NCBI RefSeq assembly: GCF_021233415.1
Contig: NZ_CP089466.1
Coordinates: forward strand, 1,674,001-1,738,000
DNA from: Halobacterium litoreum
GTDB lineage: Archaea > Halobacteriota > Halobacteria > Halobacteriales > Halobacteriaceae
Direction: 5' to 3'
DNA length: 64,000 bases
Made by a program: the position numbers and the translations under genes. Positions 1-64,000 of the stretch are shown here, one piece after another. The notes under the pieces are model-generated. The model saw nothing but the letters and a program-made list of their open reading frames with translations, was not told where the DNA came from and did not search any database. Position 1 is the stretch's first letter; every line of letters begins with the position of its first letter.

Positions 1-222
1 GGCCGCGACGACGGGCGCCACGTCGTCCGTGGCGTTGCCGGAGACGCCGACGTCGACGACGTACGCGCCGCCCGCGGAGCCGGGGTCGTACAGCGAGACG
101 AGGCCGACGACGAGGAACGAGGAGAACGCCGCGATGAACAACTGGATGGCGAGCGCGAGCACGATGGTCTTCTCGGAGCGCAGCGACCCGAGCGTGCGCT
201 TCGCGAGGGCGAGTCTACGCAA
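1..222 (-). CDS. ABC-2 type permease, second subunit (3' part beyond window)
   Basis: Seventy-four codons of a protein that runs off the left edge. The N-terminus is a short basic stretch (RLALAKRTLGSLRSEK) followed by one strongly hydrophobic segment at about residues 20-40 and then an extracytoplasmic-looking stretch (YDPGSAGG). This matches the start of ABC-2 export permeases. I chose a TTG start at 222 because no ATG or GTG precedes the membrane segment. It overlaps the end of the upstream permease by 8 bases, as expected for a co-translated operon of ATPase, permease, permease. The identity rests on context plus the N-terminus only. Confidence 0.65.
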   Translation of the reverse strand, partial: MRRLALAKRTLGSLRSEKTIVLALAIQLFIAAFSSFLVVGLVSLYDPGSAGGAYVVDVGVSGNATDDVAPVVAA

Positions 223-1984
223 GGGAGACCACCACCGCGAGGTTGTAGGCGACGTGGACGAGCACGGCGACGGCGAGCGCGCCGACGTAGGCGAGCCGGG
301 AGCGCATCGCGCCGAGCGCCGAGATGGCGGCCGTGACGACGTGCAGGGCCAACGGAGCGACCAACAGCACGCCGGGCGGGAGCCCGACGGCCGCCGGGGA
401 GAACGCGGCTTGGGCGACCTCGATGCCGGGCAGGCCGACCAGTTGGGTGACGAGCAGCAGTTTCTCGGCGAGGAAGAAACCGACGCCCGACGCCGCGCCC
501 GCGACCAGCGCCGTCCTCGCCGTCCGCGAGAACTTCCCGCGCTCGAACCCGGCGAAGACGTGGATACTCTTGGCTATCTCCTCGACGACGGCGACGACGC
601 CGAGCAACAGCGGCACCGAGAGTTCGACGGGCGCGACGAACAGCACGGCGACGGCGAACAGTTCGGCTACGAGGACGAACGGGATGAACAGCGCCGTCCA
701 GACGCCCGCCCGGCGCGCCGAGTCGAGGGGCGCGGCGAGCGCGTCGAGGAACTTCGACGGAATCGGGAGCTGGGTGAACATGTCCTCCTCGCGGTAGACG
801 CCCGTGCCGAGGCCGAACAGCACCGTCGCGGCGAGCGCGGGCGGGAGCGTCGACAGCGCGAACGCGCCCGCCGTCGTCCCGCCGCCAGTGATGGAGTCGA
901 CGACGACGGTGAGCGGCGAGATGGCGGCGATAGGGTGGACTTCCGCGAACACCGCGGGGACGAACGCGTACGCGGTGAGCGTGACGCTGACAGTGACGGT
1001 GACGAACGTGAGTTCCTTGTAGGAGCGCGCGAGCATCGCGCCGAGGAACGTCGACGCGAGGAACAGCGCGGCGAGCGGCGCGATGGCGGCGACGGCGAGC
1101 GGGCCGGCGCCGACGGCGACGGCGATGACGGAGATGAGCGCGAGCGCGCCGGCGAAGTACGGGAGCGTCTTCCCGGCGACGATGTCGCCCCGCGAGACGG
1201 GCGCGACGAGCATCGGTTCGCCCCGGCGGTTGATGCGCTCGGCGAGCACGCTGGAGCCGTACGCCTGAATCACGACGTTCAGCGGGAGCAGGAACGCGAA
1301 CGCGAACACGAGCGACCGCAGCGGGAACGGCGGCGACAGCGACGACGGCGTGCCGGACTGGCTCTGCCCGAGCAGGCCGCCGATGCCGCCGCCCGACCCG
1401 GCCGGCAGGCCGTCGCTCCCGGTGCCGGCCTGCCCGGAGCCGTCACTTCCACCGGCTCCGCCGTCGCCCGCGCCACCACCGCCCGCGCCGTCCGGGTCCT
1501 CGGTCTGTTGGGCCGAGTCCGCCGTTCCGGCGACGGAGATGGACTGCTCGACGTACTCCAGCGAGACGACGACGGGGAACGCGGCGGACTGGTTCGGTTC
1601 GGACCGCATCACGTGGTCGTTGTAGGAGACGGTCGCGGAGCGGAGCGCCGCGAGCGCCGCGCGGCTCTTCTCGGAGTCACGGAAGACGACGCCGCGGTCC
1701 GTGATTTGGACGTCGACGCGGCCGTCGGCGACGGCGCCCTGGCTCGGTTCGACGGCGGCGAGCGCGGGGTCGCGCTCCACGACGGGTCGGTAGTCGCTGT
1801 CGTCGCTCACGCCGACGCGGTAGATGCCCTCGCCGGGCGTCGGGCCGACCGCGAGCAGGGCGGGGACGAGCGCCGCGAGCGCGACGAGCACGGCGACGAA
1901 CGCCACCGCGGTCTTCCGGTCCACGTCGCCCGCGCTCCGGGTGGTCTCCCAGCGCGCGATGCGGAGGACGTTGCGCGCGTTCAT
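215..1984 (-). CDS. ABC-2 permease fused to a PrsW-like intramembrane protease domain
   Basis: A 589-residue membrane protein, probably the permease of an export ABC transporter. Residues 1-20 are cytoplasmic, a membrane helix follows at about 25-47, then an extracytoplasmic domain to about 220 that ends in a glycine-rich linker (about 165-212). Residues 220-395 hold the ABC-2 membrane bundle. The C-terminal 160 residues are a second membrane domain with the PrsW-type signature: EEIAK at 468-472, F503xxxE507, H548, and H577 with N581. PrsW proteins are intramembrane metalloproteases of the Abi/CPBP relatives. The ATG overlaps the TGA of the ATPase gene, so the two are coupled. What the protease half would cut is unknown. 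Membrane topology is estimated by eye. Confidence 0.8.
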   Translation of the reverse strand: MNARNVLRIARWETTRSAGDVDRKTAVAFVAVLVALAALVPALLAVGPTPGEGIYRVGVSDDSDYRPVVERDPALAAVEPSQGAVADGRVDVQITDRGVVFRDSEKSRAALAALRSATVSYNDHVMRSEPNQSAAFPVVVSLEYVEQSISVAGTADSAQQTEDPDGAGGGGAGDGGAGGSDGSGQAGTGSDGLPAGSGGGIGGLLGQSQSGTPSSLSPPFPLRSLVFAFAFLLPLNVVIQAYGSSVLAERINRRGEPMLVAPVSRGDIVAGKTLPYFAGALALISVIAVAVGAGPLAVAAIAPLAALFLASTFLGAMLARSYKELTFVTVTVSVTLTAYAFVPAVFAEVHPIAAISPLTVVVDSITGGGTTAGAFALSTLPPALAATVLFGLGTGVYREEDMFTQLPIPSKFLDALAAPLDSARRAGVWTALFIPFVLVAELFAVAVLFVAPVELSVPLLLGVVAVVEEIAKSIHVFAGFERGKFSRTARTALVAGAASGVGFFLAEKLLLVTQLVGLPGIEVAQAAFSPAAVGLPPGVLLVAPLALHVVTAAISALGAMRSRLAYVGALAVAVLVHVAYNLAVVVSLA

Positions 1985-2844
1985 GCGCCGGCCACGTCGA
2001 GGAACACGTCTTCGAGCGTCGACTCGTCGGTGCGGATGTCGACGACCTCGCCGCCCGCGTCGCGGGCCGCCTCGCGAAGGTCCTCGACGGCGTCCATCGA
2101 CGCGACGGTGGTGACGTACCGGTCGCCCGCCGGCTCGGTGCCGTCCACCGAGACGTCCGTGAACACGCGGTACTCCACGCGTCCGTGTTCGGCGCGGATG
2201 TCGGCGAGCGTGCCGGTGGCGGCGATTTCGCCGTCGCGCATGATGGCGACGCGGTCGCAGACGCTCTCGACGTGGTGGAGGTCGTGGGCGCTGAACACGA
2301 CCGTCTTCCCGTCCGCGGCGAGTTCGCGCGTGAACTCCACGACGGTGTTCGTCGTGATGGGGTCGAGGCCGCTCGCGGGTTCGTCGTAGACGAGCACGTC
2401 CGGGTCGTTCACGAGCGAGCGCGCGATGGCGACCTTCCGCTTCATCCCCTTCGAGAAGTCCCCCACCGGGCGGTCGCGGGCGTCGAGGTCGAGGCGGTCG
2501 AGCGCCGCCTCGATGCGCTCGTCGGCGGTCTCGCGGTCGACGTCGTAGAGGTCCGCGAAGAAGCGCAGGTACGAGCGCGGGCTCATCTCGTCGTAGAGCG
2601 GGGACTCCTCCGGGAGGAAGCCCAGCGAGCGCCGCATCTCCGTCTCGCCGGCGTCGTAGCCGTTGACGGTGATGTCGCCCTCGCTCGGGTCGACGAGGCC
2701 ACACAGCATCTTCAGCGTCGACGTCTTCCCGGCGCCGTTCGGCCCGACGAGGCCGAACACCTCGCCGGCGCCCACCTCGAAACTGACGCCGTCGACGGCG
2801 GTCACGTCGCCGTAGCGCTTCGCCAGCCCCCTGACCGAAATCAT
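1981..2844 (-). CDS. ABC transporter ATP-binding protein
   Basis: ATPase of an ABC-2 type exporter, 287 residues, the usual size. Walker A is GPNGAGKT (34-41), the signature loop reads FSKGMKRK (130-137), Walker B is LVYDEP (151-156) and the switch histidine is H187 in SAHDLHHVE. The C-terminal TLEDVFLDV stretch is typical of the CcmA/NatA-like group. It is the first gene of a three-gene operon with the two permeases downstream. A TATA-like GCCTTATGCC at about 2865-2874 on this strand places the transcript start at the ATG, so the messenger is probably leaderless. The substrate cannot be read from the sequence. Confidence 0.93.
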   Translation of the reverse strand: MISVRGLAKRYGDVTAVDGVSFEVGAGEVFGLVGPNGAGKTSTLKMLCGLVDPSEGDITVNGYDAGETEMRRSLGFLPEESPLYDEMSPRSYLRFFADLYDVDRETADERIEAALDRLDLDARDRPVGDFSKGMKRKVAIARSLVNDPDVLVYDEPASGLDPITTNTVVEFTRELAADGKTVVFSAHDLHHVESVCDRVAIMRDGEIAATGTLADIRAEHGRVEYRVFTDVSVDGTEPAGDRYVTTVASMDAVEDLREAARDAGGEVVDIRTDESTLEDVFLDVAGA

Positions 2845-2896
2845 ACGGGGTCGTCACGCGCCGGGGGCATAAGGCGTGGGGAGACGGCAGGCGGCG

Positions 2897-3667
2897 CTAC
2901 GTCGGCAGCGGGTTCGCGTCCTCGCGCAGGTCCGCGTAGACGTCCTCGGTCCACGCGACCGCGTCCTCGGTGTCGTTTTTCACGACGGCGGCGAGGCCGT
3001 GGTCGCCGTAGACGAGCGCGGTTGCGACGGTGCGCGCGGGCTGTTCGACCAGCAGAAGGCTGTACGACAGTTCGGTGGTGGCTTCGCGGAGCGTGAACCG
3101 TCCACTGTCGAGCGCCTCGTGGACGCGGTCGCTGTGGGACGCGAGGAGTTCGTCGAGGACGCTCTCGGGGACCGTGAGGTCGACCGTGGCGCCGTGGTCG
3201 ACGATTCGCTCGTGGAACACGTCGACGGTCGGCGGGAGGACCGCGGACGGGAAGCCGCGGATCGCCTCCGCCCGCTCGACTTCCGCGAGGAACGACGTGG
3301 TCGCGCGCTGTGGCGCGTCCCGGTCGGGGTTCTCGACGGTCGCGCCGGCCAACAGCTCCGGGGCGATGGTGGCTGCTGCCGGGAGCGGTTCGAGGGCCGA
3401 CTCGGCGTCGCGGAGCGCGCTCACGCTGTCAGCGAACGTCTCGTGACTTTCGAGCGCGAGACGCCCGCGGAGCGTCAGCGAGACGCCGCCGCGGCGTTCG
3501 ACGAGGCCGCGTGATTCGAGAGTCCGGACCGCGCGGTCGACCGTCGACCGGGAGACGGCGAGTCCCGCCACTAACTCGGGTTTCGTGCGGGGGCCGTCTC
3601 GGAGTTCGCCGAGCAGGTCGGCGCGGCGAACGACGAGGTCGAGGGTGTCCGACGGCGGACTGGTCAC
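2897..3667 (-). CDS. Winged-helix transcriptional regulator (FilR1-like C-terminal domain)
   Basis: A 256-residue regulator. Residues 8-75 form a winged helix: the recognition region has SRSTVDRAVRTLESRGLV followed by a basic wing (ERRGG). The rest resembles the C-terminal domain found in many haloarchaeal MarR/ArsR-like regulators and in methanogen FilR1, with a hallmark segment near FHERIVDHGATVDLTVPESVL. I chose the GTG at 3667 rather than the ATG at 3706, because the TATA-like box at 3721-3730 would start transcription near 3700, after that ATG. It lies just upstream of the ABC exporter genes on the same strand, so it may regulate that exporter; this is inference. An inverted repeat surrounds its own TATA box. 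Confidence 0.8.
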   Translation of the reverse strand: MTSPPSDTLDLVVRRADLLGELRDGPRTKPELVAGLAVSRSTVDRAVRTLESRGLVERRGGVSLTLRGRLALESHETFADSVSALRDAESALEPLPAAATIAPELLAGATVENPDRDAPQRATTSFLAEVERAEAIRGFPSAVLPPTVDVFHERIVDHGATVDLTVPESVLDELLASHSDRVHEALDSGRFTLREATTELSYSLLLVEQPARTVATALVYGDHGLAAVVKNDTEDAVAWTEDVYADLREDANPLPT

Positions 3668-3717
3668 TGGTGCTTCATACGAACGCTGATACAAAAAATG
3701 TGGCATAAAGGCACGAA

Positions 3718-3743
3718 AAACTTAAATACCATACCGTAAGTTT
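3718..3743 (-). promoter_or_regulatory. TATA box within a 7-bp inverted repeat, candidate autoregulatory operator
   Basis: AAACTTA (3718-3724) and TAAGTTT (3737-3743) are perfect inverted arms separated by 12 bases. The TATA-like sequence of the regulator gene (GGTATTTAAG on the minus strand, 3721-3730) lies inside this repeat, so a dimer bound there would block the promoter. The spacer also holds a direct repeat TACCATACC. The surrounding AT content is unusually high for this genome. Confidence 0.55.
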
Positions 3744-3831
3744 CGGAGAGTGCGCCAACGAGTAACGTAAAGGAGTCTGCGTGGAAACAGTCGCGTGCTG
3801 GTGTGGATACACCGGCTGTGCCTCTGACACC

Positions 3832-3867
3832 CTCCGCGCCGCCGGCGCCCGCCGGCGGCCCGCGGAG
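3832..3867 (-). terminator. Long GC hairpin downstream of RuBisCO
   Basis: CTCCGCG plus CCGCCGGCG (3832-3847) pairs with CGCCGGCGG plus CGCGGAG (3850-3867), giving a 16-bp stem with a 2-base loop and one 2-base bulge. It begins 33 bases after the RuBisCO stop codon. There is no U-run behind it, so it may stabilise the 3' end rather than terminate. The rest of the gap 3668-3900 holds no gene I can support. Confidence 0.5.
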
Positions 3868-3900
3868 CGGCCGAGTGCGCATTCTACCGTCCTCGACTCG

Positions 3901-5148
3901 TCAGCGCGGCGTGTCGGTTCCCCACTTGTCGAGCGCCGCCGCCAGTTCCGCGTGGTCCTCGGCGTACTCGGCGGCCGGGACGCCCGCCTGGTACGCGTCG
4001 ATGGCCTGCCGGAACGCGCGAGCGCCTGCCGCCGTCCCGTCCGGGTGGCCGTGGATGCCGCCGCCCGCCTGCACTATCACGTCCGTCCCGATGGCGTCCA
4101 ACAGCGGCTCGACGATGCCCGGGTGGAGGCCGCCCGACGCACACGGCAACACGTCGGTCGTCCCGTAGAGGTCGGACTTGAGCCAGTCGTTGATGCCGAC
4201 CGTGTCCTCGTTCTCCAGTTTCCCGAGGCCCGCGGTCCCGGTGTGGATGTGGTCGACGCCACAGAGCCGGGCGACCTGCGCGAGCACGCGCATCGACACG
4301 CCGTGGTGTTCCAGCCGGTCGAACGCCGCGTGCATCGCGCGGTGGGCGTGAATCGCGAGCCCGTGTTTCTCGGCGTGCTCGCGGACCGTCTGCACCGACG
4401 ACCAGCCACACGTCACCACGTCCACCATCACGAACCCGCCGCCCTGCTCGGCGACGAGTTCGAGGCGGTCGAGCATCGTCTCCGTCTCCGCCGTTATGTT
4501 CACGAGGTAGTCTTTGCGGTCGCCCGTCTCGTCTTCCGCGCGGTCACGCATCTCGAAGGACCGCTTGACGCGCTCGTCGAAGCGGTTGAACGACTGGTCC
4601 GTCAGGTTCTCGTCGTCTTTCAGCAGGTCGACGCCGCCCACCCACGCGTCGTAGCCGACCTGCGCGTGCTCCTCGGTGGAGAGGCCGACCTTCGGCTTCG
4701 GGACCGTCGCGGTCGCGGGCCGCCCCTCGGCGTCGAGAATCTCGGTCTTCACGCGCGACCCGAACTGCGGGCCGGGAAACGACGTGGCCAGTTCCTCGGG
4801 CCACTCGCAGTCCGCGAGCCGAATCGACTCGACGGCCTTCATCCCCATAATGTTGCCCGCGATGCAGGACAGCACCTGTGGCATGTTCCCGCCCTCGAAG
4901 AGGGCACCGGGGTACGCCACGGCGATGCGGCCGTCGCCCACGTCGAACGCCGTCGCGCTGAGTTCGGTGACGCGGTCGGAGACGTTCAGCGCCGCCCACG
5001 TGCCGTTCGAACTCTCCGAGGCGACGCGGCCCGCGGCGTCCATCATGTCCATTCCCTCGCCCGGTTCCAGCACGAACTCGCAGACGAGGTCGGTGTCTGT
5101 CGGCCGGTAGCCGGTGTCCACGAAGTCCGCGTACTCGATGCCAGTCAT
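3901..5148 (-). CDS. rbcL: Form III ribulose-1,5-bisphosphate carboxylase/oxygenase large subunit
   Basis: Archaeal form III RuBisCO, 415 residues. It carboxylates ribulose 1,5-bisphosphate to two 3-phosphoglycerates; in archaea the substrate comes from AMP via AMP phosphorylase and ribose-1,5-bisphosphate isomerase rather than from phosphoribulokinase. The active-site set is intact: ESSNGTW (45-51), N99 in GNI, K151 in PKPK, the carbamate lysine K177 with metal ligands D179 and E180 in LLKDDE, HAHRAMHA at 267-274, loop-6 lysine K310 in GLGKLE, and SGG at 338-340 followed by H342. No small subunit and no phosphoribulokinase gene lie nearby. The ATG at 5148 fits the family N-terminus. It is a single gene followed by a strong hairpin. 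Confidence 0.96.
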   Translation of the reverse strand: MTGIEYADFVDTGYRPTDTDLVCEFVLEPGEGMDMMDAAGRVASESSNGTWAALNVSDRVTELSATAFDVGDGRIAVAYPGALFEGGNMPQVLSCIAGNIMGMKAVESIRLADCEWPEELATSFPGPQFGSRVKTEILDAEGRPATATVPKPKVGLSTEEHAQVGYDAWVGGVDLLKDDENLTDQSFNRFDERVKRSFEMRDRAEDETGDRKDYLVNITAETETMLDRLELVAEQGGGFVMVDVVTCGWSSVQTVREHAEKHGLAIHAHRAMHAAFDRLEHHGVSMRVLAQVARLCGVDHIHTGTAGLGKLENEDTVGINDWLKSDLYGTTDVLPCASGGLHPGIVEPLLDAIGTDVIVQAGGGIHGHPDGTAAGARAFRQAIDAYQAGVPAAEYAEDHAELAAALDKWGTDTPR

Positions 5149-5198
5149 ACCAGACTGGTTCGCGGGCTGTCACCAAGTGTGTTCGCCCGTCTCCCAGA

Positions 5199-5888
5199 TT
5201 ACGAGACCGACTCCACGAGCCCCGGTCGGTCGTTCGACGGGTCGTTCACGGCCTCGGAGACCGGCCACGCCTGCAGTTCGGCGTCTCGGGGTTCGAGTAA
5301 CCCCTGTGGGTCGTCAGCGGTCAGCCACCGCTGGCCGGCCTCGCGGTCCAGTATCACCGCCATCCGGTGGTGGTAGTCCGTCAAGAAGTCGTTCGGCTCG
5401 GTGGTGACGACGGTAAAGGAGCGCACCGTGTCGGCCTGGCGACTCGGTCCGCCCGACCCGAACTCGCCGAGACCGGTCTGTTTCTGCTCGGGCGTCCACG
5501 TCTCCCAGAGGCCCGCGAGCAGGAACGGCTCGCCGTCCGCCCGCGACACGAAGTGCGGCGTCTTCCCGCCGCCGTCCGCGCCCCACTCGTAGAAGCCGTC
5601 GACGGGCACGAGACACCGGCGCTCGCGGTACGCCTCCCGGAAGTGGCGCTTCTCGGTGAGCGTCTCCGCACGGGCGTTGATGGGGTCGGGGCTCTCCCGC
5701 GGCCCGTCGGACCACGACGGCACCAGCCCCCAGCGCGCCGAGGCCACGCGCTCGGGCGACTCGTCGAGAATTACCGGCAACTCCTCGCTCGGCGCGGCGT
5801 TGTACGTCGGCTCGTACGTCGCCTCGGTCAGGTCGAACGCCGCCGCGAGGTCGTCGGGTTCGGTGAACAGCGCGTACCGGCCACACAT
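5199..5888 (-). CDS. SOS response-associated peptidase (SRAP/HMCES/YedK family)
   Basis: A 229-residue SRAP-domain protein. Members bind abasic sites in single-stranded DNA and form a covalent thiazolidine link through the N-terminal cysteine, shielding the lesion during replication. The catalytic set is present: Cys2 directly after the initiator Met (MCGRYALF), N30 in YNAAPSE, E101 in GFYEWG, and the histidine pair H173/H174 in DYHHRMAVIL. NARAET at 71-76 is also family-typical. Length is normal. It stands alone, 50 bases upstream of RuBisCO on the same strand, so partial read-through is possible but no functional link is evident. Confidence 0.95.
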   Translation of the reverse strand: MCGRYALFTEPDDLAAAFDLTEATYEPTYNAAPSEELPVILDESPERVASARWGLVPSWSDGPRESPDPINARAETLTEKRHFREAYRERRCLVPVDGFYEWGADGGGKTPHFVSRADGEPFLLAGLWETWTPEQKQTGLGEFGSGGPSRQADTVRSFTVVTTEPNDFLTDYHHRMAVILDREAGQRWLTADDPQGLLEPRDAELQAWPVSEAVNDPSNDRPGLVESVS

Positions 5889-5917
5889 GCTCCGAAAAAG
5901 GGGCCGCTACCTCAAAG

Positions 5918-6769
5918 TCAGTCCGATAGCGCGGCTTCGAGGTCGTCCATCACCGAGCGGTGACCGACGAACGTCGGCGTGCGCTCGTGGACGCTGTCGG
6001 GGTCGAGGTCGAGGAGAGACCCCGAACCGTCGCTCGACGCGCCGCCCGCGCACTCCACGACGTACGCCACCGGCATCGACTCGAAGTGCGCGCGCAGTTT
6101 CCCCTCGGGCGCCGACCGCAGACCCGGATAGCCGAAGGCGCCGCCGTACACCAGCACCTGGTTCACGTCGGCGATCATCGCGCCGCCGTACCGGAGCTTC
6201 AGGTCGTCCTCCACGTCGCGCACGAACGCCTCGAACGCCTCGGTCCAATCGGGCACGCGCCCGCCGAACCCGTACACCGTCGGCTCCTCGGGGAGTTCCA
6301 CGGGCCCGAGGTCGGTGCGGCCGTCGGCCTCCACGAGGTACTCGGTCGCCTCGCCGTCACGCGCCACCACCATCGTCGTCGTCGGGCCGTACAGCACGAA
6401 CCCGGCGGCGACGAGGCTGCTGCCGGGCGCCGGCAGGGGCTGGTCGTAGACGCCGACGACGGTCCCGCAGGGATTGTTCGACTTGACGTTCGAGGAGCCG
6501 TCGAGCGGGTCGAGCGCGACGGCGTACCCGTCGTCGGCGTCCCCGACAGTCAACACGTCCTCGCGTTCCTCGCTCGCGTACCAGTTCACGCCCTCGATGT
6601 CCGCGATGCGGTCGAACAGCAGGTCGTCGGCCCACACGTCCGCCTCCAGTTGGACCTCGCCGCTCTCGTTCTCCGACTCCGCCTTCGCGCGGCGCTCCGG
6701 CAGGCCGCCGCGAATCTCCGGCGCCGCGTCCGCGGCGGCGTCGAAGACGCGCTCCACCGGCCCCGACAT
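5918..6769 (-). CDS. fbp: Class I fructose-1,6-bisphosphatase
   Basis: Gluconeogenic phosphatase converting fructose 1,6-bisphosphate to fructose 6-phosphate, 283 residues. Metal and phosphate motifs are clear: SEERED (66-71) and DPLDGSSN (87-94), with the substrate-binding segment LRYGGAMIADVNQ near residue 210. The ATG overlaps the stop codon of the aldolase gene (ATGA), so the two enzymes for consecutive steps of gluconeogenesis are translated together. This arrangement suggests the pair works mainly toward sugar synthesis, which suits a haloarchaeon growing on amino and organic acids. That last point is inference. Confidence 0.95.
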   Translation of the reverse strand: MSGPVERVFDAAADAAPEIRGGLPERRAKAESENESGEVQLEADVWADDLLFDRIADIEGVNWYASEEREDVLTVGDADDGYAVALDPLDGSSNVKSNNPCGTVVGVYDQPLPAPGSSLVAAGFVLYGPTTTMVVARDGEATEYLVEADGRTDLGPVELPEEPTVYGFGGRVPDWTEAFEAFVRDVEDDLKLRYGGAMIADVNQVLVYGGAFGYPGLRSAPEGKLRAHFESMPVAYVVECAGGASSDGSGSLLDLDPDSVHERTPTFVGHRSVMDDLEAALSD

Positions 6770-7560
6770 CAGATTCGGGACAGCGCCTCCTCGACGCTCG
6801 TCTCCTCGTAGATGACGGCCTCCAGCGCGTCGAGGAACTGGGTCGGGTTCTCGCGCTGCCAGACGTTCCGCCCGACCGCCAGCCCCACGGCGCCGGCGTC
6901 GATGGCGCCCTTCACGGTCGAGAGGAAGTCGCGGTCGCTCGTCTTCGACCCGCCGGACATCACGACCTGCGTCGGGCCCGCCATGTCCACGGCGAACTCC
7001 ATCTTCTCGGAACTACCGGGGTACTTCACCTTCGCGACGTCCGCGCCGAGTTCCAGCGCCTGCCGCGCCGCGTACGCGATGGTGTCGGGCTTCTTGTCGT
7101 TTTTCAGTCCCTGTCCGCGCGGGTACGACCACATCACCACGGGCAGGTCGTGTTTCCGAGCGGCCTCCTGGGCCTTCCGGAACTCCTCGGCCATCTCGAC
7201 TTCCTTGTTCGACCCGCCGTACATCGTGAAGCCGACGGCGTCCGCGCCGACCTCCGCCGCGTAGTCGACAGACCAGTTCACGGCGGAGTCCGGTTCGCCC
7301 ATCCAGAGGTTCGACGTGCCGTTGAGCTTCGCCAGGAGGTTGACGTCGTCCTCGTAGGACGGGTAGTACGCCTCCGCGATGCCCTTCTGGACCGCGAGGG
7401 CGGACACCGCGTCGTGGGTCGCGGTCTCCCAGACGGTCTCGGGGTTCATCGTCTCCGGCACGTCCTCGAAGTCCACGGGACCGTGTTCGAGCCCGTGGTC
7501 GTACGCGAGAATCAGTACTTTCCCGTCGCGCGAAATCGGAGAGTCCTCGAAGGGGCGCAT
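6769..7560 (-). CDS. Archaeal class I fructose-bisphosphate aldolase
   Basis: Schiff-base aldolase of the archaeal DhnA type, 263 residues, making fructose 1,6-bisphosphate from two triose phosphates. AYDHGLEHGP (19-28) is the family hallmark. The catalytic lysine should be K177 in the ADVAKVKYPG segment, and SGG near residue 205 and VGRNVWQ near 238 form the phosphate site. I chose the ATG at 7560 (MRPFEDSPIS) because a TATA-like CTTATACGT at 7581-7589 would start transcription right there. The longer open frame upstream has a different composition. It is the first gene of the fba-fbp operon. Confidence 0.95.
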   Translation of the reverse strand: MRPFEDSPISRDGKVLILAYDHGLEHGPVDFEDVPETMNPETVWETATHDAVSALAVQKGIAEAYYPSYEDDVNLLAKLNGTSNLWMGEPDSAVNWSVDYAAEVGADAVGFTMYGGSNKEVEMAEEFRKAQEAARKHDLPVVMWSYPRGQGLKNDKKPDTIAYAARQALELGADVAKVKYPGSSEKMEFAVDMAGPTQVVMSGGSKTSDRDFLSTVKGAIDAGAVGLAVGRNVWQRENPTQFLDALEAVIYEETSVEEALSRI

Positions 7561-7580
7561 CAACTCAACGTGCGGCGAGG

Positions 7581-7590
7581 ACGTATAAGT
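7581..7590 (-). promoter_or_regulatory. TATA-like box of the fba-fbp operon
   Basis: ACTTATACGT on the minus strand lies about 25 bases before the aldolase ATG. This predicts a leaderless transcript and decides the start at 7560. Confidence 0.6.
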
Positions 7591-7643
7591 GTCTAACTGT
7601 CCGCGAGCGGGCGCCACGCGCCCGATATCCGGAAGTTAACTCT

Positions 7644-8330
7644 CTACCGAGTGAACTGCTCCGCGCTCCTCGCGGCGTCCTTCCACGCCGCCACGCGCTC
7701 GGCCGGAACCTCCAGCGAGTCCGCGACGTGTTCGACGTGCGCCGTCGCGAGACTGCGGACCGACGTGACGCCGGCCCGCGACAACAGCTCGGCTGCCTCC
7801 TCGTCGACGCCGTCCAGCGCGGTGATGGGCGTCGGCGTCGACTGTTCGCGCCACTCGCGCTCGTCGCTCGCCGCCTCGTCGCTGTCGTCGCCGTTCGGCC
7901 ACGAACGGTCGCGCCACGCCGCCTCGTCGCGTTCGGCGGTATCCGTCTCGGCCTCGGAGCCGCCGCCGGACGGGTCGCGGTCCTGCCACGCGGCCTCTTC
8001 GGCCGCAGCGCCGCCGCTCCCGTCGGCCTCCGCGTCGTCGGCGCCGTAGCTCGCGGCGACCCACTCGCGTTCCTCGTCGTGGAGGCCTCGGACCTGCTCG
8101 GCGCGCCGGTCTAAGTCCTGCCCGCCCTCGAACGACCACTGGAGGGAGTGCTCGCGGCGGATGCGCGCAGCCACCCCCGGATTGACGCCGGCCTCCACGA
8201 GGTCGGCGTGCGAGACGGCCTTCGACTCGACGGCGGCCGCGTCCACGTCGGCGGCCGCCAGCACGTCGGCCGTCGCCGGGCCGACACAGCGCAAGTCGAG
8301 TAACTCCTCGCGGGGGTCCTCCGGTGGCAC
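7644..8330 (-). CDS. Helix-hairpin-helix protein with acidic tryptophan-containing linker
   Basis: A 228-residue protein with a helix-hairpin-helix-like segment at each end: LLDLRCVGPATADVLAAADV near the start and ALDGVDEEAAELLSRAGV near residue 170. Such motifs usually bind DNA non-specifically or mediate protein contacts. Between them is an acidic linker with repeated short units centred on tryptophan (EREWVAAS, EEAAWQDRD, DEAAWRDRS, EREWREQ). I chose the GTG at 8330 (VPPEDPREE), because upstream codons look like antisense sequence. I do not know a specific function. It ends downstream of a convergent-free gap next to the aldolase operon and is transcribed away from the hbd gene. Confidence 0.75.
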   Translation of the reverse strand: MPPEDPREELLDLRCVGPATADVLAAADVDAAAVESKAVSHADLVEAGVNPGVAARIRREHSLQWSFEGGQDLDRRAEQVRGLHDEEREWVAASYGADDAEADGSGGAAAEEAAWQDRDPSGGGSEAETDTAERDEAAWRDRSWPNGDDSDEAASDEREWREQSTPTPITALDGVDEEAAELLSRAGVTSVRSLATAHVEHVADSLEVPAERVAAWKDAARSAEQFTR

Positions 8331-8415
8331 GGTTGCCGGATGGAAGCCACCGGAGGGGCTTGAGTGTTTCCACGTTTCCGAACGCTTAGGTGCGCGCCCG
8401 TTGCACCTCACGACT

Positions 8416-9276
8416 ATGCGAGCACTCGAAGACATCGACACCGTCGGCGTCGTCGGCGCCGGCACGATGGGCGCCGGCATCGCGCAGGTCGCCGCGACGA
8501 ACGGCTACGACGTCGTGATGCGGGACATCGAGACCGAGTACGTCGAGCGCGGGTTCGACAGCATCGAGGACTCCCTCGACCGGTTCGTCTCGAAGGACAA
8601 ACTCACCGAGGGCGAGAAAGACGACGTCCTCGACCGCATCGAGGGCACGACGGAACTCTCGGACCTCGCGTCCTGTGACTTCGTCGTGGAGGCGGCCGTC
8701 GAGAACATGGACATCAAGCAGGACATCTTCGCGGACCTCGACGACGAACTCCCCGAGGACGTGGCGCTCGCGACGAACACGTCGACGCTCTCGATTACGA
8801 CCATCGCGTCGGCGACCGACCGCGCCGACGAGGTCGTCGGCCTCCACTTCATGAACCCCGTCCCCATCATGACGGGCGTCGAAGTCGTCCGCGGCGAGAA
8901 GACCGACGACGAGGTCGTGGCGTTCGCGCACGCGTTCGCCGAGGAACTGGAGAAGGAGACGTGGGAGTCCGACGACAAGCCCGGGTTCGTGACCAACCGC
9001 GTGCTGATGCCGTGGATCAACGAGGGCATCCGCGCGTACGACGAGGGCGTCGCCTCGAAGGAGGACATGGACAAGGGGATGAAACTCGGCACGAACGTCC
9101 CGATGGGACCCCTCGAACTCGCCGACCACATCGGCCTCGACATCTGTCTGGACGCGAGCCAGACGCTCCACGAGGAACTCGGCGACCGCTACAAGCCCGC
9201 GTACCTCCTCAAGCGCAAGGTCGACGCCGGCGACCTCGGGAAGAAGACGGGCAAGGGCTTCTACGAGTACGACTAG
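8416..9276 (+). CDS. hbd: 3-hydroxyacyl-CoA dehydrogenase (short form)
   Basis: NAD-dependent 3-hydroxyacyl-CoA/3-hydroxybutyryl-CoA dehydrogenase, 286 residues, acting in beta-oxidation or in acetoacetyl-CoA metabolism. The Rossmann motif is GAGTMGAGIAQ (14-24), the substrate loop reads NTSTLSI, and the catalytic histidine lies in GLHFMNPVP near residue 140. The C-terminal helical domain contains GPLELADHIGLD. Start at the ATG following a short leader. It is monocistronic and divergent from the helix-hairpin-helix gene. T-runs at about 9511-9515 and 9522-9526 downstream fit archaeal termination. Confidence 0.95.
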   Translation: MRALEDIDTVGVVGAGTMGAGIAQVAATNGYDVVMRDIETEYVERGFDSIEDSLDRFVSKDKLTEGEKDDVLDRIEGTTELSDLASCDFVVEAAVENMDIKQDIFADLDDELPEDVALATNTSTLSITTIASATDRADEVVGLHFMNPVPIMTGVEVVRGEKTDDEVVAFAHAFAEELEKETWESDDKPGFVTNRVLMPWINEGIRAYDEGVASKEDMDKGMKLGTNVPMGPLELADHIGLDICLDASQTLHEELGDRYKPAYLLKRKVDAGDLGKKTGKGFYEYD

Positions 9277-9409
9277 GGCGAGCAGGCGACTGACGACTCC
9301 GGCGTGCGACGCCGCCGTTCCGGGTGCGCACACCGGTCGATTGCTCAGGTCACGCGCCGGGATGGTCCCGGCTTGCTATTTGAATCTACGCGCGCCGTCC
9401 GGCTAGCAT

Positions 9410-9447
9410 TCGCGGCGCGAGTGGTCCGAAGGTCCCGAGCGCCGCGA
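9410..9447. repeat. Inverted repeat in GC-rich gap
   Basis: TCGCGGCGC (9410-9418) and GCGCCGCGA (9439-9447) are perfect arms. They open a GAGCGAGCG-rich stretch in the 301-base gap 9277-9577 between convergent genes; the tract GCGAGCGGAGCGAGCGC follows at about 9455-9471. The gap holds no gene I can support. Confidence 0.5.
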
Positions 9448-9481
9448 TTCACTGCGCGAGCGGAGCGAGCGCAGGCGGCGA

Positions 9482-9501
9482 GGACCCCCGAAGTGGGGTC
9501 C
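9482..9501. repeat. Short hairpin in the convergent gap
   Basis: GGACCCC pairs with GGGGTCC around a 6-base loop. It is followed on the plus strand by two T-runs (TTTTT twice within 9510-9527), so it may form part of the terminator of the 3-hydroxyacyl-CoA dehydrogenase gene. Confidence 0.45.
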
Positions 9502-9531
9502 GACGCCGCTTTTTCCGCAAGTTTTTGCCGA

Positions 9532-9558
9532 ACGAGGCGCGGCCACGCCGCGCCTCGT
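9532..9558. terminator. 12-bp perfect hairpin between convergent genes
   Basis: ACGAGGCGCGGC pairs perfectly with GCCGCGCCTCGT around the loop CAC. It sits 20 bases after the nucleobase permease stop codon; on that strand a CTTTTTG run lies between the stop and the stem. It could serve both converging transcripts. Confidence 0.5.
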
Positions 9559-9577
9559 GCAGCGCAAAAAGTGCGAA

Positions 9578-10951
9578 TTAGTCGTCGGCGGAGACGGTGG
9601 TGTCTGCGGCCGTGCGGTCGCTGAGGGGCGCGTCTTCGGGGAGAACGACGTTGAGGATGAGGGCGGCGAAGCCGCCGGTGATGAGGCCGGAGCCGAAGAA
9701 CAGTTGGGCGTCCTGCGGGAGTTGGGCGAGGGCTTCGGGGCGGAGTTTGACAGCGAGGCCGAGACCGATGGAAGTCGCGACGATGGTCATGTTGCGGTGG
9801 GTGAGGGCGACGTCGTCGTAGATGATGCGGACGCCACTGGAGAAAATCATGGAGAAGACGAGGAGCGCGCCGCCGCCGAGGACGGGCGCGGGCATGGCGG
9901 AGACGACGGCGCCGACCTTGGGGACGAAGCCGAGGACGAGGAGGAACGCGCCGCCGATGGCGACGACGTGACGACTGGCGACGCCGGTGAGGTTGACGAG
10001 GCCGACGTTCTGGGAGAAGGAGGTGTTGGGGAACGCGCCGACGAGCGAGCCGACGGCGCTCATAACGCCGTCAGCAATCAGGCCGCCCTTGAGTTCGTCT
10101 TCGGTCGCGTCGCGGCCGACGGCGCTGGTGGTGCCGGAGATGTCGCCGATGGTCTCCATGGCCGTGGTGACGTAGAGGAAGGTGACGGTGACGATGGCGC
10201 CGGGTTCGAAGGCGACGCCGTACGGGAGGAGTTCGGGGAGCGCGAGCCAGCCGGCGGACTGGACGGCCGAGAAGTCGACCATGCCGAGGGGGATGGCGGC
10301 GAGGTAGCCGGCGACGATGCCGACGAAGACGCTGGCGATGCGGAGGAAGCCGTCGAACAGTTGGTTGAGGGCGAGCGTGACCGCGAGCACGAGGCCGCCG
10401 AGCGCGAGGTTCTCGATGGCGCCGTAGTCGGCGGCGCCGGCGCCGCCGGCGAGGTAGTCCATGCCGACGGGGATGAGCGTGAGGCCGATGAGCATCACGA
10501 CGATGCCGTTGACGAGCGGCGGGAAGAACTGCTTGACGCGGCCGAAGGAGAAGCCGATGGTGGATTCGACGAGCGCGCCGACGAGGCAGGCGCCGAAGAC
10601 GGCGGCGAGACCGTAGGTGTTCCCGATGCCGATGATGGCGCCGACGAACGGGAAACTGGTGCCCATGACGATGGGGAGGCGCGCGCCGACGGGGCCGATG
10701 GGGTAGGCTTGGACGATGGTGGCGGCGCCGGCGACGACGAGCGCGACCTGCACGAGGTAGGCAGTCTGGCCGGAGAGCGCGCCGAGCGCGCCGGCGATGA
10801 TGATTGCGGGCGCGACGTTCCCGAGGAACATCGCAAGAACGTGTTGAACGCCGAGAAGCGTCGCTTTCGGGAGCGGCGGTTGCTCTTCGATGCCGTACGC
10901 GATTCTCGGGCCCGATGACGGCCCGCTTCCCTCCGAGGAGTCTGTCGCCAT
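9578..10951 (-). CDS. NCS2 family uracil/xanthine permease
   Basis: A 457-residue nucleobase:cation symporter of the UraA/PbuX group, with about 12-14 hydrophobic segments. Family signatures are ETIGDISGTTSAVGRD near residue 265 and the conserved NTSFSQNVGLV segment near 310, both in the substrate-binding core. The polar N-terminal 25 residues are cytoplasmic. Whether uracil or a purine is carried cannot be decided from these motifs. It is transcribed alone. The 190-base upstream gap is AT-rich for this genome, with several TATA-like sequences. Confidence 0.93.
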   Translation of the reverse strand: MATDSSEGSGPSSGPRIAYGIEEQPPLPKATLLGVQHVLAMFLGNVAPAIIIAGALGALSGQTAYLVQVALVVAGAATIVQAYPIGPVGARLPIVMGTSFPFVGAIIGIGNTYGLAAVFGACLVGALVESTIGFSFGRVKQFFPPLVNGIVVMLIGLTLIPVGMDYLAGGAGAADYGAIENLALGGLVLAVTLALNQLFDGFLRIASVFVGIVAGYLAAIPLGMVDFSAVQSAGWLALPELLPYGVAFEPGAIVTVTFLYVTTAMETIGDISGTTSAVGRDATEDELKGGLIADGVMSAVGSLVGAFPNTSFSQNVGLVNLTGVASRHVVAIGGAFLLVLGFVPKVGAVVSAMPAPVLGGGALLVFSMIFSSGVRIIYDDVALTHRNMTIVATSIGLGLAVKLRPEALAQLPQDAQLFFGSGLITGGFAALILNVVLPEDAPLSDRTAADTTVSADD

Positions 10952-10969
10952 GTGCTCGCTGTGAGAGCC

Positions 10970-11045
10970 TCGACTTAGTAAGTTGCGGAAACGTGCTACT
11001 ATATCCGAAACAGAACTAGATAATAACCACGTTCGTGTATATCTT
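10970..11045 (-). promoter_or_regulatory. AT-rich promoter region of the nucleobase permease
   Basis: This stretch contains TTACTAAG, GGATATAG and GTTATTATC on the minus strand, any of which could be the TATA box. Such AT-richness stands out here and suggests a regulated promoter. I see no clear riboswitch fold. Confidence 0.4.
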
Positions 11046-11083
11046 GGTGGGTGGTCGCCGTTGTGCAGTGGCTGTCGCTGGGA

Positions 11084-11109
11084 GTGGTTTTCGAACCGGC
11101 GAAAACCGC
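11084..11109 (-). terminator. Hairpin downstream of the squalene synthase-like gene
   Basis: GGTTTTCG (11086-11093) and CGAAAACC (11100-11107) form an 8-bp stem with a 6-base loop, extended by a wobble and a GC pair. It lies 33 bases after the gene's stop codon. It is AT-richer than the neighbouring palindromes. Confidence 0.45.
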
Positions 11110-11141
11110 GGACAGGGGCAGGTGCTGCGCGAGTCGCGCGC

Positions 11142-12185
11142 TCAGGAGAGCTGGCTGGTGGCGATGCGCTCGCGCAGCGTCCCGATGGCGGCGCGGTCGA
11201 AGTCGCCGTAGACGCGCTCGAGGACGGCCGCGACCTCCTCGCGGGACACCTTCACGTCGCCGTCCGCGACCACGTCGCCGGGGCGGTCGCGGAGTTCGCG
11301 CATCGTGCCGACGGCGAGCAGGAACGGCACCGTCCACGCGGCGAGCGTGTTCCCGCTGGAGGTCGGCATCACTTCCAGCCAGCGCTGTGCGCCGTCGACG
11401 TAGCCGCGGGCGCGGTCGGTCACGCGCTCGACGACCGACCCGACGCGGGAGGCGTTCGACGGCTCGGCGACCTCCTCGGGGTCGAGGTCGTGTTCGTCGA
11501 GCCACGTGGCCGGGAGGTAGACGTTGTTCTCCTCGCGGTAGTCCGGGCGCACGTCTTTCGCGACGTTCACGAGTTGGAGGAGGAGCGCGAACGACCGCGC
11601 GTTCTCCCGCATCGCCTCGGCCTCGTCGGTGGTCGCGTCGCCCGCGAGCAGTTCCGTGACGAGTTCGCCGACGGTGCCCGCGACGTACCAGCAGTACTCC
11701 TCGAGTTCGTCCGGCGACTGGATGCGGAGACCGCCGGCGTCCTCGTAGCGCTCCACGAACGACGCCATCCCGGTCGCCATCTCGCGGACGGTCGGTCGAA
11801 TCGCTTCTCTCGCGTCGGGGTCGAGGCTGTCGAACGCGCGGAACACGCGCGGCGTCTCCGCGACGACCGTCCAGTCCGCGTCCGGGTCCTCGGGGACGTA
11901 GTCGGCTATCTCCGCGCGGAACTCCGCGGGAGTTACCCCGCTCTCTGGGTCGAGAACGGCGTCGTACGTCCGTAGCAGCGACGCCTGCTCCCGCGGCGGA
12001 ATCGAGGTCGAGTCCTCGACGGTGTCCGCGACCCGGCAGAGGAGGTAGCCGACGCAGATGCGGGACGCCATCGGTTCTTCCAGTGCCTCTATCGTCAACG
12101 CGAACGTGCGCGACACGTCCTGTACGGCCTCGTGACACCAAGCGCGCTCCGCTGCGCCGGTCCTCGAGGACTGCCCTCTGTCCAT
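11142..12185 (-). CDS. Squalene/phytoene synthase family protein, probably squalene synthase
   Basis: A 347-residue trans-isoprenyl diphosphate synthase of the head-to-head type. It joins two C15 (squalene) or two C20 (phytoene) units for membrane squalene or carotenoids. The two aspartate-rich metal sites are present: DTVED (54-58) and DVRPD (211-215), with the family segment YCWYVAGTVG near 164-173. I lean to squalene synthase because the second motif and length match the haloarchaeal squalene-type proteins I recall, but sequence alone does not settle it. The ATG at 12185 follows a short palindromic leader (GCCCC TTA GGGGC). It diverges from the acyl-CoA dehydrogenase gene. Confidence 0.85.
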   Translation of the reverse strand: MDRGQSSRTGAAERAWCHEAVQDVSRTFALTIEALEEPMASRICVGYLLCRVADTVEDSTSIPPREQASLLRTYDAVLDPESGVTPAEFRAEIADYVPEDPDADWTVVAETPRVFRAFDSLDPDAREAIRPTVREMATGMASFVERYEDAGGLRIQSPDELEEYCWYVAGTVGELVTELLAGDATTDEAEAMRENARSFALLLQLVNVAKDVRPDYREENNVYLPATWLDEHDLDPEEVAEPSNASRVGSVVERVTDRARGYVDGAQRWLEVMPTSSGNTLAAWTVPFLLAVGTMRELRDRPGDVVADGDVKVSREEVAAVLERVYGDFDRAAIGTLRERIATSQLS

Positions 12186-12274
12186 CACTCTCTGCCCCTT
12201 AGGGGCGGAGTGCAAAAAGGGATTGGGCGTGCGTCGATGAGAAAAGTAAAGGACGGACGCGGCGAGGTTCAAGC

Positions 12275-13417
12275 ATGGACTTCAGCCTCACCGCCGAGCA
12301 ACAGCAGATTCGCGACATGGTCGCGGAGTTCGTCGACGAAGAGGTGAAACCGCGCGCCTCCGAAATCGACGCGGACGACGAGTTCCCGTGGGACCTCGTC
12401 GAGGAGATGAGCGAACTCGGCCTGATGGGGATGCCGTTCCCCGAGGAGTACGACGGCGCGGGCCTCGACTACCACTCCTACGCCATCGCGCTCGAGGAGA
12501 TTGCGCGCGGAAGCGGCGGCCTCGGCACCGTCGTCGCGGCCCACACGAGCCTCGCGGGGAACATGCTGAACGCGTACGGGAACGACGAGCAGAAGACCGA
12601 GTTCCTCGCGCCGATGAACCGCGGCGACGACGTCGGCGCGTTCGCGCTCTCCGAGGCGGGCGCCGGCTCCGACGTGCCGTCGATGGAGACGACCGCGGAG
12701 AAGGACGGCGACGAGTACGTCGTCAACGGCGACAAACTCTGGATTTCGAACGGGAGCGTCGCGAACACGGTGACGCTGTTCGCGAAGACCGACCCCGACG
12801 GCGGCCACCGCGGCATCTCCTCGTTCGTCGTGCGACCCGAGGAAGACGACGGCTTCTACGTCGAGGGCACCGAGGACAAACTCGGCGACAAGGGCTGTCC
12901 GACCGCGGAACTCCGGTTCGACGACATGCGCATCCCGGAGAGCCGCCTGCTCGGCGAGGAGGGCGACGGCTTCACGCACGCGCTCGAAACCCTCAACGGC
13001 GGGCGCATCACCATCGCCGCGCGCTCCATCGGCCTCGCGCGCGCCGCCCTCGAGGATTCCCTGGAGTACGCTCAAGACCGCGAGCAGTTCGAACAGCCCA
13101 TCTCGGAGTTCCAGACCATCCAGCACAAGCTCGCGGACATGGACACGAAGATTCAGTCCGCCGAGTTGCTGATGCACAAGGCCGCTGACAAGAAGATGCG
13201 CGGTGAGGACTTCATCAAAGACGCCGCGCAGGCGAAACTGTACGCCTCCGAAATCAGCCGGGAGGTCACGAACGAGGGCATCCAGATTCACGGCGGCTAC
13301 GGCTACACGAAGGACTTCGACGTGGAGCGGTACTACCGCGACTCGAAACTCAACGAAATCTACGAGGGCACCAGCGAGGTGCTCCGGAATACGATCGCGC
13401 GCCGGCTGATGAAGTAA
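12275..13417 (+). CDS. acd: Acyl-CoA dehydrogenase
   Basis: FAD-dependent acyl-CoA dehydrogenase, 380 residues, normal length. It oxidises acyl-CoA to enoyl-CoA, passing electrons to electron-transfer flavoprotein. FAD and substrate motifs include FALSEAGAGSDV near residue 125 and the C-terminal GGYGYTKDFDVER. The catalytic glutamate lies in IYEGTSEV close to residue 362. A TATA-like AAAAGTAAAGG at 12241-12252 predicts a leaderless transcript starting at this ATG. Single gene; chain-length specificity is unknown. Confidence 0.95.
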   Translation: MDFSLTAEQQQIRDMVAEFVDEEVKPRASEIDADDEFPWDLVEEMSELGLMGMPFPEEYDGAGLDYHSYAIALEEIARGSGGLGTVVAAHTSLAGNMLNAYGNDEQKTEFLAPMNRGDDVGAFALSEAGAGSDVPSMETTAEKDGDEYVVNGDKLWISNGSVANTVTLFAKTDPDGGHRGISSFVVRPEEDDGFYVEGTEDKLGDKGCPTAELRFDDMRIPESRLLGEEGDGFTHALETLNGGRITIAARSIGLARAALEDSLEYAQDREQFEQPISEFQTIQHKLADMDTKIQSAELLMHKAADKKMRGEDFIKDAAQAKLYASEISREVTNEGIQIHGGYGYTKDFDVERYYRDSKLNEIYEGTSEVLRNTIARRLMK

Positions 13418-13435
13418 CGCGGTCAGTTCACCTTC

Positions 13436-13750
13436 TCACAGTGCGGTTCTGAACGCGAGGACCGTGCCGACGCCGACGGCGAGGGACAGCAACAGGTTCC
13501 CCGTCTTCCGGGCGGCGGCGAGCGTGGCGGCGGCGGCGGCCCACTCCGGCGGGCCGCCGCGGGCGAGCGCGGGCGCGACGAAGGCGACGACGACGGCACC
13601 GGGGAGCACGTCGATGCCGGCCTCGACGCGGTCCGAGAGGTCGACCTGGCCGACGACCCAGTAGCCGACGCTCTTCGTGCCGTAAGTGGCGACGGCCATC
13701 GCGAGAACCACGGCGACGACGGCCGGGTCGAGTGCGAGCGCGTCAGTCAT
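13436..13750 (-). CDS. azlD: AzlD family small transporter subunit
   Basis: A 104-residue protein with three to four hydrophobic segments. It matches the small partner of AzlC-type exporters, which in bacteria export branched-chain amino acids or analogues. The start overlaps the end of the azlC-like gene by 8 bases and a GGAGGTG sequence precedes it, so the two are co-translated. The substrate in haloarchaea is not known. Confidence 0.85.
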   Translation of the reverse strand: MTDALALDPAVVAVVLAMAVATYGTKSVGYWVVGQVDLSDRVEAGIDVLPGAVVVAFVAPALARGGPPEWAAAAATLAAARKTGNLLLSLAVGVGTVLAFRTAL

Positions 13751-14423
13751 CGTGAGTCAGCACCTCCACGGCCGCGCCGGCGAGCGCGCCGCCCATGATG
13801 TACCACTGGCCTGGGGCGAGGGCGTCGAGTGCGAGCGCGACGGCCGCGGCCGCGAGCCAGGGCCGGAGCGACTCGCGGCCTTCCCAGAAGCCGGCGGCGA
13901 GCGTGAGGAACAGCGCGGTGACGACGAAATCGAGGCCGTACTGCGCGGGGTCGCCGACGAGGTCGCCCGCGGTCACGCCGACGACCGTCGAAGCGACCCA
14001 CAGCAGCCAGAGCACGACGCCGCTCCCGAGCAGGAACGCGCCGCGGGTGCTGCCCTCGCGGAGTTTGGCGACGGTGAGCGCCCAGTTCTCGTCCGCGAAG
14101 AAGAACAGGCTCGTGTACGCCTGGCCGGCCGTGAGGTCCTCGAACCACGGCCGGAGCGCCGCGCCCATCAGGACGTACCGGAGGTTCACGATGGCGGTCG
14201 TGGTGACGACTGCGACCACCGGAATCGGGTCGGCCCAGAGTTCGACGGCGACGAGTTGGGCGGCGCCGGCGAGCACGGCCGCGCTCATCAGCGCGGCCTC
14301 GGCGACGCTCAGTCCGGCGCCCGCGGCGACGACGCCGAAGACGACGCCGTAGCCGGCGACGCCGAGCGCGACCGGGGCACCGGCGACGAACCCCTCCCGG
14401 AATCCCGCGAGTGTGAACGTCAT
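13743..14423 (-). CDS. azlC: AzlC family branched-chain amino acid exporter subunit
   Basis: A 226-residue integral membrane protein. The N-terminal FREGFVAGAPVALGVAGYGVVFG and the internal NLRYVLMGAALRPWF are typical of AzlC. About six to seven hydrophobic segments are visible. I took the ATG at 14423 because it places the conserved FREGF just after the start. A GTG at 14486 in frame would add 21 polar residues and cannot be excluded. It forms a two-gene operon with the AzlD-like gene. Confidence 0.88.
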   Translation of the reverse strand: MTFTLAGFREGFVAGAPVALGVAGYGVVFGVVAAGAGLSVAEAALMSAAVLAGAAQLVAVELWADPIPVVAVVTTTAIVNLRYVLMGAALRPWFEDLTAGQAYTSLFFFADENWALTVAKLREGSTRGAFLLGSGVVLWLLWVASTVVGVTAGDLVGDPAQYGLDFVVTALFLTLAAGFWEGRESLRPWLAAAAVALALDALAPGQWYIMGGALAGAAVEVLTHDD

Positions 14424-14625
14424 TTGCTCGCCGTTGCCGTCCCCAGTCGCGTCTGGCCGGTCGCCCCTCTGGTCGACGTCAGCCACCGCTGGCCCTCCGT
14501 TCGGCTGCTCGCATCGAATCGACCGAGGGCTCCGGCCGTGAAAACGATTCGGAGCGGTGGCAGAATCGGCCGGGAGCGGGCCGCCAGTCGCCGTGTTTTT
14601 GCCGGCGCCGGTCGAACCTCCGGCG

Positions 14626-14901
14626 ATGACCGAGGAGACCGCGGAGGCCGACGGCGTCACTGCCCGGTACTACGAGACGGAGACCGAGCGCGTCCTCGAG
14701 TTCTCGGGGCCGGGCGGGACCGCCGCGGTCGCCCAGAACGTCGAGGGGTACGCGATGTTGAAGGTGCGCCCGACGGCCGACGGCGACGAACTGGAGCGGT
14801 ACTACGGCTTCGACATGGCGCTCGACCACGCGGCGGAACTGCTCGGCGTCGCGCCGAACGACCTACCGGTACCCGACGCGGCAGCCGACATGGGGATGTA
14901 G
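14626..14901 (+). CDS. Small conserved haloarchaeal protein (DUF7111-like)
   Basis: A 91-residue acidic protein without membrane segments or metal motifs. It appears to be an alpha/beta fold, with ITARYYETETERVLEF-like strands at the start and MALDHAAELLGVAPNDLPVP near the end. I recall this as a haloarchaeal family of unknown function, unchecked. The start is the ATG at 14626, with a TATA-like TGTTTTTGCC about 27 bases upstream. It converges with the secreted LVIVD protein gene, 18 bases apart. No function is assigned. Confidence 0.7.
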   Translation: MTEETAEADGVTARYYETETERVLEFSGPGGTAAVAQNVEGYAMLKVRPTADGDELERYYGFDMALDHAAELLGVAPNDLPVPDAAADMGM

Positions 14902-14919
14902 GAGGCGGCCGGCGCCCCG

Positions 14920-16473
14920 TCAGTCGTCGCGGAGTCGGTGGAGCGCCGCGAGTGCGGTGCCAGCGACGGCGGCGCCGACGCCGAATCCGGGCGTCGAACC
15001 GCCCGAGGACTCGTCCGTCGACTCGGTGGTCGTCGGCGGGGGGTCGGCCGGCGTGACCTCCGTGGTCGCTTCGGTCGTCGTGGCGGCAGTCGTGTTCGCG
15101 GCGGTGTCGGTGGTTGTCGTGGTCGTCTCGACACGCGAGAAGTCGAACAGCGGCACCTGCTCGGGGACGCCGGTCGCGTTCACCTCGTAAGTGGTCGCGG
15201 CCACGGCGTCGCTCGCGTCGGGTTCGGGGAACGCGTAGATGCTCGCGTTCTCGCCGTCCCGCCGCGCGCTCTCGGGCGCAGACGGGTCGTAGTAACTGGA
15301 CGCGACGAACCCCTCGTCGAGGGGGACCGCCGTCCAGAACGACGTAGTTCTCGGTGACGCCCACGCGCCGAGGGTCTCCGGGGCGGTGGGGTCGCTCGCA
15401 TCGTAGACGCGGACGCCGCTCTCGTACCACGCCGCGTACAGGCGGTCACCGCGGAAGTGGCAGTTGTGCGCCGTCGAGACGCTCTTCTCGCCGTCCCCGT
15501 TCGTGACGACGGGCGGTCGGAGCGCGCTCGTCCGCTCGGGACTGGACTTGTCGCCGATGTCGTACAGTTCGATGCCGCCGGGGCCGCTGTAGTCGTCGCC
15601 GCTCCCGTCGCCGAACGACTCGCGGCCGACCGCGAGCAGTGACCCGTCGTCGGAGAGCGCGATGTTGTGGGCGTTCCCTGGGACGGTTCGGAGGCGGGCG
15701 AACGCCTCGTCCCTGCTCAGCGACTCGTAGGCTTCGGGGTCGACGCCGCCGACTTGGGACACGGCGCTGGGGTTTGCCGGGTCCGAGACGTCCACGAGCC
15801 ACGTCCCGGCGTCCCAGTTCGAGACGTACGCGTAGCCGTCGCGGACCGTGACGTCGTGGGTCTGGTGGAGCGTGCTCGGGACGGCCGCCCAGTCATCGTT
15901 CGCGTCGACGACCGACCACGTCGACACCTCGGTCGGTTCGTCGCCGGCGAGGTCGTACGCGACCATCGGCGAGTGCTCGCGGAGGTTCGCGGTGATGTAG
16001 AGGACACCGTCGCCGAAGGCGGCGTTGTGGATGCTGTGGTCAGTCTGGAGTTCGACGACCTGCTCGGGACTTGTCGGGGTGCTCACGTCGAACACGGCGG
16101 CTCCGGACGGCGGATCACCGTCGGCGAGGCCGGTCGGCCCGACGACTGCGACGCGGTCGCCGTCGCGGACGAGGTCGCCCACGCCGCCCATCGCGTCGCT
16201 GTCCAACGTGGGTTCGACCTCGGCGACGACCGACGGTTCGTCGAGGGTGTCGAAGTCGACGACGAGGAGCCGATCGCCGGCCGCGCCGTACACGTACCGG
16301 CCGTCTGCGCCGGGGAGTATCTCCTCGGTACCGGGCGCGTTGACGACGAACGCGGGGTCGATTCGCGGCGGGTCGGCAGTGGTCGCGGACGCGCCGGCGC
16401 CGAAGCCGGGGAGCGTCGTGCCGGCGGTGCCGGCGGCGAGCGCACCGAGGAAGGCGCGTCGACGCATCGTCAC
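14920..16473 (-). CDS. Secreted LVIVD-repeat beta-propeller protein, Tat signal and PGF-CTERM anchor
   Basis: A 517-residue exported protein. The N-terminus MTMRRRAFLGALAAGTAG is a twin-arginine signal. The body has repeated units of the type VFDVSTPTSPEQV, LVDVSDPANPSAV and VYDASDPTAPETL, the LVIVD repeats that fold into a beta-propeller. After a threonine-rich linker (about 435-485), probably O-glycosylated, the C-terminus reads TPGFGVGAAVAGTALAALHRLRDD, a PGF-CTERM signal that archaeosortase A would process before lipid anchoring. It is therefore likely to sit on the cell surface. Ligand or partner is unknown. It diverges from the thiolase gene. Confidence 0.85.
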   Translation of the reverse strand: MTMRRRAFLGALAAGTAGTTLPGFGAGASATTADPPRIDPAFVVNAPGTEEILPGADGRYVYGAAGDRLLVVDFDTLDEPSVVAEVEPTLDSDAMGGVGDLVRDGDRVAVVGPTGLADGDPPSGAAVFDVSTPTSPEQVVELQTDHSIHNAAFGDGVLYITANLREHSPMVAYDLAGDEPTEVSTWSVVDANDDWAAVPSTLHQTHDVTVRDGYAYVSNWDAGTWLVDVSDPANPSAVSQVGGVDPEAYESLSRDEAFARLRTVPGNAHNIALSDDGSLLAVGRESFGDGSGDDYSGPGGIELYDIGDKSSPERTSALRPPVVTNGDGEKSVSTAHNCHFRGDRLYAAWYESGVRVYDASDPTAPETLGAWASPRTTSFWTAVPLDEGFVASSYYDPSAPESARRDGENASIYAFPEPDASDAVAATTYEVNATGVPEQVPLFDFSRVETTTTTTDTAANTTAATTTEATTEVTPADPPPTTTESTDESSGGSTPGFGVGAAVAGTALAALHRLRDD

Positions 16474-16535
16474 GAGTCAGGGTTGGCGGGCGGTGCGACT
16501 GTCCGTCCGGTGCGAGCGGTGGTGGAGGGCATACC

Positions 16536-16556
16536 CGTGAATGTGATACGTTCACG
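16536..16556. promoter_or_regulatory. Inverted repeat between divergent genes
   Basis: CGTGAA (16536-16541) and TTCACG (16551-16556) are 6-bp inverted arms 9 bases apart. The repeat lies 63-83 bases upstream of the LVIVD gene start, a plausible operator position. Confidence 0.35.
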
Positions 16557-16627
16557 TACATGAAAGTTAGTGTCGCATCGCCCCCGGTTCCGCACACCTT
16601 TTGAACCCTCTCGGACAATCGTGTAGT

Positions 16628-17797
16628 ATGACGAACGTCCGCGTGGCCGGGGTCGGCTTGACCCACTTCGGTCACCACCCAGAGCGAACGAGCCGCGACC
16701 TGTTCGCGGAGGCAGGGCTGTCCGCGCTCGACGACGCCGACGTGGCGGCCGGCGACGTCGAGTCGGTGTACTACGGGAACTTCATGGGCGAACTCAGCGA
16801 GCACCAGGGCCACCAGGGCCCGCTGGCCGCCGAGGCGCTCGGCGTGGACGCGCCCGCCACGCGGTACGAGAGCGCGTGTGCGTCCAGCGGCGTGGCGCTC
16901 CGGCAGGCCGTCCGGGACGTGCGCAACGGCGAAGTCGACGTGGCCGTCGTCGGCGGCGCCGAGCGCATGAACAACCTCGAGACCGCCGAGTCGACGGAGG
17001 CGCTGGCCATCGCGGCCGACGACCTCTACGAGGTGCGCGCGGGGATGACGTTCCCGGGGGCGTACGCGCTGATGGCGTCGGCGTACTTCGAGCAGTTCGG
17101 CGGCTCCCGCGAGGACCTCGCGCACGTCGCGGTGAAGAACCACGCGAACGCGCTCGGGAACGACCACGCGCAGTACCAAAAGGAGATTACCGTCGAGGAC
17201 GCGATGGAGTCGCCGCCGGTCGCGTCGCCGCTCCACCTCTACGACGCGTGTCCCGTCACGGACGGCGCGAGTGCGGTCGTCCTCGTCGGCGAGGCGTACG
17301 CGGAGTCCGAGGACCTCGACGCGCCCGTGGCGGTCACGGGCACCGGGCAGGGCGGCGACAAGATGGCGCTCCACGACCGCGAGGACGTCGCCACGTCCCC
17401 GGCCGCGACCGACGCCGCGGAGGAGGCGTACGAGGACGCCGGCGTGAGCGCGGACGACGTTGACCTCGCGGAGGTCCACGACTGTTTCACCATCGCGGAG
17501 GTGCTGGCGACCGAGTCGCTGGGCTTCTTCGAGACCGGCGAGGGCGTCGACGCCGCCCGGCGGGGCGTCACCACGAGCGACGGCGACCTCCCGGTGAATC
17601 TCTCGGGCGGCCTGAAGGCGAAGGGCCACCCGGTCGGCGCGACGGGCACGAGCCAGGTCGCGGAGTTGACGAAACTCCTGCGCGGCGACCACGTGAACAG
17701 CGAGCACGTCCCCGACGCGACCACGGCCGTCGCGCACAACGCCGGTGGGACCGTGGCGAGTGCAGTCGTCCACGTCTTAGAGGAGGTGGAAGCATGA
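16628..17797 (+). CDS. Thiolase family acetyl-CoA acyltransferase
   Basis: A 389-residue thiolase of the archaeal type that works with a DUF35 partner. It condenses or cleaves acyl-CoA units. The nucleophilic cysteine lies in YESACASSGVAL near residue 85, the second histidine in NLSGGLKAKGHPVGATG near 340, and the C-terminal active-site stretch is HNAGGTVAS. Archaeal thiolases of this type often form a complex with HMG-CoA synthase and the DUF35 protein, but no HMG-CoA synthase gene lies in this window. The start is the ATG at 16628, with CCTTTTGAACC about 28 bases upstream, so probably leaderless. Confidence 0.92.
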   Translation: MTNVRVAGVGLTHFGHHPERTSRDLFAEAGLSALDDADVAAGDVESVYYGNFMGELSEHQGHQGPLAAEALGVDAPATRYESACASSGVALRQAVRDVRNGEVDVAVVGGAERMNNLETAESTEALAIAADDLYEVRAGMTFPGAYALMASAYFEQFGGSREDLAHVAVKNHANALGNDHAQYQKEITVEDAMESPPVASPLHLYDACPVTDGASAVVLVGEAYAESEDLDAPVAVTGTGQGGDKMALHDREDVATSPAATDAAEEAYEDAGVSADDVDLAEVHDCFTIAEVLATESLGFFETGEGVDAARRGVTTSDGDLPVNLSGGLKAKGHPVGATGTSQVAELTKLLRGDHVNSEHVPDATTAVAHNAGGTVASAVVHVLEEVEA

Positions 17798-18174
17798 GCG
17801 ACGTTCGCGACGCCGGCTACGACGACTTCGTGGACGCGCTCGCAGACGGCGAGGGCTACTACGTGGAATGCGACGAGGGCCACGGCAGCCTGCCGCCGCG
17901 GCGCGCGTGCCCGCACTGCGCGAGCCGCGACCTCTCGGAGGAACCGCTCCCCGAGACCGGGACCGTCGAGTCCTGCACCGAGATTCACGTGCCGACGCCG
18001 TCGTTCGCCGACGACGCGCCGTACGTCGTCGCCGTCGTGGACTTCGGGCCGGTGCGAGTCACGGGGCAGGTGCTCGCCGACCCCGAGGACGTGGAAATCG
18101 GGTCGACGGTCGCGCCGACCGTCACCGAGACGGCGACGGAGGGCGACCGGTTAGTGGCGTTCGAGTTGCGGTAG
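17794..18174 (+). CDS. DUF35 zinc-ribbon/OB-fold protein, thiolase partner
   Basis: A 126-residue protein with a rubredoxin-like zinc ribbon followed by an OB-fold. The second knuckle CPHC lies near residue 42; the first pair is replaced by a single Cys (YYVECDEGH), so metal binding may be incomplete. DUF35 proteins bridge thiolase to downstream enzymes by helping pass CoA esters. The ATG overlaps the thiolase stop (ATGA), and a GGAGGTG site sits just before it inside the thiolase end. Its own 3' end overlaps the convergent hydrolase gene by 24 bases. Confidence 0.88.
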   Translation: MSDVRDAGYDDFVDALADGEGYYVECDEGHGSLPPRRACPHCASRDLSEEPLPETGTVESCTEIHVPTPSFADDAPYVVAVVDFGPVRVTGQVLADPEDVEIGSTVAPTVTETATEGDRLVAFELR

Positions 18175-19086
18175 TTCCTCGCGCACCGCTTCGAGAAACG
18201 ACTCGGGCTGTTCCGCGTGCGGGAGGAGACTCGTGTCGTCTAGGACGACCAGCCGCGCGTCCACTTCCTCGGCGAGCCGACGGCCCTCGGAGAGCGGCGT
18301 AATCTTCGCTTCGCGACCCCAGACGAGCGTCACCGGGCAGTCGACGGCGGCGAGTTCGTCCGCGAGGTCCACTTGAGGGTCGAGGAAGCCGCCGGCGAAC
18401 GACGCGGGCGCGAACCGCGCGCCGGACTGGTGGGCGGTCCGCCACTGGTAGTCCACGAGGTCGTCGGTGACGCGGTCGGCGCGGTAGTAGCCGTCGCGCT
18501 CGTCGAACTTCCGGAGCGCGGGCTTGCTCGTGAGCGCGTTGAACAGCCCCGAGCCGACGACCGGCGTCCGGACGAGGCGGCGCACCCACGGGCGGCGCGC
18601 GCCGGTGTCGGCGGTCGGGCAGACCAAGACGAGCCCCGACACGTCGGCGTCGTTCGCGGCCATCGCGGCCCACGACCCGGTGAGCGAGGACGCGACGACG
18701 ACCGGATCGTCGGCCACCTCGGAGAGGAAGTCCGCGACGAACCCCTCGTAGAGGTTCGACGTGTACGCCACGGCGGGCCGGTCAGTGCGCCCGAATCCGG
18801 GGAGGTCGGGGGCGAGCACGTGGTAGTCCTCGGCGAGCGCGTCGAACACGTCCGCGAACTCGCGGCTGGACCCGGCCGCGTGGACGCCGTGCAGGAGGAC
18901 CACGTCAGGGGCGTCCGGGTCGCCAGCCTCGGCGTACGCCACGTCGAAGCCGCGCCACCGGTGCGTGCGCTGGTCGCCGCCGAGCGCCGGCTGGAGGGTG
19001 CCGGCGCGGGCGCGCAGGGCGCGGTTGGCCAGTTCGGTCACGGCGAGGCCACCCACGGCTCCGGCGAGTAGTCTGCGAAGTCGCAT
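18151..19086 (-). CDS. Alpha/beta-hydrolase fold protein
   Basis: A 311-residue alpha/beta hydrolase with a hydrophobic N-terminal segment (about residues 7-20) that may hold it at the membrane. The oxyanion region is LLHGVHAAGSS (64-74), the strand-turn APDLPGFGRTDRP is typical, and the nucleophile should be S134 in VASSLTGS. This elbow lacks both usual glycines (A132, T136). The acid position in WGREAKITP is Ala260 rather than Asp. The histidine is H290. The triad may therefore use another acid or the enzyme may be weak. Substrate unknown. Convergent with the DUF35 gene, overlapping it by 24 bases. Confidence 0.85.
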   Translation of the reverse strand: MRLRRLLAGAVGGLAVTELANRALRARAGTLQPALGGDQRTHRWRGFDVAYAEAGDPDAPDVVLLHGVHAAGSSREFADVFDALAEDYHVLAPDLPGFGRTDRPAVAYTSNLYEGFVADFLSEVADDPVVVASSLTGSWAAMAANDADVSGLVLVCPTADTGARRPWVRRLVRTPVVGSGLFNALTSKPALRKFDERDGYYRADRVTDDLVDYQWRTAHQSGARFAPASFAGGFLDPQVDLADELAAVDCPVTLVWGREAKITPLSEGRRLAEEVDARLVVLDDTSLLPHAEQPESFLEAVREELPQLERH

Positions 19087-19111
19087 GCGAGAATCGAGGA
19101 CCGCCAGTCGT

Positions 19112-20098
19112 TTAGCCGTTGTGACGGTCGCGGCCGAGCGCGTCCGCGACGGGCGCGACGATGTCGTCCGCGAGTTCGTACGGCGTCGTCTCGCCGGCGT
19201 CGATGCGCGCGACGAGGTCGTCGATGCCGCCCCGCGCCTCGATTTCGGCTTCGAGGAGTTCGCTGGCGTCCTCCCGGAGGAGGTTCCGGAGTTCCTCGGC
19301 GTACCTGGTGTGGCGCTTCTCCGCGCGGCGCCCGGAGTCGTCGAGCCAGTCCGCGTGGGACTGGAACACGTCGAGCAGTTCGTCGACGCCGTCGCCGTCC
19401 TTCGCGACGGTTTCGGCGATTTCCGGCTCCCAGTCGCCCTCCTCGCCCTCCCGGAGGTCGAGCATGTTCCGGAGTTCGGTGACGGTCTGGTTCGCGCCCG
19501 CGAGGTCGGCCTTGTTCACGACGAACACGTCCCCGATTTCGAGGATGCCCGCCTTCAGCATCTGGACGTCGTCGCCGGAAGACGGCGGCACGAGCACCGC
19601 GACGGTGTCCGCGGTCTTCACCACGTCGACCTCGTTTTGCCCGGCGCCGACCGTCTCGATGATTATCTTGTCCTTCCCGAACGCGTCGAGGGCTTTCACC
19701 GCGTCCGCGGTCGCCGTCGAGAGCCCGCCGAGGCTGCCGCGAGCGGACATCGACCGGAAGAACACGTCCATGTCCGTCGCCGTCGAGGACATCCGGATGC
19801 GGTCGCCGAGCACCGCGCCGCCCGTGAACGGCGAGGACGGGTCGACGGCGATGACGCCGACGGTCAGCCCGCGGTCGCGGTACGTCTTCGCCATCTTGTC
19901 CACCAGCGTCGACTTCCCGGAGCCGGGGCTGCCGGTGATGCCGATGACGTCGGCGTCGCCCGTGTGCGGGTAGAGCGCCGACACCACGTCGCGGTAGCCG
20001 GGCGTCCGGTTCTCTATCTTCGTGATGGCGCGAGCGAGCGCCCGGTGCTTGCCCGCGAGCAACTCTCGGACGAGTTCGGGCTCGTCGGTGGTCGCCAT
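19112..20098 (-). CDS. meaB: MeaB-type GTPase, methylmalonyl-CoA mutase chaperone
   Basis: A G3E-family GTPase, 328 residues, that protects and reloads adenosylcobalamin in methylmalonyl-CoA mutase. Walker A is GSPGSGKST near residue 58, the switch region contains DPSSPFTGGAVLGDRIRM, ETVGAGQNE is the second metal-binding segment, and NKAD gives guanine specificity. A C-terminal helical part (KRHTRYAEELRNLL) follows. I chose the ATG at 20098, two bases after the mutase B12-subunit stop; a GTG at 20107 overlapping that gene is possible. The pairing with the B12 subunit supports the function directly. Confidence 0.95.
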   Translation of the reverse strand: MATTDEPELVRELLAGKHRALARAITKIENRTPGYRDVVSALYPHTGDADVIGITGSPGSGKSTLVDKMAKTYRDRGLTVGVIAVDPSSPFTGGAVLGDRIRMSSTATDMDVFFRSMSARGSLGGLSTATADAVKALDAFGKDKIIIETVGAGQNEVDVVKTADTVAVLVPPSSGDDVQMLKAGILEIGDVFVVNKADLAGANQTVTELRNMLDLREGEEGDWEPEIAETVAKDGDGVDELLDVFQSHADWLDDSGRRAEKRHTRYAEELRNLLREDASELLEAEIEARGGIDDLVARIDAGETTPYELADDIVAPVADALGRDRHNG

Positions 20099-20099
20099 C

Positions 20100-20516
20100 T
20101 CAGTCACGTCGCTTCACGTTCTCCCGGACGAACTCGATGGTCTCCTCCATCGGCGTGCCCGGGCCGAAGACGGCGTCGACGCCTTCCTCCTCGAGGCCGG
20201 GGCGGTCCTCCTCGGGGATGATGCCGCCGACGATGAGGAGGGTGTCGTCGAACGCGTCGTACTCCTCTAGGCCCTCGATAATCTTCGGGACGAGCGTGTT
20301 GTGGGCGCCCGAGAGGATGGAGATGCCGAGTACGTCGACGTCCTCCTGGACCGTCGCCTGCACGATTTCCTCGGGGGCCTTGTGGAGCCCGGAGTAGATG
20401 ACCTCGAAGCCGGCGTCGCGGAACGCCCGCGTGATGACGTGTGCGCCGCGGTCGTGGCCGTCGAGGCCGACCTTGGCCACGAGACACCGGATGTTCCGTT
20501 GAGCGTCCTGACTCAT
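20100..20516 (-). CDS. Methylmalonyl-CoA mutase, B12-binding subunit
   Basis: A 138-residue free-standing cobalamin-binding subunit, equivalent to the C-terminal domain of bacterial mutases. The lower-ligand motif DGHDRGAHV lies near residues 20-28, followed by SILSGAHN and VGGIIP, the three parts of the B12 site. It completes the large subunit encoded 16 kb away (36733-38436) to isomerise methylmalonyl-CoA to succinyl-CoA. The start MSQDAQRN at 20516 fits the family. It is the first gene of a two-gene operon with meaB. Confidence 0.94.
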   Translation of the reverse strand: MSQDAQRNIRCLVAKVGLDGHDRGAHVITRAFRDAGFEVIYSGLHKAPEEIVQATVQEDVDVLGISILSGAHNTLVPKIIEGLEEYDAFDDTLLIVGGIIPEEDRPGLEEEGVDAVFGPGTPMEETIEFVRENVKRRD

Positions 20517-20571
20517 GTCCCGGATTTCGCCGGATGAGGGTTTCACTCTAACGGACTCGGGCCACGCCTCG

Positions 20572-20584
20572 GTTGTACTACAAC
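20572..20584. promoter_or_regulatory. GTTGTA-C-TACAAC palindrome upstream of the mutase B12 subunit
   Basis: A perfect palindrome with one central base, 56-68 bases upstream of the mutase B12-subunit start and 52-64 bases before the divergent DUF420 gene. A candidate TATA for the mutase gene (CGTTAGAGTG, 20546-20555) lies on one side, so a bound protein would sit in an activator position. Confidence 0.4.
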
Positions 20585-20635
20585 AACTGAGGTTGAAGCG
20601 AAAGCGGGTAGACCCCGGCCTCCCAAACGCCGGGT

Positions 20636-21244
20636 ATGGCATCCGCCGACCTCTCCGGCTACGCGAGAGCGAACCCCCGCCGCCTCACCGCCGTCCTCTC
20701 GGTCATCGGGTACGCGCTCGTCATCGGCGCCTTCGAAGGACTCATCCCCCTGTTCCCCGACCTCTCCCGGGAAACCGTACTGCTGTTCTCGGACGCCATC
20801 GCCGTCGTGAACACGCTCGCGCTCACCAGTCTGCTCGCGGGCGCCGCGTTCATCAAGCGGGGCGAGGTTCGGAAACACCGCGTTGCGATGCTCACCGCGT
20901 TCGGGCTCATCTGCGCGTTCCTCGTGCTCTACCTCTGGAAGGTCGGCGGCGGCTTCGAGAAGTCCATCGTCATCGAGGAGGGGATGTTCCTCGGTCAGTA
21001 CGCGGGGACCGTCGAACTGCTCTACCTCCTGATGCTCGGCGTCCACATCTTCCTCTCCGTCGTCGCCGTTCCCGTCGTGTTGTACGCCGTGATTCTCGGG
21101 CTGACCCACACCCCGGAGGAACTCCGGGAGACGAGTCACGCGAAGTACGGCCGCATCGCCGTCACGTCGTGGGCGCTGTCGCTGTTCCTCGGCGTGGTCA
21201 CGTACTTCATGCTCAACCACGTCTACACGTGGACGGTGCGGTGA
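20636..21244 (+). CDS. DUF420 family membrane protein
   Basis: A 202-residue protein with five to six membrane segments. It has the DUF420 pattern: LNTLALTSLLAGAAFIKRGEVRKHRVAM near residue 60, HIFLSVVAVPVVLYAV near 140, and a terminal HVYTW. Conserved histidines (H82, H140, H166, H195 by count) might bind metal. In bacteria DUF420 genes sit beside cytochrome oxidase assembly genes (CtaG group). Here the oxidase genes start 4.5 kb away, so a role in oxidase biogenesis is a guess. It diverges from the mutase B12-subunit gene. Confidence 0.8.
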   Translation: MASADLSGYARANPRRLTAVLSVIGYALVIGAFEGLIPLFPDLSRETVLLFSDAIAVVNTLALTSLLAGAAFIKRGEVRKHRVAMLTAFGLICAFLVLYLWKVGGGFEKSIVIEEGMFLGQYAGTVELLYLLMLGVHIFLSVVAVPVVLYAVILGLTHTPEELRETSHAKYGRIAVTSWALSLFLGVVTYFMLNHVYTWTVR

Positions 21245-21290
21245 CGCCAGTCGGGTAGATTCAAAAGCCCGGTACACGCACGTAGTACCG

Positions 21291-21749
21291 ATGGGCACGG
21301 CAGACGCGCCGGACGGTCCGGCGACACCCACCGACTCGGAGACGCCCGACGACGCGGAGACGTGGCGCTGTAAGGACTGCGGGAAGCGCCAGCGCGACCC
21401 CGACCCGCCCTGCGAGAACTGCTGGGGGACGACGTTCGTCGCGGGCGACGCCGCCACCGACGACTTCACGAACGACACGTCGCTCGCGTCCCCGGACGCC
21501 ACGACGCCGACGAACGTGACGTCCCCGCGCGTCGTCCGCGTCAGAACCGCGACGACACGCGCGACCGCCGTCAGCGTCGCCGTCGCGTGCTGTTTCGCGG
21601 GCGCCTACACCGTCGTCGGCGCCGGCAGCCAACTCCGCGCGGTCATGTTCACGGGCGCGCTATCGGTCGGCGTGCTCGCGCTGGTCTTCTTCGTCGCGAC
21701 CGTCCTGCTCGCCGTCTCGGACCGCGTCGGCGAACTCGTCGCGGAGTGA
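21291..21749 (+). CDS. Zinc-ribbon protein with two C-terminal membrane helices
   Basis: A 152-residue protein of unknown function. The N-terminal 20 residues are acidic. Two CxxC knuckles follow (WRCKDCGKRQ and PPCENCWGT, residues 27-45), forming a rubredoxin-like zinc ribbon. A polar Thr/Asp-rich linker leads to two hydrophobic segments at about 93-115 and 120-142. A TATA-like TTCAAAAG lies about 28 bases before the ATG. I see no partner: the next gene converges and belongs to an ABC exporter. Confidence 0.7.
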   Translation: MGTADAPDGPATPTDSETPDDAETWRCKDCGKRQRDPDPPCENCWGTTFVAGDAATDDFTNDTSLASPDATTPTNVTSPRVVRVRTATTRATAVSVAVACCFAGAYTVVGAGSQLRAVMFTGALSVGVLALVFFVATVLLAVSDRVGELVAE

Positions 21750-21750
21750 G

Positions 21751-22494
21751 TCACTCCGTCCACGGAATGAGCGCGGCGCCGACGCCGAACGCGACGACCG
21801 CGAGCGCGACGACAACCGCGACGTTCGTCGTCACGTCGCCACCCGAGTAGGTGGCGGCGCGCACGCCCCGCGAGAAGTAGACGAGCGGGGAGAAATCCAG
21901 TAGCGGCCGGAACCACGCAGGGAACAGGTCCGGTTGGACGAACGTCTCCGAGAGGAACAAGAGGGGGAGCGCGACGCCGTTGCTCGCGGCGATGGCGCCG
22001 TCCTGTCCGTCCGCGAGACTCCCCAGCACCGCCCCGATGCCACAGAACAGCACGGACGCGACGGGCACGAGCACGGCGAGCCACGGCGAGAGCGTGAACT
22101 GCGCGCCCGTGAGCAGGAGCGCGACGAGCAGGACGAAACACGCCGCGGCGATGAGCGCGACGTTCACGAGCGAGTGCGCGGCGAGCCACTCGGCGCGCGT
22201 GAGCGGTGTCGTCGAGAGTTTCTCGAAGCGGTTACCCTCGCGGTGGCGCGCGACCGTGCTGCCGACCCGCGACAGCGGCGTGAACAACACGACCGTCGCG
22301 AGGTAGCCGGGGACGTAGTAGCCGGTCGGCTCCGAGAACAGGCCGCCGCTCCCGGACTGCGTGCGCACGAGCCCGGCGAAGATGACGATGAGCAACACGG
22401 GGAAGAAGAACGTGAAGAACACCGCGGTGCGCCGCCGGAGGAACGTCCGGTAGGTCGCGGTGGCTTCCGCGAGCACGCGCTTCGCGCGGCTCAT
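21751..22494 (-). CDS. ABC-2 type permease
   Basis: A 247-residue export permease with six membrane segments. The central GAVLGSLADGQDGAIAASNGVALPLLFLSETFVQ region and the following FPAWFRPLLDFSPLVYFSRG are characteristic of the DrrB/NodJ group. The ATG overlaps the ATPase stop by 4 bases and a GGAGGTGA site (22499-22506) lies just upstream inside the ATPase gene. Substrate unknown. The gene converges with the zinc-ribbon membrane protein, one base apart. Confidence 0.92.
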   Translation of the reverse strand: MSRAKRVLAEATATYRTFLRRRTAVFFTFFFPVLLIVIFAGLVRTQSGSGGLFSEPTGYYVPGYLATVVLFTPLSRVGSTVARHREGNRFEKLSTTPLTRAEWLAAHSLVNVALIAAACFVLLVALLLTGAQFTLSPWLAVLVPVASVLFCGIGAVLGSLADGQDGAIAASNGVALPLLFLSETFVQPDLFPAWFRPLLDFSPLVYFSRGVRAATYSGGDVTTNVAVVVALAVVAFGVGAALIPWTE

Positions 22495-23405
22495 CGCGTC
22501 ACCTCCGCGCGCTCGGCGGCACCGGCGAGCGCGAGGTACGCGTCCTCAAGCGTCGGTTCGCGCCACGACAGCGCCTCGAAGGGGACGCCGGCGTCGTCGA
22601 GCGCGGCGACCACGTCGCCGATGTCCTCGGGCGACACGTCCCGGAACACGAGCCCCTCCTCGGTGCGTTCGGGCGCGAAACCGGAGCCGCCGGGGTCGCC
22701 GAAGTCGGCCGAATCGGCGTCGGTGTCGACGACGAGTCGGGGGTCGCCGGCGTGGTCGGCGACGAGTTCGCTCGGCGTACCGGTCGCCGCCACCGCGCCG
22801 TCAGCGAGCAGGGCGACGCGGTCCGCGAGCCGTTCGGCCTCGGCCATGTCGTGGGTGGTGAGGAGGATGGTGGTGCCGGCGTCCGCGAGGTCCTCGAACA
22901 GCGACCAGAGCGCGCGCCGCCCCGCCGGGTCGACGGCGGTCGTCGGTTCGTCGAGGAACAGCACGTCCGGGTCGTTCACGAGCGCCGCGGCGACGCAGGC
23001 GCGGCGCTTCTCGCCGCCCGAGAGGTCGCCGTACCACGTCTCCGAGTCCGGGTCGAGGCCGACCTCGCGGAGCACGGCGTCCGGGTCGCGGGCGTCGTCG
23101 TAGAGGCCCGCGTAGTACGCGACGAGTTCGCTCGCGGTCAGCCGGTCGGGCGGCGAGAAGTCCTGCGGGAGCAGGCCGACGCGCTGCTTGCGCGCCGCCC
23201 GCGGGTCCGCCCCGAGCAGCGACACGTCGCCCGCGTCGGGGGTCGCGGTGCCGGTGAGACAGCGCACGAGCGTCGTCTTCCCCGCGCCGTTCGGCCCGAC
23301 GAGCGCGAACACCTCGCCCGCGTCGACGGCCAGCGAGACGCCCGCGAGCGCGGCGGTGTCGCCGTACGACTTCGCGACGCCGTCGGCGACGAGTACCGAA
23401 TCCAT
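22491..23405 (-). CDS. ABC transporter ATP-binding protein
   Basis: ATPase of the second ABC-2 exporter, 304 residues. Walker A GPNGAGKTT lies near residue 38, the signature loop reads LSGGEKRR near 135, Walker B VLFLDEP near 158, and the switch histidine in LTTHDMAEAE near 190. The C-terminal 90 residues are an acidic extension ending in LEDAYLALAG, common in exporter ATPases. I placed the start at 23405 (MDSVLVADG); TCCTTTATTCG at 23427-23436 is the likely TATA box, giving a leaderless transcript. Open frame upstream of this start is non-native in composition. Confidence 0.93.
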   Translation of the reverse strand: MDSVLVADGVAKSYGDTAALAGVSLAVDAGEVFALVGPNGAGKTTLVRCLTGTATPDAGDVSLLGADPRAARKQRVGLLPQDFSPPDRLTASELVAYYAGLYDDARDPDAVLREVGLDPDSETWYGDLSGGEKRRACVAAALVNDPDVLFLDEPTTAVDPAGRRALWSLFEDLADAGTTILLTTHDMAEAERLADRVALLADGAVAATGTPSELVADHAGDPRLVVDTDADSADFGDPGGSGFAPERTEEGLVFRDVSPEDIGDVVAALDDAGVPFEALSWREPTLEDAYLALAGAAERAEVTR

Positions 23406-23463
23406 GTCTCTGGCTGGGTGGCGAGTCGAATAAAGGACTGCGACTTCGGCGCGCCCGCGGACC

Positions 23464-24114
23464 CTACCGCGTCGGGCGCCACGCCAGCAGGACGACCGAG
23501 GAGACGTAGATGGCCGTCGAGAGCGCGTACGGCTGGTTCGTGGCGACCGAGGCGAGCGCCGACGCACTCCCGAACGCGCCCGTGAGCAGCGTCGCAGCGA
23601 CCGGCCACGTACAACTCACGCACGCGAACAGACCGAGCAAGCCCGCGACGCCGGACCGGGTGGCATCGAGTATCGTCGCGACGACGAGGTACGCGAGCGC
23701 CCCGTAGCCGATTACCTTGAACGGGAGCAGGCTCACCGTCAGGCCGGTCCCGCTGTAGACGAGCGCCGGCCCCCAGCCGGGAGAGAGCCACGCGATTCGC
23801 GCGCCGAGCCCGGCGCCGTGGAGCATGTAGAGGCCGCCGACGCCGCCGAGCAACAGGAAGTACGCCGCACCGACCGCGAACGCCCCCCACTTGCGCTTCG
23901 CCGGCGCGTCCGGGAGGTCCACCCGAGAAACCCCCCAGATGGCGGCGTTTATCCACACGAAGGGGTACGCGAGGAACGCGAGGTCGGCGGGCGTGGAACT
24001 CGACACCGAGAAGTAGAACAACACGAGCGCGAGTTCGCCGTTCAACAGGAGCGCGCCGTACAACAGCGTCTTGCTCGAGGGCGCCAGTCCGTCGGCGGAC
24101 ACGTTCACACTCAT
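23464..24114 (-). CDS. Membrane protein coupled to heme O synthase (DUF7546-like)
   Basis: A 216-residue protein with about six to seven membrane segments. A CVSC pair near residue 166, in GLFACVSCTWP, sits at the start of a helix and could bind copper or heme-related ligands, or form a disulfide. The ATG begins one base after the heme O synthase stop, so translation is coupled and a role in oxidase biogenesis is likely by context. I recall the family as haloarchaeal and uncharacterised (DUF7546, unchecked). Confidence 0.72.
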   Translation of the reverse strand: MSVNVSADGLAPSSKTLLYGALLLNGELALVLFYFSVSSSTPADLAFLAYPFVWINAAIWGVSRVDLPDAPAKRKWGAFAVGAAYFLLLGGVGGLYMLHGAGLGARIAWLSPGWGPALVYSGTGLTVSLLPFKVIGYGALAYLVVATILDATRSGVAGLLGLFACVSCTWPVAATLLTGAFGSASALASVATNQPYALSTAIYVSSVVLLAWRPTR

Positions 24115-24115
24115 T

Positions 24116-25492
24116 TCAGACCACCATCGCGTCGAGGACGACGGCGACGAGCAGACAGCCGAGGTAGGCGTTCGACGCGTGGAACGACCGCATCGCGGCG
24201 GCGCGGTCGCGCTCCCGGTGGAGGCGCACCGCGAAGTAGAGGAACACCGCGCCCAGCGCGACGGTGGTCCCCGCGAACAGCGCGCCGAGACCGGTGAGCG
24301 CGGCGAGCGCCACGGCGGAGACGAGCGTCGCGCCGAGGTAGTAGAGGATGTGCTTGCGCGTCGTCGCCTCGCCTTTCACGACGGGCATCAGCGGGAAGCC
24401 GCCGCGCTCGTAGTCGTCCTTGTACGCGAGCGCGAGGTTGTAGAAGTGCGCGGGCGTCCACAGGAAGATGACCGTCGCGAGCGCGATGCCCGCGACGCCC
24501 ACGTTCCCGGTGACCGCCGCCCACCCGATGAGCGCAGGCAGGGCGCCCGCCGCGCCGCCGATGACCGTGCTCTGTCGCGTGTTCGGCTTCAACACGAGCG
24601 TGTAAATCACGGAGTAGAACACGATGGCGGTCAGCCCGAGGAAGGCGGTGAGCGCGTTCACCGCGTAGAACGCCGCCAGCGACGCCACCGCGAGCGCGAC
24701 CCCGAACGCGACTGCGTTCCGAATCGGGATGCGGTCGGTGACGACCGGGCGGTCGTTCGTGCGCTGCATCTTCTTGTCCTTCTCGCGTTCGAGGACGTGG
24801 TTGAACGTCCCGGACGCACCGATGGCGAGCACGCCGCCGCCGAGCGTCGCGAGCACCGTCCCGGTCTGGAGGTCGCTCCCGGCGGCGAGCGCCATGCCCG
24901 CCGACGCGACCAGACAGAGCAGCCACATCAACCGCGGCTTCATCAGGCGGAAGTACGCGTACGCCGTCGCGAGCGGGCCGGTGCCCGGCTGGGTCGCGGG
25001 TTCGTCGTCGCCGCGAGCCGCGCCCTCCCACTCCTTGGACGGCAGGTCGCCCGTCTGGGTTTCCAGCGTCCACGCGAGCGCGAGCACGAGCGACGCGAAG
25101 ATGGCGACGCCGAGCGCGAGGTGCGCGCCGGCGAGCGCCGCCGACGACCCGGTGGTCGCGGTGAGCGCGCCGACCCCGACCTGCACCGGGTACAGCAGGA
25201 ACGCCGCGCTCACGGCGCCCCGAACCCGCGTGGATTCGCCGCGCCGCCACGCCATGACGGTGGCGGCGACCACGAGCAGCCCGGTGACGACAGCGGCGGT
25301 GCGGTGGCCCCAGACGATGGCGAGCGACGTGGAGTCCAGGGCGTACCAGCGCCCGCCACACGCGGGCCACGAGCGACACGCGTCCGCCGCGCCGGTCAGC
25401 GCCGTCGTCGCGCCGACGACGAGCAGGGTGTAGACGCCCATCGCGGCCGCGGCGAGCACGGCGGTGAACCGGTCTGGTGAGTGTCGAGTCAC
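24116..25492 (-). CDS. ctaB: Fused CtaA-like half and protoheme IX farnesyltransferase (heme O synthase)
   Basis: A 458-residue membrane protein with two parts. Residues 1-150 form about four helices resembling half of a COX15/CtaA heme A synthase, with a CRSWPACGG segment and histidines in VWGHRTAAV and GAHLALG that could bind heme. Residues 175-458 are a UbiA-type prenyltransferase: NHVLEREKDKKMQRTNDRP carries the first aspartate-rich site and YKDDYERGGFPLMPV the second. It attaches farnesyl to protoheme for the aa3 oxidase. I chose the GTG at 25492, because the TATA-like GGCTAAGTGTAC near 25525-25536 starts transcription after the ATG at 25528. It diverges from coxB and is followed by a coupled membrane protein. 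Confidence 0.9.
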   Translation of the reverse strand: MTRHSPDRFTAVLAAAAMGVYTLLVVGATTALTGAADACRSWPACGGRWYALDSTSLAIVWGHRTAAVVTGLLVVAATVMAWRRGESTRVRGAVSAAFLLYPVQVGVGALTATTGSSAALAGAHLALGVAIFASLVLALAWTLETQTGDLPSKEWEGAARGDDEPATQPGTGPLATAYAYFRLMKPRLMWLLCLVASAGMALAAGSDLQTGTVLATLGGGVLAIGASGTFNHVLEREKDKKMQRTNDRPVVTDRIPIRNAVAFGVALAVASLAAFYAVNALTAFLGLTAIVFYSVIYTLVLKPNTRQSTVIGGAAGALPALIGWAAVTGNVGVAGIALATVIFLWTPAHFYNLALAYKDDYERGGFPLMPVVKGEATTRKHILYYLGATLVSAVALAALTGLGALFAGTTVALGAVFLYFAVRLHRERDRAAAMRSFHASNAYLGCLLVAVVLDAMVV

Positions 25493-25562
25493 GTGCGTCT
25501 CTCGTCCGGGGATTACGACCGGGTACACTTAGCCTGTCCGACTCGCGGACGCGGGGATTCAG

Positions 25563-25575
25563 CACCTATTTATGG
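25563..25575 (+). promoter_or_regulatory. TATA box of coxB
   Basis: CACCTATTTATGG lies about 27 bases before the coxB ATG at 25600, placing the transcript start within a few bases of it. This is one of the clearest TATA elements in the window. Confidence 0.6.
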
Positions 25576-25599
25576 AACCACTCCCAACCTGCGAACAGT

Positions 25600-26361
25600 A
25601 TGAGAGGCAAGCGGCTCGCTCCCGTTCTCGTCGCCGCCGTCGGGTTCCTCGTCGCCTTCGTGGACCCGGTCGCCGCTGCGCAGTACCAGTCGGTGACCGA
25701 GGAACTCATCCGCGACCTGAATTCGATGATGCTCGCGGCCGCGCTCCCAATCACCCTGTTGGTCGAGGGCATCCTCGTCTACACGGTCTGGAAGTTCCGG
25801 AACGCGGACGAGGCGAAACCCACCAAGGAGAACCGCCGACTGGAGATCACGTGGACCGTCGCCACCGCCGTCGTGTTGCTGTTCGTCGGTGTCGCCGCCT
25901 ACGGCGTGATGGGTCAGACCGCCGTCACCGCCACGCAGGCAGACGCTCAGGAGGCCATCGCCGAGGACGACACCGTCGTCGTGGACACCGTCGGCGTGCA
26001 GTGGTACTGGAAGTACGAGTACCCCGAGGAGAACCTCACGACCAGCTCCGGGCCGGCTGTCAGCGGCGTCGACGTCGGGAATCAACCGATGGTGATACCC
26101 GAGGACACCAAACTCGTGATACGGACGCACTCCGAGGACGTGATCCACGCGTTCCACGCGCCCGAAATCGGCCTGAAGGCCGACGCAGTGCCGGGCCAGA
26201 CGAACTACCTCATCACCGAAGTCACCGAGAAGGGCACCTACCAGCTCTACTGCGCTGAGTTCTGCGGGCAGGGCCACTCCGAGATGCTCGGCACCATCGA
26301 GGTCGTCGAGGAAGAGAAGTACGAGGAGTGGGTCGAGGACCCCGAGAACGTCTCCGTCTAA
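25600..26361 (+). CDS. coxB: Cytochrome c oxidase subunit II
   Basis: Subunit II of the heme-copper oxidase, 253 residues. A cleavable-looking signal (residues 1-26) precedes two membrane helices at about 45-66 and 82-104 and then the extracytoplasmic cupredoxin domain. The CuA site is complete: H183 in HAFHAPEIG, then CAEFCGQGHSEM near residues 216-228 with both cysteines, the bridging Glu, His and Met. The substrate in haloarchaea is probably halocyanin rather than cytochrome c. Its 3' end overlaps the convergent birA gene by 4 bases. Confidence 0.96.
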   Translation: MRGKRLAPVLVAAVGFLVAFVDPVAAAQYQSVTEELIRDLNSMMLAAALPITLLVEGILVYTVWKFRNADEAKPTKENRRLEITWTVATAVVLLFVGVAAYGVMGQTAVTATQADAQEAIAEDDTVVVDTVGVQWYWKYEYPEENLTTSSGPAVSGVDVGNQPMVIPEDTKLVIRTHSEDVIHAFHAPEIGLKADAVPGQTNYLITEVTEKGTYQLYCAEFCGQGHSEMLGTIEVVEEEKYEEWVEDPENVSV

Positions 26362-27194
26362 GCGCGCCGCAGTCGCGCACACTCTCCTTCCGTCACTTCC
26401 ACTCGCGAGCCGCCGGTATCGACGACGAGCGCGCCGCGGTCCGTGACCGCCACGGCGTCACCGATCACGTCGTCGCCGTTCCGGCGCTGGACGCGCACGC
26501 GCTCGCCGAGCGTCGCGCTCCGGTCGCGCCACGCGTCGACCGCCGCCTCGAAGCCGGCGTCGGACTCGACGCGCGACGACCAGTCCAGGAGGCGGTCGTG
26601 GAGCGTCGCCGCGACCTCGGTCTCGTCCACGTCGCCGACCTCGTTCCGTAGCGTCGTCACCGGCCGGTCGACGTCGAGGTCGTCGGGCGCGGGGTTCGCG
26701 TTCACGCCGACGCCGAGCACCGCAAAGGAGAGGTCGGCGTCGGCCGGGTCGGTACCAGGGAGCACGTCGTCGACGGGCTTGCCCGCAATCGGCACCTCGT
26801 CGACGACGGCCTCCGTGAGGACGCCACAGAGTTTCGCGCGCTCGCCGTCCGACTCGACGACCACGTCGTTGGGCCACTTTAGGCGGGCGTCGGCGCCGAA
26901 CGCCTCGGCGGTCTCCGCGGCGGCGAGGCCGCCGGCGAACGTGAGACGGCCGACGTGGCGCGCGTCGAACGCCGGCCGAACGAGCGTACTCGACCAGACG
27001 CCGCCCGGCGGAGACGCCCAGACGTTCCCGGTGCGACCGCGGCCCGCGGTCTGCTCGTCGGCGACGACGAACGTCCCGTGAGCCGCGCCGTCTCTGCCTT
27101 CGGCTCGCGCGACGTCGTTCGTGCTCGGACACGACTCCCGGTGGACGAGCGGCGCGTCGACGCGCTCGCGCAACTCGTCGGGGTCGATTGGCAT
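26358..27194 (-). CDS. birA: Biotin-[acetyl-CoA-carboxylase] ligase
   Basis: Biotin protein ligase, 278 residues, attaching biotin to the carboxyl carrier of acyl-CoA carboxylases. The nucleotide/biotin loop is GRGRTGNVW (50-58) and the catalytic KWPNDVVV lies near residue 105. VLGVGVNANP and a C-terminal SH3-like domain complete the family pattern. There is no N-terminal DNA-binding domain, so it is an enzyme only and not a repressor. It would serve propionyl-CoA carboxylase, upstream of methylmalonyl-CoA mutase, but no carboxylase gene is in view. It is inserted between coxB and coxC. Confidence 0.94.
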   Translation of the reverse strand: MPIDPDELRERVDAPLVHRESCPSTNDVARAEGRDGAAHGTFVVADEQTAGRGRTGNVWASPPGGVWSSTLVRPAFDARHVGRLTFAGGLAAAETAEAFGADARLKWPNDVVVESDGERAKLCGVLTEAVVDEVPIAGKPVDDVLPGTDPADADLSFAVLGVGVNANPAPDDLDVDRPVTTLRNEVGDVDETEVAATLHDRLLDWSSRVESDAGFEAAVDAWRDRSATLGERVRVQRRNGDDVIGDAVAVTDRGALVVDTGGSRVEVTEGECARLRRA

Positions 27195-27231
27195 GCCGCG
27201 ACGTTCGCGGCGACCGAGAAAAAAGCCCGCG

Positions 27232-28089
27232 TTACACGACCGCGCCGGCGTACAGCACGACGACGAGGAAGATCCAGACGGCGTCGACGAAGTGCCAGTA
27301 CATCGAGACGGTGCTCACCGAGGTGTGGCGCTCGGCCGAGTACTGACCCTGGAACGCGCGCACGGTGATGATACCGATGAGAACGGCGCCGAGCGTGACG
27401 TGGAGGCCGTGCAGCCCGGTCAGCCCGAAGAACGCGCTCTCGAACATCCCGCCGGAGAACGTGAGGCCCTCGTGGACGATGAACTCGTAGTACTCGTAAA
27501 TCTGGCCGGCGATGAACACCACGCCGAGGACGAGCGTGGACACGAGCAACGCGAGGAAGCGACTCCGGTTGCCCTTCCGGAGCGCGACGTGCGCGAAGTG
27601 CAGCGTGAAACTCGACACCACGAGGATGGCGGTGTTCCCGATGACGAGCGCGCCGAGGAAGCCATCGGGGACGGCCTCGACGGCGGTCGTCCACTGGCTC
27701 CCCGCGCGGATGAAGAAGTAGTAGACGAACCCGGCGCCGAACGTCGCGATTTCCGTGCCGAGGAACAGCATCATCCCCCACCGGAGCGCGCTGTTGTGTC
27801 CGGCGTCCTTGCTCCAGTACGCCTTCACGAACGCGTGGTAGACCCAGCCGTAGAGCCCCGTGAGGAAGGCGAACGTGCTGGCCACGAACACGCCCGGTCC
27901 GACCATCGGCCCGACGAGCGCGTTCTGCCCGCGCCCGAGTACGTACAGCGCGGCGCCGAGGTAGAAGCCGGCGGCGCCGAGCGCGGTGATGAATGGCCAC
28001 CAGCTGGCCTCGCCGAAGCCCTTCGGCCAGTCTTCCACGGCCGGTAGGTGGTGCCCGTGGTCCTCCGTCGAATCGTCCGCTACGCTCAT
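27232..28089 (-). CDS. coxC: Cytochrome c oxidase subunit III
   Basis: Subunit III of the aa3-type oxidase, 285 residues with seven membrane segments. Family features are SWWPFITALGAAGFYLG near the start, WGMMLFLGTEIATFGAGFVYYFF (helix III with its conserved Glu), GLTGLHGLHVTLGAVL, and a terminal WHFVDAVWIFLVVVLY. I chose the ATG at 28089 (MSVADDSTED), preceded by a TATA-like TTTTTAGTGC near 28110-28119. The much longer open frame upstream is antisense to the neighbouring gene. It is divergent from the large membrane protein gene at 28189. Confidence 0.95.
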   Translation of the reverse strand: MSVADDSTEDHGHHLPAVEDWPKGFGEASWWPFITALGAAGFYLGAALYVLGRGQNALVGPMVGPGVFVASTFAFLTGLYGWVYHAFVKAYWSKDAGHNSALRWGMMLFLGTEIATFGAGFVYYFFIRAGSQWTTAVEAVPDGFLGALVIGNTAILVVSSFTLHFAHVALRKGNRSRFLALLVSTLVLGVVFIAGQIYEYYEFIVHEGLTFSGGMFESAFFGLTGLHGLHVTLGAVLIGIITVRAFQGQYSAERHTSVSTVSMYWHFVDAVWIFLVVVLYAGAVV

Positions 28090-28188
28090 ACCAGCGGCTT
28101 GCGTGGCGAGCACTAAAAACCCATCCAACCGCGTCGGGCCCGACGCCGGACCGGAATCCTCAGGGGCGACCGCGACCAAGCGCCGCGC

Positions 28189-29571
28189 ATGTACCGTCGC
28201 GGGGCGCGCGTCGCCGGTGTCGTCGTCGGACTGTCGCTCGTGTGCGGGGTCGCGCTCGCACACGGGGGGAGTCTCCGCAACGCCACCCAGCAGGAACTCG
28301 CGGTGCCGACGTGGCTGTTCCTCTCGACCGGCGGCGCGGTCGTCGGCGCGTCGTTCCTGCTCGCGAGTTTCGTCACCGACCGCGCGTTCGTCGCCGCCGT
28401 CCACGAGTGGCGGCGAGCGATTCCCGTCCCGCGGCGAGCGCTCGCGTGGGCCGGTCGCGTCGTCGGCGTCGGCGGGTTCGCGCTCGTCCTCGGCACCGGC
28501 TTCGTCGGGCCGACGGACGAACTCCGGAACGCCGCCGTGATGGTCGTCTGGGTCGGCTGGTGGGCCGGGTTCGTGATGGCGACGTACCTCGTCGGGAACG
28601 CGTGGCCCGCGGTCGACCCGTTCCGCACGCTCTCGCGGCCCGTCGAGTGGGCGCGAGCGCGGCTGTCCGGACACACGGCGGGCGTATCGACCGAGCGCGG
28701 CGCGTGGGCGAGCGCGGCGCTCCTCCTCGCGCTCGTCTGGGTCGAAATCGTCAGTCCGCTCGCCGAGGAGCCGCGACTGCTCGCCGCGGCCGCGGTCGGC
28801 TACCTCGCGGTCGCCGTCGCCGGCGTGGCCGTCGTCGGGCACGGCGCGTGGTTCGAGCGCGTCGACCCGCTCGCGCGCCTGTTCCGGATGTACGGCGCGG
28901 TCGCACCGATTCAGCGAACCGACGACGGCATCCGCCTCCGGTTGCCCGCGACCCGTCTCAGCGAGCGCGTGGTGACGACTCGCGGCGGCGTCGCGTTCGT
29001 CGTCGCCGTCCTCTGGGGGACGACCTACGACGGCCTCGTCGGCACGCCCGCGTGGGCGTCGTTCGCGCGAGAACTCGTCTCGCTCGGCGTCCCCGCGCCC
29101 GTCCTCTACCCCGCGGCGCTCGCCGGCGGCTTCGTCGTGTTCCACCGCGTCTACTGGTGGGCCGCCCGGAAGGCCTGCGAGACCGCGCCGACGTACGACG
29201 ACCCGGAGACGCTCGCGGTCCGGTTCGCGCCGTCGCTGCTCGCCATCGCCGCCGGCTACCACCTCGCGCACTACCTCGTCTACTTCCTCTCGCTGTCGCC
29301 GTCGCTTGTCGGCGCGGTCCTCGCGCCCCTCGACCCGCCCGTCGCGCGCACGCTCGTCCTCCCGAGTTGGGTGTCCGGCGTCGGCGTCGCCGCCGTCCTG
29401 CTCGGCCACCTGCTCGCCATCTGGGTCGCCCACGGCACCGCCTACGACCAGTTCCCCGGTCGCCTGCAGGCCATTCGGAGTCAGTACCCGCTGACCGCCG
29501 CGATGGTGTTCTACACGATGACCAGCCTCTGGATAATCGGCCAACCCAGCGTCACCCCACCGTTCCTATGA
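28189..29571 (+). CDS. Large polytopic membrane protein in the oxidase region
   Basis: A 460-residue protein with about ten to twelve membrane segments and a signal-like N-terminus ending near AHGG at residue 25. Conserved-looking stretches are VVWVGWWAGFVMATYLVGNAWPAVDPFRTL and AAGYHLAHYLVYFL, with several histidines in membrane segments (GYHLAHY, LLGHLLAIWVAHG). I do not recognise a family with a known role. It sits between coxC and coxA genes and overlaps the next small gene by ATGA, so an assembly or accessory role in respiration is possible by context only. Confidence 0.75.
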   Translation: MYRRGARVAGVVVGLSLVCGVALAHGGSLRNATQQELAVPTWLFLSTGGAVVGASFLLASFVTDRAFVAAVHEWRRAIPVPRRALAWAGRVVGVGGFALVLGTGFVGPTDELRNAAVMVVWVGWWAGFVMATYLVGNAWPAVDPFRTLSRPVEWARARLSGHTAGVSTERGAWASAALLLALVWVEIVSPLAEEPRLLAAAAVGYLAVAVAGVAVVGHGAWFERVDPLARLFRMYGAVAPIQRTDDGIRLRLPATRLSERVVTTRGGVAFVVAVLWGTTYDGLVGTPAWASFARELVSLGVPAPVLYPAALAGGFVVFHRVYWWAARKACETAPTYDDPETLAVRFAPSLLAIAAGYHLAHYLVYFLSLSPSLVGAVLAPLDPPVARTLVLPSWVSGVGVAAVLLGHLLAIWVAHGTAYDQFPGRLQAIRSQYPLTAAMVFYTMTSLWIIGQPSVTPPFL

Positions 29572-29822
29572 CACGACAGACGCCACCCGAGGACGCTCCG
29601 CGGTGTTCGTACTGCGGCGACGCGTTCCCCGACGAACGCCTCCGCGACCTCCACCGCGGCCTCGAACACTACGACCGCATCGACGACGACGAACGCGACG
29701 CCTACGAGGACGCCTACCGCGACGAGGAGACCGACCTCCGGTCGTTCCGCATCCGCGCGCTCGCCGCGCTCGTCGTCCTCTACTTCGGGTTCCTCATCCT
29801 CTACGCGCTCGTCACGCTGTGA
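29568..29822 (+). CDS. C2H2-type zinc-finger protein with C-terminal membrane helix
   Basis: An 84-residue protein. Cys13-x2-Cys16 and His29-x4-His34 (CSYCGDAF ... LHRGLEH) form a classical single zinc finger. An acidic helix follows, then one membrane segment at about 63-82. Its ATG overlaps the preceding gene's stop. I recall it as a haloarchaeal family of unknown role (DUF7410, unchecked). Zinc finger plus membrane anchor next to oxidase genes suggests a membrane-bound assembly or sensing part; this is inference. Confidence 0.75.
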   Translation: MTRQTPPEDAPRCSYCGDAFPDERLRDLHRGLEHYDRIDDDERDAYEDAYRDEETDLRSFRIRALAALVVLYFGFLILYALVTL

Positions 29823-29865
29823 CGGAAGCGATGGGTTTCTAACGCGGCGCGCCGAACGTCCCCGT

Positions 29866-30228
29866 ATGGCCGAACAACAGGAAGCGGGGTTGAGCGACCA
29901 GTACACTCGCGCCAGTCCGTGGCCGATTCCCGTCGTGCTCGGCATCGTCATCTCCGAAATCGGCATCGTGTTCGACGGACTCCTCCCCGTCGCCGTCGGC
30001 GGACTGTTGTTGTTCGCCGTGAGCGTCGTCGGCATCCTCCGGGAGTCGGACTTCTCGCGCACGCTCTGGAAACCCGCGCTCGTCGTCGCCGTCCTGTTCG
30101 GCGCGGCCGGCGGCGCGCTGTACGGGTGGACGGCGGCCGACGCCCGCGGTCTCGCGCTCCTCGGGAGCGCAGTCGTGGTCGCGGCCGGGTCGCTCGCGGC
30201 GTTCCTCTACGAGACCGAACGGCTCTGA
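29866..30228 (+). CDS. Small oxidase-cluster membrane protein (DUF7541-like)
   Basis: A 120-residue protein with four membrane segments (about 20-35, 38-57, 66-86, 90-110) and a short polar N-terminus. It resembles the small proteins that accompany cox genes in other haloarchaea, often labelled only cox cluster protein. TTTCTAAC about 28 bases upstream is a plausible TATA box, so it starts its own transcript. Function is unknown. It could be an accessory subunit of the oxidase. Confidence 0.75.
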   Translation: MAEQQEAGLSDQYTRASPWPIPVVLGIVISEIGIVFDGLLPVAVGGLLLFAVSVVGILRESDFSRTLWKPALVVAVLFGAAGGALYGWTAADARGLALLGSAVVVAAGSLAAFLYETERL

Positions 30229-30235
30229 ATCCTCA

Positions 30236-30246
30236 ACCTATATTTG
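30236..30246 (+). promoter_or_regulatory. TATA box before the DUF6684-like gene
   Basis: ACCTATATTTG lies about 28 bases before the ATG at 30270, supporting that start and a nearly leaderless transcript. Confidence 0.6.
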
Positions 30247-30269
30247 TTCGCCCCGACCTACTCCCGACA

Positions 30270-30599
30270 ATGAGTTCCAGAATATTCACGAAGGACACGC
30301 TCCTCGACATCTCGGTCAACGTGATTCCGCTGGTCATCATGGCGTTCTTCATCGTGGTGTTCGTCGCGTTGAACCCGTGGGCCGGCGGCTTCACGCTGGA
30401 GCGCGTCCTCCAGTTCGTCCTCGTCGCGTGGATTCTCATCGGCCTCGCCGTGCTCACGTACGTCGCCGCCACGCGCATCGAGACCGGCGAAGAGGTCGAG
30501 CCGTGGCACGCCGGCATCGAGGAACACGAGGCGGCTGAAGAGACCGACGACGCGGACGCCGAGACGACAGACGCCGACGACGCGGACGACGAGTCGTAA
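30270..30599 (+). CDS. Small oxidase-cluster membrane protein (DUF6684-like)
   Basis: A 109-residue protein with two membrane segments (about 15-36 and 47-68) and a strongly acidic C-terminal tail rich in Asp, Glu, Ala and Thr. The motif AATRIETGEEVEPWHAGIEEHE follows the second helix. It lies directly upstream of coxA on the same strand and matches, from memory, a haloarchaeal cox-linked family. A strong TATA box precedes it. A structural role in the oxidase is likely but unproven. Confidence 0.78.
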   Translation: MSSRIFTKDTLLDISVNVIPLVIMAFFIVVFVALNPWAGGFTLERVLQFVLVAWILIGLAVLTYVAATRIETGEEVEPWHAGIEEHEAAEETDDADAETTDADDADDES

Positions 30600-30725
30600 C
30601 CGAACGGCGCGCGGACGGACCTGTCAGCGACACACTCTGGTCGTCGTTCTGTCACGCGGTTCCCGTTCTCTCCTCGCCGCGACCAATCCTAAGCTTTCTT
30701 TACGGTCCGGTACTGACTGTTCGGC
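30600..30725 (+). promoter_or_regulatory. coxA upstream region
   Basis: No gene fits here. A T-rich stretch (AAGCTTTCTTTACGG, 30691-30705) lies about 25 bases before the coxA ATG and probably holds its TATA box. Confidence 0.4.
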
Positions 30726-32465
30726 ATGGCCTCGTCATCACTGGTGCTTACCGTCCTGATGGGGATACTCCTCGTCGGTGTGGCCGCTTTCCTCGCGCGC
30801 TTAGAGGACTGGCGGTCCTACACTCCCCTCAGCGACGTCGGCGGTGCGCTCGGGGAGCGCACCGACTACGGGCACGAAGAGAAACCGGGCGGTCTCATTC
30901 GGTGGTTCACCACGGTCGACCACAAGGACATCGGCATCCTCTACGGACTCTACGGCACGATCGCGTTCGCGTGGGGCGGCCTCGCCGTCCTCATCATGCG
31001 CATCGAACTCGTCGCACCGGGCGTGAACCTCATCAGCCCGAACCTCTACAACGGCTTCCTGACCAGCCACGGCATCACGATGCTGTTCCTGTTCGGGACG
31101 CCGATGATCGCGGCGTTCGGTAACTACTTCATCCCGCTTTTGATCGGCGCGGACGACATGGCGTTCCCGCGCATCAACGCCATCGCGTTCTGGCTGCTGC
31201 CGCCGGGCGCGCTGCTCATCTGGGCTGGCTTCTTCCTCCAGCCGCTGGGCGTCAACCCCGCGGCGACGTCGTGGACGATGTACACGCCGCTGTCCATCCA
31301 GATGCCGAGCCCCGCAATCGACATGATGTTGCTCGGGCTCCATCTCACGGGGGTCTCGGCGACGATGGGCGCGATTAACTTCATCGCGACCATCTTCACG
31401 GAGCGCGGCGACGACATCGGGTGGCCGCAACTCGACATCTTCTCGTGGACGATGCTCACGCAGTCGGGGCTCATCCTGTTCGCGTTCCCGCTGCTCGGCA
31501 GCGCGCTCATCATGTTGCTCCTCGACCGGAACTTCGGCACGACGTTCTTCACGGTCGCTGGCGGCGACCCCATCCTCTGGCAGCACCTGTTCTGGTTCTT
31601 CGGCCACCCCGAAGTGTACATCCTGGTGCTCCCGCCGATGGGGCTGGTCAGTCTCATCCTGCCGAAGTTCTCCGGCCGGAAACTGTTCGGATTCAAATTC
31701 GTCGTCTACTCCACGCTCGCAATCGGGGTGCTGAGTTTCGGCGTGTGGGCTCACCACATGTTCACCACGGGCATCGACCCGCGCCTGCGGGCTAGCTTCA
31801 TGGCGGTGTCACTCGCCATCGCGATTCCGTCCGCGGTGAAGGTGTTCAACTGGATTACGACGATGTGGAACGGTCGGCTCCGCCTCACCGCGCCGATGCT
31901 GTTCTGCATCGGGTTCGTCCAGAACTTCATCATCGGCGGCGTCACGGGCATCTTCCTCGCGGCGATTCCCGTCGACCTCATCCTCCACGACACCTACTAC
32001 GTCGTCGGTCACTTCCACTTCATCGTGTACGGCGCCATCGGCTTCGCGCTGTTCGCGGGGACCTACTACTGGTTCCCGATGTTCACGGGCCGGATGTACC
32101 AGAAGCGCCTCGCGCACGCTCACTTCTGGCTGGCGCTCGTCGGGTCGAACCTGACGTTCCTCGCGATGCTGTGGCTCGGCTACGGCGGCATGCCGCGCCG
32201 GTACGCGACGTACCTGCCGCGGTTCGTGGACGCCCACCAGATTGCGACGTTCGGAGCGTTCCTCATCGGCATCAGCACCCTGTTCTGGCTGTGGAACATG
32301 GTCGTCTCCTGGAAGGAGGGGACGAAAGTCGACTCCGCGGACCCGTGGGACCTCGAGAACCACGGACAGAAGACCAAGGAGTGGACGTGGTTCGAAGCGA
32401 AGCGCAAGAAGCCGGTTCCGGACGGCGGCGACGACGAGGACGCCGACCCGCAGTCCGCGGACTGA
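30726..32465 (+). CDS. coxA: Cytochrome c oxidase subunit I (aa3-type heme-copper oxidase)
   Basis: Catalytic subunit reducing O2 to water while pumping protons, 579 residues, with about 12-13 membrane helices. The low-spin heme histidine lies in SHGITMLFLF near residue 117. The CuB His-Tyr pair is in GHPEVY near 293-297, with the proton-channel glutamate that marks family A oxidases. The HH pair is in VWAHHMFTTG near 341, and the heme ligands are in GHFHFIVYG near 427. The C-terminus is acidic. It is transcribed after the small membrane protein at 30270, with its own likely TATA box. Confidence 0.97.
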   Translation: MASSSLVLTVLMGILLVGVAAFLARLEDWRSYTPLSDVGGALGERTDYGHEEKPGGLIRWFTTVDHKDIGILYGLYGTIAFAWGGLAVLIMRIELVAPGVNLISPNLYNGFLTSHGITMLFLFGTPMIAAFGNYFIPLLIGADDMAFPRINAIAFWLLPPGALLIWAGFFLQPLGVNPAATSWTMYTPLSIQMPSPAIDMMLLGLHLTGVSATMGAINFIATIFTERGDDIGWPQLDIFSWTMLTQSGLILFAFPLLGSALIMLLLDRNFGTTFFTVAGGDPILWQHLFWFFGHPEVYILVLPPMGLVSLILPKFSGRKLFGFKFVVYSTLAIGVLSFGVWAHHMFTTGIDPRLRASFMAVSLAIAIPSAVKVFNWITTMWNGRLRLTAPMLFCIGFVQNFIIGGVTGIFLAAIPVDLILHDTYYVVGHFHFIVYGAIGFALFAGTYYWFPMFTGRMYQKRLAHAHFWLALVGSNLTFLAMLWLGYGGMPRRYATYLPRFVDAHQIATFGAFLIGISTLFWLWNMVVSWKEGTKVDSADPWDLENHGQKTKEWTWFEAKRKKPVPDGGDDEDADPQSAD

Positions 32466-32500
32466 CGCGGTAGCGACTCTTCTCTCGGTGTTTCGTTCGG

Positions 32501-32599
32501 CTACGACAGCGACGGTGCGAGGACGAGCACGAAGCCGGTGACGAACATCAGTACCGCGAGGCCGCCGAGCAACAGGAGCAGTACTTCTTTGTCTTCCAT
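32501..32599 (-). CDS. 32-residue single-helix membrane peptide beside coxA
   Basis: A very short gene: a charged start MEDKEV followed by one hydrophobic segment (LLLLLGGLAVLMF and onward to LVLAP). Such tiny single-helix subunits are known in other heme-copper oxidases. Two points support it as real. The ATG lies about 25 bases from an AAAAGG/CCTTTTG element that can also serve the divergent gene at 32659, giving a leaderless start. The frame is clean and hydrophobic in contrast to shadow frames here. It converges with coxA. Function is unknown. Confidence 0.6.
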   Translation of the reverse strand: MEDKEVLLLLLGGLAVLMFVTGFVLVLAPSLS

Positions 32600-32621
32600 A
32601 CCGTTGAGTTGCGCGCGACAC

Positions 32622-32632
32622 CGCAAAAGGCT
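32622..32632. promoter_or_regulatory. Possible shared divergent promoter element
   Basis: CGCAAAAGGCT reads as a TATA-like box in both directions. It lies about 27 bases from the GTG at 32659 on the plus strand and about 27 bases from the ATG at 32599 on the minus strand. Confidence 0.45.
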
Positions 32633-32658
32633 ACTCACTCGGTCGCCTACGGGCGAGT

Positions 32659-32952
32659 GTGAACGAACGCGAGCGAGGTGGACGGCGCGTCGTCCTCTGG
32701 ATGTACGCGGGTGCGGTGGCCGTCGCGGGCATCTTCGGGTACTTCCTGGGTGTCATCGTGTACGGAAGCGGCGGGCCGACCGGGCCACTCGCCGAGGGGC
32801 CCGCGCCGCAGTACGGGACGTTCGGCCCGGTGACCTTCGAGTTGACGCCGCTGAATCTCGCGCTGTTCGGCGTCGTGATGGTCGGCACCATGCTCGGCGT
32901 GGCGCTGGCGGCCATCGTGTACGTGTCGAACAGCGAGCGCGTCGCACAGTAG
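32659..32952 (+). CDS. Small two-helix membrane protein (DUF7520-like)
   Basis: A 97-residue protein starting at a GTG (MNERERGGRR). It has two membrane segments at about 12-33 and 66-88 and an extracytoplasmic loop with GGPTGPLAEG and YGTFGPVTFELTP. From memory it matches a haloarchaeal family tied to cox operons. Spacing from a TATA-like element supports the GTG. It may be a small oxidase subunit or assembly factor. Confidence 0.75.
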   Translation: MNERERGGRRVVLWMYAGAVAVAGIFGYFLGVIVYGSGGPTGPLAEGPAPQYGTFGPVTFELTPLNLALFGVVMVGTMLGVALAAIVYVSNSERVAQ

Positions 32953-32999
32953 GTGTCGCCGCGGGTAGGTATTAGTGGGCGGGCGCCGTCGGTGGTGGT

Positions 33000-33743
33000 A
33001 TGGACGTTCGAGAAGCGACCAGCGCGGACGCCGAGGGGATTCGTCGAGTAGCCAGTGCCTCCCTCGAGGCGACGTACGCCGACGCGCTCGGCGAGGACGT
33101 CGTGGCCGAGGCCGTCGACGAGTGGTACCGGAACGGCCGTCTCGCCGACCGGCTCGACGACGAGAGCGTCCAGTTCCTCGTCGCGGCGGACGACGGCGAC
33201 GTGGTCGCGTTCTCGGAGAGCGAACTCGACGGGGACGCGGCGGCGGCCATCGAGTGGCTGCACGTCCACCCCGACCACCGGGAACGGGGGTTGGGCGTGG
33301 AGTTGCTGGAGCGCACCGAAGCCGAGTTGCTGGAGCGGGGCGCGAACCGAATCGAGGGGCGGGTCATCGCGGCGAACCAGTCGGGCAACGAGTTCTACCA
33401 GGACCACGGTTACGTGCGGACGGGCGCGCGGACGCTGTCGGTGGCCGGCAGCGACCACACGGAGAACCTCTACGTGAAACTTCCCGAGAGCGAGGACCCC
33501 ACCCTAATCGAACCGCGGGAGACCGCGGAGGGGACGCTGTACGTGGCGTTCGACGAGCGCGAGCGCGGCTCGAAGGCGCCGTTTTACTCGGCGTACCGCA
33601 CCGAGGACCGGAACGACCGGTTCGGGTTCTACTGCGCGAACTGCGAGTCCGTGGACACGTCGATGGATTCGATGGGGCGCGTGGAGTGTGCGAACTGCGG
33701 GAACAAGCGCCGGGCGACGCGGTGGGACTCGGCGTACCTGTAG
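33000..33743 (+). CDS. GNAT acetyltransferase fused to a C-terminal zinc ribbon (DUF5816-like)
   Basis: A 247-residue fusion. Residues 1-155 form a GNAT N-acetyltransferase, with the acetyl-CoA loop in HPDHRERGLGVEL near residue 95-108 and the C-terminal NQSGNEFYQDHGYVRTG. The last 75 residues are a separate domain with KAPFYSAYRTEDRNDRFGFYCANC and two CANC knuckles (near 216 and 231), a zinc ribbon. I recall the second part as a haloarchaeal family occurring alone elsewhere (unchecked). The ribbon could guide the enzyme to a ribosomal or nucleic-acid-bound target. A TATA-like GGTATTAGTGG (32966-32976) supports the ATG. Confidence 0.85.
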   Translation: MDVREATSADAEGIRRVASASLEATYADALGEDVVAEAVDEWYRNGRLADRLDDESVQFLVAADDGDVVAFSESELDGDAAAAIEWLHVHPDHRERGLGVELLERTEAELLERGANRIEGRVIAANQSGNEFYQDHGYVRTGARTLSVAGSDHTENLYVKLPESEDPTLIEPRETAEGTLYVAFDERERGSKAPFYSAYRTEDRNDRFGFYCANCESVDTSMDSMGRVECANCGNKRRATRWDSAYL

Positions 33744-33776
33744 AGGCCTCGGGAGACGACGCCCCTCGAAAATACC

Positions 33777-33794
33777 AATTCGTAGTAACGAATT
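33777..33794 (+). promoter_or_regulatory. AATTCGT-AGTA-ACGAATT inverted repeat at a promoter
   Basis: Perfect 7-bp arms around a 4-base centre, ending 26 bases before the ATG of the zinc-binding protein gene. This is where the TATA/BRE region should be, so a bound dimer would block transcription. Confidence 0.5.
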
Positions 33795-33819
33795 TGGTGG
33801 TTCGGACCGATTCGACGGT

Positions 33820-34074
33820 ATGGACCTGACGGAGTACGAGGGCGCGAGTCCGGCGACCGACGCGTCGGCCACCGTGGAACACGTCACGCACCACCGCCGG
33901 TGGTCGCCGAAGCGCGAGTCGCGGGACGACTGCCCGAACTGCGGGGAAGAGTTCGAACTCGCGGACCGCCACGTCCTCGTCACGCTCACGCGCGGGAACG
34001 CCGACGCGGGCGAACGCCACTATTTCTGTGACGCGGCCTGCGTCGGCGAGTGGCTGAACGGCGACGCCACCTAG
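33820..34074 (+). CDS. Small zinc-binding protein (DUF7576-like)
   Basis: An 84-residue soluble protein with a treble-clef-like metal site: CPNC near residue 38-41, then a cysteine pair FCDAAC near 70-74, and a nearby His (HYF). The pattern resembles TRASH/FYVE-like small zinc domains. Its last 4 bases overlap the convergent acetyl-CoA synthetase gene. An inverted repeat covers its promoter, so it is probably regulated, possibly by metal or redox state; that is a guess. Confidence 0.75.
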   Translation: MDLTEYEGASPATDASATVEHVTHHRRWSPKRESRDDCPNCGEEFELADRHVLVTLTRGNADAGERHYFCDAACVGEWLNGDAT

Positions 34075-36053
34075 TCCTGGACGCTCTCCCGGATGTCCTC
34101 GACGATTTCGGGGTTGCGGAGCGTGGAGGTGTCGCCGAGTCCCTCGTCGTTGGCGATGTCTTCGAGGAGACGGCGCATGATTTTGCCGGAGCGAGTCTTC
34201 GGGAGTTCCGGCGTGAACACGACGGACTCGGGGCGCGCGATGGGGCCGATTGCGTCCTCCACCCCCTCGACGATGGCGGCCTCCATCTCGTCGTCGCCCT
34301 CGTAGCCGTCTTCGAGGATGACGTAGGCGTAGACGGCCTCCCCTTTCACCTCGTGTGCGCCGCCGACGACGGCGGCTTCGGCGACGCCCTCGACGCCGAC
34401 GATGGCGGACTCGATTTCCATCGTGCCGAGGCGGTGCCCGGAGACGTTGATGACGTCGTCCACGCGCCCGAGCACGGTGATGTAGCCGTCGTCGTCTATC
34501 TTCGCCCCGTCCTCCGGGAAGTACACCCAGTCCGACGGGTCGTCGGAGTCGGTGTCCGAGTACTCAGTCCAGTACTCGGAGACGAACCGCTCGTCGTTGT
34601 TGTACAGCGTGCGCAACATCCCCGGCCACGGCTTGTTCACCGTCAAGTAGCCGGCTTTCCCCGCGTCGACCTCCTCGCCGGCGGCGTCGACGACGCGCGC
34701 GTCGATACCCGGGAGCGGGCGGCCTGCCGACCCCGGTTTCATCGTGGAGATTCCCGGCAGCCCCGTCACCATCATGCCGCCGGTCTCGGTCTGCCACCAC
34801 GTGTCTACGATGGGACAGTCCTCGTTGCCGACGTGCTTGTAGTACCACTTCCACGCACGCGGATTGATTGGCTCGCCGACGGTCCCGAGCAGGCGCAGCG
34901 AAGAGAGGTCGTGTCCCTCGGGGTACTCCGAGCCCCACTTCATGAACGCCCGGATGGCGGTCGGGGCGGTGTAGAACTGGTCGGCCTCGTACTCCTCGAC
35001 GATTTCCCACATCCGGTCGCGCTCCGGGTAGTCGGGCGTCCCCTCGTACATCATCGTCGTCGTGCCGAGCGCGAGCGGGCCATACACGATGTAGGAGTGA
35101 CCGGTAATCCAGCCGATGTCGGCGGGGCAGAAGTACGTGTCCTCGGGTTTCACGTCCAGGACCGCCTGGCTCGTCCACGCGACGTACGAGAGGTAGCCGC
35201 CGGTCGTGTGCTTGACGCCCTTGGGCTCCCCGGTCGTCCCCGAGGTGTACATCAAAAACAGCATGTCCTCGGCGTCCCGCGTCACCGGCTCGACGGCGGT
35301 GCCGGACTGCTCGGCGACGAGGTCGTCGTAGTCGTACTGGTCGTCGCCGAGGCCGTGCCCGAAGCCGTCGTCGCCGAGGCGGTCCACCACGACGGTCTCG
35401 GTGTCGTGTCCGACGCCGTCGAGGCCCTCGTTCGCTTTCCCGAGGTGGTCGAGGGGGTCGCCGCGCCGGTAGTAGCCGTCACAGGTCACGAGATAGTCGG
35501 AGTCGGCGGCGTTCATGCGCGTCGCGAGCGCGTCCGCGGAGAACCCCGCGAACACCACGGAGTGAGGCGCACCGATGCGCGCACACGCCAACATCGCAAT
35601 CGGGAGTTCGGGAATCATCGGGAGGTACATCGTCACCACGTCGTCCTCCTCGACGCCCAACGCCCGCAGCGCCGCCGCGAACTCGTTGACCTCGTCGTAG
35701 AGGTCTCGATACGTGTACGTTCGGTTCGCCTCGTCTGTCGGTTCGCCCACCCACTCGATGGCGACTTCGTCGCCGCGCTCGTCGAGGTGGCGGTCGACGC
35801 AGTTGTAACTCGCGTTGAGTTCGCCGCCGGTGAACCACTCGTAGAACGGCGGATTCGAGTCGTCTAGCACCTCGTCGTACTCGGTCTTCCAGTCCAGCAG
35901 GTCGGCGGCGCGCTCCCACGCCCCCGGCCAGTTCTCCTCGAACTCCTCGTAAATCTCGGGGTCCGAGACGTTCGCCTGCTCGACGAACGATTCGGGCGGT
36001 TCGAAGGAGTCCTGTTCCGCGAGGCGGGCTTCGAGTTCTGGGTCTTCGGACAT
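34071..36053 (-). CDS. acs: Acetyl-CoA synthetase (AMP-forming)
   Basis: Converts acetate, CoA and ATP to acetyl-CoA, AMP and pyrophosphate; 660 residues, the full family length. Core motifs are YTSGTTGEPKGV (near 265), DTWWQTETGG (near 415), the hinge segment YITVLGRVDDVINVSGHRLG (near 530) and the C-terminal lysine in KTRSGKIMRR, the usual acetylation site. A TATA-like CCCTTATTGG at about 36081-36090 gives a very short leader. It fits with acetate use and with the thiolase and acyl-CoA genes in the window. Monocistronic. Confidence 0.96.
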   Translation of the reverse strand: MSEDPELEARLAEQDSFEPPESFVEQANVSDPEIYEEFEENWPGAWERAADLLDWKTEYDEVLDDSNPPFYEWFTGGELNASYNCVDRHLDERGDEVAIEWVGEPTDEANRTYTYRDLYDEVNEFAAALRALGVEEDDVVTMYLPMIPELPIAMLACARIGAPHSVVFAGFSADALATRMNAADSDYLVTCDGYYRRGDPLDHLGKANEGLDGVGHDTETVVVDRLGDDGFGHGLGDDQYDYDDLVAEQSGTAVEPVTRDAEDMLFLMYTSGTTGEPKGVKHTTGGYLSYVAWTSQAVLDVKPEDTYFCPADIGWITGHSYIVYGPLALGTTTMMYEGTPDYPERDRMWEIVEEYEADQFYTAPTAIRAFMKWGSEYPEGHDLSSLRLLGTVGEPINPRAWKWYYKHVGNEDCPIVDTWWQTETGGMMVTGLPGISTMKPGSAGRPLPGIDARVVDAAGEEVDAGKAGYLTVNKPWPGMLRTLYNNDERFVSEYWTEYSDTDSDDPSDWVYFPEDGAKIDDDGYITVLGRVDDVINVSGHRLGTMEIESAIVGVEGVAEAAVVGGAHEVKGEAVYAYVILEDGYEGDDEMEAAIVEGVEDAIGPIARPESVVFTPELPKTRSGKIMRRLLEDIANDEGLGDTSTLRNPEIVEDIRESVQD

Positions 36054-36182
36054 CGTTCGAGATATGGGTTACCATACCAATAAGGGTTAGTGGCGCGACC
36101 AGACGGCCCGCGTCGACGGGCGGCGTGCCGCCACGTGTCGTTTCACCGGAACGTTCTTCAAGTGGTGGTGTGAGACCGACTC

Positions 36183-36704
36183 ATGGCACAACGAACCAGG
36201 ACCAGTTCGTCGCTCGACACCGACCACGCGATCGCCGCCTCGAAGTACGCAGTCGGCGCGTACGTCGCCGGTCTCGCGGTGACCGTCGTCGTGCTGGCCA
36301 TCTTCGTCGACGGCTTCGACTTCGACGTCTTCGGCATCGGTGCGACGTTCTACGGCGCGCACAACGTCGATATCGGCACGTCGATGCTGAGCCTGAACTT
36401 CCTCCAGGCGGCCACGTCCCAGGAGAGCGCGCTCGAAATCCTCTGGGCGGTGCCGCCAATCGTGCTCGCGTTCGCCGGCTACACCTTCGCGAACACGCGC
36501 GCCGGCCAGTCGGTCGGGAGCGAACCGATGGACGGCGCGAAAGCCGGCGCGCTCGTCGCCGTCGGCTACCTCGTGCTCGCCGTCGTCGGGACGTTCGTCT
36601 TCACCGAGGGGAACGCCTCGCCGAAACTCGGGGACTCCGTGATCTTCATGGGCGTGCTCTACCCCGTCGTGTTCGGCGGTATCGGCGGCTACCTCTCGCG
36701 GTGA
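36183..36704 (+). CDS. Four-helix haloarchaeal membrane protein (DUF7978-like)
   Basis: A 173-residue protein with four hydrophobic segments at about 20-42, 88-106, 118-138 and 150-170, and an extracytoplasmic loop between the first two. The start MAQRTRTSSSLD is basic. I recall similar proteins in haloarchaea with no known role. It diverges from acetyl-CoA synthetase and converges with the mutase large subunit, so context gives no clue. Confidence 0.7.
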   Translation: MAQRTRTSSSLDTDHAIAASKYAVGAYVAGLAVTVVVLAIFVDGFDFDVFGIGATFYGAHNVDIGTSMLSLNFLQAATSQESALEILWAVPPIVLAFAGYTFANTRAGQSVGSEPMDGAKAGALVAVGYLVLAVVGTFVFTEGNASPKLGDSVIFMGVLYPVVFGGIGGYLSR

Positions 36705-36732
36705 CGGCGCGGAGAAAAACTGCGTTCGACGG

Positions 36733-38436
<1,704 letters not shown>

Positions 38437-38514
38437 GCCTGTAAGGTCTGGTGGAAGCCTGATAGAGGTTTCGAGGCAAAATTGGCGCGACCCGGAAGCG
38501 GCCGGGCGAACGCG

Positions 38515-39327
38515 TCAGTAGTGGCCCATGACGCCCTCGCGGCGCGCCCACCGCTGGCAGTAGTAGAACGCGGCGTACCCGAGCGCGAGGTAGCCGACGG
38601 CGGTGGCGACGAGCACGCCGAGTTCGCCGGCGGGGAACTCCCAGAGCGCGACGCCGTCTCTCATCGCGGCCTGGAGCAGTTGGCTGCCCTGTGCGAGGGG
38701 CACCCACTTCAACAGCGGGTACTGGTCGACGGGCGCCGCGATGAGCGCGACGAACACGAACTGCATTATCTGGAAGAGGTTCTCGACGCGCTTGAACCGA
38801 ATCGCGAGGCCGCCGAGCGCGAACCCGACGCCGAGCGCGGGCGCGACGGCGAGCACGCCGAGGGGAAGCAGCGTGAGCGGGTTGACCGCGAGCCACGTCC
38901 CGGTGAGCGTCATCATGAACAGCAACACGAGCGCCCCGGTGAAAAACGAGACGAGGACGTTCACGACGGTCTTCGCGAGCATCACCGGCCCGAACCCGAA
39001 CGGCGACATGAACAACTGTTCGAGGGTGCCCCACTGGGACTCGCGGGTGACGTTCCAGGAGAGCCCGGAGAACGCGCTCATCGACAGCGACCACAGCAGA
39101 TAGCCGACGATGATGCCGCCGATGGTGTCCGAGATGGCGGCGGGCGCGATGGCCCGGCCGCCGAGGAACACGCCGGCGAAGAGGATGAACATCGTCGCAA
39201 TCTGGGAGAAGAAGTTCACCGGGTACCGAATCATCAGGAGGACGCGCTTGCGCAGGGACGCGCGACAGAACCGCAGGTAGCCACGGGCGCCGGTGTCGAT
39301 GTCGCCGGCGGGCGCGGCGGCGCTCAT
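38515..39327 (-). CDS. ABC-2 type permease
   Basis: A 270-residue export permease with six membrane segments. The segment SGLSWNVTRESQWGTLEQLFMSPFGFGPVMLAK is the typical first cytoplasmic loop of ABC-2 permeases. The ATG overlaps the ATPase stop by 4 bases and GGAGGTGA (39334-39341) sits just upstream, so expression follows the ATPase. The C-terminus ends in CQRWARREGVMGHY. It belongs to the third exporter in the window; substrate unknown. Confidence 0.92.
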   Translation of the reverse strand: MSAAAPAGDIDTGARGYLRFCRASLRKRVLLMIRYPVNFFSQIATMFILFAGVFLGGRAIAPAAISDTIGGIIVGYLLWSLSMSAFSGLSWNVTRESQWGTLEQLFMSPFGFGPVMLAKTVVNVLVSFFTGALVLLFMMTLTGTWLAVNPLTLLPLGVLAVAPALGVGFALGGLAIRFKRVENLFQIMQFVFVALIAAPVDQYPLLKWVPLAQGSQLLQAAMRDGVALWEFPAGELGVLVATAVGYLALGYAAFYYCQRWARREGVMGHY

Positions 39328-40343
39328 TCCCCGTCACCTCCGGGGGCGCGGCCGGTCACGTCGAGGAACACGTCCTCCAAATCGGGTTCGAGGCCGTCCA
39401 CATCGAGCAGCGTGCAGTCGGCGTCTCGGAGGACGTCGAGGACCCCGTAGAGCGTGTGGTCGTCGGCGAGTGTCACCTCGAAGCGCGTGCGGTCGGCGAG
39501 GGCCTCCCAGTTCTCCACGATGAACGCGCGTTCGAGTCGGTCGCGCGCCCGCTCGGAGACCGCGCCCTCGACTTCCAGTTGGTAGGCCTGCGTCTCGAAG
39601 ACGCCGACGAGGTCCTCGACGGCGTCGTCGGCGATGACTTCGCCGTCAGAGAGGATGACCACCCGGTCACAGACCTGCTCGACCACGTCCATGTCGTGAC
39701 TGGAGAGGACGACCGTGATGGACTCCTCGTCGGCGAGCCGTCGGAGTTCTCGCCGGAGTTCCACGGACGCCTCCACGTCGAGCCCGAGCGTCGGTTCGTC
39801 GAGGAACACGACGTCCGTGCCGCGCGCGAGCGTCGCCGCCAGCGACACCTTCTGTTTCTGGCCGCGGGAGAGTTCGTTGACCGCTTCGTCCGCCTTCTCG
39901 GCGAGGTTGAATCGGTCGAGGAGTTTGTCGTGCCGGGCGCGGGCGGCCTCCGGGTCGTTGCCGCCGAGCGCGGCGAAGAACTCGAGGTTCTCGCGGACGG
40001 TGAGTTTCCAGTAGGTGTTCCGCGCGCCCTCCAGCATCGCGCCGACGTGCTTGTAAACGCCGCGGGGGTTCTCGTGGGCGTCCACGCCGGCTATCTCGAC
40101 GGTGCCCGAGGAGGGAACGACGAGACCGAGGACGGACTTGATGGTGGTCGTCTTCCCGGCGCCGTTCGGACCGAGCACGCCGACGACTTCGCCGCGGTTC
40201 ACCTCGAAGGAGACGCCGTCGACGGCCTGTACCGCGTCCTCGCCGTCGCCGTACGTCTTCCGGAGGTCGTCCACTGCGAGCACCGTCTCGCTCTCGGGGG
40301 CCGACTCGTCGGGCGGTCGTTCTCGCTGTGTCGCCTGACTCAT
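39324..40343 (-). CDS. ABC transporter ATP-binding protein
   Basis: ATPase of the third ABC-2 exporter, 339 residues. An acidic polar N-terminus (about 1-28) precedes Walker A GPNGAGKTT near residue 66, the signature LSRGQKQKVSL near 160, Walker B VVFLDEP near 182, and SSHDMDVVE with the switch histidine near 213. The C-terminal part ends in LEDVFLDVTGR. I chose the ATG at 40343; ACCATTATGCC at about 40366-40376 is the likely TATA box, making the transcript leaderless and ruling out an ATG at 40370. The regulator upstream is divergent and two palindromes lie between. Confidence 0.93.
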   Translation of the reverse strand: MSQATQRERPPDESAPESETVLAVDDLRKTYGDGEDAVQAVDGVSFEVNRGEVVGVLGPNGAGKTTTIKSVLGLVVPSSGTVEIAGVDAHENPRGVYKHVGAMLEGARNTYWKLTVRENLEFFAALGGNDPEAARARHDKLLDRFNLAEKADEAVNELSRGQKQKVSLAATLARGTDVVFLDEPTLGLDVEASVELRRELRRLADEESITVVLSSHDMDVVEQVCDRVVILSDGEVIADDAVEDLVGVFETQAYQLEVEGAVSERARDRLERAFIVENWEALADRTRFEVTLADDHTLYGVLDVLRDADCTLLDVDGLEPDLEDVFLDVTGRAPGGDGE

Positions 40344-40378
40344 GGACACATCCAGCGCTCGGGTGGGCATAATGGTTT

Positions 40379-40395
40379 CCAGAATGAACGTTCTG
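40379..40395. promoter_or_regulatory. Palindrome 1 between the exporter and its divergent regulator
   Basis: CCAGAATGAACGTTCTG, with arms AGAAT/GTTCT around GAAC (one mismatch). It abuts the TATA box of the ABC operon (about 40366-40376) on its upstream side, where BRE is expected. Confidence 0.65.
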
Positions 40396-40406
40396 TTTCT
40401 CCGCTT

Positions 40407-40423
40407 CCAGAACGAACGTTCTC
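40407..40423. promoter_or_regulatory. Palindrome 2 between the exporter and its divergent regulator
   Basis: CCAGAACGAACGTTCTC, with perfect arms AGAAC/GTTCT around GAAC. It repeats palindrome 1 with two differences, 28 bases apart start to start, and touches the TATA-like CTCTAAGCG (40421-40429) of the regulator gene. Two near-identical sites in a divergent promoter fit one regulator controlling both directions. Confidence 0.65.
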
Positions 40424-40476
40424 TAAGCGTTCTGACTGGAGTGGGGTTTTTGCCGGTCGGGGAGCGAGTCCCGAAC

Positions 40477-41325
40477 ATGACCGACGCCGACGCCGCCGCA
40501 GACGCCTTCGACGTGCTCTCGGACCCCTCGCGGGTCGCCATCCTCTGCGAACTCGCCGACCGCGTCCACGCGATTGAGGGCAACCCCGTCGAGTTCTCGG
40601 AACTCCGGCGCGCGACCGGGTTCGACGACGCCGGCCGCTTCAACTACCACCTCGGGAAACTCCGCGACCGGTTCGTCGTCAAACGCGAGGACGGCTACGT
40701 GCCGACGGCGGTCGGACTGAAAGCAATCGGCTCCGTGGAAGCCGGGACGTACACGAACGACCTCGAAGCGCGCTCGGGAACCATCGACTACGACTGCCCG
40801 TCGTGTGGCGACCCGCTCACGGCGACCTACGAGGACCAAACCGTCACCGTCGAGTGCGAGAGCGAAGCGAACGCGACGACGGTGCAGACCGCGGTTCCGC
40901 CCGCCGCGGCGGCCGACGCCACCATCGAGGACATCGTGGCGTTCGTCGTCGGCGACATCCAGCGCGACGTGGAAGCGCTCGTCGACGGCGTCTGCCCGAT
41001 GTGCTCCGGGCGCGTAGTCACGGGCCCGATAGAGCGCGGGGAGGCCGCCCACCTGAACGTCGAGTTGGACTGCGAGAACTGCTGGATGTCGACCCGACTC
41101 CCGGTCGGCGTCGCGGCGCTCCGACACCCCGCCGTCGTCGCCCTGTTCTACGACCACGGCGTCGACGTCCGCGACCGCTTTCTCACCGACTTCGAGTTCG
41201 TCGGCGCGCGCGAGGACGCCAAAATCGTCGTCGAAGACCCGGTAGAAGTCGAACTGACCGTCTCGGTCGGCGGCGACGCGGTGACGCTCCGCATCGACGA
41301 CGACCTCGACGTACGAGAAGTCTGA
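40477..41325 (+). CDS. ArsR-like winged-helix regulator with zinc-ribbon segments
   Basis: A 282-residue regulator. The N-terminal winged helix (about 8-85) contains DVLSDPSRVAILCELAD and DDAGRFNYHLGKLRDRFVVKRE, the ArsR/DUF7342-like arrangement of haloarchaea. The middle holds CPSC near residue 108 plus a later lone Cys, and a second cluster CPMC near 174 with CENCW near 201; these can form zinc ribbons. The C-terminus is a beta-rich ligand-like domain. It is divergent from the ABC exporter with paired palindromes between, so it probably represses the exporter and itself. The inducer is unknown. Confidence 0.82.
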   Translation: MTDADAAADAFDVLSDPSRVAILCELADRVHAIEGNPVEFSELRRATGFDDAGRFNYHLGKLRDRFVVKREDGYVPTAVGLKAIGSVEAGTYTNDLEARSGTIDYDCPSCGDPLTATYEDQTVTVECESEANATTVQTAVPPAAAADATIEDIVAFVVGDIQRDVEALVDGVCPMCSGRVVTGPIERGEAAHLNVELDCENCWMSTRLPVGVAALRHPAVVALFYDHGVDVRDRFLTDFEFVGAREDAKIVVEDPVEVELTVSVGGDAVTLRIDDDLDVREV

Positions 41326-41343
41326 GTGCCGGCGACGCGCGGA

Positions 41344-42165
41344 CTACTGGAGGCGTTCGACGGTCTCCACGAGCGGGTGGCGCGCGTAGTCCACGACGTT
41401 GATGTCCTCGATGGACTCCAACCCCTCCTTGTTCGCGGTGCGCGCCATCCCGAGGTCCACGCGCTTCCCGAGCACGATGACGTACGCGTCCATCTCCTCG
41501 ACGCCCGAGCGCTCGGCCGCCATCACGCGATGGTGGCCGTCGGCGAGCAGCAGGTCGCCGTTCTCGCCGTCGCCGTTCCCGCCGTTGTCGATGACGACCA
41601 GCGGCTCCGCGAGGCCGTGTTCGAGTTCGTAACTCCGCCCCTCCAGTTCGTCCGCGTACACCTTTCCCTGGGTCGGCACCAGGTCTGCGAGGTCGACCGT
41701 GCGGCGCTCCTCGCTCGCCTCGACGCCGTGAATCGTCTCCAGCGTGCGCTTGAGTTTCCCGACCTTCTCCGGGGTCGCGCGCTCTATCTGCGAGCGGATG
41801 ACGTCGGAGTTCGAGATGATGCCGACGAGGTTCCCCGCGTCGTCGACCACCGGGAGTTTCTGGATGCCCGACCGCAGGATGACGCGGGCCGCGTCGTTGA
41901 CGTCCATCTCGGGGTGTGCGACCACGAGGTCGTCGCTCATCACCTTGAACACGAGTTCCCCGGGGTCGGAGAGCAGGAGGTCGCGGGCCGACACGAACCC
42001 CTCGACGCGGCGGCCGTCACACACCGGGAAGCCGTTGTGTTCGCTCTCCGCGATACGTTGTGCCACGTCCCGCACGGTGTCGTCCGGCGACACCGTCGCC
42101 ACGTCCCGAGTCATGTAGTCCCCCACGACCGGCTTGTCCCCGTTGTGTTCCAGCGCCTCGTCCAT
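41344..42165 (-). CDS. CBS-domain pair fused to a ParB-like nuclease domain
   Basis: A 273-residue protein. Residues 15-125 contain two CBS domains (DYMTRDVATVSPDDTVRDVA and KVMSDDLVVAHPEMDVNDAA), which normally bind adenine nucleotides. Residues 155-240 form a ParB/sulfiredoxin-like domain with LLLADGHHRVMAA, where DGHHR at 209-213 is the signature. Together this suggests a nucleotide-responsive DNA- or NTP-handling protein; the real role is unknown. The ATG at 42165 is supported by the TATA-like AGTTTTTGACGG (42187-42198), which would start transcription after an in-frame GTG at 42174. It lies beside the TrkA-N/DHH gene. Confidence 0.85.
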   Translation of the reverse strand: MDEALEHNGDKPVVGDYMTRDVATVSPDDTVRDVAQRIAESEHNGFPVCDGRRVEGFVSARDLLLSDPGELVFKVMSDDLVVAHPEMDVNDAARVILRSGIQKLPVVDDAGNLVGIISNSDVIRSQIERATPEKVGKLKRTLETIHGVEASEERRTVDLADLVPTQGKVYADELEGRSYELEHGLAEPLVVIDNGGNGDGENGDLLLADGHHRVMAAERSGVEEMDAYVIVLGKRVDLGMARTANKEGLESIEDINVVDYARHPLVETVERLQ

Positions 42166-42197
42166 CGCCCCCACGTAGGGCGGCGACCGTCAAAAAC

Positions 42198-43607
42198 TCA
42201 CTCCCCGCGAATCGCGTCGAAGAAACGCGTCGCGACCACGTCCTCGACCATCTCCGTCAGCGTCGCCTCCGCCTCTTCGCCCACGTCGTCGAACAGGCCG
42301 AGAGGGAGTTGGGCGCCCGCCATGTCGGCGTGCCCGCCCGCGGAGCCGATGTCACCGAACGCCGACCGCAACACCTCACCGAGGTCCACTTCCTTCCCGC
42401 GGGAGCGCGCGGAGACGTAGATAGTGCCGTCGGCGTACCCGTACACGAACGTCACCGTCACGCCGCGCATCGCGAGCAGGCGGTCGGCGGCCTGCGCGAG
42501 CGTGTCCCGGTCCGCGATGGCGCCGACGCAGGACGCCAGAATCGACCCGTCGAGTTCCCGGTTGCGGATGGCGCGCGCGATGGTGTCGAACGTGTCCGCG
42601 CTCATCGACGGGCTCTCGATGCGCTCTAGGATGTCGATGTCGGCCCGCGGCAGCAGCCACGCCCCCGCCTCGAAGTCGTCGGTCGTGATTTCGCGCGCGA
42701 AGTCCTTCGTGTCCACGCGAATCCCGTACAGCAACCCGGTCGCCACCGCCGTCCCGAGGTCGAGGCCGTAGCCGCGCACGTACTCCACGAGAATCGTACT
42801 GGACGCGCCGACGTCCTCGCGGATGTCCACGAAGTCCGCGTCCACGTCGCCCTTCGGCGGGTGGTGGTCGACGACGATGGATATCTCGGTCTCCGGGTCG
42901 AGTTGGTCGTTCACGCCGGGCGCCGAGTGGTCGACGAGCGCCACCGCGTCGAAGTCCAGGTCGTCCTCCGGGCTGACGTTGCGCACCTGCAGTTCGAGGA
43001 GGTTCACGAACGCGCGGTTCTCCTGGTGGGAGATATCCCCGAAGTAACACGCCTCCGTCGGGACGCCCGCATCCTCCGCGATGCGCTGGAGGCCCACGGC
43101 CGCAGCGATGGCGTCCGGGTCGGGGTTGTCGTGCATGAACACGCCGAGTGTCCCGTCGATGCCGTTCAGCGTCTCGCGGAGCGCCTGCAATCGCTCGGAC
43201 GCCCCAGAGGCCGTCAACTCCTCGACGCGGTCGAGAATCGCCTCGCCGGGGTCCACCACGCGGTCCGCGAGCGCGTCGAGTTCCCGCCGGTCGACGTCGG
43301 TCGCGTCGAACCCCAGGTACGCCACCAACTCGGCGTCCGGGTACACCTCGCGGGCGGCCTCGGCCGCGAGCCGATTCGTGTCCGCGGCGTCGGTCGCCAC
43401 CACCACCACGTCGACGTCCTGTTCGACGTGCCGAATCGCGTCCGGGTCCGTGACGTCCCTGACTTCGGCGGCGACCTTCTCGTTTCGCAGCGACTCCACT
43501 CGGCTCTCGTCGCCGTCGAGGACGAACAGCTCGCCACGCCACTCCGAGAGCGTCTCGACGAGAGCGTGGCCCGTCGTCCCACAGCCCAACACGAGCCGAG
43601 AAACCAT
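42198..43607 (-). CDS. TrkA-N (RCK) domain fused to a DHH/DHHA1 phosphoesterase
   Basis: A 469-residue protein. Residues 1-130 are a Rossmann-type RCK domain with GCGTTGHA (8-15) and LDGDESRVESL, which would bind NAD(H) or a nucleotide. The DHH phosphoesterase follows with HDNPDPDA (159-166), D226, and VVDHHP (246-250), binding two Mn ions. DHHA1 is at the C-terminus with GSAGGHADMAGAQ near 425. DHH-DHHA1 enzymes hydrolyse cyclic dinucleotides or short oligonucleotides; the RCK part recalls regulators of ion transport. A CCTTTTAGCGG box (43632-43642) predicts a leaderless transcript at this ATG. It is upstream of the CBS-ParB gene. Confidence 0.88.
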   Translation of the reverse strand: MVSRLVLGCGTTGHALVETLSEWRGELFVLDGDESRVESLRNEKVAAEVRDVTDPDAIRHVEQDVDVVVVATDAADTNRLAAEAAREVYPDAELVAYLGFDATDVDRRELDALADRVVDPGEAILDRVEELTASGASERLQALRETLNGIDGTLGVFMHDNPDPDAIAAAVGLQRIAEDAGVPTEACYFGDISHQENRAFVNLLELQVRNVSPEDDLDFDAVALVDHSAPGVNDQLDPETEISIVVDHHPPKGDVDADFVDIREDVGASSTILVEYVRGYGLDLGTAVATGLLYGIRVDTKDFAREITTDDFEAGAWLLPRADIDILERIESPSMSADTFDTIARAIRNRELDGSILASCVGAIADRDTLAQAADRLLAMRGVTVTFVYGYADGTIYVSARSRGKEVDLGEVLRSAFGDIGSAGGHADMAGAQLPLGLFDDVGEEAEATLTEMVEDVVATRFFDAIRGE

Positions 43608-43631
43608 TCGGTGTAGCGGTATCGACTGCGA

Positions 43632-43642
43632 CCGCTAAAAGG
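43632..43642 (-). promoter_or_regulatory. TATA-like box of the TrkA-N/DHH gene
   Basis: ACCTTTTAGCG on the minus strand lies about 27 bases before the ATG at 43607 and separates this gene from the end of the nuo operon. Confidence 0.5.
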
Positions 43643-43666
43643 TACCGCTGTGGGGGCGCGCCGGCG

Positions 43667-45160
43667 TCAGGCGCCGAACAGCGCGCCAGCGGCGTGAATC
43701 GCGGTCTGCGCGACGGGGTCGAACGCGACCAGCAACACGACCGTCGCCACGGCAGCGGCGACGACCGCCGCGTACAGGCCGGTCGGCGTGCCACGCAGGT
43801 CGAGGTCGCCGTCAGGCTCCTCGATCCAGAGCGCCTTCACGACCCGGGAGTAGTAGAACAGCGACAACGCGCTGTTGATGGCCGCGACGGCCGCGAGCCA
43901 CGCGAACCCGGACTGCACGGCACCAGCGAACAGCAGGTACTTCGAGAGGAAGCCGCCGCCGACCGGCAGGCCGGCGAGGCTGAACATGAACACGGTCATC
44001 GCGACAGACGCCACGGGGGCGCGCTTCGCGAGGCCGTTGTAGTCCTCGAACGTCCGTCCGACGCCCCAGTACTCGGCGAGCGCGACGAACAGGAACGCGC
44101 CCGTGTTCATGAAGCCGTAGACGAGCAGGTGCATCATCGACGCGCCGAGCACGAAGGAGTTCTCCGCGCCCGCGCCGCTCTGGAGCGCGGCGAGGCCGAT
44201 GAGCACGTAGCCCGCGTGCCCCACACTGGAGTACGCGAGCATCCGCTTGACGTTGTCCTGAGTCGCCGCGGCGAAGTTACCGAGCGTCATCGTGACGACG
44301 GCGAGCACCGCGAACAGCAGCGACCAGTCGACGACCGTGTTCGCCACGACCTCCAGCGGGAACGCGGTCGTGAGCACGCGGAACGCCACCGCGAACCCGG
44401 CGGCCTTCGACGCCGACGAGATGAACGCCGAAATCGGCGCGGGCGCGCCCTCGTAGGCCTCCGGCGCCCAGAAGTGGAACGGCACGGAAGCAGTCTTGAA
44501 CGCGAACCCGCCGACGAGCATCACGATACCGAGGCCGAGCACGCCGGCGAACTCCGTGCCCGCGACCGTCTCGGCGACGCCCTGCAGGAGCATCGTCCCG
44601 GTGGCGGCGTACACGAGGCTGATACCGTACGCCATCACCGCGGAGGACAGCGCACCGACGAGGAAGTACTTCAAGCCGCCCTCGACGCTGCCCCGGTTCT
44701 TCTTCAGGAACGCGACCAGCGCGTACGACGGGAGGCTCGCGAGTTCGAGGCTCACGAACACCGTCACGAGGCTGTTGGCCGACGCCATCAGCGACATGCC
44801 GGTCGCGGCGAGCAACACGAGCGAGTAGTAGCCCGGCACGTTGTCCTCCTCCGCGACGTAGTCGTAGCTCGCGACCGCGACGAGGGTCGTGACGCTACCG
44901 ACGACGAACGCGAAGAACAGGCTCAGTTCGTCGACGACGAGCGCGCCGTCGAACTGGACGAACCGGTACTCGTAGTCCACCGTCGCCGCCTTCGCGAGGA
45001 ACCACGCGGCGACGCCGGCCGTCAGCGCGCTGCCGATGGTCGTGATGGACGCCAGCAGCGCGTTCTTCTTGCTCTTCGGTGCGATTGCGTCCACGCCCAA
45101 CACGAGGAGCGCGGTCAGGCCCAGAATCAACTGGGGCGTCAGCGGCGAGAGTTCGGTCAC
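43667..45160 (-). CDS. nuoN: NADH-quinone oxidoreductase-like subunit N
   Basis: Antiporter-like proton-pumping subunit of archaeal complex I, 497 residues with about 14 membrane helices. Typical parts are SLELASLPSYALVAFLKKNRGSVEGGLKYF, with the helix-breaking lysines, and AAATQDNVKRMLAYSSVGHAGY. It starts at a GTG (45160), fixed by a perfect GGAGGTGA six bases upstream inside the nuoM end. Last gene of the nuo operon. The functional proton path residues appear present. Confidence 0.95.
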   Translation of the reverse strand: MTELSPLTPQLILGLTALLVLGVDAIAPKSKKNALLASITTIGSALTAGVAAWFLAKAATVDYEYRFVQFDGALVVDELSLFFAFVVGSVTTLVAVASYDYVAEEDNVPGYYSLVLLAATGMSLMASANSLVTVFVSLELASLPSYALVAFLKKNRGSVEGGLKYFLVGALSSAVMAYGISLVYAATGTMLLQGVAETVAGTEFAGVLGLGIVMLVGGFAFKTASVPFHFWAPEAYEGAPAPISAFISSASKAAGFAVAFRVLTTAFPLEVVANTVVDWSLLFAVLAVVTMTLGNFAAATQDNVKRMLAYSSVGHAGYVLIGLAALQSGAGAENSFVLGASMMHLLVYGFMNTGAFLFVALAEYWGVGRTFEDYNGLAKRAPVASVAMTVFMFSLAGLPVGGGFLSKYLLFAGAVQSGFAWLAAVAAINSALSLFYYSRVVKALWIEEPDGDLDLRGTPTGLYAAVVAAAVATVVLLVAFDPVAQTAIHAAGALFGA

Positions 45161-46710
45161 AGGAACTCACCTCCGAACGGCGCGGCGATTGCAGACGGCA
45201 TCGACTCCACCATCGGGTTGACGGCGTCCTGAATCATCCCGTAGAACAGGTCCGGCACGGTGCCGAGCAGGATGACCAGCAGGACGAGCACGACGATGGG
45301 CACGGTGTCGTGGGCCGACGCGGGCACGATGTCGTAGTCCGTGTCCGCGCGGAACGGCCCGAACAGCACGCGCTGCATCGCGAACAGCAGGTAGCCCGCG
45401 ACGATGACGATGCCGAACATCGCCAGCGCCGTGAACAGTTGGGCGTACGCGAACGTCGCCTGGAACCCGCCGAGGAAGATGAACAGTTCCCCGGCGAACC
45501 CGGCCATCAGCGGGAGGCCCATGTAGCCGAACGCGGCGGCGACGAACACCGCCGCGGTGACGGGCATCCGGTCCGCGATACCGGAGAGGTCGCCGACCAT
45601 GCGCGTGTGCGCCGTGTTGTAGATGACGCCGACGCACATGAACATCAGCCCCGAGATGAGGCCGTGGGCGACCATCTGGAACGTCGCGCCGCCGAGCCCG
45701 TACGTGTTGTACGCGACGAGCCCGAGAATCACGTACCCCATCGAGGACACGGAGGAGTACGCGACGATGCGCTTGAGGTCCTGCTGGGCGAGCGCGAGCA
45801 TTGCGCCGTAGATGACGGACACCACGGCGAGCGCGGCGATGAACACCGCGTAGTCGCTCGCGACGCCCGGCAGCATCGTGAAGTTGAACCGGAGCAGGGC
45901 GTACGTCCCCATCTTCAGGAGGACGCCCGCCAGCATCACGGACGCCGGCGTCGGCGCCTCAACGTGGGCGTCCGGCAGCCACGTGTGCAGGGGCACCGTC
46001 GGCACCTTCACCGCGAACCCGAGGAACATCGCGAAGAACGCGACGACCTTCAGGGTCTCGGCGCCGAGGCCGTACGTCGTCTGGAACTCACCGGCGCGGA
46101 GCGCTTCCGCGATGGCCGGCAGGTCCATCGTCTGCACGGGCAGGGCGAACACGAGCGCCATGAACCCGATGAACATCACCAGCGAGGCGACGTTCGTGTA
46201 GACGAAGAACTTGATCGCGGCGTACTTCCGGCGCGGGCCGCCCCACACGCCGATGAGGAAGTACATCGGCACGAGGACGAACTCCCAGAAGACGAACCAC
46301 ACGAAGAAGTCCAGGGACGTGAACACGCCCAGCAGGCTCGCCTCCATGAACAGCATCAGGCCGTAGAACTGGCTCTGGCGCTCCTTGATGGGCGTCCACG
46401 CGCTCATGATGGCGAGCGACGTGAGCACCGTCGAGAGCACGACCAGCGGCATGCTGATGCCGTCCACGCCGACGTGCCAGTTCAGCGTGTACGGACCGAC
46501 CGTGATCCACTTCGCCGTCGTCTCGAACGCGAGGCTCCCGCTCTCGAAGAGCGCGTTGCCGACCGCGTCGAACTGCGCGAACATCCAGAGGCTCCCCGCG
46601 ACGGGGAGCAGACTGAGGCCGAACGCGAGTTTGCCCGCGATCTCGTCGGGCGCGAGCATCACTGCGACGGCCGAGATAAGCGTCACCGCGATGAGTGCTT
46701 CGATCATCAT
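45157..46710 (-). CDS. nuoM: NADH-quinone oxidoreductase-like subunit M
   Basis: Second antiporter-like subunit, 517 residues, about 14 helices. The conserved glutamate lies in GLMLFMEASLLGVFTSLDFFVWFVFWEFVLVPMYFLIG-type sequence near residue 130-150, and LHTWLPDAHVEAPTPASVMLAGVLLKMGTYALLR is the family hallmark with the central lysine. The ATG at 46710 follows immediately after the nuoL stop and its end overlaps the nuoN GTG by 4 bases. It translocates protons as part of complex I. Confidence 0.96.
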   Translation of the reverse strand: MMIEALIAVTLISAVAVMLAPDEIAGKLAFGLSLLPVAGSLWMFAQFDAVGNALFESGSLAFETTAKWITVGPYTLNWHVGVDGISMPLVVLSTVLTSLAIMSAWTPIKERQSQFYGLMLFMEASLLGVFTSLDFFVWFVFWEFVLVPMYFLIGVWGGPRRKYAAIKFFVYTNVASLVMFIGFMALVFALPVQTMDLPAIAEALRAGEFQTTYGLGAETLKVVAFFAMFLGFAVKVPTVPLHTWLPDAHVEAPTPASVMLAGVLLKMGTYALLRFNFTMLPGVASDYAVFIAALAVVSVIYGAMLALAQQDLKRIVAYSSVSSMGYVILGLVAYNTYGLGGATFQMVAHGLISGLMFMCVGVIYNTAHTRMVGDLSGIADRMPVTAAVFVAAAFGYMGLPLMAGFAGELFIFLGGFQATFAYAQLFTALAMFGIVIVAGYLLFAMQRVLFGPFRADTDYDIVPASAHDTVPIVVLVLLVILLGTVPDLFYGMIQDAVNPMVESMPSAIAAPFGGEFL

Positions 46711-48786
46711 TCAGAACCACCCCCCGAGCAGGCCGAAGGCTACCAGCAACGCGATCAGTCCCAGCGTCAGCATGGCGGCGTAGTGAGTCACCACGCCGTC
46801 CTGAATGCGCTTGAGGCGGCTGCCGCTGAACAGGCTCACGCTACTGACGCCGTTGACGACGCCGTCGATGACACCCTGGTCGAAGGTGTCGGCGGCGCGC
46901 GCGACGGGGAGCGTGAGGCCCTCGGCGAGCCACACCTGGTACTCGTCCTGGTAGTAGTTGTTGTACAGTACCGTCTTCACCGAACCGAGTTTCTCCGTGT
47001 GCTCCTCGGGCGCGGGCTTGTTGTACAGCATCCACGCGAGGCCGGCGCCCGACAGCGCGAGCGCCAGCGACACCGCGGCCGGGACGAGCGGACCGATGTC
47101 CGCCGCCGTGTAGCCGGAGAAGTCGTGGAGCAGGTGGTGGTAGTGGTCGTAACCGAGCGCGGAGAACTCACTCATCTCGCCGATGGTGAGCCACTCCTTG
47201 AGGAACTCGATGTGCGCGCCCGTGACCTTCGCGACGGGCGTCATGTTCACGAGGCCGACCGTCGCGGCGAGCACGCCGAGCACGACCAGCGGGAACTTCA
47301 CGTTCCAGCGCACGCCGTGGGGGTTCTCGGCGGTGTCGCTGCGGGGTTCGCCGTGGAAGGTGAGGAACACCATCCGGAACGTGTAGAAGCCCGTGAAGAA
47401 CACGGCGAGCAGACCCATCGCGTACGCGGCGAGCAGAATCGGGCTCTCGCCGGCGCCGTAGATGAGCGTCTCGTAGAGAATCTCGTCTTTCGACCAGAAG
47501 CCCGCGAACGGCACGATGCCGGCGAGCGCGAGCGACCCGGAGAGGAACGTGTAGTACGTCACCGGCATCCGCTCCTTGAGGCCGCCCATGTCCCACATGT
47601 CCTCGTTGTGGTGCATCGCGATGATGACCGAACCGGCGCCGAGGAACAGGAGCGCCTTGAAGATTGCGTGCGTGAGCAGGTGGAACGACGCCGCGATGTA
47701 GCCACCCGCACCCAGTCCGAGCATGATGTAGCCGTACTGGCTGATGGTGGAGTACGCGAGCACCTGCTTGATCTCGTCTTTCACGACGCCCATGGACGCC
47801 GCGAACAGCGCGGTGAACCCGCCGACCAGCGCGATGAGCGCGAGGACGGTCGGGAGCAGGGAGTAGAACCCGTACATGCGCGCGACGAGGTAGACGCCTG
47901 CCGCGACCATCGTCGCCGCGTGAATCAGCGCGGAGACGGGCGTCGGACCCTCCATCGCGTCGGGGAGCCACGTGTGTAGCGGGAACTGCGCGGACTTCCC
48001 GATGACGCCGCCGAGCACGAGCAGGCCGAGAATCGCGAACCACGTCTGGGCGTCGAACCCGACGACGTCGAGGAACGACGCGACCTCGGTCGGCATCGTG
48101 CCCTCACCGCTCACGGCGAGCAGCGCCTGCTCGGCCATGTGCGGGAAGCTCTCGACGCCGCCGCCGGCGACGAACCGCGACGTGCCGAACGTCGCGAAGA
48201 TGCCGACCACGCCGATGAGGAAGAAGTAGTCACCGAAGCGGGTGACGAGGAACGCCTTCTTCGCGGCGGAGGGCGGCCCCTGTTCGCGGAACCAGAACCC
48301 GATGAGCAGGTAGGAACACAGCCCCACCAGTTCGAAGAACATGAACGCCATCAGGAGGTTGTCCGCGACGACGAACGACAGCATCGAGAACGTGAACAGG
48401 CCGAGGCCGGCGTAGTACCGGGGGAGGCCCGACTCGTCCTCGTCGTTCATGTAGCCGAGGCTGAACACGTGGACGAGGAACGCGACCAGCGACACCACGA
48501 CGAGCATCATCGCCGACAGCGGGTCGACGAGGAGGCCGAAGTGGAGGCTGAACGTGCCGTCACCGACGACCCACGTGTAGAGGGACTCGGTGTAGTAGTC
48601 TCCCTGACTCACCGTGAAGAACATCCACGCCGACAGCAGGAGTGAGCCAGCGGTCGCTACGACGCCGGGAATCGCGCCGCCCTTCGGCAGCAGCCGCGGG
48701 GCGAAGTACCCCACGAGCAGGGCGATGAGGAACGACGCGAACGGCAGCAACGGAATCGCGGGCGCGAAGTCGAATGCACCTACCAT
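46711..48786 (-). CDS. nuoL: NADH-quinone oxidoreductase-like subunit L
   Basis: Largest antiporter-like subunit, 691 residues. Core helices carry MAFMFFELVGLCSYLLIGFWF with the key Glu, FPLHTWLPDAMEGPTPVSALIHAATMVAAGVYLV, and VLAYSTISQYGYIMLG. The length leaves room for the C-terminal lateral helix that clamps M and N. The final segment is a membrane helix ending in LLGGWF. Sits between nuoK and nuoM with no gap. Confidence 0.96.
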   Translation of the reverse strand: MVGAFDFAPAIPLLPFASFLIALLVGYFAPRLLPKGGAIPGVVATAGSLLLSAWMFFTVSQGDYYTESLYTWVVGDGTFSLHFGLLVDPLSAMMLVVVSLVAFLVHVFSLGYMNDEDESGLPRYYAGLGLFTFSMLSFVVADNLLMAFMFFELVGLCSYLLIGFWFREQGPPSAAKKAFLVTRFGDYFFLIGVVGIFATFGTSRFVAGGGVESFPHMAEQALLAVSGEGTMPTEVASFLDVVGFDAQTWFAILGLLVLGGVIGKSAQFPLHTWLPDAMEGPTPVSALIHAATMVAAGVYLVARMYGFYSLLPTVLALIALVGGFTALFAASMGVVKDEIKQVLAYSTISQYGYIMLGLGAGGYIAASFHLLTHAIFKALLFLGAGSVIIAMHHNEDMWDMGGLKERMPVTYYTFLSGSLALAGIVPFAGFWSKDEILYETLIYGAGESPILLAAYAMGLLAVFFTGFYTFRMVFLTFHGEPRSDTAENPHGVRWNVKFPLVVLGVLAATVGLVNMTPVAKVTGAHIEFLKEWLTIGEMSEFSALGYDHYHHLLHDFSGYTAADIGPLVPAAVSLALALSGAGLAWMLYNKPAPEEHTEKLGSVKTVLYNNYYQDEYQVWLAEGLTLPVARAADTFDQGVIDGVVNGVSSVSLFSGSRLKRIQDGVVTHYAAMLTLGLIALLVAFGLLGGWF

Positions 48787-48787
48787 C

Positions 48788-49093
48788 TTACCACCTCATC
48801 GTCGTTGCGTTCCGCACGTCGATGTCGTCGAAGTTCCGGTACAACACGAGGATGATGCCGAGGCCGACGGCGACTTCGGCGGCGGCCAACCCCATCACGA
48901 ACAGGCTGAACACCTGCCCGGTGAGGTTGCCGTAGAAGTGCGAGAACGCGACGAAGTTGATGTTCGCGGCGTTCAGCATCAACTCGACGCTGATGAGGAA
49001 CATCAGTGCGTTCTCGCGCGTGAGCACGCCGAAGACGCCCGTGCAGAACACGGCCGCGGACAACAGGAGGTAGTACTCGACGGCGACCGCCAT
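48788..49093 (-). CDS. nuoK: NADH-quinone oxidoreductase-like subunit K
   Basis: Small three-helix subunit, 101 residues. The two conserved membrane glutamates are visible in MFLISVELMLNAANINFVAF and AAAEVAVGLGIILVLYR. GGAGGTGA (49103-49110) lies before the ATG within the end of nuoJ2, and the ATG shares a base with the nuoJ2 stop. Part of the proton-coupling E-channel with J and H. Confidence 0.95.
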   Translation of the reverse strand: MAVAVEYYLLLSAAVFCTGVFGVLTRENALMFLISVELMLNAANINFVAFSHFYGNLTGQVFSLFVMGLAAAEVAVGLGIILVLYRNFDDIDVRNATTMRW

Positions 49094-49404
49094 TATTCGC
49101 CGTCACCTCCCTGGTCGTCCCGCTTCGCGAGCAACACCGCACCCTCGAGTGCGGCGTCCAGCAGCAACGCGACGATGATGAACGAGGCGAGGAACCCCTC
49201 GCTGGCGACAACGCTGTCGCCGGCGGCGTCCAGCAGGCCGATGAGCGCGTAGCCGATGGACGCCGTGATGTTCGCGTCACCGAAACCGACCGGGTCCCCG
49301 AATCCGGCACCGAGGAACACGGCCGCGAACACGCCGAACAACGCCACGGCGAGGATGCCGGGAACGAACGTCGACGGGTTTCGAAGTTCCGGACGCGTCG
49401 TCAT
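49093..49404 (-). CDS. nuoJ2: NuoJ-like protein, C-terminal half
   Basis: A 103-residue protein with three hydrophobic segments, corresponding to the second part of bacterial NuoJ. EGFLASFIIVALLLDAALEGAVLLAKRDDQGG resembles the end of NuoJ. A strong AGGAGGTGA lies eight bases before the ATG, which overlaps the nuoJ1 stop by 4 bases. NuoJ is split in two genes here, as I recall for other haloarchaea. The polypeptides should assemble side by side. Confidence 0.85.
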   Translation of the reverse strand: MTTRPELRNPSTFVPGILAVALFGVFAAVFLGAGFGDPVGFGDANITASIGYALIGLLDAAGDSVVASEGFLASFIIVALLLDAALEGAVLLAKRDDQGGDGE

Positions 49405-49679
49405 GCGTTAGTCACCTCCTCTGTACGTCTGTCTTGACGTGTGAGCATCACCGCGAACGTGATGAGGATGAGGACGCCGCCGACGTAGACGAGAATCTGC
49501 ACCGCGGCGACGAACTCCGCCTGTAGCATCACGTAGTGCACGGCGAAGCTCAACAGCGAGCCGCCGAGCAAAAGCGCGGAGTGCCACACGTCCCGCACCA
49601 GTATAGCGCCGAGGCTACACGCCACGGTCAGTAGCGCGAACAGCCCGAACGCGAGTGTTTCGTATACCATTTCAGTCAC
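49401..49679 (-). CDS. nuoJ1: NuoJ-like protein, N-terminal half
   Basis: A 92-residue protein with three membrane helices covering the first half of NuoJ. AEFVAAVQILVYVGGVLILITFAVMLT includes the pi-bulge helix region and its conserved tyrosine. AAGGTGA precedes the ATG. A 50-base gap separates it from nuoI upstream, the only real gap in the operon. Confidence 0.9.
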   Translation of the reverse strand: MTEMVYETLAFGLFALLTVACSLGAILVRDVWHSALLLGGSLLSFAVHYVMLQAEFVAAVQILVYVGGVLILITFAVMLTRQDRRTEEVTNA

Positions 49680-49729
49680 CTTGTGGTTCGCAAATACGCC
49701 CTTTGTAGGTTTCGAGACGGGCGCGAGTC

Positions 49730-50191
49730 TTACTGGTAGTCAACCTCGCCTTCGCCCTCGCCGATCCACGCACCGCGGTCGGGTTCGCGAGACGCGAGCG
49801 GGTCGATGTCGTTGTACCACGGTACGTTCTTCAACTGCTCTTTGTTGAACACGAGGTCGTGTTTCGTGTCCCCAGTGAACTCGAAGTTCTGGGTGAGCAG
49901 GATGGCGTCCACGGGGCAGACCTCCTCGCAGAGCCGGCAGTAGATGCACTGGCCGACGTGGAGGTTGTACTGCTCGCCGTTGCGCTGCTTGTCCGTCACG
50001 ATCTGGATGGTGTCGTTCGGACAGACGTTCTCGCACTGTCGACACCAGATGCAACGCTCCTGGCTGAACTTGTGGACGCCGCGGAAGCGCGGACTGACTT
50101 CCGGCGCTTCTTCGGGGTACTCGACGGTGAACGTCTCCCCGCTGAGCGCGTGTTTCATCGTCGTTGCCATCGACTTCAGGAGGCCTATCAT
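49730..50191 (-). CDS. nuoI: NADH-quinone oxidoreductase-like subunit I
   Basis: Iron-sulfur subunit with two [4Fe-4S] clusters (N6a, N6b), 153 residues. The motifs CIWCRQCENVCP and CIYCRLCEEVCP are both complete. The short N-terminal amphipathic helix (MIGLLKSMATTMKHAL) anchors it to the membrane arm. The ATG overlaps the nuoH stop (ATGA), which fixes the start at 50191. It passes electrons towards cluster N2 in NuoB. Confidence 0.96.
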   Translation of the reverse strand: MIGLLKSMATTMKHALSGETFTVEYPEEAPEVSPRFRGVHKFSQERCIWCRQCENVCPNDTIQIVTDKQRNGEQYNLHVGQCIYCRLCEEVCPVDAILLTQNFEFTGDTKHDLVFNKEQLKNVPWYNDIDPLASREPDRGAWIGEGEGEVDYQ

Positions 50192-51240
50192 AGTCCGGTC
50201 ACCCCGAGAATCGCAGCAGTGAGTACGAGATTGACGAAGGAGAGGACGAGCATGCCCTTCCAGCCAATCTCGATGAGTTGGTCGATGCGCACGCGGGGCA
50301 TCGCGGAGCGACACCACTGCGTGAACAGGAACACCGACCAGATCTTGATGATGAACCAGACGAAGCCGGGCAACACCGGCCCCGCGGGTCCACCGAGGAA
50401 CAGCGTCGTCACGATGGCGCCGCCGAGGAAGATGTGGATGAACTCGCCCATGTAGAACAGGACGAAGTAGATACTCGAGTACTCGGTCATGTACCCGGCG
50501 ACAATCTCGGTCGGCGCTTCGGGCGTGTCGAACGGGTTACGCCCGACTTCCGCGAGGTTCGCCACCATGAACAGCACGAACGCGAACGGGTTCACGAACG
50601 CGAACCACGCGGGGATGCGGATACCCGCGATGGTCACGAGCGTCTCCGTCTGCGCCGCGACGATACCGCTCATCTGGAGCGTGCCCGTGAACAACACGAC
50701 GGACGCCGCGGTGACGACGAGCGGAATCTCGTAAGCGACGTTCTGTGCGACGGCGCGCAGGCCGCCGAGCAGACTGAACTTGTTGTTCGACCCGTACCCG
50801 CCCATCAGGAGCCCGAGGCTCGCAATCGATGCGACGGCGAAGACGAACACGAGGCCGCTCTCCGGGTCCGCGAGGTGGATGCCGTTACCCATCGGGATGA
50901 CGGCGAATCCGAGCAGGGCCGAGAACGCCAGCACGACCGGCGCGAGGTCGTACGCCGGACGGTCGACCTCCTCGGGGATGATGAGTTCTTTCGCCATCAG
51001 TTGGACTGCGGACGCGGGAATGATGAGCAGTCCGAACGGCCCGATGCGGTTGACCGCGATGCGGTCGGTGAACGCCGCCGTGATCTTGCGTTTCGCCCAC
51101 GGACCGGCGACGCCTGCGTTGGCGAGCATGATGTTCCCGATGAGGAACGCCGCGATGAACATCGCGACGGCTTCACCGAGGAACCCGGTGAGGCCGAGCA
51201 GGTCGGCGATGGTGTCGGGGAGTGGCGTCGGCGTCGCCAT
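50188..51240 (-). CDS. nuoH: NADH-quinone oxidoreductase-like subunit H
   Basis: Membrane subunit forming the quinone cavity and first proton path, 350 residues, about eight helices. Landmarks are DRIAVNRIGPFGLL, the loop GSNNKFSLLGGLRAVAQNVAYEIPLV, EVGRNPFDTPEAPTEIVAGYMTEYSS with the acidic E-channel residues, and WCRSAMPRVRIDQLIEIGWK. It starts directly after the nuoCD stop. Confidence 0.96.
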   Translation of the reverse strand: MATPTPLPDTIADLLGLTGFLGEAVAMFIAAFLIGNIMLANAGVAGPWAKRKITAAFTDRIAVNRIGPFGLLIIPASAVQLMAKELIIPEEVDRPAYDLAPVVLAFSALLGFAVIPMGNGIHLADPESGLVFVFAVASIASLGLLMGGYGSNNKFSLLGGLRAVAQNVAYEIPLVVTAASVVLFTGTLQMSGIVAAQTETLVTIAGIRIPAWFAFVNPFAFVLFMVANLAEVGRNPFDTPEAPTEIVAGYMTEYSSIYFVLFYMGEFIHIFLGGAIVTTLFLGGPAGPVLPGFVWFIIKIWSVFLFTQWCRSAMPRVRIDQLIEIGWKGMLVLSFVNLVLTAAILGVTGL

Positions 51241-52920
51241 CTATCGGTCCACCTCCCCGAGAATCACGTCGAGGCTGCCGAGCGTGGCGATGAGGTCCGG
51301 GATGTACTCGCCGGTCGCCATCTCCTGGAGCGCGGCGAGGTTACAGAACGCCGGGCTCTTGATCTTGAAGCGGCCGGGTTTCTCGGTGCCGTCGGCGCGG
51401 ATGTAGATGCCGAGTTCGCCCTTCGCGCCCTCGACGGTCTTGTAGGTCTCCGTGCCCGCGTCGGGCTTGAGGGTGCGGGGGACGTTGGCCTGAATCTCGC
51501 GGTCCTCTTCGGGCCAGTCCTCGAGCAGGTCGACGCACTGCTCGATGATGCGCGCGGACTGCTCGACTTCGCGCATGCGGACGAGGAGGCGGGCGTAGTT
51601 GTCGCCGCCGTCCTCGGTGACGACGTCCCAGTCGAGTTCGTCGTAGTAGCCGTAGGGGTCGTCGCGACGGATGTCGTAGTCGACGCCGGACGCTCGCGCG
51701 ACCGGACCGGTGACGCCGTAGTCCTTGGCAACCTCGGGGTCGAGGTAGCCGGTGTCGACGGTCCGGGACTGGAAGACCTCGTTGTCCGTGATGAGGTCGT
51801 TGTACTCGTCGAGTTTGCCCGGGAGGCCGTCGAGGAAGTCACGGACCTTCTCGAAGTACTCCTCGCGGGGCTCGGGGATGTCCCAGACGACGCCGCCGAG
51901 GCGGAGGTAGTTGAACATCATGCGCTGGCCCGTGAGGTCCTCCAGGAGGTTCTGGACTTCCTCGCGGTCGCGCATGGCGTACATGAAGATTGCCGTGAAG
52001 TCGCCGTAGATGTCGAGACAGAACGTCCCGAGCGCGAGCATGTGACACGCGATGCGGCACATCTCCGAGCCCATCGTGCGGATGACCTGTGCGTACTCGG
52101 GGACCTCGATGTCCGCGAGGTCCTCGGCCGCGCGGGCGTACGCCCACTCGTTGATGATGCCGCCGGGGCCGTAGTCCCAGCGGTCGGGGTACGGCATAAT
52201 CTGGTAGCGGTACGTGCCCTTCTGGGCCATCTGCTCCTCGCAGCGGTGGAGGTAGCCGATGTCGGGGCTGACGTCCGCAATCTGTTCGCCGTCGAGGACC
52301 GTCTCGACGTGGAGGACGCCGTGCGTGGCGGGGTGGTGGGGACCGACGTTGAGGTACATCGTGTCCGAGTCCTCCGCGCCGCGCTGGTGTCCTTCGAGTG
52401 GGTTCTTGTTCTCCTCGAACGTGACAATCTGGGGTTTGTCCTGGTTGTAGTCGAGCCCCAGCGGGTGGCCCTGCCACGTGTCGGGGAGCAGGATTCGTTC
52501 GTGGTTCGGGTGCCCCTCGTAGTTCACGCCGACGAGGTCGTAGGCTTCGCGTTCGTGCCAGTCGGCCGCGCGGAACACGGGCTCAGCGGTCTGGCTGACC
52601 GGTTCCTCGCGGCTGGTCGGCACGACGACGCTGACCTCCTCGGTCGGGTCGTCGTACTGCTTGAGGTGGTAGATGCTCTCGAAGCGGTCCTCGTGTTCCT
52701 CGGCGGTGACACAGGAGAGGTGGTCGAAGCCGGCCTCCTCTTTGAGCGTGCTGAGGACGTCCTGGACCGCGTCGGCGCGCACGACGAACGCGGGAGCGTT
52801 GTTGTGCTCCTCGCGGTCGAGGACGTGCTCGCCGAGCAGCGCTTCGATGTCGTCGCCGTCGAGGCCGCCCGTCGTCGCGGGGGCGTCCGCGCCGGCGTCG
52901 GATTCCTTCTGCGTGCTCAT
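51241..52920 (-). CDS. nuoCD: Fused NADH-quinone oxidoreductase subunits C and D
   Basis: A 559-residue fusion. Residues 20-170 are NuoC-like (FRAADWHEREAYDLVGVNYEGHPNHERILLPDTWQGHPL). Residues 185-559 are NuoD, the 49-kDa subunit, with GPHHPATHGVL holding the quinone-site histidine and YLHRCEEQMAQKGTY. The C-terminal GSLDVILGEVDR contains the conserved acidic end. The acidic N-terminal extension is haloarchaeal. The ATG overlaps the nuoB stop by 4 bases. It forms the quinone-reducing module with NuoB. Confidence 0.96.
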   Translation of the reverse strand: MSTQKESDAGADAPATTGGLDGDDIEALLGEHVLDREEHNNAPAFVVRADAVQDVLSTLKEEAGFDHLSCVTAEEHEDRFESIYHLKQYDDPTEEVSVVVPTSREEPVSQTAEPVFRAADWHEREAYDLVGVNYEGHPNHERILLPDTWQGHPLGLDYNQDKPQIVTFEENKNPLEGHQRGAEDSDTMYLNVGPHHPATHGVLHVETVLDGEQIADVSPDIGYLHRCEEQMAQKGTYRYQIMPYPDRWDYGPGGIINEWAYARAAEDLADIEVPEYAQVIRTMGSEMCRIACHMLALGTFCLDIYGDFTAIFMYAMRDREEVQNLLEDLTGQRMMFNYLRLGGVVWDIPEPREEYFEKVRDFLDGLPGKLDEYNDLITDNEVFQSRTVDTGYLDPEVAKDYGVTGPVARASGVDYDIRRDDPYGYYDELDWDVVTEDGGDNYARLLVRMREVEQSARIIEQCVDLLEDWPEEDREIQANVPRTLKPDAGTETYKTVEGAKGELGIYIRADGTEKPGRFKIKSPAFCNLAALQEMATGEYIPDLIATLGSLDVILGEVDR

Positions 52921-53624
52921 GGCGAATCAGCCCAGTTGTAGCGCATGACGAGGGTCTCCTCGTCGATGTCCTCGGCCATCTTCTCTACCATCTCGTCGCG
53001 TTCGAGGTCGCCGAACTGCTCGAGTTCGTACGGCTTCACCGTCACCGGCGAGGACTCGCCGTTGGCGACGCGCTCCTGGAGTTTGGCGACGCCGTAGACG
53101 AGCGCCTCGGGGCGCGGCGGGCAACCCGGAACGTGGATGTCCACGGGGATGACCTCCTCGGCGCCCTTCACGACGTTGTACCCCTCCTGGAAGGGGCCGC
53201 CGGACGTCGAACAGTTCCCCATGTTGACGACGAACTTCGGCTCCGGCATCTGGTCGTAGACGCGCTTCATGCGCGGCGCGAACTTCGAGACGATCGTCCC
53301 CGGGACGATCATCACGTCGGCTTGCCGCGGCGACGCACGCGGAACCCCGGACCCGAATCGGTCGAGGTCGTGTTTCACCGCGTACGTGTGCATCATCTCG
53401 ATGCTGCAGCAGGCGATACCGAACTGCAGCATGAACATACTCGACCCGCGCACCCAGTTCATGAACTTGTCGAACTTCGTGAGGATGAACGGCGTGGAGC
53501 CGAACGCCTCCCGGAGTTTCGAGTTGAACCGGCTGTCGACGCCTTCGCCCATGCGGTCTTCGCGCGTGGCGGTCAGCGGGTCGCTGGTCCCCTTGATACT
53601 GTCGCGTGGCTGGTCACTGCTCAT
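52917..53624 (-). CDS. nuoB: NADH-quinone oxidoreductase-like subunit B
   Basis: Carries the terminal [4Fe-4S] cluster N2, 235 residues. The ligands are the tandem cysteines in IACCSIEMMHT, the third in GNCSTSGG and the fourth in VPGCPPRPEAL. An acidic N-terminal extension of about 50 residues precedes the core. The start overlaps the end of nuoA by 11 bases. It hands electrons to quinone together with NuoD. Confidence 0.96.
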   Translation of the reverse strand: MSSDQPRDSIKGTSDPLTATREDRMGEGVDSRFNSKLREAFGSTPFILTKFDKFMNWVRGSSMFMLQFGIACCSIEMMHTYAVKHDLDRFGSGVPRASPRQADVMIVPGTIVSKFAPRMKRVYDQMPEPKFVVNMGNCSTSGGPFQEGYNVVKGAEEVIPVDIHVPGCPPRPEALVYGVAKLQERVANGESSPVTVKPYELEQFGDLERDEMVEKMAEDIDEETLVMRYNWADSP

Positions 53625-54027
53625 TTGGTTTCCTCCGTTCGTGCCGTGGTGAGCGCACCCACTGGACGACGCCTTTGCGCCACGCCCATGCGAGGCCGAC
53701 GACGAGGACGCCGATGAAGACGAGCATCGGGGCGAGTACCTCGGTCAGGCCGACGCCGGGCAGTTGCAGGGCGTCGCGGTAGATGACGGTCCACGGGAAG
53801 ATGAGAACGGTTTCGATGTCGAAGACGACGAACAGCAGCGCCACCATGTAGTACTGGATGTTGAACTGGAGGCGCGCGTTCCCCGTCGGTATCTCACCAC
53901 TCTCATACGTGGCTCGTTTCCCTTGTTCAGGTACGCTGGGTCGCAGGAGTGCCGAGACGGTCATCATCCCGACTGGGATGAGCACGCCTACGAGCGCCAG
54001 CATACCGATGGCGATCCATGGATTCAT
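53614..54027 (-). CDS. nuoA: NADH-quinone oxidoreductase-like subunit A
   Basis: Small three-helix subunit, 137 residues. The loop KRATYESGEIPTGNARLQFNIQYYMVALLFVVFDIETVLIFPW is typical, including the conserved Glu/Asp at the end of helix 2. A C-terminal basic tail (RKGVVQWVRSPRHERRKP) is present. It is the first gene of the 11-gene operon, with GGAG ten bases before the ATG and TATA-like boxes upstream. Confidence 0.95.
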   Translation of the reverse strand: MNPWIAIGMLALVGVLIPVGMMTVSALLRPSVPEQGKRATYESGEIPTGNARLQFNIQYYMVALLFVVFDIETVLIFPWTVIYRDALQLPGVGLTEVLAPMLVFIGVLVVGLAWAWRKGVVQWVRSPRHERRKPNEQ

Positions 54028-54066
54028 AGGATTATCTCCGTGACGTGCGGGGGTTCGAACCGCACG

Positions 54067-54088
54067 CCCATAAACGTTGATTTATGCC
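54067..54088 (-). promoter_or_regulatory. nuo operon promoter with adjacent inverted repeat
   Basis: Two TATA-like sequences on the minus strand (GGCATAAATC at about 54079-54088 and CGTTTATGGG at 54067-54076) would start transcription 20-30 bases before nuoA. Next to them, CGTGCGG (54044-54050) and CCGCACG (54060-54066) form a 7-bp inverted repeat that could be an operator or a leader hairpin. Confidence 0.5.
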
Positions 54089-54160
54089 TTTACGCCCCGA
54101 GGGGCGCGTTTTCGGGAGTTTCAGGCCGCCTCGCGGATTGGCGCCGACGGGAGTTGTCAG

Positions 54161-54790
54161 TCAGTCTCGCGAGGCGCGAAATTCGGGGGTGCCGCGCTCG
54201 TGGAGTTCGCGGGAGACGTCGGCGACGCCGGCGGACTGGTCGGCGTGCAGGTCTCGGAGTCGACGGGCGAGTTCGTCGTCGTCCGTGGCGAGCATCTGGA
54301 CCGCCGACAGGCCGGCGTTGTAGGACTTCCCGGCGTCGACGGCGGTGATGGGTGCGCCGGTCGGCATGCCGATGACCGAGTCGACGGACTTCTCCTGGAC
54401 GGGAACCCCGACGACGGGGATGGGGTACGCGAGCGACGCGGTCATGTTCGGGAGGTCGGCGGACTTCCCGCCGGCCCCCGCGATAATCACGTCGAGGCCG
54501 CGGTCGGCGGCCGTCTCGGCGTACGCGTACATCAGGTCGGGAGTGCGGTGGGCGGAGACGACCCACGTCTCGAAGGAGTAGCCCACGGGGGCGTCGTCGT
54601 AGTCCGTGACTTCGGCGAAGCCGAGGTCGGTGAGCGCGTCGTAGGCGCCCTTCTCGTCCTCGGTTCCCATCATCACGTCGAGGTCGGAGTCGCTCCCCAT
54701 CACGATGCCCACGTCGGGTGTCTCCTCGCTGGGGCGGTCGCGGTCGGCTTCCGATTCGAACAGGTCGACGAGGTCGGTGACAGTCGTCAT
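54161..54790 (-). CDS. purE: N5-carboxyaminoimidazole ribonucleotide mutase
   Basis: Purine biosynthesis enzyme moving the carboxyl group of N5-CAIR to give CAIR, 209 residues. GSDSD near residue 32, SAHRTPD near 79 and GAGGKSADLPNMTAS near 104 form the active site, with the catalytic histidine in SAHR. An N-terminal extension of about 25 acidic residues and a helical C-terminal tail exceed the usual length. It follows purK by 32 bases on the same strand; both act in consecutive steps. Confidence 0.96.
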   Translation of the reverse strand: MTTVTDLVDLFESEADRDRPSEETPDVGIVMGSDSDLDVMMGTEDEKGAYDALTDLGFAEVTDYDDAPVGYSFETWVVSAHRTPDLMYAYAETAADRGLDVIIAGAGGKSADLPNMTASLAYPIPVVGVPVQEKSVDSVIGMPTGAPITAVDAGKSYNAGLSAVQMLATDDDELARRLRDLHADQSAGVADVSRELHERGTPEFRASRD

Positions 54791-54822
54791 TGGTGTGAGT
54801 AGATTGTTGCGGTAGGCGCGGG

Positions 54823-55977
54823 TTACTCGAAGCCAGTCGCGTCGCGGGCGGCTCGAGCGCGGTCGAGGAGCGTCTCGCGGTCAGCGCCGACGGCGGTGAC
54901 GTGACCCATCTTGCGGAGCGGACGAACCTCGCGTTTCCCGTACCAGTGCAGGGAGACGCCGGGCTTCGCGAGCGCGTCGGGGGCGCCCGCGAGGTCTGCG
55001 GGTCGTTTTTCGGCGTCCGGGTCGCCGAGAATGTTCGCCATCACGGCGGGGCCGCGGAGCCCGGTCGCGCCGAGCGGGAGGCCACAGACTGCGCGCGCGA
55101 ACTGCTCGAACTGGGAGGTGTGACAGCCCTCGATTGTGTAGTGCCCGGAGTTGTGGGGCCGGGGCGCGATTTCGTTGACGAGAATCTCGGTGCCGTCGTC
55201 GGTCTCGCGCTCGAACAACTCGATTCCGAACACGCCGCGACCGTCGAGCGCACCGAGGACGTCGCGGGCGACAGCGGTCGCGTGTTCTCGGACGTCCTCG
55301 CTGGTGCGCGCCGGGACGACGGACTCGCGGAGAATCTCGTCCTCGTGGACGTTCTCGGCGACGGGGAACGTCGCCGTCTCGCCGTCGCCCCGCACCGCAA
55401 TGACCGAGAGTTCGCGCTCGAAGTCCACGAGTTCCTCGGCGACGAGGCCGTCGAGGCCGTCGAAGGCTTCTCTCGCTTCCGCGACCGACTCGACGGGCGC
55501 GTTGCCGCGGCCGTCGTAGCCGCCGGTGCGCGCTTTCACCATCAGCGGCGACCCGAGGTCGTCGAACGCGGCTTCGAGGTCGTCGGCGTCGTCCACGGCG
55601 GTGAAGTCGGGGACGGGAACGCCGGCGTCTTCGAGCGCGCGGTTCTGCACGAGTTTGTCCTGAATCGTGCGCAGGGTGTCCGGGGTCGGGTGGACTTCCA
55701 CGTCGGCATCGGCGGCAACGGATTCGAGGAGGTCGGGGTCCGCGAGTTCGATTTCGTACGTGAGCACGTCCGCGCGCTCTGCGAGTTCGCGGACGCCCTC
55801 GGCGTCGTCGAACGCGGCTGTGACCTGTGCTGTGGCCGGCGGGACGGCCGGGCAGTCGGGCGTCGGGTCGAGCGCGACCACGTCGACGCCGAGCGGGCTG
55901 GCGGCCTCGGCGAGCATGCGACCGAGTTGGCCGCCGCCGACGACGCCGACTGTCGCGCCGGGTACGGGCACCGTCAT
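54823..55977 (-). CDS. purK: N5-carboxyaminoimidazole ribonucleotide synthase
   Basis: ATP-grasp enzyme making N5-CAIR from AIR, bicarbonate and ATP, 384 residues. The N-terminal GGGQLGRMLAEAA, the ATP-grasp core MVKARTGGYDGRGN, and NEIAPRPHNSGHYTIEGC are all family marks. A TATA-like TTCTTATGC at about 56002-56010 places the transcript start just before the ATG. First gene of the purKE operon. Confidence 0.96.
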   Translation of the reverse strand: MTVPVPGATVGVVGGGQLGRMLAEAASPLGVDVVALDPTPDCPAVPPATAQVTAAFDDAEGVRELAERADVLTYEIELADPDLLESVAADADVEVHPTPDTLRTIQDKLVQNRALEDAGVPVPDFTAVDDADDLEAAFDDLGSPLMVKARTGGYDGRGNAPVESVAEAREAFDGLDGLVAEELVDFERELSVIAVRGDGETATFPVAENVHEDEILRESVVPARTSEDVREHATAVARDVLGALDGRGVFGIELFERETDDGTEILVNEIAPRPHNSGHYTIEGCHTSQFEQFARAVCGLPLGATGLRGPAVMANILGDPDAEKRPADLAGAPDALAKPGVSLHWYGKREVRPLRKMGHVTAVGADRETLLDRARAARDATGFE

Positions 55978-56034
55978 CAGCGATGACTTGCGCCTACTCC
56001 TGCATAAGAATTGTCGAACGCACCCGGGTAGTGT

Positions 56035-57750
56035 TCACGAACTCGGATATCCCGCGGCGTCGGTGTCGACCCAGACGACGAAGATTGTGTTCCGGGACGT
56101 GAGTTCGTACGTCCAACTCTCGTAGCCGCGCTCGGAGAGAACCGGGTTCAGGTCGCCGTAGTGTCCCGCGCGAGCGATGACAACCGGCGCGCGACACGAC
56201 TCGAACTCGCGGTCGGTCACCGAGCGCTCGCAGTTCGTGAGGTCGGACACCGACACCGTCGAGTCGGTGACCGCGCCCGCGCGTTCGAGATACCACGGGA
56301 GCGGCAGGCGGTTGAACCAGTTCGTGTCCGCGACGCCGCTCGGTTCGGTCTTGTCGTAGTCGCCGTACACGTGGAAGTGGTCGCCGAAGAACAACACGTC
56401 CGTGCCGTCGTCGTGGGATTCGGCGACGGACTCGACGGCGTCCAGCGTCTCCCGCATGTCACTCGCCGGCTGGCCGTACTGGACGAGCGTGTTGTCGTCG
56501 TCCTGTGGCATGATGTACGACGTTTCGGCGGTGACGACGCCCATCTGGGCGACGGCGGCGAGCAACACGAGCGCGGCGAGCCCGACGCCGACGCGGTCGT
56601 CGGACTGGAGCGCGCGCCGCCCGCGGTCCACGACGAGGCGGAAGCCGACCGCCGCGGGAATCGCGAGCGGGACGACCGCGTGCGTGACCGACCAGTGCCC
56701 GGAGATGTCGGTGATGACGGGGTAGACGACGACGCTCGCGACGCCCCAGTAGCCCGCGAACAGCACCAAATCCCGGGGGTCGTCGGCGACGTAGCGCTCC
56801 GCGAGGAAGCCGACGACGGCGGCCGCCGACAGCATCAGCGACGTGGCGCCGAGGGTGCGGACGGCGTGTTCGAGGAACGCGACGTAACTCTGCTCGCGGC
56901 TGACGCCGCCGACGCCCCACGTCCCCCAGAACTCCTGCCACGCGCCCCACGTCGCGTCGGCGAGCACGCCCGGAATCAGCGACGGGTCGCCGAACGCGTC
57001 GTAGAACGCGGGCCGGGGCGCGTAGAAGAGGACGGTGACCGCGAGGAAGGCGAGTGCGGCGCCGGCGAGCGCGCGCCGCCACGCGAGCAGGCCGCGGGCC
57101 GCCCACCGGAGTTGGTCGTGGGCGGCGGACTCCCAGGACTCGCCCCGCGTTCGGGCGGTGAACAGGCGCGCGTCGAACAGCAGCGCGGTCGCGCCGGCGA
57201 ACATTCCGACGTAGACGAGCGCGTTCTCCTTGGAGGCGAACGCGAGCGCGAGGAACGCGCCGGCGGCGACGAGGTAGCCGCCCTTCCGGGTGTCCATCGC
57301 GCGCACGACGAGGCCGAGTGCGGTGACGGCGAACGCGGCGACGAGCACGTCGCTGCGCATGAACCGCGAGTAGTAGACGAGCAGCGGGTTCAGCGCGAGC
57401 AGGCCGGCGAGCGCGGCGACCTCCACGTCGTCGAGGCGCGTGCGAAAGAGGAGCGCAGAGAGCGGGAAGAGGCCGCCGACGGCGGCGACGACGGCGCGCG
57501 CGACGAAGTCCGAGGTGCCGAACAGACCGAACAGGAACTCGTTGACGTGGAAGACGAACGGACCGTGGACGATGGCGCGGTAGGCGTACTCGCCGGAGGC
57601 CTGGTACTGGAGAATCCAGTAGCCGACCCGGGCCTCGTCCCAGTGGAAGACGCGTTCGCCGAGGAACGCAAAGCGGAGGGCGAGCGCGAGGAGGGTGGCG
57701 GCGGCGACGGCGACGACGGCACGGCGGCGTCCTGACCGGGCAGAGACCAT
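56035..57750 (-). CDS. agl23: Agl23-like glycosyltransferase-39 family membrane protein (TIGR03663 type)
   Basis: A 571-residue protein with about 12 membrane segments followed by a soluble extracytoplasmic domain of about 160 residues. The first loop has FHWDEARVGYW (32-42), the DE motif of GT39/mannosyltransferase-like enzymes. It matches the family called flippase-activity-associated protein Agl23, linked to N-glycosylation of the S-layer. The start MVSARSGRRR at 57750 is backed by ACTTGTATGC about 28-37 bases upstream. It is divergent from ribH. The exact reaction is not settled for this family. Confidence 0.82.
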   Translation of the reverse strand: MVSARSGRRRAVVAVAAATLLALALRFAFLGERVFHWDEARVGYWILQYQASGEYAYRAIVHGPFVFHVNEFLFGLFGTSDFVARAVVAAVGGLFPLSALLFRTRLDDVEVAALAGLLALNPLLVYYSRFMRSDVLVAAFAVTALGLVVRAMDTRKGGYLVAAGAFLALAFASKENALVYVGMFAGATALLFDARLFTARTRGESWESAAHDQLRWAARGLLAWRRALAGAALAFLAVTVLFYAPRPAFYDAFGDPSLIPGVLADATWGAWQEFWGTWGVGGVSREQSYVAFLEHAVRTLGATSLMLSAAAVVGFLAERYVADDPRDLVLFAGYWGVASVVVYPVITDISGHWSVTHAVVPLAIPAAVGFRLVVDRGRRALQSDDRVGVGLAALVLLAAVAQMGVVTAETSYIMPQDDDNTLVQYGQPASDMRETLDAVESVAESHDDGTDVLFFGDHFHVYGDYDKTEPSGVADTNWFNRLPLPWYLERAGAVTDSTVSVSDLTNCERSVTDREFESCRAPVVIARAGHYGDLNPVLSERGYESWTYELTSRNTIFVVWVDTDAAGYPSS

Positions 57751-57867
57751 GCGTTGTTCGCCCAACGGACCCGGGTGCATACAAGTTTTCCGTGTGAACG
57801 GCGCTGCGTTTGGCCAGCGTTGCCTGGTAGCGGTAGGTCTTTGTCCGGGCCGGGCCACCGTCCGAGT

Positions 57868-58269
57868 ATGGTAGGTCTCGGGCTGGTCGTTGCGGAGTTC
57901 AACCGCAGCGTCACCGAACAGATGGAGTCCGCGGCGCGCGACGCGGCCGCCGACGCGGACGCTGACGTGGTGGAGACGGTACACGTGCCAGGGGCGTACG
58001 ACGCGCCGCTGGCGGCGGACCGACTCGCGCGACGAGACGAAGTCGACGCGGTCGCCGTCGTCGGCGCAATCGTCACCGGCGACACGGACCACGACCAGGT
58101 CATCGCGAACGCGGCGGCACAGAAACTCACGGACGTGAGCCTCGACCGGGACACGCCGGTGACGTACGGCGTGTTGGGGCCGGGAATGTCCGGGGCCGAA
58201 GCACGGGAGCGCGTGGACAAGGGAGCGGACGCGGTCGAGGGCGCGATAGCCCTCGTGGAGGAACTATGA
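57868..58269 (+). CDS. ribH: 6,7-dimethyl-8-ribityllumazine synthase
   Basis: Penultimate enzyme of riboflavin synthesis, 133 residues. VAEFNRSVTEQM near the start, VPGAYDAPLAADRL near 42, and VVGAIVTGDTDHDQV near 66 form the active site, with the catalytic histidine in DHDQV. A TATA-like GGTCTTTGTCC about 28 bases upstream suggests a leaderless transcript. It overlaps the aminotransferase gene by 4 bases. Confidence 0.95.
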   Translation: MVGLGLVVAEFNRSVTEQMESAARDAAADADADVVETVHVPGAYDAPLAADRLARRDEVDAVAVVGAIVTGDTDHDQVIANAAAQKLTDVSLDRDTPVTYGVLGPGMSGAEARERVDKGADAVEGAIALVEEL

Positions 58270-59408
58270 GATTCACGGACAGAGTCACCAGCGTCGAACC
58301 GAGTGCGACCCTCGCGGTGAGCAACCTCGCGAGCGAACTGGAAGCGGACGGCGTGGACGTCGTCGACCTCTCGGTGGGCGAACCGGATTTCGACACGCCC
58401 GAGAACATCAAGCAGGCCGGGAAGGACGCGATGGACGCCGGCCACACGGGGTACGCGCCGTCGAACGGCGTGCCGGAACTCCGGGAGGCAATCGCGTCGA
58501 AGCTCCGCGACGACGGCCTCGACTACGACGCCGGGAACGTCATCGTGACGCCGGGCGCGAAGCAGGCCCTCTACGAGACGTTCCAGACGCTCGTGGACGA
58601 CGGCGACGAGGTCGTCCTCTTGGACCCGGCGTGGGTGTCCTACGAGGCGATGGCGAAACTCGCCGGCGGCGAACTCTCGCGTGTCGACCTCGCGGCCCAC
58701 GACTTCCAACTGGAACCGGCGCTCGACGACCTCGCCGAGGCAGTCTCGGACGACACCGCGTTGCTCGTGGTGAACTCCCCGAGCAACCCGACGGGCGCGG
58801 TGTACTCCCGCGAGGCGATGGAGGGCGTCCGCGACCTCGCGGTCGAACACGACCTGACCGTCGTCTCCGACGAAATCTACCAGCACATCAACTACGGCCG
58901 CGAGCACGTCAGCCTCGCGGCGTTGGACGGGATGTTCGAGCGCACGGTCACCATCAACGGCTTCTCGAAGGCGTACGCGATGACCGGGTGGCGACTCGGC
59001 TACCTCGCGGCGCCGGAGGAAGTCGTCTCGCAGGCGGGGAAGGTGCAGTCGCACTCCGTGTCGTCGGCGACGAACTTCGTCCAGCGCGCGGGCGTCGAGG
59101 CGCTGGAGAACACCGACGAGTCCGTCGCGGAGATGGTCGAGGCGTTCGAGGCCCGCCGCGACCGCCTCGTCGAGTTGTTCGCCGAACACGGGAAGGACGT
59201 GACCACGCCGGACGGCGCATTCTACCTGATGCTCCCCGTAACAGAAGATGACCAACAGTGGTGCCAGGACGCGCTGAAGGACGCGCACGTCGCGACCGTT
59301 CCGGGGTCGGCGTTCGGCGCGCCGGGGTACGCGCGCCTCTCGTACGCGGCGAGCACCGAGCGACTCGAAGAAGCCGTCGAGCGACTCGCAGACGCCGGCT
59401 ACCTGTAG
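58266..59408 (+). CDS. aspC: Pyridoxal-phosphate class I aminotransferase (aspartate aminotransferase-like)
   Basis: A 380-residue fold-type I aminotransferase. PGAKQALYETF near residue 97 binds phosphate, NSPSNPTGAVYS is near 172, SDEIYQHINYG near 198, and the PLP lysine is in NGFSKAYAMTGWRLGY near 237. SVSSATNFVQRAG and the terminal arginine in GYARLSYA complete the site. Aspartate is the likely amino donor but a different amino acid is possible. It is coupled to ribH by a 4-base overlap, a pairing of unclear meaning. Confidence 0.92.
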   Translation: MRFTDRVTSVEPSATLAVSNLASELEADGVDVVDLSVGEPDFDTPENIKQAGKDAMDAGHTGYAPSNGVPELREAIASKLRDDGLDYDAGNVIVTPGAKQALYETFQTLVDDGDEVVLLDPAWVSYEAMAKLAGGELSRVDLAAHDFQLEPALDDLAEAVSDDTALLVVNSPSNPTGAVYSREAMEGVRDLAVEHDLTVVSDEIYQHINYGREHVSLAALDGMFERTVTINGFSKAYAMTGWRLGYLAAPEEVVSQAGKVQSHSVSSATNFVQRAGVEALENTDESVAEMVEAFEARRDRLVELFAEHGKDVTTPDGAFYLMLPVTEDDQQWCQDALKDAHVATVPGSAFGAPGYARLSYAASTERLEEAVERLADAGYL

Positions 59409-59419
59409 CCGGGACACGA

Positions 59420-59429
59420 CCGCTTAAGT
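59420..59429 (+). promoter_or_regulatory. TATA box of the cation antiporter gene
   Basis: CGCTTAAGTC lies about 30 bases before the ATG at 59454 and separates the antiporter from the ribH operon. Confidence 0.5.
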
Positions 59430-59453
59430 CGCTGCCCGCGGAGAGGAAAGACG

Positions 59454-60647
59454 ATGGCCGAGACACTCCTCTTGCAGGCGGGCGTGATGTTCGCGGCGGT
59501 GGCAGCCGTGGGCGTGCTCGCCGACAGAGCGGGCGTCTCACCGATTCCGCTCTACATCGTCGCCGGCATCGCCGTCAACGAGTACGTCGCGGGCGGCGCC
59601 GGACTCCCGTACGTCCACGAGAGCGAGTTCGTCGCCGTCGGCGCGGAACTCGGCATCGTCTTCTTGCTGTTGTTCCTCGGCCTGGAGTTCGACCTCGGGC
59701 GGTTGGTGCGCGAGCGGTCGAGTCTCCTCCGAGCGGGTGTCGCGGACTTCGCCGTGAACTTCGCCGTCGGGCTCGCGCTCGGGTGGGCGCTGTTCGGGTC
59801 GCTGCGCGCCGGCGTACTCGTCGCCGGCATCGTCTACATCTCGTCGAGCGCCGTCATCACGAAGACGCTACTCGACCTCGGGTGGATTGCGAACCCGGAG
59901 AGCGGGCCCGTCCTCGGGACGCTCGTCTTCGAGGACCTCGTCATCGCGGTGTACCTCGCCGTCGTCTCGGCGGTCGTCCTCGGCGGCGGCACGCTGGCGG
60001 AAGCCGCGCCGACTGTCGGCGTCGCCGTCGGCTTCCTCGCCGTCCTCGGCGTGCTCGTCGCCGTCGGCGAACCGGCGCTCGCCAGGCTGTTGGACACGAA
60101 CTCCGCGGAGTACTTCGTTTTGCGCGTGGTCGGCCTGACGGTCCTCGTCGCCGGCGCGGCACTCGCGGTCGGCGTCAGCGAAGCGGTCGCCGCGTTCTTC
60201 GTCGGCACCGCGCTCGGCACGACGGAGTTCGCGCACGTCGTCGAGGAGCGCCTGACACCCGTGAAAGACACGTTCGCGGCCGTCTTCTTCTTCTGGATCG
60301 GCCTCCTCACCGACCCGGCCGCGGTGGTCGGCGTCCTCGACGTCCTCGCCGTCGCGGTCGCCGTTTCCGCGCCCGCGAAGGTCGTGAGCGGCTACTACGG
60401 CGGTCAGGCGTACGGGCTCACCGACCGGCGGTCGCTGCGCGTCGGGCTCGCGCTCGTGACCCGCGGCGAGTTCTCGCTCATCATCGCCGCCGCCGCGACG
60501 GCGGCCGCCGGCACCACCATTCCCGTCGCGCTCGCGAACGACGTGTACGCGTTCGCAGTCGGTTACGTGCTCGTGATGAGCGTCCTCGGCACCGTGTTGA
60601 TGCAGTACTCGGGGGCGGTCGAGCGGTACCTCCCGGCCACCGGGTAG
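59454..60647 (+). CDS. Kef/CPA2-type cation:proton antiporter
   Basis: A 397-residue membrane protein with about 12-13 helices. Core marks of the CPA2 fold are VAGIVYISSSAVITKTLLDLGW (broken helix) and LGTLVFEDLVIAVYLAVVSAV, with the acidic ion-binding residue in FEDL. FFVGTALGTTEFAHVVEERLTPVKDTFAAVFFFWIGL matches the KefB/KhtU group. It lacks a C-terminal RCK domain of its own; that part is the separate gene 50 bases downstream. The likely ion is potassium, by analogy with KhtTU. Confidence 0.92.
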   Translation: MAETLLLQAGVMFAAVAAVGVLADRAGVSPIPLYIVAGIAVNEYVAGGAGLPYVHESEFVAVGAELGIVFLLLFLGLEFDLGRLVRERSSLLRAGVADFAVNFAVGLALGWALFGSLRAGVLVAGIVYISSSAVITKTLLDLGWIANPESGPVLGTLVFEDLVIAVYLAVVSAVVLGGGTLAEAAPTVGVAVGFLAVLGVLVAVGEPALARLLDTNSAEYFVLRVVGLTVLVAGAALAVGVSEAVAAFFVGTALGTTEFAHVVEERLTPVKDTFAAVFFFWIGLLTDPAAVVGVLDVLAVAVAVSAPAKVVSGYYGGQAYGLTDRRSLRVGLALVTRGEFSLIIAAAATAAAGTTIPVALANDVYAFAVGYVLVMSVLGTVLMQYSGAVERYLPATG

Positions 60648-60697
60648 TCACGCCGGACCGACGGTAGGCTTTTGCTCCGGCCGCCGGAAGTCCGACC

Positions 60698-61174
60698 ATG
60701 ACCGTCTACGAGACCGACATTCCGGGCGTCGGTCGGAAGTTCGAGATGGACATCGGCGGCGGCGAGCGCGTCGTGGTCGTCGTCCACCACGACAGGCGAT
60801 GCGAGGTGTTCCGGCGGCCGGACCCGGACGCCGACAGCGAGAAACTCCTCGACCTCTCCAGCGACCAAGCGAACAAACTCGGCTCCATCCTCGAGGGCGC
60901 GTACTTCGAGTCCGTGGACGTCGGGTCGCTCACGGTCCCGCTCGGGGACGCCATCATCGAGTGGTGGGAGGTCGAGGACGGGTCGTCGTTCGCCGGGCGG
61001 ACGCTCGCGGAGATGAACGTGCGAGCGGAGACAGGCGTCTCGGTCATCGCCGTCCAGCGCGGCGACGAGACGATTGCGAACCCCGACCCCGAGTTCGAGG
61101 TGGCGGACGGCGACCTCCTCGTGACGGTTGGGACGAGAGCAGAACAGAACGCGCTCGAAGAGTTGCTGGGTTAG
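60698..61174 (+). CDS. KhtT-like antiporter regulatory subunit (RCK_C/TrkA-C domain)
   Basis: A 158-residue soluble protein. Residues 1-70 resemble the N-terminal dimerisation part of KhtT (PGVGRKFEMDIGGGERVVVVVHHDRRCEVFRR). Residues 78-158 are an RCK_C domain with LTVPLGDAIIEWWEVEDGSSFAGRTLAEMNVRAETG and FEVADGDLLVTVG. In Bacillus, KhtT binds c-di-AMP and protons and controls the KhtU antiporter. The pair here is adjacent, though GGCTTTTGC before this gene suggests a separate transcript. Confidence 0.9.
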   Translation: MTVYETDIPGVGRKFEMDIGGGERVVVVVHHDRRCEVFRRPDPDADSEKLLDLSSDQANKLGSILEGAYFESVDVGSLTVPLGDAIIEWWEVEDGSSFAGRTLAEMNVRAETGVSVIAVQRGDETIANPDPEFEVADGDLLVTVGTRAEQNALEELLG

Positions 61175-61175
61175 G

Positions 61176-62432
61176 TCACGGCCAGCTGCCGCTGCCCTCG
61201 TAGGCGTCGACGACGCGCTGGACGGCGACGACGTACGCGGCGGTGCGGAGGTTCGGCGCGCCGGTGTCCTCGAAAGCGTCGGTCATCGCGTCGAAGGCGT
61301 CCGTGATGACGGCTTCGAGTTCCTCGTTGACGCGTTGTTCGGTCCACTGGAAGCGCTGGCGGTTCTGCACCCACTCGAAGTACGAGACGGTGACGCCGCC
61401 CGCGTTCGCGAGAATGTCCGGTACGACGGTGATGCCGCGCTCCGTGAGCACGTCGTCGGCGTCCGGCGTGAGCGGGCCGTTGGCGGCCTCCACGACCACG
61501 TCAGCGTCCACGTCGTGCGCGAGGTCGCCGTCGATGGCGTTCTCGAGCGCGGCGGGGACGAGGAGGTCGACGTCGAGGGTCAGGAGGTCCTCGTTGGTCA
61601 TCTCCTCGGTTGCGCCGTCGTAGCCGGTGACGCTCCCGGATTCGGCCTTGTACTCCTTGACGTCTCGGGCGTCGAGGCCGTCCTCGTTGTAGATGGCGCC
61701 CGAGGAGTCGGAGACGGCGACGACGTTCGCGCCGAGGTCCTCGATGAGGTAGGCGGCGATGGAGCCGGCGTTCCCGTACCCCTGTACGGCGACGCTCGCG
61801 CCCTCGATGTCGCGGTCGAGGTAGTCGAACACCTCGCGGGCGGCGAACATCGTGGAGCGACCGGTCGCCTCGACGCGGCCCTCGCTCCCGCCGTTCTCCA
61901 GGGCCTTCCCCGTGATGACGCCGGGCGCGGTGGTGTTCTCGAGTTTCTCGTAGGTGTCTTTGATCCAGTTCATCTCCCGCTGGCCGGTGTTCACGTCCGG
62001 CGCGGGCACGTCCTTGTCCTCGCCGATGAGCGGGCGGAGTTCCTTCGCGAACGCTCGCGTGATGCGTTCGAGTTCGTCCTCGGAGTAGTCGCTCGGGTCG
62101 ATGACGATGCCGCCCTTCCCGCCGCCGTACGGGATGTCGACGACGGCGGTCTTGTACACCATCCAGCCGGAGAGCGCCTTCACCTCGTCGCGGGTGACGC
62201 CCGGGTGGTAGCGGATGCCGCCCTTGTACGGGCCGCGGTCGCCGTTGAACTGCGAGCGGAACGCCGTGAACGTCTCGATGGTGCCGTCGTCCATCTCCAC
62301 GGACAGGGTGGTCTCCAGCACGCGCTCGGGGTGTTTGAGGCGCCGGAGGACGTCGTCCCGCACGTCGAGATACTCGCCTGCGTCGTCGAGTTGCTCCTGC
62401 AGGTTCTCGAACGGATTGGACTGTGTCATCAT
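61176..62432 (-). CDS. gdh: Glutamate dehydrogenase
   Basis: Hexameric glutamate dehydrogenase, 418 residues, interconverting glutamate and 2-oxoglutarate plus ammonia. [10 protein letters not shown] (68-77) binds glutamate, the catalytic lysine is K106 in PYGGGKGG, and the cofactor Rossmann motif is GYGNAGS near 225. The NAD or NADP preference is not readable with confidence. I placed the start at MMTQ (62432); CGCTTAACCC at about 62455-62464 is the TATA-like box and predicts a leaderless transcript. The gene ends two bases after the convergent KhtT-like gene. Confidence 0.96.
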
Positions 62433-62500
62433 TTGTCTCGATTCCGGGTGTCGGGTTAAGCGTGGCGGATTGACGGGGATGATACGCGATTGACGGCGGA

Positions 62501-63346
62501 TTAGCGGTCGGCCGCGTTCGCGCGCGCCACGATTCGCTCGGCCTGCGCAATCAGCGGCGCGTCTATCATCTCGCCGTCCACGCGGAACACGCCTCTCCCT
62601 TCCTCGTCGGCCGCTCGCTTGGCTTCGAGGACGCGCTCTGCCCACTCCACCTGCTCGGGGTCGGGCGTGTACGCGTCGTTGATGGGCGCGACCTGCGCGG
62701 GGTGAATCGCCATCTTCCCGTCGAACCCGAGGCCCGCCGCGAACCGCGTCTCAGCGGCGAGACCGTCGGTGTCCTCGATGTCCGTGTAGACGGTGTCGAT
62801 GGCGTCGACGTCCGCCGCGCTCGCCGCGAGCACGACGTGTTCGCGCGCGTGTAGAACCTCGGTTCCCTCGTCGGTGCGCGTCGCGCCGATGTCCGCAGAG
62901 AGGTCCTCGGCGCCGAACACGAGCGCGTCGGTCGGTTCCTCGGCGGCGATGGATTGAGCGTTCAGCACGCCCGCCGCCGACTCCACGAGCGCGAGCACCG
63001 GCGCCTCGGCGTCGTGTTCGTCCAGCAGGCGACCGAGCGTCGCCACGTCGTCCGCGTCGCCCGTCTTCGGGAGCATCACCGCGTCGAATCCGCCATCCGA
63101 GAGGACGGCTTCCACGTCGTCGCCCGCGCCCGACCCGACGGGGTTGACGCGCACGCACACCTCGCAGTCCGGGTCGAACTCGGCGTCGTCGAGCACGCCC
63201 CGGACCGCCGCCCGCGCCTCGTCTTTCTGCCCCGGCGCGACTGCGTCTTCGAGGTCGAACACCACCACGTCGGCGCCCGCGCCGGGCGCCTTCCGCATCA
63301 ACTCGGGCTGGTCGCCCGGCGAGAACAGCACGCTTCGTCTGACCAT
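62501..63346 (-). CDS. CitE-like aldolase/lyase (HpcH/HpaI family)
   Basis: A 281-residue TIM-barrel lyase cleaving or forming acyl-CoA C-C bonds. [16 protein letters not shown] at the start, FDLEDAV (30-36) with metal ligands, RVNP near 76, ESAAGVLNA near 142, [11 protein letters not shown] near 160, and [10 protein letters not shown] near 205 are all typical. Candidates are beta-methylmalyl-CoA or malyl-CoA lyase of the methylaspartate cycle, or citramalyl-CoA lyase. The divergent MaoC hydratase gene is the expected neighbour for the first. AACCTACAAGG about 28 bases upstream is the likely TATA box. Confidence 0.88.
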
Positions 63347-63438
63347 ACCGGAACGAGTGAACCGCGTGCCTTGTAGGTTTCCGGACTGTGTTGAGGACGC
63401 GGATTCGGTGGCTATCGACTCGCCGCCGACGCTGTTTA

Positions 63439-63527
63439 GAAAGCCCCGGCGCGCGACGCAAGCACCGAGGGAGCGACGCGACCGAGGCGCACAGCGAGCG
63501 CACCGAGTCCACCGCGTCGGGGCTTTC
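63439..63527. repeat. GC-rich element bounded by 15-bp inverted repeats
   Basis: GAAAGCCCCGGCGCG (63439-63453) pairs with CGCGTCGGGGCTTTC (63513-63527), one mismatch. The 59 bases between carry GAGGGAGCGACGCG and CAGCGAGCGCACCGAG, tracts like those in the gap at 9.45-9.48 kb. I recall similar AAAGCCCC...GGGGCTTT elements between genes in other haloarchaea. It sits in the 278-base gap 63347-63624, which holds no gene. Confidence 0.55.
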
Positions 63528-63624
63528 GAAGCGGCCTACCAACTGTTGGAGTCGTCGCCACTGACACCGAGAAACGAGACGAACTTCCGGAGTCGTTTTG
63601 CCGGAGGCGAGAAACGTCCCGAGT

Positions 63625-64000
63625 ATGCCCGGCCTGTACTACGAGGAGTTCGAGGAGGGGGAGACAATCGAGCACGACCGGCGACGCACCGTCTCGGAGT
63701 CGGACAACCAGCAGTTCTGCGACATGACGATGAACCAACAGCCGCTGCACCTCGACGCGGAGTTCGCGTCCGAGACGCAGTTCGGGGAGCGCCTCGTCAA
63801 CGGACTCTACACGATGAGCCTCGCCGTCGGCATCACCATCCCCGAGACGACGGACGGCACCATCGTCGCGAACCTCTCGTACGACGACGTGGAGCACCCG
63901 AACCCGGTCTTCCACGGAGACACCATCCGGGTGCAGTCCACCGTCACCGACAAGCGCGAGACGAGCGACGGCGAGCGCGGCGTCGTCACGATGCGCGTCG
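63625..64000 (+). CDS. MaoC-like hydratase (3' part beyond window)
   Basis: 125 codons of a hot-dog fold hydratase acting on enoyl-CoA thioesters. The start MPGLYYEEFEEGETIEHDRRR is typical, followed by the catalytic region DMTMNQQPLHLDAEFASETQFGERLVNGL with the conserved Asn/Asp-His-like residues (NQQPLHLD) and the downstream HPNPVFHGDTI. A CGTTTTGCC box lies about 28 bases before the ATG. Next to a CitE-like lyase, mesaconyl-CoA hydratase of the methylaspartate cycle is one candidate, but the small N-terminal part cannot separate it from other MaoC enzymes. Confidence 0.85.
   Translation, partial: MPGLYYEEFEEGETIEHDRRRTVSESDNQQFCDMTMNQQPLHLDAEFASETQFGERLVNGLYTMSLAVGITIPETTDGTIVANLSYDDVEHPNPVFHGDTIRVQSTVTDKRETSDGERGVVTMRV

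Follow-up and report, generated by a model that had tools for sequence, protein, structure and literature searches.

How haloarchaea remove c-di-AMP is the question raised by a stretch of 64,000 nucleotides from Halobacterium litoreum (NCBI RefSeq assembly GCF_021233415.1, contig NZ_CP089466.1, positions 1,674,001 to 1,738,000; below, the window), which encodes an RCK-DHH protein that we call A. The available passages of two papers state that the cyclase DacZ makes c-di-AMP (PMC6741144, PMC8646023), and the accessible portion of the second adds that H. volcanii contains both c-di-AMP and pApA, that c-di-AMP is reported essential there and implicated in osmoregulation, and that the degrading enzymes were called unknown in 2021. 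HVO_0756, HVO_0990 and HVO_1690 are given as predicted Haloferax c-di-AMP phosphodiesterases in the available excerpt of PMC8305020, citing He et al. 2020. Because that prediction is already in print, the core idea of A as a c-di-AMP phosphodiesterase is not new; what goes beyond it is a twin protein, B, whose catalytic site is lost and whose RCK site is kept.

Gene layout and domains of the RCK-DHH protein

The reading of A as an RCK-N domain fused to DHH-DHHA1 held up, since its Pfam matches to TrkA_N, DHH and DHHA1 are all above the curated cut-offs (Table 1). The gene usually lies behind nuoN, which was found upstream within 600 bp in 79 of 122 A loci (some genomes are counted twice in this set), and in the window a gap of 23 bp separates the 3' end of A from the gene for a CBS-ParB protein. 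A TTTTAG stretch before the start codon may be a leaderless promoter of A's own. By eye, TATA-like stretches precede both the A and the CBS-ParB genes.

Table 1 Features of the window discussed in the text (positions counted from the first nucleotide of the window)
Feature	Position	Strand	Basis or remark
A: RCK_N-DHH-DHHA1 protein, predicted c-di-AMP phosphodiesterase	42198..43607	-	469 aa, ATG start
RCK_N (TrkA_N) of A, residues 5-96	43320..43595	-	Pfam E 2e-14; GxGxxG and acidic D31 intact
DHH of A, residues 156-296	42720..43142	-	Pfam E 1.7e-10; H159, D163, D165, D226, D247-H248-H249
DHHA1 of A, residues 354-450	42258..42548	-	Pfam E 9.7e-17; R401, G424-G425-H426
CBS-CBS-ParB-like protein	41344..42174	-	276 aa; alternative ATG start possible at 42165
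ParB-like C-terminal part with DGHHR motif	41344..41730	-	profile search and motif
NuoN-like subunit	43667..45160	-	59 bp upstream of A, same strand
TTTTAG, TATA-like	43635..43640	-	some 30 nt ahead of the start codon of A; by eye
Na+/H+ exchanger-type antiporter, KhtU-like	59454..60647	+	Na_H_Exchanger; directly upstream of the KhtT-like gene
KhtT-like RCK_C (TrkA_C) protein	60698..61174	+	Pfam TrkA_C

The haloarchaeal genome to which the window belongs (2.7 Mb) carries a single diadenylate cyclase gene, dacZ (DACZ_N plus DAC), with a mechanosensitive-channel gene immediately after it in the same orientation. Linkage between A and dacZ was considered and dropped, as no dacZ match of at least 60 bits was found in the 122 A loci, each taken with up to 7 kb on either side. 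Besides A, the other DHH proteins found in this genome are B (L032), a degenerate RCK-less third copy (L033) and three more distant ones. A PgpH-type enzyme as an alternative c-di-AMP phosphodiesterase was ruled out, because the genome gave no 7TM-7TMR_HD match.

Active site, fold and co-occurrence with diadenylate cyclase

Each of the 131 A sequences keeps the full set of 13 catalytic residues; this sample excludes one D-type protein (L228), counts the window's gene twice (as the window and as L002) and, from the queries used, over-represents sequences near Haloferax and near the window. The family is also widely conserved. Every one of the 194 Halobacteria searched gave a match to it, so that the RCK-DHH gene is not a chance occurrence, and in 193 of them the match could be assigned to the A type. 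The assignment in 191 genomes rests on a best E value of at most 4.3e-109, which beats the best score of B against the A query (4.4e-106), and in two more (G002 and G129) on a residue-by-residue check. The one genome without a clear A (G021), which is small and divergent, does have B, together with a DHH-DHHA1 protein that lacks RCK, is as near to A as to B and keeps the core residues intact.

The closest solved structure to A by sequence is GdpP (9n0l, E 2.4e-15). Family II pyrophosphatases, which are not known to have a DHHA1 domain, rank next, starting at 8.8e-9 (4rpa) and matching mainly over the DHH part, and NrnA chains lie lower, the best chain so named giving E 1.9e-4. The structure model of A (mean pLDDT 89, pTM 0.60) had the GdpP catalytic domain as its top Foldseek matches (5xt3, 5xsi, 5xsp). 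When the model was superposed with VIA-align, the best agreement was with the Thermotoga maritima phosphodiesterase TmPDE (Z 28.3, rmsd 3.0, 304 residues aligned), ahead of a Bacteroides nanoRNase (Z 27.8, rmsd 2.9 over 306 residues) and of pApA-bound GdpP (Z 27.2, rmsd 5.4 over 311 residues); NrnA, DhhP and a RecJ-like protein are also close by fold. These three Z values lie so close together that the fold alone leaves the substrate of A unsettled.

Distribution is more informative than fold, and we compared that of RCK-DHH proteins, called at E at most 1e-30, with that of the DAC domain in 294 genomes of the phylum. Both were found in 255 genomes and neither in 20, while 11 have only RCK-DHH and eight only DAC; 14 genomes with only weaker RCK-DHH matches (for example, 4.9e-4 to 6.4e-12) are counted here as lacking RCK-DHH. 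Several of the 19 discordant genomes are incomplete. When the count was restricted to the 234 genomes at least 90% complete, both were present in 212, neither in 15, RCK-DHH alone in five and DAC alone in two. For all 294 genomes the odds ratio is about 58, with a Fisher value near 1e-17. The genomes that lack both come mostly from one family (f26, where both are missing from 10 of 10 genomes) and one genus (g77, both missing from eight of 10 and both present in the other two), which indicates at least two co-losses and not 20 independent ones, so the Fisher values overstate the support.

The co-losses bear on whether A might instead be an NrnA-like enzyme that in the cell acts on nanoRNA, pApA or pAp and cleaves c-di-AMP as a side activity only. 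A does have the fold and metal site of NrnA and Rv2837c, and many bacterial homologues cut several of nanoRNA, pApA, pAp and c-di-AMP, as the available text of PMC8268124 describes. However, GdpP is nearer to A by sequence than NrnA is, the joint disappearance of RCK-DHH and DAC in two lineages is not predicted by a role in RNA turnover, and the separate NrnA-like pApase of Pyrococcus does not, according to the same partial source (PMC8268124), degrade c-di-AMP, pApA or nanoRNA. We therefore regard the NrnA-like role as unlikely. That DHH-DHHA1 relatives also cut nanoRNA and pAp does speak against A as a c-di-AMP phosphodiesterase.

We consider it probable, from sequence, fold and co-loss, that A removes the c-di-AMP made by DacZ. 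A would be a soluble two-metal DHH-DHHA1 phosphodiesterase, with c-di-AMP from DacZ (a step that we take from the literature) as its physiological substrate, which it probably cuts to pApA and perhaps on to AMP; we infer both substrate and products. The first-pass annotation had likewise suggested a c-di-AMP hydrolase, and as a prediction this is well supported: the active site is intact, the catalytic domain resembles that of GdpP, and the family is lost along with the cyclase.

The twin protein B and the membrane-type protein D

B is the second RCK-DHH protein of the window's genome, 42% identical, and was present in 97 of 97 Halobacteria searched (best E at most 8.5e-171 in each). Every A sequence (131) and every best match from outside the haloarchaea (20 of 20) has the ten core catalytic positions (H159, D163, D165, D226, D247, H248, H249, G424, G425 and H426) complete, and none of 40 B sequences does. 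The second His of DHH is kept in only four of the 40, D299 is replaced by Glu in all of them and G424 by Ala in 34. Since Glu also replaces D299 in four of the 20 proteins of other archaea, this change alone need not disable the enzyme.

All 40 B sequences and 19 of 20 other archaeal proteins have the complete RCK motif, taken as GxGxxG plus the acidic residue that follows strand 2; among the A sequences, 24 of 131 have it. Erosion of the RCK site in A is thus common, not universal: the copies that keep it include those of the window, of its genus and of Halorussus, and because the window's own A is among them, the division of labour between A and B is incomplete in this genome. Mean pairwise identity among the 40 B sequences is 76% over RCK and 78% over DHH-DHHA1, compared with 40% and 61% among 27 A sequences, the two sets being drawn from genomes that are not identical; on these alignments B evolves more slowly than A. 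With its active site lost and its RCK motif intact, B looks like a sensor-only partner.

In a tree of 45 proteins, unrooted for want of a suitable outgroup, a single branch sets off A, another B and a third the remaining archaeal proteins, with support of 100/100, 100/100 and 94/96, respectively. This topology fits a duplication giving A and B at the base of the haloarchaea, and it also fits an earlier origin for A. D, described below, groups with A (support 96/90). Among the non-haloarchaeal members of the phylum that were examined, one protein joins RCK_N to an intact active site. One possible reading, which we put forward tentatively and rate as less than even, is that such an ancestral sensor-phosphodiesterase was split into a catalytic A and a retained pseudo-enzyme sensor, B, that sets the rate of A. 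B would sense a nucleotide, for example NAD(H) or ATP/ADP, and adjust the removal of c-di-AMP, most simply as a partner subunit. This split, including any control of A by B, is something we infer from residue patterns and conservation alone, and it supposes that A and B assemble or otherwise communicate. A and B are neighbours in only three of the 122 loci (L087, L089 and L142, of which L089 and L142 are apparently the same record), where they are divergent; this arrangement is the sole hint from gene order of a link between them. If the reading is true, regulation of a cyclic dinucleotide would here involve a pseudo-phosphodiesterase that is more conserved than its active counterpart, an unusual arrangement. 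The division between A and B is not mentioned in the literature that we searched, a search that missed the papers likeliest to discuss it.

D is a membrane-type DHH-DHHA1 protein without RCK. All 13 catalytic residues are present in 30 of 30 D sequences, and in 23 of these a hydrophobic stretch (mean hydropathy over 19 residues above 2) lies close to the N terminus. By its residues D could do the same c-di-AMP-degrading job as A in most haloarchaea, and the hydrophobic stretch recalls the topology of GdpP, so D might be the main c-di-AMP phosphodiesterase where it is present, leaving A another role there. At a best E of at most 1e-80, however, D is present in 78 of 97 Halobacteria and absent from 19, and none of the eight genomes searched of the window's own genus has it. 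DAC, by comparison, was found in 53 of 53 Halobacteria searched for it, and A in all but one of its 194. We give little credence to D as the main enzyme, and A remains our preferred candidate.

We matched the three HVO locus tags to the three protein types by spacing and gene neighbourhood, A usually lying behind the nuo genes. H. volcanii is not among the loci, and the spacing used is that of H. denitrificans, in which 226 kb separate D from A on the same contig and B lies on another; this agrees with the locus numbering, 0756 and 0990 being 234 apart. On this basis HVO_0756 is probably D, HVO_0990 A and HVO_1690 B, and HVO_1690, if it is B, should be inactive, judging by its residues. HVO_0990 and HVO_1690 are raised under hypochlorite and are filed under DNA recombination/repair, according to the available part of PMC10294847. 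The residue survey ranks the three printed candidates: A is near-universal and intact, D is intact and missing from about one fifth of the genomes searched, and B is universal in the sample and catalytically degenerate. How haloarchaea switch off the c-di-AMP signal is now testable on named genes.

Neighbouring genes and comparison with known systems

The gene next to A had been annotated as encoding a CBS-ParB protein and as possibly forming a nucleotide second-messenger pair with A. The two CBS domains are clear (Pfam E 4.8e-29). The ParB label is plausible but weak: the C-terminal part gave no Pfam match to ParB, and the three best solved relatives of its profile are ParB/Spo0J proteins at E 0.04-0.15. 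Its DGHHR motif is known from SerK; in a fold search with the whole protein, the CBS part fills the matches listed, and SerK is not among them. CBS is the commonest domain fused to a ParB fold in archaea, according to the available text of a 2025 survey (PMC12704722).

Directly downstream of A, on the same strand and within 600 bp, the CBS-ParB gene was found in 105 of the 122 loci. Of the other 17, five have it farther away in the same direction and orientation and four have it downstream in the opposite orientation; in eight, of which two (L159 and L171) end short downstream, it was not seen. In 27 of the 105, nuoN was undetected in the fetched stretch; the adjacency is real and outlasts the loss of nuo linkage. 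CBS-ParB is also weakly associated with DAC: it is present in 183 of the 294 genomes (174 of the 263 that have DAC, nine of the 31 that do not), and the odds ratio is about 5 (about 7 in the 234 most complete genomes), against the value of about 58 for RCK-DHH. Moreover, the CBS domains can be laid over c-di-AMP-bound DarB with Z 17.2 and rmsd 1.8 over 120 residues. These observations would suit a functional pair in which CBS-ParB binds c-di-AMP or AMP and acts downstream of A.

The distribution across genomes and the linkage elsewhere argue against such a pair. CBS-ParB is present in 10 of 10 genomes of the genus g77, including all eight without DAC and RCK-DHH, and it is absent from 89 of the 263 DAC-bearing genomes. 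Outside the haloarchaea, CBS-ParB precedes in 8 of 18 loci a gene from a single HisE-like cluster of about 100 aa, one examined member of which is phosphoribosyl-ATP diphosphatase, HisE (PRA-PH). In addition, many AMP/ATP-binding CBS pairs match the CBS-ParB model as well as DarB does. An obligate c-di-AMP partner was rejected on the distribution and the HisE linkage, and we find a looser functional pair quite unlikely; a protein kept without the cyclase and linked to HisE fits a general adenine-nucleotide sensor better than a c-di-AMP effector. Of the proposed pair, then, the haloarchaeal adjacency and the weak association with DAC stood, and the specific tie to c-di-AMP did not.

The KhtT-like protein at 60.7 kb had been put forward as a c-di-AMP target. 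RCK_C is the part that binds c-di-AMP in KtrA and KhtT, and Pfam found no TrkA_C (RCK_C) in A or B. The KhtT-like label holds: the window's TrkA_C protein is encoded directly behind a cation/proton antiporter gene (59454-61174), the KhtT-KhtU layout. By analogy the protein is possibly a c-di-AMP target; no specific tie to the A locus was found.

Among known systems, the SerK/ParB-CTPase fold may be that of the neighbour of A, which differs in having a CBS pair fused to it and in that no HTH domain was found. NrnA and pApase have the same fold and motifs as A, but they have no RCK domain and prefer other substrates. GdpP shares with A the DHH-DHHA1 module with all metal and GGH residues, and is its best match both by sequence and in Foldseek. 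In GdpP, membrane helices, a PAS domain and a degenerate GGDEF domain precede DHH-DHHA1, whereas the haloarchaeal A has RCK_N instead and gave no Pfam match to PAS or GGDEF. Another archaeal DHH enzyme is a phosphodiesterase of Pyrococcus yayanosii/Thermococcus kodakarensis, for which Jin et al. in 2023 reportedly showed c-di-AMP breakdown both in vitro and in vivo. A solved counterpart of the RCK_N domain is the NAD(P)-binding domain of an Archaeoglobus fulgidus 'exopolyphosphatase-related' protein (3llv), which matches the RCK_N of a non-haloarchaeal protein (L057) at E 5.8e-30 and that of B at E 2.5e-12, and superposes on the model of A with Z 18.1 and rmsd 2.1 over 131 residues. From this archaeal RCK-DHH family the Halobacteria differ in that the protein is duplicated, with B catalytically degenerate and the RCK of A eroded in most sequences.

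RCK-less and degenerate DHH-DHHA1 proteins

The membrane-type DHH-DHHA1 protein of haloarchaea, which lacks an RCK domain, retains every catalytic residue (L231-L260 and L228). At E <= 1e-80 it was found in 78 of 97 Halobacteria and was absent from all eight searched genomes of the window's genus. The divergent 1.9-Mb haloarchaeal genome G021 encodes an RCK-less DHH-DHHA1 protein with intact core catalytic residues, as close to the predicted c-di-AMP phosphodiesterase (RCK_N-DHH-DHHA1) as to its RCK-DHH paralogue; the paralogue itself is degenerate in this genome (entries L289 and L286). The window's own genome carries a third DHH-like copy, L033, which has lost most catalytic residues and has a moderately hydrophobic N terminus. 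Judged by eye, the adjoining ORFs resemble genes for an inorganic pyrophosphatase and for a type I phosphodiesterase.

Coordinates and strands of the two features
Feature	Position	Strand	Basis
DUF7347 + DUF7351 gene, convergent	window 40342-41325	+	domain matches
L033, third DHH-like copy	G000:C1:2094866-2095843		

Neighbours of CBS-ParB

The convergent gene beside the CBS-CBS-ParB-like protein (CBS-ParB) probably encodes a haloarchaeal winged-helix regulator. Among 20 haloarchaeal loci (L036-L055), it was matched next to CBS-ParB in two and partially in a third. Among 18 CBS-ParB loci from outside the haloarchaea (L266-L283), eight have a co-oriented gene of ~100 aa immediately 3' of CBS-ParB. 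Because the single member examined is HisE (phosphoribosyl-ATP diphosphatase), this neighbourhood hints at a role for CBS-ParB in histidine or adenylate metabolism.

The diadenylate cyclase locus

Directly 3' of dacZ, and on the same strand, lies a mechanosensitive-channel gene (L001), an adjacency that fits a role of c-di-AMP in osmoregulation.
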